IMG/VR virus record: IMGVR_UViG_3300010157_000198
Span: 1 to 28,520 of that record
Reading direction: 5' to 3' (one strand)
Length of the DNA: 28,520 nucleotides
Source: a virus
This document shows, piece by piece, positions 1 to 28,520 of this stretch. The notes beneath the pieces were generated by a model. The model searched no databases and was not told the origin of the DNA. It saw only the letters and a program-made list of their open reading frames with translations. Position 1 is the first letter of the stretch; each line of letters begins with the position of its first letter. Position numbers and translations under genes: made by a program.

Positions 1-2
1 AT

Positions 3-1448
3 GGTGCTACAACTCGATGCGGTGCATTTGATGACCAGAACGGATTGTTTTGGGAGTTTGACGGCAAAGAGCTAGCAGTGGTCAAACGCTCGGCTACATA
101 TCAGCTGTCTGGATTTATTACTGTTAACTCAGGCAGTCAGGCTGTTACCGGAACAAGTTCACGGTTTACACAACAACTTAAAACTGGGGATCGTATTGTT
201 ATTCGCGGCATGACCTATATGGTTGGTACAATTACTGATGATACAACCATGACCATTAACCCAGAATACCGCGGCGTTAATAACGCTACCAGTTGCAAGA
301 TTGCACAGGTTATTGACCAGCGTGTACCACAAAGCCAATTTAACATTGACCGATTAGATGGTACAGGTATTAGTGGATACAACATTAACTTAAACAAAAT
401 GCAAATGCTAGGAATTTCATTCTCCTGGTACGGTGCCGGCTTTGTTGATTTTCTCTTGCGCGGTCCAGATGGTAACATGATCCTGGCACATAGGTTGAAA
501 CAAAATAACGTTAATGATGAAGCATATATGCGTACAGGTAACCAAGCTGTGCGATACCAAGCTATCAATGAATCTGCACGTGATAGATTGTACGCCAACA
601 TTAATAGCTCAGTTACATCAATCCAGGTATATGATGTTAGCCGTTTCCCTAATACAGGCGGAACAGTTTTAATTGACCAGGAGTGTATCAATTACACAGG
701 TATTAGTTTAGGTACTAATACATTGACTGGATGTACACGTGGTGCTAGTTTTAGCCTGTTTGTTGGCGGATCTACAAAGTCATTTACTGGTAGCGCAGCC
801 GCTAGTCATGCCGCTGGCAACGGTTATACATCTGTGACATTAATTAGTTGTACTTGTGCTCCGATTGTTAATCACTGGGGTAGTAGTTATATCATGGACG
901 GATTATTTGACACAGACCGCGGCTACTACTTTAACTATGCATCATTGGGAACTGTACTTACAGCTAACCAAAGTAAAACAACATTCTTTTTACGTTTGGC
1001 ACCTAGCGTAAGTAATTCTATTGCCGGACAGTTTGGCGATAGAGATTTGATCAACCGTTCTCAATTGCTATTACAGCAGTTGCAAATTCAGTCAGACCAA
1101 TCAGTGCAAGTATACGGTATTTTAAATCCTGGTAATATTGATGCCAGTTCGCTAACATGGCAAGCAGTTAACTCTGCGGCCCTGGGATCTCAACCAAGTT
1201 TTGCTCAAATTTCAACAAGTAGCTCAACAGTTGCTACCCCAGGAGAACAGAACTTTAGTACATTGGGACAACCTGGCGGATTTGCACAAATTGACCTAAC
1301 CAATCTGAAAGAATTAACAAACTCTGCAATCGGTGGATACAGCAATTATCCAGACGGACCAGACGTTTTAGCAGTTGTTGTTAAAAACCTAACAGCTAAC
1401 ACAGCCAACGTAAACATTAACTTGTTTTGGTCCGAGGCACAGGCGTAA
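3..1448 (+). CDS. Virion structural protein, 5'-truncated by the window edge
   Basis: The reading frame is open from the first bases of the window, so the true start lies upstream and only the last 482 codons are seen. The protein is rich in Ser, Thr, Asn and Gly with short beta-type segments, as in phage tail or baseplate appendage proteins. It contains the stretches WYGAGFVDFLLRGPDGN and NDEAYMRTGNQAVRY, which I recall from large structural proteins of marine T4-like phages. A following segment (DRLYANINSSVTSIQV, then CINYTGIS) looks like a small repeated beta domain. The next genes are tail-fibre-like, which supports a place in the tail or baseplate periphery. The exact T4 counterpart is not clear, and the role is inferred from family memory and context only. 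Confidence 0.65.
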   Translation, partial: GATTRCGAFDDQNGLFWEFDGKELAVVKRSATYQLSGFITVNSGSQAVTGTSSRFTQQLKTGDRIVIRGMTYMVGTITDDTTMTINPEYRGVNNATSCKIAQVIDQRVPQSQFNIDRLDGTGISGYNINLNKMQMLGISFSWYGAGFVDFLLRGPDGNMILAHRLKQNNVNDEAYMRTGNQAVRYQAINESARDRLYANINSSVTSIQVYDVSRFPNTGGTVLIDQECINYTGISLGTNTLTGCTRGASFSLFVGGSTKSFTGSAAASHAAGNGYTSVTLISCTCAPIVNHWGSSYIMDGLFDTDRGYYFNYASLGTVLTANQSKTTFFLRLAPSVSNSIAGQFGDRDLINRSQLLLQQLQIQSDQSVQVYGILNPGNIDASSLTWQAVNSAALGSQPSFAQISTSSSTVATPGEQNFSTLGQPGGFAQIDLTNLKELTNSAIGGYSNYPDGPDVLAVVVKNLTANTANVNINLFWSEAQA

Positions 1449-1453
1449 CCAAG

Positions 1454-1461
1454 TATAAATA
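1454..1461 (+). promoter_or_regulatory. Late promoter octamer TATAAATA
   Basis: This is an exact match to the T4 late promoter -10 element. It starts 6 bases after the stop of the upstream structural gene and 26 bases before the ATG of the first fibre gene. Initiation about 6 bases downstream would give a short leader holding the Shine-Dalgarno AGAGGA at 1469-1474. Confidence 0.7.
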
Positions 1462-1479
1462 TAGAAACAGAGGATAGAT

Positions 1480-2616
1480 ATGGCAAATCAAGTACAATTT
1501 AGACGAGGAACTACTACCCAGAATAACGCCTTTACCGGCGCCGCTGGCGAGATTACCTATGATACTGATGCCAAAACGCTACGTTTACACGATGGCACAA
1601 CTGCCGGCGGCGGTGCGACGGTATTAACCACCGGTGCTACTCAGACAGTATTAAACAAAACAATGAGTACCGGGTCCACTTGGCAAGGTACTCCTGTTGC
1701 ATTAGCATATGGTGGCACCGGTAGTGCATTGACCGCGGCTGCAGGCGCAGTTCCATATTCTACTTCAAGTGGTATGGGGCTAAGCCTAGCCGGTACATCG
1801 GGCCAGATTTTAGTGTCTGGAGGTACAGGATCTCCAACTTGGGTCAGCGGGTCCACGCTAACTGTTGGTACGGCTACAGTTGCTACCAGTGCAACAAATA
1901 TTCAAGGCGGTAGTGCTGGACAATTAATGATCCAGGCAGATACCAACTTAACAACATTCATTACAGCTGGTGCTCAAGGTACCTTCTTAAAATCTGCTGG
2001 TGCAGGATATGCTCCTACGTGGGCGGCCGGACAGGTAACTTATGGTAACACAACGGTGTCACTTGGTAGTAATAGTGCAGGCGTTTTAAATGGTATTACT
2101 ACATTAAACAGCGACATACAATTTGTACCATTACCAACAGGTAATACTGCTCAACGCCCAGGCGGTGCATACAACACTATTAGCCCACAATTAGGGCATG
2201 TACGCTATAACACTCAACTTCAAAGTTTTGAAGGATACGGCGCAGGTAATGCTTGGTCTAGTTTGGGTGGTGTTACTTCTGTAGACAAAAAAGCATATAT
2301 CCAAGCAGAAACAAGCGCAGGTGCAGGCGATGACGTAATACGTGTTTACGCCGGCGATAGTGGAACAGCTACACAGGCTATGTTCGCCAGCACAAGCAAC
2401 GTAAGTATTTTAGTTGGTGCAAATTTAACATATCGTAACTCTACTACTAGTATTTTTCCAGGTATTGCTAACGTAAACTTGGCAACATTGTACGGAACTG
2501 AAGCTACATTGACATCAAATTTTGATGGATTTGGCGTGCCGACTGGAAATTTTGGTCGGTATGATTTAATGGATCCAGTTGGTAGTGTAAAAACGTACGA
2601 TCTTGGAATATTATAA
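1480..2616 (+). CDS. Tail-fibre-like protein with VQFRRG N-terminal anchor domain
   Basis: This 378-residue protein is probably a receptor-contact or fibre component of the virion. Residues 1-45 (MANQVQFRRGTTTQNNAF, then GEITYDTDAKTLRLHDG) match the short N-terminal domain found on many phage fibres and related to the major tropism determinant N-terminus. After it come Gly/Thr/Ser-rich repeats including ALAYGGTGSAL, typical of trimeric fibre shafts. The C-terminal half has no motif I recognise. Shine-Dalgarno AGAGGA lies 5 bases before the ATG, behind a perfect TATAAATA late promoter. The first 45 codons are similar to those of the next gene, so the two are paralogous at the anchor and different at the tip. 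I am fairly sure of fibre type, not of receptor. Confidence 0.75.
   Translation: MANQVQFRRGTTTQNNAFTGAAGEITYDTDAKTLRLHDGTTAGGGATVLTTGATQTVLNKTMSTGSTWQGTPVALAYGGTGSALTAAAGAVPYSTSSGMGLSLAGTSGQILVSGGTGSPTWVSGSTLTVGTATVATSATNIQGGSAGQLMIQADTNLTTFITAGAQGTFLKSAGAGYAPTWAAGQVTYGNTTVSLGSNSAGVLNGITTLNSDIQFVPLPTGNTAQRPGGAYNTISPQLGHVRYNTQLQSFEGYGAGNAWSSLGGVTSVDKKAYIQAETSAGAGDDVIRVYAGDSGTATQAMFASTSNVSILVGANLTYRNSTTSIFPGIANVNLATLYGTEATLTSNFDGFGVPTGNFGRYDLMDPVGSVKTYDLGIL
1489..1508 (+). repeat. 20-bp direct repeat at the 5' ends of two fibre genes
   Basis: CAAGTACAATTTAGACGAGG occurs here and again, identically, at 2665-2684, ten bases into each of two neighbouring fibre genes. Flanking sequence is similar but not identical, so the identity is sharply bounded. 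Confidence 0.85.
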
Positions 2617-2627
2617 GAACACTTTAA

Positions 2628-2635
2628 GATAAATA
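2628..2635 (+). promoter_or_regulatory. Late promoter octamer GATAAATA
   Basis: This octamer differs from the T4 late consensus only in its first base. It lies in the gap between two fibre genes, 20 bases before the ATG at 2656. The predicted transcript would begin near 2641, just before the Shine-Dalgarno AAGGAA (2642-2647). Confidence 0.6.
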
Positions 2636-2655
2636 ACATATAAGGAATTTAAGAG

Positions 2656-3327
2656 ATGCCAACACAAGTACAATTTAGACGAGGTAACAACGCCGCTTCC
2701 AACGCCTATGTTGGCGCCGCCGGCGAACTCGCTGTTAACTCCGATTCGGGCACGATACACGTACACGACGGCTCAACACCGGGCGGTAACATAGCAGTGA
2801 CTACAACGGGCACTCAGACACTAACAAACAAAACATTTGGTAACGTAAACTTATCTGGTAACATTGTTCCTACAGCCAACCTAACTTATAACTTAGGATC
2901 ATCGGTTCAATGGTTTAATACATTTTACGGTATCTCTTCTCAAGCCAAATACGCTGACTTGGCAGAAAAATATACGTCAGACAAAGAATATCCAATTGGC
3001 ACAGTAGTTGTATTTGGTGGAACACACGAAATTACATCATCAACTATTGATCACGATACTCGTATTGCTGGAGTCATTTCTGGTGAACCGGCATACTTGA
3101 TGAATGCCGCAGGAGCAGGCCAAGCTGTTGCACTAACAGGTCGTGTTCCGTGCCGAGTTAAAGGTCCTGTTACAAAAGGTGATGTACTAGTAACTAGTAG
3201 TATAGAAGGTGTGGCACAAACAATTGATAATGATAAATTTATTCCTGGTTGTATTTTAGGAAAAAGTTTAAGCACAGTCAGATCCGATGATATTGTAACT
3301 ATTGAAGTGGTAGTTGGTAAACATTAA
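2656..3327 (+). CDS. Short tail-fibre-like protein, VQFRRG anchor and conserved tip domain
   Basis: This 223-residue protein has the same anchor as its upstream neighbour (MPTQVQFRRGNNAASNAY, then GELAVNSDSGTIHVHDG). A short shaft follows (NLTYNLGSSVQWFNTFYG). The C-terminal domain contains AKYADLAEKYTSDKEYPIGT, then VVVFGGTHEIT, which recurs on fibre and structural proteins of marine T4-like phages. This tip domain has Gly and Val spacing like a beta-sandwich. A GATAAATA promoter and AAGGAA ribosome site lie just upstream. It probably forms a short fibre or a fibre tip. Partner and receptor are unknown. Confidence 0.72.
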   Translation: MPTQVQFRRGNNAASNAYVGAAGELAVNSDSGTIHVHDGSTPGGNIAVTTTGTQTLTNKTFGNVNLSGNIVPTANLTYNLGSSVQWFNTFYGISSQAKYADLAEKYTSDKEYPIGTVVVFGGTHEITSSTIDHDTRIAGVISGEPAYLMNAAGAGQAVALTGRVPCRVKGPVTKGDVLVTSSIEGVAQTIDNDKFIPGCILGKSLSTVRSDDIVTIEVVVGKH

Positions 3328-3340
3328 TATTTAACATACT

Positions 3341-4081
3341 ATGCAAAAATTAAAACAACTTTATCGCAGTTCTTATCCAGGCGAAAATGTTATCACACAA
3401 TTAACATACGAAAACGGCGAGTGGCACCCAACTACAGAAATGGTTCCCAATCAAGTTTTCAATACCTTTACAACCACACAAGCATTGGTAATTGGTAACG
3501 GTGAATCGCGTAAAGATTTTGATTTAATGCACATTGATAATCACACTGGCGGATTACTTGGATCAAACCGACTACAGTCGTATGGTTGTAATGCATTATA
3601 CAGAGATTTTACTCCCGACTTCTTAATTGCTGTTGGAAACGGCATAGTAAAAGAAATTGCTGAGTCAACGTACACCGCTGAAAATATTGTTTATGCAAAT
3701 GGTCAGCACGTTATTGACTATCCGGGTAAATTTTATTTGATTCCGCAAAACATAGCATTTGACGCCGGCTCATTGGCAGTTTACTTGGCCTGTTTTGATG
3801 GGCATAAAAAAATATTCTTAATGGGATTTGACGGGTACGATGAAGCTGGAAATGTTAATAACATTTACAAAGATACCAACGGGTACCCAGCATCCACCGA
3901 AGATCAAAATGAAACATTTTGGAACATGTCGTTAAGCACAGTGATGACTACATACCCTAATGTAGAATTTGTAAGTATTATGCCAACAGCACAATGGTAT
4001 GTACATGCTATGTTTGATAGCAAACCAAACTACCGTCAAATCGACTACAGAGACTTTGTACTAGAAGCTGACGTTGGTTAA
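3341..4081 (+). CDS. Putative sugar-transferase-like protein (GT42/DUF115-type N-terminus)
   Basis: This 246-residue protein has ALVIGNGESRKDF at residues 48-60, resembling the nucleotide-sugar binding loop of GT42 sialyltransferases and DUF115 proteins (G-x-G-x-S). It has DAGSLAVYLACFDGHKKIFL at 141-160 and MGFDGYD at 161-167, the helix-strand-GFDG pattern that follows in those families. No signal peptide or membrane segment is seen, so it should be cytoplasmic. It follows directly after two fibre genes without a clear Shine-Dalgarno or late octamer, and overlaps the convergent Nudix gene by 4 bases (TTAA). It may modify a glycan on virion or host, or may be a remnant with another role. Fold call is moderate, substrate unknown. 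Confidence 0.5.
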   Translation: MQKLKQLYRSSYPGENVITQLTYENGEWHPTTEMVPNQVFNTFTTTQALVIGNGESRKDFDLMHIDNHTGGLLGSNRLQSYGCNALYRDFTPDFLIAVGNGIVKEIAESTYTAENIVYANGQHVIDYPGKFYLIPQNIAFDAGSLAVYLACFDGHKKIFLMGFDGYDEAGNVNNIYKDTNGYPASTEDQNETFWNMSLSTVMTTYPNVEFVSIMPTAQWYVHAMFDSKPNYRQIDYRDFVLEADVG

Positions 4082-4509
4082 TTTAATATAGACTCTAGAG
4101 TCTTTATCTTTTTACGAACAATATCAAAATTAAAACTACGCCAAAGACCTGGATGCAACGGTCTTGGGTAGTCGTCTAAGTTTACCCAACAATATCCGCG
4201 GTGCTCGCTATTTAATTTAGGAACAAATTCTTCTTCTACACTTACCAAAAATGTGTAGTAAGCAAATTTACGATTGTCTGCTGTAAATGTTTCTAGAGGA
4301 ATAAACTTTTTCTTAGAAAAATCACTACCAATTTCTTCACGTATCTCTCGCACAAGTCCTTGTGTAACAGTTTCTCCTGCCTCAATCTTTCCGCCTACAA
4401 TTCCCCAGCTACCTGAGTGTTTGGATTTATCTCGTAGTAAAAAAAGATATCGATTAGTCGACTTGGCGTACACTAATGCGCCACATCCTTCTGTATGATT
4501 GTCGGACAT
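4078..4509 (-). CDS. Nudix hydrolase
   Basis: This 143-residue enzyme should hydrolyse a nucleoside diphosphate linked to some group X. The Nudix box is complete at residues 40-61: GKIEAGE, seven residues, then REIREEIG, matching G-x5-E-x7-R-E-U-x-E-E-x-G; E58 and E59 would bind the metal. Length is normal for a single-domain Nudix protein. A C-terminal HRGYCWVNLDDYP fits the usual second half of the fold. It is the last gene of a minus-strand operon; its ATG overlaps the stop of gp15 (TAATG), and a GGAG lies 12 bases upstream. T4 itself has NudE, but nothing here fixes the substrate, which could be ADP-ribose, Ap3A, damaged dNTP or NAD. Confidence 0.88.
   Translation of the reverse strand: MSDNHTEGCGALVYAKSTNRYLFLLRDKSKHSGSWGIVGGKIEAGETVTQGLVREIREEIGSDFSKKKFIPLETFTADNRKFAYYTFLVSVEEEFVPKLNSEHRGYCWVNLDDYPRPLHPGLWRSFNFDIVRKKIKTLESILN
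4090..4114 (+). terminator. Possible intrinsic terminator built on a 14-bp palindrome
   Basis: AGACTCTAGAGTCT at 4090-4103 is a perfect palindrome followed by TTTATCTTTTT. On the plus strand it can fold as a 5-bp stem with a CTAG loop and U-rich tail, nine bases after the stop of the sugar-transferase-like gene. It lies inside the 3' end of the opposing Nudix gene. The stem is short, so strength is uncertain. Confidence 0.45.
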
Positions 4510-5864
4510 TAGAGAACCAAACTCCAGTTGCCTGCAGAGTATTCACCTTCGTAGCTCTTTACCCAAGCATCACCGGCCCAACGATATTGGACATGAGTTT
4601 TAGTATTAGTAACATACTGCACAACTGGATTATTGTTACTTTCAAACGATACATGCCAGTATGATCCATTCCATTCAATGATATCATTGGCATTGGCAAT
4701 TAAATTAGTACCAGCCGCACCTGCCCATGCAATAGAACTATCACTGTTGGCATCACCGATTGGATTTAAAATCAAATATCGAGCTCCATTGGTAGGAGTT
4801 AGTATGCTACTATCTATGGTAACATTCATTGGATCAATAATAGCGTCAACCGCTCTTAGTGTATTTGCCGGCAATGTTTCGGGAAAAGCTGTAAACAATA
4901 GCTGGGTGTCATCGGTTGGGTTATAAGCAACAGTACCTGCAATTTCATGTGTGCCATCTGGGTATTCAAATGACAAGCGCATCTGACTAATACCATTTGT
5001 TAATGTTCCAAATAACGCAACTACCTGTGTCCATGCAGTTGGCACTCCGTATTGTGCGGCATTCTTGTACAAGGTCAATGTATTGCCAACCCAGACTAGA
5101 CCATAATTCATTGGTGTAAATCTTTGTTGACTACTTGGTTGGCTGTAGATAATCTCTGGATTCAAGTCGCCATCGACGTTGTGCATGTTGGCAATAATTT
5201 GTGCAACTACGCCCATCTTTTTAACCTTAGCTGGCAATGTAATCCAAATTGGCAACTCAAAAGTCATTGTAGCTATGTCAATACTTTCTTCGCCACCTTG
5301 CGGAACAGCACGACTACTATAGGTTACATCAGTTAACAATACAGCACTTAAACTGGTCCAATCAATGTAGTTATCGTTGCTTTGAATTTCCATGCTTGGA
5401 TTAAACAACGGAGTCAGCTGTTCTAATATTTGATGCTTTTGGTCTGTGTTACTTGTCCATATATCTAGTTTGATTGTTACCTTATACGGAGCAGGCATTA
5501 ATCTTTCTACAGTATAAATTCCATCCTGTTGTCCAGTATAAGCGTGTGCATCTTTATCGTATATTTGTTCACGGAAACGTAATGTACTTTCGTGATACGG
5601 GTTTTGTAGTCGATCTCGATCGTATTGGAATCCAGATATATATGCGGCCATGGCTGGAACAGCACTCAACGTGTTTTCGCTATTTTGTTTTAAAATTACA
5701 CTAGCTTGGCGGCTCGGATCGCCGTAATACACTGGTACAGTTTGTAGTGTGCGATCGCCGTTACTATCTTTTCCAAACTGTACTTGGAAGTTGGAAACCA
5801 TACGTATAAATTGAATTATAAATTTACGTATTTGACCATCGTAATTGTATTGAACTACTGACAT
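4509..5864 (-). CDS. 15: gp15-type proximal tail sheath stabiliser / tail terminator
   Basis: T4 gp15 forms the ring that caps the tail and joins it to the head. This 451-residue protein shows the family pattern: an N-terminal strand-rich part with VPVYYGDPSRQASVIL, then PMPY-like MPAPYKVTIKLDIWTSNTDQ and LEQLTPLFNPSMEIQ (about residues 130-185), then FELPIWITLPAKVKK. T4 gp15 is 272 residues, so about 200 extra C-terminal residues are present. They end in NDIIEWNGSYWHV, a tyrosine-rich linker and a GDAWVKSYEGEYSAG tail, which I recall from gp15 of cyanophages. The start overlaps the upstream stop (TAATG) with AAGGCAG as ribosome site. It is transcribed with gp14-like protein on the minus strand, keeping the T4 order 14-15 but inverted relative to its plus-strand neighbours. 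Confidence 0.82.
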   Translation of the reverse strand: MSVVQYNYDGQIRKFIIQFIRMVSNFQVQFGKDSNGDRTLQTVPVYYGDPSRQASVILKQNSENTLSAVPAMAAYISGFQYDRDRLQNPYHESTLRFREQIYDKDAHAYTGQQDGIYTVERLMPAPYKVTIKLDIWTSNTDQKHQILEQLTPLFNPSMEIQSNDNYIDWTSLSAVLLTDVTYSSRAVPQGGEESIDIATMTFELPIWITLPAKVKKMGVVAQIIANMHNVDGDLNPEIIYSQPSSQQRFTPMNYGLVWVGNTLTLYKNAAQYGVPTAWTQVVALFGTLTNGISQMRLSFEYPDGTHEIAGTVAYNPTDDTQLLFTAFPETLPANTLRAVDAIIDPMNVTIDSSILTPTNGARYLILNPIGDANSDSSIAWAGAAGTNLIANANDIIEWNGSYWHVSFESNNNPVVQYVTNTKTHVQYRWAGDAWVKSYEGEYSAGNWSLVL

Positions 5865-7033
5865 TAATTATCTGCCTTAGGTGTGAGTACTTTGCTTAAA
5901 CTTTGACGTTCGGTGTGTGTATTGCCCGCGGCATCTTTGTAAGTATTAGTGTTATTTACGAAGCCCGACTTCTGTGTTTTATTATCTGCTCCAGGTGTTA
6001 GGTTAGTACGTACAGCATCTTCAATCTTGGACCAATTGTAGCCACTGAAACGGAATAAACGATTTGGTAAGTAATCTAAACGCAAGAAATAATCTCCTTG
6101 ACTTGGCGTTTCTGGGAAAGCAACGCCAGCGCCAGTTACAACACTATTTGGTGCTGTGCCATCTCCAGTTAAGTATCCGTGGACTTTGCTCTTTGGACTT
6201 GCAACACCTGCATCTGCGGTAGTGTTATTGTTGTCGGCTGTTAGAAAGGTGTTGTCTGCTCGTATTGGAGTAGCAACTTGATCACCGGCTTCGTTGGTTG
6301 GTAAAGTAAACAAGGACGAGGTGTCAAACCCAGACTTAGGAACATTAATTTCGGCTTGAGCAACAATGGCCTTATTAATATCCATGTATGTGTTATACGT
6401 ACTTAAAATTTCTCCCACCGGGGTAGTAGTATCTGTTCCAGCTTTTAGTTTATCTAAAATATCTTTGTACTCTTGACTGTCTACTAGCGGGTTAAGTTTA
6501 ACACGCCATAAGTGTGGCCACCAAGTTGGGCTAAATCCTTCACTTGCAAAACTTGCATCGCTTACACTATAGAAACGTTTTAGTGCGGCGGGTACATCTT
6601 CATTTAATCCATCAAAATCTTTAAGGTGTTGCAATTCAATTACGTCGCCGGCAATTAGTTTACGGCCAATTTGATCAACCATGTCACGTAAGTGGAATAC
6701 CATAAAGATAGTTCCAGTTTGTAAGAACAAGCCAAATTGGCTCAGGTCAAAGTCTTGATCGGCACGTTGATAGATACCACGCATTTTATATACTTCAGTA
6801 TCGTACTTGCGATCGCGGTTTTCTAACCATAGCAAGTCTTGAATATTCTTTTCGCTTTGATTTAAATAATCTGGTATAGTAGCATCTGTACTGCCAGTTT
6901 GTTTAGTAGGACCTAAATATTTGTTTAATAGTACGCCCGTACCGCCAATGGTAAACATTTCACTGATCCTGCGATCAAAAAACTTGTAATCATTTGAGTG
7001 TTTGCCGTCTTTCCATAGACTTAAACGTGCCAT
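5864..7033 (-). CDS. gp14-like neck protein (tentative)
   Basis: This 389-residue protein is the first gene of the minus-strand operon, directly before gp15, the place of gp14 in T4. The N-terminal part (FFDRRISEMFTIGGTGVLLN) and a later IAGDVIEL followed by a tryptophan-rich PTWWPHLWRV segment fit the general gp14 layout: a short helix and strand, then a GDLIYFP-type strand and a conserved aromatic block. T4 gp14 is 256 residues; the extra 130 or so C-terminal residues hold a GDYFLRLDYLPNRLFRFSGY module and a Thr/Asn-rich end. Shine-Dalgarno AGGA lies before the ATG, behind a GATAAATA late octamer on the same strand. Direct family recognition is weak, so the name leans on gene order; an alternative is another neck or head-tail structural protein. 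Confidence 0.5.
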   Translation of the reverse strand: MARLSLWKDGKHSNDYKFFDRRISEMFTIGGTGVLLNKYLGPTKQTGSTDATIPDYLNQSEKNIQDLLWLENRDRKYDTEVYKMRGIYQRADQDFDLSQFGLFLQTGTIFMVFHLRDMVDQIGRKLIAGDVIELQHLKDFDGLNEDVPAALKRFYSVSDASFASEGFSPTWWPHLWRVKLNPLVDSQEYKDILDKLKAGTDTTTPVGEILSTYNTYMDINKAIVAQAEINVPKSGFDTSSLFTLPTNEAGDQVATPIRADNTFLTADNNNTTADAGVASPKSKVHGYLTGDGTAPNSVVTGAGVAFPETPSQGDYFLRLDYLPNRLFRFSGYNWSKIEDAVRTNLTPGADNKTQKSGFVNNTNTYKDAAGNTHTERQSLSKVLTPKADN

Positions 7034-7055
7034 AAGTGAATCCTGTTAGTTGTAG

Positions 7056-7063
7056 TATTTATC
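7056..7063 (-). promoter_or_regulatory. Late promoter octamer GATAAATA (minus strand)
   Basis: Read on the minus strand, this is GATAAATA, 22 bases before the ATG of the gp14-like gene. It should drive the gp14-gp15-Nudix operon late. The plus-strand sigma70-type promoter begins only six bases away, so the 69-base gap is a divergent early/late switch point. Confidence 0.62.
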
Positions 7064-7068
7064 GCGGG

Positions 7069-7097
7069 TTGACCCAGAAATCGTTTTAATATATAAT
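7069..7097 (+). promoter_or_regulatory. Sigma70-type promoter TTGACC-N17-TATAAT
   Basis: The -35 TTGACC (7069-7074) and perfect -10 TATAAT (7092-7097) are 17 bases apart, close to an ideal sigma70 promoter. The ATG of the next gene starts 5 bases after the -10, where transcription should begin, so the mRNA would be leaderless. Confidence 0.8.
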
Positions 7098-7102
7098 ACA
7101 AT

Positions 7103-7345
7103 ATGGATCAATTTATAACTGAGCTATATTTCAAAATTATCGCTTGTAAACAAGAGCATCAACGTGATTTAAAACGAATGTATACAAATTGCAGACGCAT
7201 ACAAAACGAAATAAGCAAAGAAGATGTTACTTGCCGCAGATTTGGCAAAAATACAGTTAAAAAACAAGAGCTTACACAAGAACTTCAAGAAGCAGTAAAT
7301 ACCTTAGAGCAATATCTAGTATTTGCTACACTCCTAAACGGTTGA
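7103..7345 (+). CDS. Small hypothetical protein, helical and charged
   Basis: I do not recognise this 80-residue protein. It is rich in Lys, Glu, Gln and Arg, with heptad-like runs (KKQELTQELQEAVNTLEQYL near the C-terminus) that suggest a coiled coil. It has two cysteines, at residues 29 and 44, and no membrane segment. It sits immediately after a near-consensus sigma70 promoter whose predicted start site is its ATG, and it has no Shine-Dalgarno. Its stop codon TGA (7343-7345) lies inside the -35 box of the next promoter, an unusually tight arrangement that supports both calls. Small early phage proteins of this kind often bind a host factor, but nothing here shows that. Confidence 0.65.
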   Translation: MDQFITELYFKIIACKQEHQRDLKRMYTNCRRIQNEISKEDVTCRRFGKNTVKKQELTQELQEAVNTLEQYLVFATLLNG

Positions 7346-7370
7346 CAAATAAATACCAAAATGCTATACT
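7342..7370 (+). promoter_or_regulatory. Sigma70-type promoter TTGACA-N17-TATACT
   Basis: The -35 TTGACA (7342-7347) is perfect and lies 17 bases before TATACT (7365-7370). The ATG at 7376 is again 5 bases after the -10 element. The promoter overlaps the stop codon of the preceding gene and drives the exoribonuclease and what follows, probably early in infection. Confidence 0.82.
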
Positions 7371-7375
7371 AGCTT

Positions 7376-7885
7376 ATGTTGATATTTTTGGATACGGAAT
7401 TCACAGATTTTCCCGAGTCGGAATGTGACTTAATCTCCATTGGATTAGTTGACGAAAATGATCGAGAATTTTATGCAGAGCTAACAGACTATAGGCAAGA
7501 AGCCTGTAGTGGCTTTGTTCGAGAAGTAGTACTTCCGTTATTGGGTCAGCATAAAAACAGAATAACAGGCCCTCGCTACATGATAGCCAAAGAGCTTGCA
7601 GAATGGTTAGAGCTGTATCGTGAAACGGAATGTACCATTTGTTTTGATTACAATACAGATTGGCAGTTGATGCGTAACATGATAATGTTACTGCCCGACG
7701 ACATGTTGCCCGATTTTTTAACAACAAAAAATATTTGGGGCGATATAGATCAACAAGCATTAGATTGGTTTTGGTTGGAAAGAGACACAATAGGATGGAA
7801 ACCGCACATGGCATTGTATGATGCCCATGCAAATAAATTCGCATATAAACCCTTAGTAAAGGCAAGACATGAAACTCAACGGTAA
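7376..7885 (+). CDS. DEDDh 3'-5' exonuclease, RNase T-like
   Basis: This 169-residue enzyme should remove nucleotides from 3' ends of RNA or DNA using two metal ions. Motif I is LDTEFTD with D6 and E8. Motif II is FDYNTDWQL with D91 or D95. Motif III is HMALYDA with H144 and D149, so the DEDDh set is complete. The compact size and wording fit the phage and Rv2179c-like exoribonuclease group. D6 is so close to the ATG at 7376 that a later start would destroy the active site, so this start is secure even though no ribosome site precedes it. The last 17 bases overlap the next gene. As an early protein it could act in RNA turnover or nucleotide salvage; the true substrate is not shown. Confidence 0.85.
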   Translation: MLIFLDTEFTDFPESECDLISIGLVDENDREFYAELTDYRQEACSGFVREVVLPLLGQHKNRITGPRYMIAKELAEWLELYRETECTICFDYNTDWQLMRNMIMLLPDDMLPDFLTTKNIWGDIDQQALDWFWLERDTIGWKPHMALYDAHANKFAYKPLVKARHETQR

Positions 7886-9038
7886 AACAGTACGGTCAAA
7901 AGTAAAAGTACAACGCAACCCATTGATGGTTGATGAAAAGTACACAGGCGGTGAGCCAGTGTGGGATACTGAACGTGCCACAGCATTTGACGATGCTACA
8001 TTTGATCATTTTATGCGTCAAAGTTTTTACTACTACAATTACTATTACAGCCAAAAAGATTGTAAAAAGTATGTGATAGAGTGGATGAAAACTCCTGAGC
8101 TTAAATTCACTGCCGCCGACATCAAAACATTCCAACGTAGTCCTGACAAGGCAATTGAAATGACAGCGTGTAGTCTTATTATGGCCAATCGCGCTGGCAT
8201 GCCATTCCGTGGGCGCCATGTTGAGTATATTAAAGGTTGTATTGCTCGAGCAATTACTAGCACAGCCGATGAAGTTGAAGAAGCAGTGGCAGACAAGCCT
8301 AAAGCATACGTTCCTACTATTCAAGACAGGATGAACGAAAAGACAGCAGATACCATTGGTGAGCTTGAAGGACATTATGATGAGTTCATGATGAATTCCG
8401 AGTATCAGTTTAAGTGTTATGATTTCTTGGTTGCTAACAACGTACCGCAAAGTCAATTAAGCAAGTATGAAGAAGTGTACCAGGGCAGATTTAACGAGCT
8501 CAAAGCCGCATACGAAAAACAAGATGAACAATTGGTTGAAGGTTACAGCCATTTAAGAGCCGCAGACTTTAAACGGTTCTTTACCTTCCTTGATCAAATT
8601 TTAAACGACATACAACAGTATCGCGGTGTTAAAAAAGCTACCAAAAAAGTACGTGCTCCAAAGAGTGTAAGTAAAGAAAAAGTAGTCAGCAAGCTCAAGT
8701 ATTCCAAAGAAGATAAAGTACTTCGATTGATTAGTATTAACCCTGCAGATATCATTGGCTCACAGGAACTATGGGTGTATAATAGTAAAACACGCAAGTT
8801 AGGCAAGTATGTAGCCGACAGCATCATCGGTCCCTTGAACGTCAAAGGAACCACGATTATTGGCTACGATGAGTTCAAAAGCATAACAAAAACACTTCGT
8901 AAACCGGAGGAAAAGCTCAAGGAGTTTGCCAAGGCTAGTAAGGTACAGTTACGTAAGTTTATTGAAGATATTAAAGCTACTGAAACTAAACTAAATGGTC
9001 GAATAAGTGCCGACGTAGTGCTATTACGCACAGCCTAA
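7869..9038 (+). CDS. Conserved hypothetical phage protein, 389 aa
   Basis: I recognise the style of this protein from marine T4-like phages but know no function. The N-terminal third has many aromatic residues (FYYYNYYYSQKDCKKYVIEW at residues 53-72). The middle is helical and acidic. A basic stretch (RGVKKATKKVRAPKSVSKEK) links to a compact C-terminal domain with SINPADIIGSQELWVYNSKT, TTIIGYDEF and KTLRKPEE, whose strand pattern suggests a small beta domain. The Lys-rich linker could bind nucleic acid. Shine-Dalgarno AAAGG precedes the ATG, which overlaps the exonuclease gene by 17 bases, so the two are probably translated together from the 7342 promoter. Early or middle expression is inferred. 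Confidence 0.7.
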   Translation: MKLNGKTVRSKVKVQRNPLMVDEKYTGGEPVWDTERATAFDDATFDHFMRQSFYYYNYYYSQKDCKKYVIEWMKTPELKFTAADIKTFQRSPDKAIEMTACSLIMANRAGMPFRGRHVEYIKGCIARAITSTADEVEEAVADKPKAYVPTIQDRMNEKTADTIGELEGHYDEFMMNSEYQFKCYDFLVANNVPQSQLSKYEEVYQGRFNELKAAYEKQDEQLVEGYSHLRAADFKRFFTFLDQILNDIQQYRGVKKATKKVRAPKSVSKEKVVSKLKYSKEDKVLRLISINPADIIGSQELWVYNSKTRKLGKYVADSIIGPLNVKGTTIIGYDEFKSITKTLRKPEEKLKEFAKASKVQLRKFIEDIKATETKLNGRISADVVLLRTA

Positions 9039-9047
9039 TTAGAGCTG

Positions 9048-9085
9048 TACTCCGTTGTATGGAATAAATACTGTATAACGGAGTA
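9048..9085 (+). promoter_or_regulatory. Hairpin enclosing the gp13 late promoter and hiding its ribosome site
   Basis: TACTCCGTT (9048-9056) and AACGGAGTA (9077-9085) are perfect inverted repeats of 9 bp. Four more inner pairs (G-U, U-A, A-U, U-G) would extend the stem to 13 with a 12-base loop. The loop holds the late octamer AATAAATA, and the right arm holds the Shine-Dalgarno GGAG (9080-9083) of gp13. A transcript from upstream would fold and block the site; one starting near 9076 would lack the left arm. Confidence 0.7.
9063..9070 (+). promoter_or_regulatory. Late promoter octamer AATAAATA
   Basis: This lies in the loop of the 9048-9085 hairpin. Initiation 6 bases downstream, near 9076, would give a leader of about 14 bases that begins with the freed right arm AACGGAGTA. 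Confidence 0.55.
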
Positions 9086-9089
9086 ATCA

Positions 9090-10046
9090 ATGGCTACACC
9101 ATTCACTAATGCAGTTACAGTTGAACCAGGGTTCGACAGTCAAAACAACATAACAGCCAAGAGCCTGTTTAATGCAAATACAGGTGCTCAGTCGGGCGCC
9201 CATATTGCATTCGATGGAAATCCTACAGTTACAAATCCTGGTGTTACTGATCCTAACTGGACGTATGGCAATACTACAGACAGTATGCGAGGCAGTATTG
9301 TTGACTATATTCGTATGCGATTAGGTGACGGCATTGTAGACGTAGAGCTTGAAAAAGAACACTACGAAATGGGTATTAATCAAGCCCTGATCAAGTATCG
9401 TCAAAAAGCACAAAACTCCACAGAAGAATCTTATGCGTTCTTGAAGCTAGAACCCGAGACACAAGAGTACATTCTGCCTAAAGAAATTCAGACTGTTAAA
9501 GCTATACACCGTCGTGGTATTGGTAGCGTAACAGGTACAACAGCTAGCCAATTTGAACCATTTGCAAGTGGCTACCTGAACACTTATATGCTAACCGCAG
9601 GTCGCGTTGGCGGTCTAACAAACTATGAATTGTTTGTTGACTATCAAAAATTAGCCATGCGTATGTTTGGTGGTTATATGAACTTTACATTTAATCCTGT
9701 AACCAAGAAACTTACACTAGTACGTAAGATGCCTTTCCAAGGTGCTAACCCTGATCAAGCACAACAGGAAAGTGTGTTATTACATATTTTTAATACCAAG
9801 CCTGATCAAATGATCTTTAACGACACTTATGCTTTTCCTTGGATTCAAGAATATGCGTACAGTTTCTGCAAACGCATCCTTGGTGAAGCACGTAGTAAGT
9901 TTAATCAAATTGCTGGCCCACAAGGTGGTACTTCATTAAACGGTGATGCTTTGAAAAATGAAGCACAAGCCGAAATGGAAAAATTAGAAGAAGATCTTAA
10001 AACTTATGTTGATGGCAGTCAGCCACTAACCTGGGTAACTGGATAA
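9090..10046 (+). CDS. 13: Neck protein gp13
   Basis: gp13 forms the neck ring with gp14 and completes the head for tail joining. Length (318 residues) is close to T4 gp13 (309). After a variable N-terminus, residues 68-125 show the family core: SIVDYIRMRLGDGIVDVELE, then EHYEMGINQALIKYRQKAQN, then a strand ending EYILPKEIQTVKAIHRRGIG. A glycine-rich helix (MRMFGGYMNFTF) and a helical C-terminus with TYAFPWIQEYAYSFCKRILG follow, and the protein ends SQPLTWVTG, like the C-terminal proline-tryptophan segment of this family. GGAG lies 6 bases before the ATG, inside a hairpin arm that also encloses a late promoter. It is on the plus strand while gp14-like and gp15 are on the minus strand, unlike the collinear T4 order. 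Confidence 0.8.
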   Translation: MATPFTNAVTVEPGFDSQNNITAKSLFNANTGAQSGAHIAFDGNPTVTNPGVTDPNWTYGNTTDSMRGSIVDYIRMRLGDGIVDVELEKEHYEMGINQALIKYRQKAQNSTEESYAFLKLEPETQEYILPKEIQTVKAIHRRGIGSVTGTTASQFEPFASGYLNTYMLTAGRVGGLTNYELFVDYQKLAMRMFGGYMNFTFNPVTKKLTLVRKMPFQGANPDQAQQESVLLHIFNTKPDQMIFNDTYAFPWIQEYAYSFCKRILGEARSKFNQIAGPQGGTSLNGDALKNEAQAEMEKLEEDLKTYVDGSQPLTWVTG

Positions 10047-10053
10047 GTATAGT

Positions 10054-10422
10054 ATGAAGATCACAGAAATTATCATTGAATCCCAATTACCAGCAGATCA
10101 GGTATCTGCTACGCCTGGGATGAAAATACATAAAGAATTACAAAGCTCAGATCCATATGATGCTTATAAATTTGGTGTTAACATGGGCGGTGCCCCGGAT
10201 TTTCATCATCCGCCCGACCTCGAAGGCCCAGCAGGTCAATCATTGATAACTGTGGCATATACCGATGCGTGTGAAGCCATTATTGATGCTACAGAAAAAG
10301 CACATGGCGTAAAAAGCAAACGTATTAGCCCACGTGGTAGCCAAGAAGCTGACTTTATCCAAAAAGTTAGCCCACATCGAAATCCAGGGCCAATTACACT
10401 TAACCGTAAACCTAAAAAATAA
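10054..10422 (+). CDS. Small conserved-looking protein with capsid-targeting-like N-terminus
   Basis: I do not recognise the fold of this 122-residue protein. It begins MKITEIIIESQL, which resembles the short capsid-targeting leader of T4 internal proteins: Met-Lys, about seven mostly hydrophobic residues, then I-x-E followed by a small residue, the site cut by prohead protease gp21. Cleavage after E9 would leave a polar basic protein of 113 residues ending in RKPKK, suited to bind DNA. A HHPPDLEGPAG segment and a helix with TDACEAIIDATEKAHG lie in the middle. Its ATG is 8 bases after gp13, with a degenerate late-like GATAAGTA 4 bases upstream and no strong ribosome site. An internal head protein is a hypothesis only. 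Confidence 0.6.
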   Translation: MKITEIIIESQLPADQVSATPGMKIHKELQSSDPYDAYKFGVNMGGAPDFHHPPDLEGPAGQSLITVAYTDACEAIIDATEKAHGVKSKRISPRGSQEADFIQKVSPHRNPGPITLNRKPKK

Positions 10423-10423
10423 C

Positions 10424-10452
10424 TTGACTTTATATTAAAAATATGTAAAAAT
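10424..10452 (+). promoter_or_regulatory. Possible sigma70-type promoter for dNMP kinase
   Basis: TTGACT (10424-10429) lies 17 bases before AAAAAT (10447-10452), which is preceded by a TG extension. The -10 is weak (4 of 6). Initiation would fall near 10459, inside the loop of the following hairpin. Confidence 0.4.
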
Positions 10453-10478
10453 AGCTCTTATACACTAGGAGCTTTTTT
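10453..10478 (+). terminator. Terminator-like hairpin that contains the dNMP kinase ribosome site
   Basis: AGCTC (10453-10457) pairs with GAGCT (10469-10473) around an 11-base loop, followed by a run of six T (10473-10478) that ends at the ATG. The right arm includes most of the Shine-Dalgarno AGGAG (10467-10471). Read-through from upstream would meet both a short terminator and a hidden ribosome site. The stem has only 5 bp, so strength is doubtful. Confidence 0.45.
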
Positions 10479-11159
10479 ATGATCATTGGCATCTGCGGAT
10501 TTATTGGTAGCGGTAAAGACACTATTGCTGACTACTTGGTTAACTTCCACGAATTTAGGCGTGACAGCTATGCTGGTACTCTTAAAGATGCTGTGGCCGC
10601 TGTGTTTAACTGGGATCGTGAGTTACTAGAAGGACGCACCAAACAAGCTCGTGAGTGGCGCGAACAAGTAGATCCATGGTGGGCTGAACGCTTGAACATG
10701 CCTGCCTTAACTCCTAGACTGGTACTACAGCTATGGGGAACGGAAGTGTGCCGCAAAGGCTTTCACGACGATATTTGGATTGCCAGCGTGGAAAACAAAC
10801 TGCGGTCAAGCAGAGATAACATTGTTATCAGCGATTGCCGTTTCCCTAACGAAATTAAAAGTATTAAACAAGCCGGTGGCAGAGTTGTTTGGGTCAAGCG
10901 TGGCGAACTACCCAATTGGTGTCAAACAGCAGTTTTAGCCAATGGCGGCAATGTTGAAAAACAAACAGAATTAAAACAGCTAGGTGTTCACGTTAGCGAA
11001 ACTGCTTGGGTTGGTACTAAGTTTGATGTTTTAATTGATAATAACGGAAGCATTGAAGACCTATACAGTCAAGTTAAAAGTCTGGTGTTAGTGGAGCCGC
11101 CTTCCAGGCCAAGCGGGACCTATAAACCTCTGACTGACAGTTTAAGCATACTGTCTTAA
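10479..11159 (+). CDS. 1: Deoxynucleoside monophosphate kinase (T4 gp1 type)
   Basis: This enzyme phosphorylates dNMPs released from host or modified DNA to dNDPs for phage DNA synthesis in the cytoplasm. The 226 residues are close to T4 gp1 (241). The P-loop is GFIGSGKDT at residues 7-15, with K13 and T15 at the phosphates. Further family features are RDSYAGTLKDAVAAVF (lid and substrate region), LVLQLWGTEVCRKGFHDDIW around residues 82-101, and VISDCRFPNEI with the conserved D-x-R-x-x-N-E. The C-terminal 22 residues or so overlap the 3' end of the minus-strand cysteine-rich gene by 86 bases. AGGAG lies 7 bases before the ATG. It stands alone between virion genes, with its own putative promoter. 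Confidence 0.88.
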   Translation: MIIGICGFIGSGKDTIADYLVNFHEFRRDSYAGTLKDAVAAVFNWDRELLEGRTKQAREWREQVDPWWAERLNMPALTPRLVLQLWGTEVCRKGFHDDIWIASVENKLRSSRDNIVISDCRFPNEIKSIKQAGGRVVWVKRGELPNWCQTAVLANGGNVEKQTELKQLGVHVSETAWVGTKFDVLIDNNGSIEDLYSQVKSLVLVEPPSRPSGTYKPLTDSLSILS

Positions 11160-11424
11160 GATTAAAGTGATTGTTATTCTTTAAGTTGCCGTCAACGTAA
11201 AACACATTTAGTTGTTCCGGTAATTTAGCCTTAAAATTGCATTTCTCACATACAGGCTTTTTCTTATAGCCGGCCTTCTGCCATGCAGTTGGTTCTTTCT
11301 TTAAAGTTTTGCCTTTCCTGCTACAACTAGAACAAATATTACGGTAATGGTGTATACCATCCTTGATATAGTTCACTGCTACAGCATTGACGTGGCATAC
11401 TGGGCACAAATTGCGATTTAACAT
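11074..11424 (-). CDS. Cysteine-rich protein with four CxxC pairs, degenerate HNH-like
   Basis: Taking the ATG at 11424 gives 116 residues. Pairs C7/C10, C31/C34, C59/C62 and C93/C96 suggest two zinc ribbons. The second half (FYVDGNLKNNNHFNLKTVCL, then NCQ) has the layout of an HNH nuclease, where one expects HHIDGN, NL and a C-x-x-C-H end. Here the first catalytic histidine is Tyr and the last is Gln, so nuclease activity is doubtful. An upstream ATG at 11463 is possible, but 11424 sits exactly 5 bases after a GGTAAATA late octamer on the same strand. The gene overlaps the dNMP kinase by 86 bases, tail to tail. It may be a broken homing-type nuclease or a zinc-binding regulator. Confidence 0.62.
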   Translation of the reverse strand: MLNRNLCPVCHVNAVAVNYIKDGIHHYRNICSSCSRKGKTLKKEPTAWQKAGYKKKPVCEKCNFKAKLPEQLNVFYVDGNLKNNNHFNLKTVCLNCQSEVYRSRLAWKAAPLTPDF

Positions 11425-11429
11425 ACAGT

Positions 11430-11437
11430 TATTTACC
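11430..11437 (-). promoter_or_regulatory. Late-type octamer GGTAAATA (minus strand)
   Basis: On the minus strand GGTAAATA is followed by ACTGT and then the ATG at 11424. The 5-base gap equals that of three plus-strand late-type genes and would place the transcript start on the ATG. Confidence 0.5.
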
Positions 11438-11479
11438 CCAAACCTTTGCAAAGGCACCTGCAACTGCCATCATTTTGTG

Positions 11480-11516
11480 CCTTTATTATAAATAACTGTA
11501 ACATGTAATTTAAAGG
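11480..11516 (+). promoter_or_regulatory. Inverted repeat enclosing the sheath late promoter and its ribosome site
   Basis: CCTTTA (11480-11485) pairs with TAAAGG (11511-11516). With a 2-base bulge, TTA (11486-11488) also pairs with TAA (11506-11508). The octamer TATAAATA starts within the left half of the structure, and the Shine-Dalgarno AAGGA (11513-11517) begins in the right arm. Late initiation near 11500 would leave out the left arm. The stem is AU-rich and weaker than at gp13. Confidence 0.5.
11487..11494 (+). promoter_or_regulatory. Late promoter octamer TATAAATA for the tail sheath gene
   Basis: This is a perfect late consensus, 31 bases before the ATG at 11526. It gives a predicted leader of about 26 bases containing AAGGA 8 bases before the start. 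It is one of only two perfect octamers noted, in keeping with the high need for sheath protein. Confidence 0.72.
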
Positions 11517-11525
11517 AAGATCACC

Positions 11526-14500
11526 ATGGCACTAGTATCCCCAGGAGTATCGATCAGTATTAATGATCAGAGTCAATATGTTGCAAGCAATGTAGGTTCT
11601 GTTCCATTAGTTATCTTGGCAACTGCTCAAGATAAAACATATAACAATTCCGCCGCAACTGGCACAAGCAAAGCCAATGCTGGTAAGCTACAAGCGTTTA
11701 CAAGTCAACGTGACTTGATTACAGCAATGGGCACACCAACATTCCAACTTAGCGCCGCTGGCACACCATTAAATGGTAGCGAGCTAAACGAATACGGTCT
11801 GTTAACAGCATATTCAGCACTAGGTTTAAGCAATCAGTTATTTGCTATTCGTGCAGATGTTAACCTAAACGAGCTTGTTGGTACAAGCAATCGTCCAGTT
11901 GGCATGGTTGACGATGGCACCTATTGGTTAGACTTGGCCAACACAGATTTTGGTATTTACAGTTCAAACGGAACTACACCTGCATCATTTACTAGCGTTA
12001 GTCCATTATTAATTACTGATACATCACAAGTAGTTAATATTAGCGATATTCCGACTCCAATTGCGGCAATTGGCGCACAAGGTAGCTATGCATTAGTATT
12101 TGTTGGAGTAAATAATGCTCCAGTAACAGCCGTGCGTTTGTTCTACAAAGCCACCGCAGTCAACAGCGCAAGCCTAACAAACAGCTGGGTACAAGTTGGT
12201 TCCACAGCATGGCAAACCAGTACTGTCACAGTACAAGGAAATATTCCTAGCCCAACAGTACCAACAAGTGCTTCATTTAAAATTAACAACGTAACTATTA
12301 ACACTAGCGCAATTAATGCTACTGTTGGTGCATTAGCAACGGCTATTAACACAGCCGCAGTCACTGGCGTTACTGCATTAGCAGTACCTGGACAAGGTCT
12401 AGCATTATTTGCCACAAGTGCTGCCGGCACTAATTTGGGCACAATGACATTATCTAACGATGCATCTGGTGTATTTGCTTCTTGCGGTATTACTTTATCT
12501 ACATACCATGCACCTATTATGTCTTACGGTACATTTGCACAAGAACCAAGTGCAGGTTGGTCGGCATATCCAGCTGGTACAATTTGGTGGAAAACAACTG
12601 CAACAGGTAGTGGTTTTAGCCCAGCACTTAAAAAATACAGCATGTCCAAGGATTCGTGGCAAGCTATTCCGGCCCCAATGTATGATTACCCACCCAGTGC
12701 AATTTATGGCCTAGATCCAATTGGTGGCGGCGCAAATCTTGTACACGGTCAAGTAGTTTCTTTCTTTGGTGCTACTGATTCAACTGCTAATAGATTAAGT
12801 TTTAGCGAGCAACAGGTAGGAACACAAACGGTTGCCACTGGTGGTACACCAACTGCGTTCCCGGGAACAGGTTCGTTTACTATCCAAGCAACTGCACCAG
12901 GAACTCCAAATATGAGTTCAGCAGTTACTATTAGCCCAACATCTGGCGCAAGCGGATTCGTTACTGCAATTTTAGCGGCTAACATTCCTTACGTTACAGC
13001 ACAATCTAATACTGATGGTACAGTAAGCGTTATCCATACCAAAGGCGGACATATCGTTCTAGCTCAAGTAACTGGTACGAACTTAGCTAATGCTGGATTT
13101 GTTACAGGTAGCGGATCAGGCTTTGTAGTACTAGACAACGGAAACATTGCTGTTAACAATTGGAACGGTATTACACGTTCTGTTGTTTACAGTTCAACAG
13201 AGCCATATGCCGCCCCAGCAGATGGCACACTATGGTACTACAGCAATCCAACAGACATCGATGTAATGATCAGTGATGTTGGTGGGTGGAAAGGTTACAA
13301 AAACGTTTCTGCAGATATTCGTGGTTACAACTTAGGAAACACAGATCCAGCAGGTGTTATCGTGTCTGGAACACAACCAACTAGCCAATCTGACAGCTCA
13401 ATATTAGAAGCTGGCGACTTATGGTTGGATACATCAGACTTAGTAAACTTCCCGGCTCTATCACGTTACAATGGTACTGCATGGGTAGCAATTGATAACA
13501 CTGATCATATTAGCAACAATGGTATTATTTTTGCTGATGCACGGTGGGACGGTACAGCCGGCAGTTCAGTTGGTAATACCACTGATGTTGCCGCAGGCGT
13601 ATTGCCTTCAACAGTTACACTATTAACAAGTAATCATACTGATGTTGATTGCCCAGATTATCGTTTATATCCACGTGGAACAATCTTGTTCAACACACGT
13701 CGTTCAGGCTACAACATTAAGAAATTTGTAGGCAATTACTTTACTCAGTTCTCTGGCACGTCCGGATATGTAGTTAAAGATGCTTGGGTTAGTGTAAGTG
13801 GTCTTAAAGAAGATGGTACTATGTATGCTGGTTCCGCCGCACAACGTAACATTGTTGTTGCCGCAATGAAATCAGCTGTTGACAGCAACACTGATGTACT
13901 AGATGCAAACTATAATTTTAACTTGTTAGTTGCTCCTGGTTATCCAGAGTTAATTCCTAACTTGGTAACATTAAACAACAACCGTACAAGTACAGGTTTT
14001 ATTATCGGTGACACGCCAATGACATTGGCACCAAACGTAACTGATATTACAGCATGGGAAAGTAACAAAAATGGTAACGGACTAGCAACAGCTAGCCCAT
14101 ATCTAGGTGTATATTACCCAGCTGGTTTAACAAACGACTTGGCAGGCAACACAGTAGCAGTACCAGCAAGTCACGCAGTATTACGTACATTCTTGTACAA
14201 TGACCAAGTTGCATATCAGTGGTTTGCTCCAGCTGGTGTTAACCGTGGCCTAGTAAGCAACCTAAGTGACATTGGTTACGTTGATATCAACTCAGGTGCA
14301 TTTGTACACAACGGTGTTAACCAAGGTCTACGTGATGCATTGTACAGTATTAACGTTAACCCAATTACACAATTGCCTGGCACAGGATTAGTTGTATGGG
14401 GTCAAGAAACACGTAGTGGTGCTGAAACAGCACGTAATCGTGTAAACGTTGTTCGCTTAGAAAACTACTTACGTACAATCTTTGCCACAATCAGCAATGG

Positions 14501-14768
14501 CTTCTTGTTTGAACCAAACGATACAATTACACGTAAGAGTATTGCAACTCAAATTGAAAGCGCATGTAACGATTTATTAAGCAAGCGTGGTCTATATGAC
14601 TTCTTAGTAATCTGCGACACAAGTAATAACACACCAAGCACTATTGCTAATAATCAACTGTATGTTGACGTAGCAATTGAGCCAATGCGTGATGTTGAGT
14701 TTATCTACATTCCAATTGCGTTATACAATCCCGGAACTGTAAAACAGCTTGGTGCAAGTTCAACTTAA
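11526..14768 (+). CDS. 18: Tail sheath protein gp18, with large insertion
   Basis: The sheath forms the contractile outer layer of the tail. The N-terminus MALVSPGVSISINDQSQYVA with residues 20-110 (SVPLVILATA, LLTAYSALGLSNQLFAIRAD) and the C-terminal domain (residues 960-1075: RSGAETARNRVNVVRLENYL, RTIFATISNGFLFEPND, then MRDVEFIYIPIALYNPG) are clear sheath features. T4 gp18 has 659 residues; this one has 1080. The excess lies between about residues 125 and 740 and holds repeats: five G-T/D-x-W-type segments near 131, 351, 567, 630 and 718, and two beta modules near 249-320 and 449-525. These should face outward, as the variable domains of sheath proteins do. AAGGA precedes the ATG behind a perfect late promoter. 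Confidence 0.93.
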   Translation: MALVSPGVSISINDQSQYVASNVGSVPLVILATAQDKTYNNSAATGTSKANAGKLQAFTSQRDLITAMGTPTFQLSAAGTPLNGSELNEYGLLTAYSALGLSNQLFAIRADVNLNELVGTSNRPVGMVDDGTYWLDLANTDFGIYSSNGTTPASFTSVSPLLITDTSQVVNISDIPTPIAAIGAQGSYALVFVGVNNAPVTAVRLFYKATAVNSASLTNSWVQVGSTAWQTSTVTVQGNIPSPTVPTSASFKINNVTINTSAINATVGALATAINTAAVTGVTALAVPGQGLALFATSAAGTNLGTMTLSNDASGVFASCGITLSTYHAPIMSYGTFAQEPSAGWSAYPAGTIWWKTTATGSGFSPALKKYSMSKDSWQAIPAPMYDYPPSAIYGLDPIGGGANLVHGQVVSFFGATDSTANRLSFSEQQVGTQTVATGGTPTAFPGTGSFTIQATAPGTPNMSSAVTISPTSGASGFVTAILAANIPYVTAQSNTDGTVSVIHTKGGHIVLAQVTGTNLANAGFVTGSGSGFVVLDNGNIAVNNWNGITRSVVYSSTEPYAAPADGTLWYYSNPTDIDVMISDVGGWKGYKNVSADIRGYNLGNTDPAGVIVSGTQPTSQSDSSILEAGDLWLDTSDLVNFPALSRYNGTAWVAIDNTDHISNNGIIFADARWDGTAGSSVGNTTDVAAGVLPSTVTLLTSNHTDVDCPDYRLYPRGTILFNTRRSGYNIKKFVGNYFTQFSGTSGYVVKDAWVSVSGLKEDGTMYAGSAAQRNIVVAAMKSAVDSNTDVLDANYNFNLLVAPGYPELIPNLVTLNNNRTSTGFIIGDTPMTLAPNVTDITAWESNKNGNGLATASPYLGVYYPAGLTNDLAGNTVAVPASHAVLRTFLYNDQVAYQWFAPAGVNRGLVSNLSDIGYVDINSGAFVHNGVNQGLRDALYSINVNPITQLPGTGLVVWGQETRSGAETARNRVNVVRLENYLRTIFATISNGFLFEPNDTITRKSIATQIESACNDLLSKRGLYDFLVICDTSNNTPSTIANNQLYVDVAIEPMRDVEFIYIPIALYNPGTVKQLGASST

Positions 14769-14775
14769 GAATATA

Positions 14776-14783
14776 GATAAATA
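14776..14783 (+). promoter_or_regulatory. Late promoter octamer GATAAATA for the tail tube gene
   Basis: This lies 8 bases after the sheath stop and 18 bases before the tube ATG. The predicted transcript starts near 14789, just ahead of the strong AGGAG (14791-14795). It lets tube protein be made independently of sheath. Confidence 0.62.
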
Positions 14784-14801
14784 AGAGTATAGGAGAATAT
14801 T

Positions 14802-15416
14802 ATGGCCGTAGCAAGTTTAAGTAAGTTTACAGTTCCTTTAGCGAACAACCAGTCAGCAGACAATCAAGGTCTGTTAATGCCAAAATTATCGTATCGCTTC
14901 CGTGCGAACTTTATCAACTTTGGCGTTACAAACCAAACAAACGAATTGACTAAGCAGGTTGTTGATATCAAGCGTCCAAACGTAAACTTTACACCAATTA
15001 CACTTGATGTTTACAACAGTAAGGTATACTTACAAGGTAAACCAGAGTGGCAAGAAACAACAATCAACTTACGTGATGACAGCACCGGTGCAGTTAGTAA
15101 GTTAGTTGGGCAACAAGTTCAGAAACAGTATGACTTTATGGAACAAGCTAGTGCGGCAGCTGGTATTAACTACAAGTTCCAACTAACATACGAAATGTTA
15201 GATGGCGGCAATGGTACAGTTATGCCTAATGTTCTTGAAGCATGGGAATTAGACGGTTGCTTCCTAAGTCAAGTTGACTGGGGTTCAATGGACTACAAGA
15301 GTAACGATCCAGTGCAAATCGCTTTAACAATTCGCTTCGACAATGCTATTCAAACAGTTGGTGGCGGCGTTGGTACTAGCGTAGTTAGCATGACACCTGG
15401 TTCTAGTGTAAACTAA
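14802..15416 (+). CDS. 19: Tail tube protein gp19
   Basis: gp19 polymerises into the inner tube through which DNA passes. The 204 residues are longer than T4 gp19 (163) but like those of marine relatives. The core includes LMPKLSYRFRANFINFG (residues 25-41), VVDIKRPNVNFTPITLDVYN, PEWQETTINLRDDSTG and a C-terminal WELDGCFLSQVDWGSMDYKS with a final strand PVQIALTIRFDNAI. These are the conserved strands of the tube fold. AGGAG lies 6 bases before the ATG. It follows the sheath gene as in T4 and ends with a strong terminator. The next gene carries a diverged copy of the same fold. Confidence 0.9.
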   Translation: MAVASLSKFTVPLANNQSADNQGLLMPKLSYRFRANFINFGVTNQTNELTKQVVDIKRPNVNFTPITLDVYNSKVYLQGKPEWQETTINLRDDSTGAVSKLVGQQVQKQYDFMEQASAAAGINYKFQLTYEMLDGGNGTVMPNVLEAWELDGCFLSQVDWGSMDYKSNDPVQIALTIRFDNAIQTVGGGVGTSVVSMTPGSSVN

Positions 15417-15436
15417 TTAGTCGTTTTAAATAAACT

Positions 15437-15464
15437 AAACCCGGATTAAAACCCGGGTTTTTTT
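15437..15464 (+). terminator. Strong intrinsic terminator after the tail tube gene
   Basis: AAACCCGG (15437-15444) pairs perfectly with CCGGGTTT (15453-15460) across an 8-base loop, followed by a run of T to 15464. This is the clearest terminator in the window. It isolates the highly expressed sheath-tube pair from the tube-initiator gene, which has its own late octamer 5 bases further on. Confidence 0.88.
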
Positions 15465-15468
15465 ATGG

Positions 15469-15476
15469 CATAAATA
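15469..15476 (+). promoter_or_regulatory. Late promoter octamer CATAAATA
   Basis: This lies 5 bases after the terminator's T run, with TTAGT and then ATG at 15482. Initiation 6 bases after the octamer would fall on the start codon. Since the terminator blocks read-through, this is the likely source of the downstream mRNA. Confidence 0.6.
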
Positions 15477-15481
15477 TTAGT

Positions 15482-16921
15482 ATGAACCAACAACCGCAAG
15501 AAACTATTTTACGTAGCTATCAACATGGTAAGAAAATATTTGTTGATAGTAACTTCCGACTGAGTCCCAAGTATGGTTTTTTATTCTATGTTGAGTTTGA
15601 CTTCAATCCGCTAATTACTGAAATTAGCAATCAAGCCGCGCAAGAACTAGGCATGGTAGTTAAGTCAGTGTCGTTGCCAAAATTTTCAATTGATACCAAA
15701 GTACATAATGCGTATAATCGCAGAAATCTTGTACAGAACAAAATTAACTATGATCCAGTAAACATTAGTTTCCGTGATGACCAAGCAGATAACGTAAAAC
15801 AATTTTGGTATGACTACTATAGTTATTTCTATCGCGACCCAGACTATGCTGACGCAACATATTCGGCACAGCACAAATATCAAAGCCGTCCAAGTTTTGA
15901 CTGGGGATACAGTCCACGACCAGCAGTAGGATACAATAATGCAAATGGTACACAACCAGTACAGTATATACAAGCAATAAGAATTTATAGTTTATACCAA
16001 GGTAACTTTAGCGAATACCAATTAGTCAATCCAATGATTACTAGATTTGCTCATAGTGATCACGACATTAGCAACAGTGATTTTATGTCAATGGACATGA
16101 CAGTAAACTATGAAACCGTGAAATACTTAGAAGGAAAAGTTACAAACAATACAGTGGGTGGATTCATGGATTTGCATTACGATACTACACCAAGTCCATA
16201 CCCTAGTTACCCAGGCACTACACAAAATGCTCCGCAATCTAGCTCTAACACAAATCAAATAACAGATTTAGCCAACAATCAAACGGCTATCATGCCATTT
16301 ATTCGCAGTGACGTTGCGCTACAAGCGGCCAGCGGAAACCCGTCTAATGCAGTTGCACCATTATTTAATCAAGTAACTAACGGCATGGCAGGCGGCGGAA
16401 ATGGTGGCGGTTATAGTATACCAAGTCTTGGCAGCTTAACACAAGGTGTTACTGGTAGTGCGGTGCTAGGACAACAATTACAATCTGCTGGTATTGGCCT
16501 AGTAGGAAGTGCTACCAGTACATTAGCAAACGGTATTACCGGCGCAATAGCAAAAGGGCTTGGGCCCAATGGTTCAAGTATTGTGGGTATGGCCGCAAGT
16601 ATTATTGCTAATCCAAATCAAGCATTAAAGACTATTGAAAACATGGCTACCTCATTGGTACTTGGTATTGGTATGAATTATTTAAATACAAAAATTGCAG
16701 AAGGGGTAGGAATATTATCGGGGGGTATTGAAAAAGGTGTAGCTGGTGGTGTAACCTCGTTATCAACAGCATGGGGTGATTCGTCGACTACACTTGGCGG
16801 TATAAACCTTGGAGTAAGTAATTTTCTTAACAACAATCTTCCGATTAATCTCAATACTAGTTTTGTGCCAGCCTCTCGGTTAGCGTTCGACCCATTGACT
16901 CATACTGATTCGGACTTCTAA
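15482..16921 (+). CDS. Baseplate tail-tube initiator, gp54-like
   Basis: gp54 sits on the baseplate and starts tube growth; it shares the gp19 fold. In this 479-residue protein, residues 18-130 carry FVDSNFRLSPKYGFLFYVEF, VVKSVSLPKFSIDTKVHNAY, then VNISFRDDQADNVKQFWYDY. The last two parallel the gp19 segments next door. Residues 131-235 are strand-rich (RIYSLYQGNFSEYQLVNPMI). The rest is a Gly/Ser/Asn-rich region and a hydrophobic glycine-rich C-terminus (about residues 300-430), which T4 gp54 (320 residues) lacks. No Shine-Dalgarno is seen; the ATG follows a late octamer by 5 bases. gp48 is the alternative identity, since both initiators share the fold. Confidence 0.7.
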   Translation: MNQQPQETILRSYQHGKKIFVDSNFRLSPKYGFLFYVEFDFNPLITEISNQAAQELGMVVKSVSLPKFSIDTKVHNAYNRRNLVQNKINYDPVNISFRDDQADNVKQFWYDYYSYFYRDPDYADATYSAQHKYQSRPSFDWGYSPRPAVGYNNANGTQPVQYIQAIRIYSLYQGNFSEYQLVNPMITRFAHSDHDISNSDFMSMDMTVNYETVKYLEGKVTNNTVGGFMDLHYDTTPSPYPSYPGTTQNAPQSSSNTNQITDLANNQTAIMPFIRSDVALQAASGNPSNAVAPLFNQVTNGMAGGGNGGGYSIPSLGSLTQGVTGSAVLGQQLQSAGIGLVGSATSTLANGITGAIAKGLGPNGSSIVGMAASIIANPNQALKTIENMATSLVLGIGMNYLNTKIAEGVGILSGGIEKGVAGGVTSLSTAWGDSSTTLGGINLGVSNFLNNNLPINLNTSFVPASRLAFDPLTHTDSDF

Positions 16922-16923
16922 CT

Positions 16924-17325
16924 ATGTCATCTAATAGCCAGTCAACAACAGCAACGAACATAACGGCACCTGACCTTACTCCTGCGACCGCAAAAAACAA
17001 AGCACCAAAATATTTTAATAATTTTTATGCCACTCCGTTTAATGTAAGTGCAGGTACCAATGATGCTATTGTTGCATTCTTTGAAAAATATACTCAAAAT
17101 GCCACTGCTGGAAAAAACATGGCATCGGCAGTATTGTATACTGCAATGGCACAAAATATTGATCCAATGTCAGTACTAAGTGAATTTCAAAATTTACCTC
17201 GGGGCGAGTTAAATTCATACCTTGCGGCATTCCTAAATATTAGTCGAGCACCCACTAGTAGCCTTGGTATTAACAACGGCACCAAAACAACCAGCACATA
17301 TATATCTAGAAGTATTATTTTATAA
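16924..17325 (+). CDS. Conserved small phage structural or assembly protein
   Basis: This 133-residue protein starts 2 bases after the gp54-like stop and shares a TAATG with gp4 downstream, so translation is coupled. The first 40 residues are polar and disordered (Ser, Thr, Asn, Ala). Then comes a compact helical domain: AIVAFFEKYTQNATAGKNMA, SAVLYTAMAQNIDPMSVLSE, and LNSYLAAFLNISRAPTSSLG. I recall similar small proteins in marine T4-like tail gene clusters, with no known function. The short helical domain and its place between baseplate and head-completion genes suggest a virion assembly role, which is inference. Confidence 0.7.
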   Translation: MSSNSQSTTATNITAPDLTPATAKNKAPKYFNNFYATPFNVSAGTNDAIVAFFEKYTQNATAGKNMASAVLYTAMAQNIDPMSVLSEFQNLPRGELNSYLAAFLNISRAPTSSLGINNGTKTTSTYISRSIIL

Positions 17326-17759
17326 TGTCCAAATACGCACAAGGCAAATTTCAACTACAAAATCCAGCAAAGTATGTAGGCAACAAAACTCCAACTTATC
17401 GTAGTAGTTGGGAATTTGTGTTTATGCAATTTTGTGACAACAATCCCAACATTATAAATTGGGCAAGCGAAGCAGTTCGAATCAACTACAAAAATCCATT
17501 AACTGGTAAAAATACAATTTATGTCCCAGATTTTTTAATTACCTACGGTGATGCTACTGGCAAGCAACACGCCGAAGTAATTGAAATTAAACCCAAAAAG
17601 GAAACCACTTTGGAGGGTGCCAAGAACATTCGTGACCAGGCAAGTGCTATACTTAATATGGCAAAATGGGAAGCCGCCCGTGCCTGGTGCCGAGCTCACG
17701 GAGTTACCTTCCGGGTAGTTACGGAAGATATGATTTTCGCCCAGGGCCGCGGCAAATAA
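17325..17759 (+). CDS. 4: Head completion protein gp4 (gp50/gp65 type)
   Basis: T4 gp4 finishes the packaged head before tails attach. This 144-residue protein matches its length (150) and signature: MSKYAQGKFQLQNPAKYVGN at the start, TYRSSWEFVFMQFCDNNPNI at residues 24-43, then INWASEAVRINYKNPLTGK. It has the layout of a PD-(D/E)xK nuclease of TnsA type: E30 in the first helix, PD at 68-69, and E-I-K at 87-89. This suggests it trims or seals the DNA end, an idea known for the family and not tested here. Start ATG overlaps the preceding stop by one base. Its own stop lies inside the late octamer of the next gene. Confidence 0.88.
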   Translation: MSKYAQGKFQLQNPAKYVGNKTPTYRSSWEFVFMQFCDNNPNIINWASEAVRINYKNPLTGKNTIYVPDFLITYGDATGKQHAEVIEIKPKKETTLEGAKNIRDQASAILNMAKWEAARAWCRAHGVTFRVVTEDMIFAQGRGK

Positions 17760-17762
17760 ATA
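17755..17762 (+). promoter_or_regulatory. Late promoter octamer AATAAATA
   Basis: It overlaps the gp4 stop codon and is followed by TTGGT and ATG at 17768. The arrangement is nearly the same as at 15469 (octamer, TTAGT, ATG). Predicted initiation is on the A of the start codon. Confidence 0.55.
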
Positions 17763-17767
17763 TTGGT

Positions 17768-18265
17768 ATGACTAAAAAATTAGAATCACTATTTAACTTA
17801 CCCCCAGAAACCAACATAGATATTACAGTTGAAGAAAGCACAAGTTTTGTTGAGCAAAATCGCGAGCTAATACTTGATGTTGATAATGCTATTGATCGAA
17901 TAGATGCGGCCCTGCCCACAGTACACGATTTAGATACCGGCGATGCTGAATTAGATGTACTGGCTAAACTAGCACAAAGTAAAGCTGAAGATCTAATAGA
18001 TTTGGGTATGAATGTAGAACCACGTTTTTCAGGTGTTATACTACAAACAGCCGGTATTATGTTAGGGCATGCCATTACAGCTAAAACAGCTAAACTAGAT
18101 AAGAAGCTTAAAATGGTACAGTTACAGTTAGCTAAGGCTAAACTAGATCACCAAATTAAAAAAGACGCTGGCACACCAGAAGAACAGGCAGTAGAAGGCC
18201 ACGGTGTAGTACTAGATCGCAATGATTTACTAAAACAGATACTTGCAAACAAGCCCAGCAAATAA
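17768..18265 (+). CDS. Small terminase subunit, gp16-like
   Basis: gp16 recognises DNA and regulates gp17 during packaging. This 165-residue protein has the T4 length (164) and the same layout: an acidic N-terminus, a central helix pair (ELDVLAKLAQSKAEDLIDLG, then a short turn with NVEPRF), and a long C-terminal coiled helix (LDKKLKMVQLQLAKAKLDHQ) fit for a ring oligomer. It also lies within the tail-packaging gene run, as in T4, though gp17 is 3.6 kb further on rather than adjacent. The frame is open upstream to 17666, but the ATG at 17768 is chosen because it leaves gp4 intact and sits 5 bases after a late octamer. No Shine-Dalgarno is present. Confidence 0.65.
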   Translation: MTKKLESLFNLPPETNIDITVEESTSFVEQNRELILDVDNAIDRIDAALPTVHDLDTGDAELDVLAKLAQSKAEDLIDLGMNVEPRFSGVILQTAGIMLGHAITAKTAKLDKKLKMVQLQLAKAKLDHQIKKDAGTPEEQAVEGHGVVLDRNDLLKQILANKPSK

Positions 18266-18274
18266 GCCATCAGA

Positions 18275-18282
18275 GCTAAATA
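18275..18282 (+). promoter_or_regulatory. Late-type octamer GCTAAATA
   Basis: It retains the TAAATA core but differs from consensus in the first two bases. It lies 22 bases before the ATG at 18305 and would yield a short leader with AGGA near 18292-18295. It is a weaker call than the other octamers. Confidence 0.42.
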
Positions 18283-18304
18283 TACAATATACAGGATTAA
18301 TACA

Positions 18305-18892
18305 ATGTTAAAGCCATTCCAAACTTACATTTTTGAACTAAGCAAGCCAAGCGAGTTCCGCATTAAATTAGCCGGCATCAACCCAACTGGTGAAGTAATG
18401 GACAAAATTAAAAATGCGCTTGAAGCATACCAACTTGAAAGCGTAAGTGCTGTTAAAAGTTTACCAATCCAAGAACACCGTGACTTCCCACAATGGGGCG
18501 GCCCATGCGAAGCATACCAATTTGATGTTACATTAACATACCCAACTACAAACATTGTAGTACGTCAACTTATTAAAGAACGTGCTGGCATTAATGTTGA
18601 TTGGATTAATGTACGTAATTTAAATGAAGCAAACTATACCGACGAAGCCGAAGCAAATGGTAAAGACCATGAAGGCGCCTTACTAGACGAAACTGAATTA
18701 AAAGATGCGCCAGACGCACAAGCACTAGCTGGCCAAAGTCGTATTGGTAGTTTATTAAAAGAATTAGAATCTCGCAAGTTTGAGTTTGCCCAGGAAAGTA
18801 AAGAAGCTGGTAAGACAACAAACAATGCTCCAATGGGTGACAAAAGTCCAGTTGGAACAACGCAAAATAAAGTTTATAAAGTAAAAGGTTAA
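18305..18892 (+). CDS. Conserved hypothetical protein, possible head or scaffold factor
   Basis: I know no function for this 195-residue protein. Residues 1-105 form a compact domain: MLKPFQTYIFEL, DKIKNALEAYQLESVSAVKS, PIQEHRDFPQWGGPCEAYQF, DVTLTYPTTNIVVRQLIKER. The strand-helix-strand pattern suggests a ferredoxin-like fold. The remaining 90 residues are acidic then polar and look disordered, ending in Lys-rich NKVYKVKG. It is the first gene of a three-gene run with AAGG or TAATG spacing, between terminase subunits, in the region where T4 carries head assembly genes. A scaffold or core role is possible but not shown. Confidence 0.65.
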   Translation: MLKPFQTYIFELSKPSEFRIKLAGINPTGEVMDKIKNALEAYQLESVSAVKSLPIQEHRDFPQWGGPCEAYQFDVTLTYPTTNIVVRQLIKERAGINVDWINVRNLNEANYTDEAEANGKDHEGALLDETELKDAPDAQALAGQSRIGSLLKELESRKFEFAQESKEAGKTTNNAPMGDKSPVGTTQNKVYKVKG

Positions 18893-18896
18893 GACA

Positions 18897-20894
18897 ATGA
18901 GCAAGAACCACCCAAACGATAATATGTATTCCATTCTTGGAAAACTAGAGGCACTAAAGCCAACACCTGAAGAGAAGCGTTTTGCTCTTGTAAAAGAAAT
19001 TCGCGAAAGTGTTGAAGCTAAGGGCTCTGTACTACAGGGTGTTGATGCTGTTCAAGCTCGTCTAGCGAAACAATTTTCTGAAACAACTACTAACGAAGCT
19101 ATTCGTGTTGCTGGCAATACAAAAGGTCCAGTTGGTCATTACTCGCAAATGAAACATGTTGGTAAAGATGGTAGTCCCGAAGCACAATCACATCGTGATG
19201 CTACTGCTGGCATGGCCCGGTCGGCACGTGCCGCTGGTAGCAAATTACCTTTTAACAAAACAACAGAGCCAACGGGTAAACTTGCCCCGGGTGGTTACAA
19301 TGCAATGACCAAAGGTGTTACACCTATTAGAACTAGCACAGAAGAATGTGCTATGTGCGAATCTGGTAACTGCGAAGAACACGGAATGGTTGAGGGCGAA
19401 ACAACATACAAAAACGGTGTAACTACACATCGTAAAACAGATTTCCCAGGATATCCAGTTGATGACAATGATGATATCGAAGATACAAACAAAGGCAAGC
19501 GCGGCCGCCCACGCAAGCATGCCGTTAAAGTAGCTAAGACTGATGCCGAAGGCAATAAACTAGGACGCGGTCGTCCAGCTAAAGTTAAAGCACCAACATA
19601 CACTAAGATGTCCGATCCATTTGGACGTACAACAGGTGCTGTTCCTAAACCTAAAGTTAAAGGTCGTGTACATACATTAGACGAAGCAATGTCTATGGTA
19701 GAAACAAATTTAACTGAAGGCCGCCATATGGTCGACGAGTCAGGCGAAACACTAAAACATATTTTAAATCGTTTCAAACATGAAGTTAAATCATTCGAAG
19801 AGGGACACGATCTAGGCGATCTTTTGTTTGATGCATTGTTTGATTACTATTGTGACAATGGCGAAATGCCATACGGTACAGCTAAAGCACGTGATGGAGA
19901 CCCATACGAATGGATCTCAGACCGTTTACATCAAGAATTGGGTACAGACGAAGCAATTGATCCCGCTAACCCACGTGACTATGACATTCCGGCATATATG
20001 CGTAAGGCATCTGGACAAGCACCGTTAACACAACGTGATGTTATGCAAAAAGATAAAAAGCCAGAACATGATTTTTATCAACGTCGTACAGGTGAAACAC
20101 ATCCAGACGCATTAAAAACTGAACTAGATGAACTAGCTCAACTAGCTGGTTTAAAAACTGAAGGCAATGCGTTCAGCGGCAAATTAGCTAACACAGCCAA
20201 AGGCGATAGTTTTGAGCAAGATGGTGAAACATTTACCAACAACAGCAGTATTGCTGATAAAGAATTAGACGAAGAAGAAACAGACGAAGGCAACGCATTT
20301 GGTCAAGCAGTACGTAATGCCAAATCTGATGGTGTACAAGCCGGCGAAAAAGTCAAAGTTGACGGAAAAGAAATTCCTGTAAAAGAAAGCATGGAACTGC
20401 CAGGCAGCGAAGAAAGCAACTTTAATATCAGCACAAGTTTAAGTAGCGATGGTAACAAAAACGTTACTGTTAGTGCTACAGGTGAACATGCCGCTAGTTT
20501 ATTACAGATGTTACGTATAGCCGGTCTAGGCGATGGTGCTAAAGCACAAGAGCTACAAGCCGAACCAGAAATGGGCCAAGAAGAACCGGGCATTGAAGTT
20601 ATTGGTATTGAGCCAGAACAAGAAGTCGACGAATCTGGAATTGATGTTGACGATGCTGGCGCAAATCCTGTAAATGCACCCAATCCACAATATGCTAGCA
20701 TGAAAGGTTCTACTATGGGACCAGGCGAGGGAGATGCCGGAGAGAAAGCAATGAATCCAGATCGCCCTACCAAGAACAACGGCGACAATGCATTAGCAAC
20801 TCCTCCATCAAGAGCACAAAAAACTCTTATTGCAGTTTCTGCACTAGAATCAAAACTTGCCGCAGAATACGAAAGTATTAAGAAACTTAGCTAA
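18897..20894 (+). CDS. Large disordered, acidic virion-type protein with AT-hooks
   Basis: I do not recognise the whole 665-residue protein; parts recall marine phage proteins. Residues 1-70 (MYSILGKLEALKPTPEEKRF near the start) are a helical domain. C151, C154, C159 and H162 form a C-x2-C-x4-C-x2-H cluster that could bind zinc. KRGRPRK (201-207) and GRGRPAK (223-229) are AT-hook motifs that bind the minor groove of AT-rich DNA. Residues 265-355 are an ordered helical domain with HDLGDLLFDALFDYYCDNGE. LAQLAGL and MLRIAGL motifs follow, within a long acidic, low-complexity half. AAGG precedes the ATG and the stop is coupled to the next gene (TAATG). An internal head or scaffold protein with DNA contact is a reasonable guess. 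Confidence 0.62.
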   Translation: MSKNHPNDNMYSILGKLEALKPTPEEKRFALVKEIRESVEAKGSVLQGVDAVQARLAKQFSETTTNEAIRVAGNTKGPVGHYSQMKHVGKDGSPEAQSHRDATAGMARSARAAGSKLPFNKTTEPTGKLAPGGYNAMTKGVTPIRTSTEECAMCESGNCEEHGMVEGETTYKNGVTTHRKTDFPGYPVDDNDDIEDTNKGKRGRPRKHAVKVAKTDAEGNKLGRGRPAKVKAPTYTKMSDPFGRTTGAVPKPKVKGRVHTLDEAMSMVETNLTEGRHMVDESGETLKHILNRFKHEVKSFEEGHDLGDLLFDALFDYYCDNGEMPYGTAKARDGDPYEWISDRLHQELGTDEAIDPANPRDYDIPAYMRKASGQAPLTQRDVMQKDKKPEHDFYQRRTGETHPDALKTELDELAQLAGLKTEGNAFSGKLANTAKGDSFEQDGETFTNNSSIADKELDEEETDEGNAFGQAVRNAKSDGVQAGEKVKVDGKEIPVKESMELPGSEESNFNISTSLSSDGNKNVTVSATGEHAASLLQMLRIAGLGDGAKAQELQAEPEMGQEEPGIEVIGIEPEQEVDESGIDVDDAGANPVNAPNPQYASMKGSTMGPGEGDAGEKAMNPDRPTKNNGDNALATPPSRAQKTLIAVSALESKLAAEYESIKKLS

Positions 20895-21322
20895 TGAAAC
20901 AATATAGAATCACCAGTGAACACTTTGTACCACAAGGCGAAACTGGTGATGCCGATGCTTTCATTGACCCCACAGAATTAAACGAACTCAAACGCCTAGC
21001 GGGCTTACCATTTAGTATTGGCGAGTCAACTGGTAATATGAGCCAACCTGGTCCTGTAGGTGGCATGTTGGATCAAGTTCCGCAAGCTGGAGAAAATGGT
21101 ATTGTTAGTCCTGTGGGCACAACAGATCAGGCCAATGCTGGTAGCAATATCAGTTATACTGCACAAGAGCGCAATGCACTAGAAGCAGAATACTGTGCCA
21201 AACCCGGCGATGACCTATGGTTTATAATTAACTTTAGTCGACCATTCTTAAATGGTAGCCTGCGTGACAAGTGTGAAGACTATCTTCAAGCCCACCCAGA
21301 ATATCGGCCGCGCACTCGTTAA
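20894..21322 (+). CDS. Small hypothetical protein with LxxLAGL motif
   Basis: I do not recognise this 142-residue protein. Its start overlaps the stop of the AT-hook gene, so it is translationally coupled to it. Residues 29-40 read LNELKRLAGLPF, the same short motif found in the preceding protein and at the C-terminus of the 481-residue protein downstream. A Gly/Pro/Asn-rich linker follows. The last 50 residues (AQERNALEAEYCAKPGDDLW, FIINFSRPFLNGSLRDKCED) form a small domain with two cysteines. The gene ends tail to tail with the HNH gene, sharing TTAA. The shared motif and coupling suggest it works with its upstream partner. Confidence 0.6.
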   Translation: MKQYRITSEHFVPQGETGDADAFIDPTELNELKRLAGLPFSIGESTGNMSQPGPVGGMLDQVPQAGENGIVSPVGTTDQANAGSNISYTAQERNALEAEYCAKPGDDLWFIINFSRPFLNGSLRDKCEDYLQAHPEYRPRTR

Positions 21323-21849
21323 GCCGCGTCTAACTCGGGTCTTCCAAGGTACTGATACCAACTATCTTGTTTGACACTAAACGGCATTTTCTTCCACTGG
21401 TTAACAAGACTATAATAATCAGGCTTGTATGGTTTAATCAACGGTTTAATCAATTTACTACCCTTGGCATGATTACATGATTTACAACTGGTAACACAGT
21501 TTTCCCATTGGGTCTTGCCACCACCGCTACGTGGGATAACGTGATCAATGGTTAAATCTTCATAATCAAACACATCGTCGCAATATTGACATTTGAATAA
21601 ATCACGCATATATAAGTTATATCTGCTAAATTTAACAGATTTTTTATAATGGAAATAATCTTTGGTCACGCAGATACTAGGAACATTTATAGCTAAACGT
21701 TCGCTGTGTAGTATCCAGTCTGGATAGGTTTCGATAACATGAACCTTTCCCAAGTACATTAGCTTTATGGCATGCTGCCAGTTAATGACACTTAGGGGTA
21801 GTACGCTGATTGGTTCGTAGTTGCTGTTAAGTAGTAGTGTGTCTGACAT
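21319..21849 (-). CDS. HNH endonuclease
   Basis: This 176-residue protein should cut DNA with a single metal ion. Residues 1-80 are the N-terminal domain common to this bacterial and phage HNH group (LLLNSNYEPISVLPLSVINW, then DWILHSERLAINVPSI). The HNH part has C87-x2-C90, LTIDHVIPRSGGGKTQWENC with D102-H103 and N117, and C122-x2-C125-N126-H127, so both zinc pairs and all three catalytic residues are present. It stands alone on the minus strand just before gp17. This is typical of a free-standing homing-type nuclease, but HNH proteins next to terminase also help packaging in some phages. A weak GGGTAA lies before the ATG. It overlaps the convergent neighbour by 4 bases. Confidence 0.88.
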   Translation of the reverse strand: MSDTLLLNSNYEPISVLPLSVINWQHAIKLMYLGKVHVIETYPDWILHSERLAINVPSICVTKDYFHYKKSVKFSRYNLYMRDLFKCQYCDDVFDYEDLTIDHVIPRSGGGKTQWENCVTSCKSCNHAKGSKLIKPLIKPYKPDYYSLVNQWKKMPFSVKQDSWYQYLGRPELDAA

Positions 21850-21874
21850 TTGATTACCCGTTGGTGTATTCGAA

Positions 21875-21903
21875 GTTAAATATACTTATATGACAAGTAT
21901 AAC
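21875..21903 (+). promoter_or_regulatory. Overlapping divergent promoter region with 7-bp inverted repeat
   Basis: GTTAAATA (21875-21882, plus) could drive gp17 late. TATAAGTA read on the minus strand at 21890-21883 could drive the HNH gene. TATACTT (21881-21887) and AAGTATA (21895-21901) form a 7-bp inverted repeat with a 7-base centre, which may be an operator or a hairpin. TATAAC (21898-21903) is a possible -10 without a good -35. All these are moderate to weak. Confidence 0.4.
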
Positions 21904-21915
21904 ACAAAACTGTTT

Positions 21916-23478
21916 ATGAGTAAAGAACTAGAAACGGCAATTATTAAGGCACCGTATAAACGGATGTCTTATACTGAAGTACAAATCAGGGAATTAGCCC
22001 GATGTGCTGACCCAGAAACGGGCCCATCTTACTTTATGGATAATTATTTCCATATACAACATCCGACTAAAGGTGCTATACAATATCATCCATTTGAGTA
22101 CCAGGAACGTCTAGTTAGCACATATCACAATTATAGATTCTCTATATCACTAATGCCTAGACAAACGGGCAAATCGACCAGTGCCGCAGGCTATTTGCTT
22201 TGGTATGCTATGTTTGTTCCTGATTCAACTATTCTTGTTGCCGCACACAAGTATCTAGGCGCACAAGAAATTATGCAACGTGTACGCTATGCTTATGAGA
22301 ATTGTCCAGACTTCATACGAGCCGGAGTTACTAGTTATAACAAAGGTAGCTTGGATTTTGAAAACGGAAGCCGTATTGTAAGTCAAACAACAACAGAAAA
22401 CACAGGACGCGGTATGAGTTTATCACTCTTGTACTGTGACGAGTTTGCATTCGTTCGTCCGACCATTGCCAGCGAATTTTGGACTTCCATCACTCCTACA
22501 CTAGCAACTGGTGGTAAGTGTATTATTACATCAACACCAAACTCAGATGAAGATCAATTTGCACAAATTTGGCGTAGTGCTAATAAATGCTTTGATGAAC
22601 AAGGTAACGAAACTGAATTAGGGCAAAACGGATTTAAAGCATTCCGTAGCGCCTGGCAAGAACATCCGGATCGTGATGAGAAGTGGGCCGCACAAATGCG
22701 AGCACAGTTAGGCGAAGAACGTTTTAGACGTGAGATGGAATGTGAATTCATTATCTTTGATGAAACATTAATTAATCCATTACACCTAGTTGAAATGGCC
22801 GGAATTGATCCTATAGAAAAACAAGGACAAATACGTTGGTATAAAAAGCCTGCAAAAGATCATACTTACGTAGTTGCACTAGATCCCAGCCTAGGAACAG
22901 GTAGTGACCCAGCGGCTATACAAGTATTTGAAATGCCCGGGCTTAAACAAGTAGCAGAGTGGCGGGATAATAAAACTATTGTTCAACGACAGGTAGTTAT
23001 TATGAAAGAGATTTGCCAGCATCTAGTAGATGTAACTGGAACAAATAATGTGTACTATAGTGTTGAAAATAATACACTAGGTGAAGCCGCTCTGGTTGCT
23101 ATAAATGAACTTGGGGAAGAAAATATCCCGGGTACATTCCTTAGTGAGCCACGTAAAGGTGGTGCCGGTGTGCGTTATCGCAAGGGGTTTACTACAACAA
23201 ACAAAAGCAAACTAAGTGCCTGTGCCAAGTTTAAAAGTTTAGTTGAAACCAAAAGACTGCATATTGCCAGTAAAGCTCTAATTAGTGAATTAAAGACATT
23301 TGTAGCAAGTGGTAACAGTTTTTCGGCTAAAATAGGTGAACACGATGACTTGGTTATGAGTGCATTGCTAGCAATACGCATGATTATGCTGTTACAGCAG
23401 TTTGATGCAGGATTAGATGGCGAACTTAAAGATAGTATAGATAATTTTATTGAACCTATGCCGTTCATAATGATATAA
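21916..23478 (+). CDS. 17: Terminase large subunit gp17
   Basis: gp17 is the packaging motor ATPase and the nuclease that cuts concatemers. The 520 residues are shorter than T4 (610) but usual for marine relatives. The ATPase domain has the variant Walker A MPRQTGKST at residues 80-88, Walker B LLYCDEFAF with D175-E176, and coupling motif TSTPNS at 205-210. The nuclease domain has VALDPSLGTGSD with D323, YSVENN with E384, and GEHDDLVMS with D477 and D478, so the acidic triad is intact. The start lies 66 bases from the divergent HNH gene, with no good Shine-Dalgarno. gp16-like subunit is separated from it by four genes, unlike the adjacent pair of T4. Confidence 0.96.
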   Translation: MSKELETAIIKAPYKRMSYTEVQIRELARCADPETGPSYFMDNYFHIQHPTKGAIQYHPFEYQERLVSTYHNYRFSISLMPRQTGKSTSAAGYLLWYAMFVPDSTILVAAHKYLGAQEIMQRVRYAYENCPDFIRAGVTSYNKGSLDFENGSRIVSQTTTENTGRGMSLSLLYCDEFAFVRPTIASEFWTSITPTLATGGKCIITSTPNSDEDQFAQIWRSANKCFDEQGNETELGQNGFKAFRSAWQEHPDRDEKWAAQMRAQLGEERFRREMECEFIIFDETLINPLHLVEMAGIDPIEKQGQIRWYKKPAKDHTYVVALDPSLGTGSDPAAIQVFEMPGLKQVAEWRDNKTIVQRQVVIMKEICQHLVDVTGTNNVYYSVENNTLGEAALVAINELGEENIPGTFLSEPRKGGAGVRYRKGFTTTNKSKLSACAKFKSLVETKRLHIASKALISELKTFVASGNSFSAKIGEHDDLVMSALLAIRMIMLLQQFDAGLDGELKDSIDNFIEPMPFIMI

Positions 23479-23486
23479 GATAAATA
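23479..23486 (+). promoter_or_regulatory. Late promoter octamer GATAAATA
   Basis: It starts on the base after the gp17 stop codon and is followed by GTTTT and ATG at 23492. The 5-base gap again puts the predicted first transcribed base on the start codon. No ribosome site fits between them. Confidence 0.6.
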
Positions 23487-23491
23487 GTTTT

Positions 23492-24937
23492 ATGTCTAAA
23501 GAAATTGAATCCATTGCAACTGCATTATTTGAGAAAATACGCTCAAGATTTACCAACGTAACCTTGGGCGATGAAAAAGCTCAGGCTGAACAAGATCCAG
23601 AAAAAGCCCGTTTCTTTAATTTTACATACACAGGACGTGATGGTGCAAAATTTGGCACAGTGACTATTAGTTTAATTGATGAAACTAGTTTAAAAGTGTA
23701 CTTTGGCCAAAACATTTCTGCAGACATGGACCGCGACCAACGCAAAGAATGGTACGAATTTTTACGCAATTTAAGAATGTTTGCAAAACGCAATTTATTA
23801 ACATTTGACACCCGCGACATTAACAAATCCAATTTAAAACTACAAGACGTTAAACAGCAAGCTCGAGTTGACGACGTATCTACTACAGATGATATGCCTG
23901 TAACAGAAAGTAAGTTATACGGTACTCCGGGACGTCCATACAATAGCTTTGCTGATAAAGGCAATACTAAAATTTTAATCCGTCACGCAGACAAAGTAAA
24001 CGATGAAATTCGCGGAAGCCGCGCAAGACGCATCCAAGAAATTTTCTTAGAAACCGAACGCGGCGAACGCTTCCTATTAGGACACAAAAACTTACACGGT
24101 GCTTATGCAATGGCCGAGCATTTAAATGCTGGCGGTACAATGTATGATGAACGTGCAAAACATATTGATAATTTAATTGCTGAAATGTCAGCAATGCGAC
24201 ACTTTGTTCGTAGCACTAAACATCGTCAATTTGAAGATGAAGAAACAGCAGATATGACTCGTTGTGCTGTACACCATTACGATCAAATTAAACGCAAGTT
24301 GCGTGTAATGCGTGGTGCTCGCGGATACAAAAGTTATTTTGAAACTTTAGAACCGGAATCTCAACAAGACAATCAAATTGATGTAGATGCACTACGTGAA
24401 CGTTTTGTTAAAAAGACATACGATGATCGTTTTACAGAAGCACTACCTATTGTATATAAAGCATACAAAAAATATCAATCAGAATCAGCCGGGCAACTAG
24501 GCGATGAGTTGTCTGAGTGGGCAGATGAAGTAACTGAAGGTACTTGGATTAAACCGGATACATCAGATAAAGCAACAGCACTACAGCAACTATTAAAATC
24601 GCCAATTACATCTAGTACAGCAAAAGATCGTTTAGAACCGTTAATTGGTAGCGATGCATTAAATGATGCCTTGGCTAACTATCAAGATCAACCTGATTAT
24701 GATGTACGTCCCGTAGTTAAAAAATGGTTACAAGACAATATGCCAGAGTTAGCCGGCAAGTTAACATACGGCGAAAATAATGTTGATGATGCTGGCACAA
24801 ATTGGGTAGCCGCAACAAGCCCGCAAATGGCGCATCCAACTGATACATACGGTGCAAGTTCTTTAGAAGAACCAAATGTAAATGAATCCCAGGACAGTTT
24901 GGATTTTATTCGTAGCCTTGCTGGCATCCGTCGTTAA
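23492..24937 (+). CDS. Conserved hypothetical phage protein, 481 aa
   Basis: I recall this family from T4-like phages of marine and alphaproteobacterial hosts, with no known function. An N-terminal alpha/beta domain includes YFGQNISADMDRDQRKEWYE and FLRNLRMFAKRNLLTFDTRD, at about residues 70-112. A linker leads to SKLYGTPGRPYNSF and NTKILIRHADKV, then a basic helical domain around IRGSRARRIQEIFLETERGE and MAEHLNAGGTMYDE. Many Arg and Lys residues suggest nucleic acid contact. The C-terminal part is acidic and ends FIRSLAGIRR, sharing the LAG motif with two proteins upstream of gp17. No Shine-Dalgarno; the ATG follows a GATAAATA octamer by 5 bases. Late expression and a virion or packaging role are inferred. 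Confidence 0.7.
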   Translation: MSKEIESIATALFEKIRSRFTNVTLGDEKAQAEQDPEKARFFNFTYTGRDGAKFGTVTISLIDETSLKVYFGQNISADMDRDQRKEWYEFLRNLRMFAKRNLLTFDTRDINKSNLKLQDVKQQARVDDVSTTDDMPVTESKLYGTPGRPYNSFADKGNTKILIRHADKVNDEIRGSRARRIQEIFLETERGERFLLGHKNLHGAYAMAEHLNAGGTMYDERAKHIDNLIAEMSAMRHFVRSTKHRQFEDEETADMTRCAVHHYDQIKRKLRVMRGARGYKSYFETLEPESQQDNQIDVDALRERFVKKTYDDRFTEALPIVYKAYKKYQSESAGQLGDELSEWADEVTEGTWIKPDTSDKATALQQLLKSPITSSTAKDRLEPLIGSDALNDALANYQDQPDYDVRPVVKKWLQDNMPELAGKLTYGENNVDDAGTNWVAATSPQMAHPTDTYGASSLEEPNVNESQDSLDFIRSLAGIRR

Positions 24938-24940
24938 ATA
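24933..24940 (+). promoter_or_regulatory. Late-type octamer GTTAAATA
   Basis: It overlaps the stop codon of the preceding gene and lies 17 bases before the ATG at 24958. Predicted initiation near 24946 leaves a leader of about 12 bases without a Shine-Dalgarno. It would serve the three-gene glycan cassette. Confidence 0.45.
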
Positions 24941-24957
24941 CAACTAAACAATCATTT

Positions 24958-25977
24958 ATGGAAATTATAAAGTCAACCAATGGCTTTCCTTACGCATGGA
25001 AAGCTGGCCGTGTCGAGCATCTAATTAGACAAATACTAGAATCAAAAATCAAGCAACAGCTTACAGTAGAGCGAGCCATGATTATTAATCCTACATGGCT
25101 ACACGAAAACGATTTATCAGTGCAAATTACTAGCGCAGATCCCGGGTTTGTTATTTGTCACAACTTTGTAGACCCGGCAGTACCAAAAATATTTGAAGCA
25201 GTTGAACAATGCGGTCGCCCCAATCTTATTATAGGTAATGCTGATCAATACCGTTTAGATTTTTGGGCAATGGTATGCGACTTTTACTTCCGTGATTACC
25301 CCGACTACGAGCTAGCTCCACACACCAATGCACGTAAGTTTATTTGTTTAAATCGTAAACCGCATCAACATCGTGTGGCACTAGTAGAACGTTTGCTAGC
25401 AGTTAAAGATGAAGGATTCATTAGTTTAGGGTTACCCGGTGATCGTGCGCTAACAATAGACACAGACTTTGATCCAGACCAAGGTATTAACGATGAGTTT
25501 GGCAACATGGGCACAGACGAAGGTACAGTTAGCCGTAAGATTAAAAATGATATCTTTAGCCTAGGCGACTTGGCCAATTGGAATCGTAGCTTATTATGCA
25601 TAGTAACAGAAACAGAGTTTTCTAATACTAACCCTGAGAACTTCTTTATGAGTGAAAAGACTTGGAAGCCAGTATTGGGTCTACGTCCTTTCTTTGTCTA
25701 CGGACAACCTCGCCTGCGCGATTACTTAAAAGCACAAGGCTTTGATATATTCGAAGATATATTTGACTACAGTATTGTAAACGAACGTGCTGGCGATAGA
25801 GAACAGCAACAGCAATATGCCACAGTGGCACTCAATGGCATTGCAAAGATAAACAATCCATACCAAGACTATCAAAAGTATTTTTATCGTTGTGTACTAA
25901 ATCGTGTACGCTTCCATGCTTATGTATATGAGCAATGGGATCGACTAAACACATTGGATCTAACTCAGTATGTTTGA
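24958..25977 (+). CDS. Putative glycosyltransferase (fucosyltransferase-like C-terminus)
   Basis: This 339-residue protein probably transfers a sugar from a nucleotide donor. Residues 127-147 hold KFICLNRKPHQHRVALVERL, the RxxHR-type turn seen in phage sugar transferases. Residues 228-247 read NFFMSEKTWKPVLGLRPFFV, followed by YGQPRLRDYLKAQGFDIF; this matches the donor-site pattern of GT10-like enzymes (a TEK-type motif, then PxxxG and a GF-x-x-F end). No signal peptide or membrane segment is seen. The stop region overlaps the next gene by 8 bases, making a tight cassette with an SGNH hydrolase and a second transferase. It may decorate the virion or host surface, or act on modified DNA bases. 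Acceptor unknown. Confidence 0.6.
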   Translation: MEIIKSTNGFPYAWKAGRVEHLIRQILESKIKQQLTVERAMIINPTWLHENDLSVQITSADPGFVICHNFVDPAVPKIFEAVEQCGRPNLIIGNADQYRLDFWAMVCDFYFRDYPDYELAPHTNARKFICLNRKPHQHRVALVERLLAVKDEGFISLGLPGDRALTIDTDFDPDQGINDEFGNMGTDEGTVSRKIKNDIFSLGDLANWNRSLLCIVTETEFSNTNPENFFMSEKTWKPVLGLRPFFVYGQPRLRDYLKAQGFDIFEDIFDYSIVNERAGDREQQQQYATVALNGIAKINNPYQDYQKYFYRCVLNRVRFHAYVYEQWDRLNTLDLTQYV

Positions 25978-26728
25978 AGTGCCAAGTTGGTCAATGATTG
26001 ACAATCCGTATTCGTATGTACATAGACCCACAGATGTAGAATTGACCAAGCTGTTAATTACAGTAGGTGATAGCTGGACTTACGGAGACAGCCTAGGCCG
26101 GACTAAAGTACGCAACGGCATCGACGATACTGACTATAGACTAGCACACATATACGGTAACGTCATGGCTGAACACATGTGGGCAGACTGGATGAATTTA
26201 GCATTACCCGGCGGATCAAATACCCTAATGCTGACCTGGTTGGAAACGTTACTTGCAAAAAATCTCAAGTACAACGAGATAGTGTGTGTAATTACTCTAA
26301 CAGAGTCTGGTAGACACGAAGACCTGCAACTAATTGATCGCGGGTTAATAACTCAACAGCGTGTATTAGAAAAAATAGTAACCACAGCATATGGACAGAT
26401 TCAAACATTGGCACTGAGATACCCTAAAATTAAATTTGTTGTGGCACATAACTTTACAGACTCGTGTAGCAATATTCCTGTAAAAAAATCATGGCTAGAA
26501 GTAATGCTGGGTACAACCGTACAAGATGGTACACACATTGTTATTAGCGAACATATCGATCAAATGAACTATGAAACTAGATTCCCGGACGTACTTGACA
26601 TAATGGATCGTGCTGGTAAAAGAATGGACCTGCTAGACTCCTGCAAATATTGTTTTAAAGAAGACAGTCGCCATCCCAACGAACAAGGTCATCGTATGTG
26701 GGCCGAGTACTTACTAACACAAATATGA
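25970..26728 (+). CDS. SGNH/GDSL-type hydrolase or acyltransferase
   Basis: This 252-residue protein should be an esterase or acyl-transfer enzyme of the SGNH fold. Block I is TVGDSWTYGDSLG with the nucleophile S35. Block II is LALPGGSN with G82 and N84. Block V is EDSRHPNEQGH with D232 and H235, so the catalytic Ser-Asp-His set is present. A canonical GxND block III is not obvious (VITLTESGRHE takes its place). It has no signal peptide. Its start overlaps the upstream transferase and its TGA overlaps the next ATG (ATGA). The pairing with two sugar transferases suggests it adds or removes an acetyl group on a glycan, which is inference from context. Confidence 0.75.
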   Translation: MFEVPSWSMIDNPYSYVHRPTDVELTKLLITVGDSWTYGDSLGRTKVRNGIDDTDYRLAHIYGNVMAEHMWADWMNLALPGGSNTLMLTWLETLLAKNLKYNEIVCVITLTESGRHEDLQLIDRGLITQQRVLEKIVTTAYGQIQTLALRYPKIKFVVAHNFTDSCSNIPVKKSWLEVMLGTTVQDGTHIVISEHIDQMNYETRFPDVLDIMDRAGKRMDLLDSCKYCFKEDSRHPNEQGHRMWAEYLLTQI

Positions 26729-27687
26729 TAGAGCAAGCAGTTACCGTTACCCCAAACGAGATTGTCATCCTTGGACAGTTCTTTGTACACAAGGACTACA
26801 GTATCACACGTAAAGATTTGTTGCTAGACATTGTGGCCAAACAATATAGTGGACAACAGATTGTGGTTCGACTGTTTGATGGCGAAAACACAGACTTTAG
26901 CGGATTTGAACAATTCATCAAGTACCTATGTGCTACTGTGGGTATTCCTTATAACACCGTAACATTCGAAACACACAGCCCCAACCTAGATCCAGACTTT
27001 AACTTAACACAATTAAAATTAGGTATCTTTATCAGCGTCAATCAATACTTGCCTGCAGAGTTTGATCGTGACTTAACTGCGGCAAGGTTTGTTGGCACTA
27101 CACTAGGGCGTTACAATCTAAATCGTTTACGCCTAGCATATGAACTAGACACAGCCTTTCCCAACGATACATATATTACATTCCAACCAAACAAACCATT
27201 TATAAACGAAACCCTGAAGCACTTTAGTAATCACTACGAAAATGAGCTTGCATGGTTACAGACAAAAACATTTGATGTGGATCTAGTAAGTAAGCATCAT
27301 ATGGGCATGATCGATTGGTACGATGCTTGCCGTAGTTATGGCAATGTTTGGAATCGTTTTCAAATTGAAGTAGTAAGTGAAACTGACAGTATAGATAACT
27401 TTTGGTTTACTGAAAAAACTGCTAACTGTTTGGCAACAGGCAAACCATTTGTTCTAGTAAGTGGGCAGGGTAGCTTACAGCGGTTGCGTGATATGGGATT
27501 TGTTACATTTGATACTATTCTAGACGAAGCATATGATCTTGCCAAAACACCATATAGTCGTATAAAACAGTTGACATCTGCACTTGATGCGTTATATAAT
27601 AGCACAAGTAAAGCAGAAAAGATGCAAGAGCTTTACCGTTTAGCTAGCCAAAATGTAAAGATTTACCAAAACTATTGCGTTCGGTAA
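26725..27687 (+). CDS. Putative glycosyltransferase, second of the cassette
   Basis: The ATG at 26725 is chosen because it shares ATGA with the stop of the SGNH gene; an in-frame GTG at 26698 would extend into that gene. The resulting 320 residues show ARFVGTTLGRYNLNRLRLAY in the middle and, near the C-terminus, NFWFTEKTANCLATGKPFVL followed by VSGQGSLQRLRDMGFVTFDT. This is the same TEK...PF...GF-x-x-F signature as the first transferase, so the two share a C-terminal donor-binding fold but differ in the N-terminal part. No export signal is seen. Acceptor and sugar are unknown. Confidence 0.6.
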   Translation: MIEQAVTVTPNEIVILGQFFVHKDYSITRKDLLLDIVAKQYSGQQIVVRLFDGENTDFSGFEQFIKYLCATVGIPYNTVTFETHSPNLDPDFNLTQLKLGIFISVNQYLPAEFDRDLTAARFVGTTLGRYNLNRLRLAYELDTAFPNDTYITFQPNKPFINETLKHFSNHYENELAWLQTKTFDVDLVSKHHMGMIDWYDACRSYGNVWNRFQIEVVSETDSIDNFWFTEKTANCLATGKPFVLVSGQGSLQRLRDMGFVTFDTILDEAYDLAKTPYSRIKQLTSALDALYNSTSKAEKMQELYRLASQNVKIYQNYCVR

Positions 27688-27705
27688 TAAAATCTAAAAA
27701 ACAGT

Positions 27706-27735
27706 TTGACAAGCTAAATAATATTGTTATATACT
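27706..27735 (+). promoter_or_regulatory. Sigma70-type promoter TTGACA-N18-TATACT for gp32
   Basis: The perfect -35 TTGACA (27706-27711) is followed by TATACT (27730-27735) at 18 bases, or by TATATA (27728-27733) at 16. Initiation near 27742 gives a 56-base leader. No late octamer with good fit is nearby, in keeping with an early or middle gene. Confidence 0.75.
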
Positions 27736-27741
27736 AGCGGA

Positions 27742-27797
27742 GTGCTAGAATATATCTAGGCATATTTAAAGACCATCTTATATAAAGGAAAAACATC
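27742..27797 (+). promoter_or_regulatory. Structured 5' leader of gp32, possible autoregulatory site
   Basis: CTAGA (27745-27749) and TCTAG (27755-27759) form a small stem with loop ATATA at the very 5' end of the predicted mRNA. TATAT at 27779-27783 could pair with the loop to form a pseudoknot. An A/U-rich stretch then leads to AAAGGAA (27784-27790) and the ATG. T4 gene 32 mRNA has a pseudoknot followed by an unstructured operator for gp32 itself. The likeness is suggestive, but the pairing is AU-only and may be chance. Confidence 0.4.
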
Positions 27798-28520
27798 ATG
27801 GCCACAACTTTAGCAGAAATTAGAGCAAAACTTCAGTCGCAAGATACACGCGGCGGCAACAAACAATCAGGTGGCGACAACGCTATCTATCCACATTGGA
27901 ACATTGCAGAAGGCTCTACCACACGTATTAGATTCCTCCCCGACGGTAACACCAAGAACAGCTTCTTTTGGGCTGAACGAGCAATGATTCGTTTGTCATT
28001 TGCTGGCGTAAAAGGCCAAGCAGACAGCAAGCCAGTTGTAGTTCAAGTTCCATGTATGGAAATGTATGGTGCGGCATGTCCAATTCTAGCCGAGGTACGT
28101 CCTTGGTTCAAAGACCCTAGCCTAGAGGAAATGGGTCGTAAGTATTGGAAGAAGAAGAGCTATGTATTCCAAGGCTTTGTACGTGAGAACGCACTAAGCG
28201 ATGACAAGACGCCGGCCAATCCAATCCGTCGTTTTACTATTAGCCCACAGATCTTTAATATCATCAAAGCGGCATTGATGGATCCAGAAATGGAAGAATT
28301 GCCAACAGACTTGCAACGTGGTTTGGATTTCCAAATTGTTAAAACAAGTAAAGGTGGCTATGCTGACTACTCTACAAGCAAGTGGTCACGTAAAGAATCT
28401 GCTATAACAGCAGAAGAACAAGCGGCTATTGACGAGCATGGACTGTTTAACTTGTCAGACTTCTTGCCTAAGCAACCTACCGAAACAGAGTTGAAGGTTA
28501 TCAAAGAAATGTTTGAAGCA
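27798..28520 (+). CDS. 32: Single-stranded DNA-binding protein gp32, 3'-truncated by the window edge
   Basis: gp32 coats single-stranded DNA in replication, repair and recombination. The first 241 codons are present. The N-terminus is a short helical, polar domain (LAEIRAKLQSQDTRGG). Then comes the OB-fold core with STTRIRFLPDG, NSFFWAERAMIRLSF, YWKKKSYVFQGFV and PIRRFTISPQIFNIIKAALM, all typical of gp32 of marine T4-like phages. The zinc site looks reduced: C86 and C94 are present, but the usual C-P-x-C is C-P-I-L, and no nearby histidine replaces it. The acidic C-terminal tail lies beyond the window. AAAGGA gives a good ribosome site behind a strong sigma70-type promoter. Confidence 0.9.
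   Translation, partial: MATTLAEIRAKLQSQDTRGGNKQSGGDNAIYPHWNIAEGSTTRIRFLPDGNTKNSFFWAERAMIRLSFAGVKGQADSKPVVVQVPCMEMYGAACPILAEVRPWFKDPSLEEMGRKYWKKKSYVFQGFVRENALSDDKTPANPIRRFTISPQIFNIIKAALMDPEMEELPTDLQRGLDFQIVKTSKGGYADYSTSKWSRKESAITAEEQAAIDEHGLFNLSDFLPKQPTETELKVIKEMFEA

Follow-up and report, generated by a model that had tools for sequence, protein, structure and literature searches.

Promoters spaced for transcription to start on or near the start codon predict leaderless mRNAs in a lineage of T4-related phages

In a viral DNA stretch of 28,520 nucleotides (IMG/VR record IMGVR_UViG_3300010157_000198; hereafter the window), a first-pass annotation pointed out four genes with a late-type promoter octamer exactly five bases before the ATG and no Shine-Dalgarno (SD) sequence. 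This raises the question whether promoters are placed here such that the transcript begins with the start codon itself. Comparison of the window with related contigs and whole phage genomes indicates that promoters in this phage lineage are very probably set for transcription to start on or near the AUG, which would give leaderless mRNAs. The window is a fragment from a T4-related phage, whose terminase shares 54% identity with its counterpart in Pseudomonas phage PA5oct and 52% with the one in Sinorhizobium phage Phosso. A literature search of open-access papers found no description of leaderless late mRNAs in T4-like phages, in agreement with the annotation.

Late promoters and gene starts in the window

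Spacing is given as k, the number of bases separating TAAATA and ATG. The four octamer-N5-ATG sites, at ATGs 15482, 17768, 23492 and, on the minus strand, 11424, were all found in the sequence as claimed (Table 1). Across all sites the octamer keeps its TAAATA core, preceded by two variable bases, most often GA, AA, CA or GC. The window contains TAAATA-N5-ATG five times, where 0.69 occurrences were expected, and none of 100 shuffles reached that number. The motif marked the start of 4 of the 28 genes, compared to 0.1 expected under a first-order Markov null (maximum of 1 in 60 simulations), an expectation on the generous side, as a gene may contribute more than one in-frame ATG. No gene begins at the fifth match (7350-7363), which falls within a sigma-70-type promoter spacer and opens a frame of just 3 codons.

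That other late genes such as sheath and tube keep leaders with ribosome sites was borne out by SD-led starts, which in addition to sheath and tube include 1480, 2656, 9090, 18305 and 7033 (minus strand), with SD-like AGGA, GGAG or GAGG. A late-type hexamer at 24935-24958, overlapping the stop of the 481-aa gene, is separated by 17 bases from ATG 24958, has no recognisable SD and fits neither class. At 21883-21919, a TAAATA-N7-ATG opens a 9-codon frame, the TGA of which overlaps the terminase ATG. Short leaderless frames that might be coupled to a following gene (21890 ahead of the terminase, 7361 ahead of 7376) were no more frequent than at control spacings and were treated as chance.

As to gene identities, the label gp16-like for the gene at 17768 was left unconfirmed by its PHROG, a family of unknown function, and the family search gave no match for the cysteine-rich gene. 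A portal identity for the 481-aa protein was dropped, as the phage CBB gene at the same post-terminase position encodes a separate virion protein and the CBB portal lies elsewhere.

Table 1. Promoters and genes in the window with their start-codon spacing; leaderless assignments are predictions.
Feature	Position	Strand	Remarks
Late-type octamer CATAAATA, then TTAGT-ATG	15469..15476	+	5 bases before ATG 15482
Late-type octamer AATAAATA, then TTGGT-ATG	17755..17762	+	5 bases before ATG 17768
Late-type octamer GATAAATA, then GTTTT-ATG	23479..23486	+	5 bases before ATG 23492
Late-type octamer GGTAAATA, then ACTGT-ATG	11430..11437	-	5 bases before ATG 11424
Tail tube late promoter (contrast)	14776..14802	+	k = 18, AGGAG ribosome site, ATG 14802
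Tail sheath late promoter TATAAATA (contrast)	11487..11526	+	31-base spacer with AAGGAAG, ATG 11526
Led late gene 18305 (contrast)	18275..18305	+	k = 22, AGGA; orthologues led almost without exception
Sigma-70-type promoter TTGACC-N17-TATAAT	7069..7097	+	5 bases before ATG 7103
Sigma-70-type promoter TTGACA-N17-TATACT	7342..7370	+	5 bases before ATG 7376
gp54-like / tail-tube-related gene, 479 aa	15482..16921	+	Predicted leaderless; PHROG 4542 tail tube, E 5e-14; ATG is first in-frame start of ORF
gp16-like gene, 165 aa	17768..18265	+	Predicted leaderless; PHROG 16202 (function unknown)
Virion structural protein gene after terminase, 481 aa	23492..24937	+	Predicted leaderless; PHROG 13484
Cysteine-rich gene, 116 aa	11074..11424	-	Predicted leaderless
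80-aa gene	7103..7345	+	Predicted leaderless under sigma-70-type promoter
RNase H-like gene, 169 aa	7376..7885	+	PHROG 2259; predicted leaderless under sigma-70-type promoter

Spacing in related contigs and whole genomes

The spacing survey was performed on the terminase surroundings in 80 related viral contigs, counting only ATGs that open at least 60 codons; contig genes were called mechanically as the longest non-overlapping frames. The distance between TAAATA and ATG proved bimodal: non-redundant sites numbered 166 for k = 4-8, fell to 19 for k = 9-16 and rose again to 119 for k = 17-30. These counts, like those for the cyanophage and Pelagibacter phage sets below, include near relatives, were thinned only of identical sites and hence do not represent independent events. 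Each short k value is represented by 4 to 15 gene families. Control hexamers gave no independent peak in these contigs; the overlapping ATAAAT necessarily gives the same peak moved by one base. The scan of related genomes against chance that had been proposed as a check finds the class conserved far above chance, with a peak at short spacings and a valley at k = 9-16. The rule of exactly five bases holds for the four window sites but not for the relatives, where 4, 5, 7 and 8 all recur. In five large contigs, TAAATA at k = 5 was the most position-enriched hexamer upstream of starts, with AAGGAG at k = 6 ranking below it. Frames of at least 60 aa are opened by 77 of the 88 ATGs at k = 5, compared to about 20% at k = 9-17, which rules out that the ATG is merely the initial sequence of the promoter.

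The count in G001, a 354-kb relative, is of different genes in one genome and so is free of near-relative redundancy: spacings of k = 4-8 were found for 38 genes, where 8.4 were expected, those of k = 10-14 for 3, where 8.8 were expected, and those of k = 17-30 for 49, the expectations being generous here too. The pattern recurs in four other large contigs. T4 and Syn9 each have one gene at k = 4-8, and 80 cyanophage contigs yielded 3 sites at k = 4-8 versus 187 at k = 17-30; T4 and cyanophages have the short-spaced arrangement rarely if at all. Pelagibacter phage HTVC008M and its close relatives have 38 sites at k = 4-8 versus 3 at k = 17-30, and a set more distant from HTVC008M has 41 short-spaced versus 7 long-spaced ones. 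The spacing peak is little or none in the nearest cultured relatives (PA5oct, Phosso, Atu_ph07, SCTP-2, 121Q and CBB).

Class membership was also followed gene by gene. Of 80 orthologue loci of the cysteine-rich minus-strand gene, with identities reaching down to 43%, 74 have k = 4 (47 loci) or k = 5 (27 loci). For the 481-aa gene, about 65 of 73 loci show k = 4-7 and about 8 show k = 19-21 with an SD; for the gp16-like gene, k is 4-8 in 37 of 41 loci. Many terminases of the related contigs have short spacing as well. The gp54-like gene switches class, with k = 5-6 in 14 of 34 orthologue loci and SD-led starts in others. All tail tube orthologues having a site show k = 18-29 and an SD.

Sigma-70-type promoters at start codons

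The leaderless arrangement had been described for late genes. It is not confined to them, as sigma-70-type promoters are placed likewise: two such promoters, at ATGs 7103 and 7376, had been overlooked in the window, and putative early genes are predicted from them to be leaderless too. In the related contigs, sigma-70-type promoters (TTGAC-N-TATNNT) peak at k = 6, with 17 of 21 sites at k = 4-7, i.e. one base further out than the late class. The spacing, its conservation, the missing SD, the contrast between classes and this one-base shift are direct observations.

Predicted transcription starts and translation

In the cryo-EM structure of the T4 late complex, adenines of the -10-like element are at -12, -9 and -8 (PMC7892883), from which we deduce that the octamer TATAAATA occupies -13 to -6, leaving five bases before +1. 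With a gp55-type late octamer ending at -6, +1 would be the base after five spacer bases; with a sigma-70 TATAAT at -12 to -7, it would follow six bases. As the sigma-70 hexamer ends one base earlier relative to +1, a peak at k = 6 is predicted for this class. A translation signal or a stop codon is disfavoured by a spacing that shifts with promoter class, since neither would shift. A gp55-like sigma factor is encoded in G001 (31% identity, E 4e-13) and G002 (30%, E 5e-12); the homologue search found none in G003-G005, which are possibly incomplete contigs, and none in the window fragment.

The base before the ATG at k = 5 is a pyrimidine (T 87%, C 12%), and spacers end in TACT-ATG at k = 7 and in TTACT-ATG at k = 8. 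All three fit a start with T at -1 and A at +1, from which we infer leaders of 0 or 3 bases. Spacings of 7 and 8 recur with ACT directly before the ATG, those of 6 and 9 being rarer, which suggests a 3-base leader, ACU-AUG, as the preferred alternative to a leaderless start. RNA polymerase would accordingly be expected to initiate at the start codon's A or at most about 3 bases ahead of it. The first-pass annotation, which had placed the start on the A itself, is upheld by promoter numbering and spacer bases as far as a start at the AUG, or no more than about 3 bases from it, is concerned, but the start would not always fall exactly on the A. The resulting mRNAs would have neither leader nor SD, such that their translation would need recognition of a 5'-terminal AUG, and the other late genes, mostly sheath, tube, neck and fibre, would have SD-bearing leaders about 12-25 bases long. 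For the short-spaced genes, longer mRNAs could also arise by read-through from promoters further upstream.

Nothing beyond the octamer's own TAA resembles an SD at 140 of 159 short-spaced sites, and long-spaced sites (k = 17-30) are mostly SD-led, with AGGA, AGGAG or GGAG. Bimodal spacing and SD presence or absence together support the proposal that late genes fall into two classes by their starts, one leaderless and one SD-led. Start codons at k = 4-8 in five large contigs comprise 89 ATG, 1 GTG and 8 TTG, with no GTG/TTG peak, a weak indication given how rare GTG and TTG starts are overall. In G001, leaderless-class genes have less structure over their first 45 nt than other genes (-2.93 versus -4.42 kcal/mol, p=0.0014). 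Missing SD, strictness for AUG, weak 5' structure and long frames are consistent with, rather than proof of, initiation at a 5'-terminal AUG. The actual 5' ends, leaderless translation and any regulatory purpose are what we infer from these patterns.

Alternative explanations

It is highly improbable that TAAATA is no promoter here and reflects a TAA stop with tight gene packing or an A/U-rich element that enhances translation. The upstream gene's TAA stop does overlap TAAATA at 35 of 159 short-spaced sites, and AU-rich sequence near the AUG aids SD-less initiation. However, most sites are not at a stop, and TAA stops that lack the following ATA show no peak at the matching distance, which rules out a stop-codon artefact; moreover, the same motif stands 17-30 bases before SD-led genes with the SD lying in between, and a different promoter hexamer peaks one base further, as for a fixed transcription start. 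With the promoters real, functional mRNAs might still stem mostly from upstream read-through, translation being coupled to the upstream gene, as dense gene packing and several upstream stops within or past the octamer would allow. We consider this very unlikely, as coupling would leave the promoter-to-AUG distance unfixed, the cysteine-rich gene, in which the spacing is conserved most strictly, lies on the strand opposite its neighbours, and a terminator-like GC hairpin and T-run precede the gp54-like promoters. That the start codons are misassigned, with true SD-led starts further downstream or upstream, is hardly conceivable: the ORFs at 17768 and 11424 do reach upstream of the ATG used, but orthologous N-termini align from exactly these ATGs (MTKKLEELFNLP, MREINKIAEGLF, MSKEIESIATAL, MLTRELCPLCHT), even in orthologues with an SD-led start there, the conserved gp16-like N-terminus MTKKLEELFNLP starting exactly at 17768, and the k = 5 ATGs of HTVC008M are its deposited gene starts.

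A further explanation concerns the cause and not the arrangement: hosts may use leaderless mRNAs widely, the phage conforming without a programme of its own. This is a real possibility, if somewhat short of probable, given that some groups of bacteria commonly have leaderless genes (PMC3160421) and that one group of SAR11 phages shows this class almost exclusively; against it, strong SDs are kept for another gene set in the same genomes, and class membership is conserved gene by gene.

Distribution of genes between the classes

Returning to promoters set for a start on or near the AUG, we asked which genes have them. The leaderless class of G001 includes terminase, bS21, ATP-dependent protease, methyltransferase, radical SAM protein, acetyltransferase, deoxyribonucleotidase, an endonuclease-like protein and a small number of virion proteins, and the led class includes tube, neck, fibres, spikes, other virion proteins and endolysin. 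Sorted by PHROG into structural versus enzyme or terminase, the leaderless class has 3 to 7 and the led class 12 to 1 (Fisher p=0.006, in a small, hand-sorted, post hoc table). The direction is that of the earlier suggestion that low-copy proteins are leaderless and bulk proteins led, but the gp54-like gene switches class, and HTVC008M-like phages have predicted leaderless starts at nearly all late promoters seen, structural genes included; a low-copy versus bulk split is weakly indicated. We tentatively propose, as a possibility on the unlikely side, that leaderless initiation is a programmed, genome-wide class served by sigma-70-type and late promoters, in which mainly catalytic and packaging genes would use a 5'-AUG and bulk virion genes an SD, possibly tuned by late changes in ribosomes or initiation factors.

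Comparison with known systems

The gp55/gp33/gp45-dependent late promoters of T4 share the core octamer, with +1 five bases after it, and gp55-like sigma factors occur in two large relatives; unlike in this lineage, the late promoters of T4 and Syn9 are about 20-29 bases from the AUG. Bacterial leaderless genes, e.g. in Actinobacteria and Deinococcus-Thermus, are preceded by a TA-like signal, some 10-12 bp before the start (PMC3160421). As here, the distance of the -10 element puts +1 on the AUG, with no SD; the difference is that a T4-related phage would employ both the late octamer and sigma-70-type promoters, with an SD-led class alongside. Since bacterial leaderless genes have already been inferred from such -10-to-start spacing (PMC3160421), the phage case is a variant and not a new kind. 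The cI mRNA of phage lambda is leaderless, beginning at the AUG (PMC9031893), but is a single gene, whereas tens per genome are predicted here. AR9 and phiKZ are likewise large phages with late promoter types of their own, the late promoters of phiKZ being a TATG motif read by the phage polymerase; AR9 is not leaderless, its UTRs of 26-491 nt ruling it out as a precedent for leaderless late mRNAs (PMC5312081).

If 5' ends map as predicted, a large uncultured T4-related group and SAR11 pelagiphages would rely on leaderless mRNAs for many or most late genes, unlike the textbook picture of T4, and HTVC008M would be a cultured test case. The octamer plus 4-8 bases would then be a simple rule for true gene starts in such genomes, and orthologues switching between leaderless and SD-led starts would offer a natural comparison for why a phage picks either.

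Several of these phages encode the ribosomal protein bS21 (L107, L416, L422). A link to the class was discarded: HTVC008M, G001 and G005 have a bS21 gene, but one is also present in PA5oct, Phosso, Atu_ph07 and SCTP-2, which have little or no class, and the comparison shows no association. The G001 bS21 gene (L107, 232944-233180, minus strand) itself falls into the leaderless class, with k = 7.
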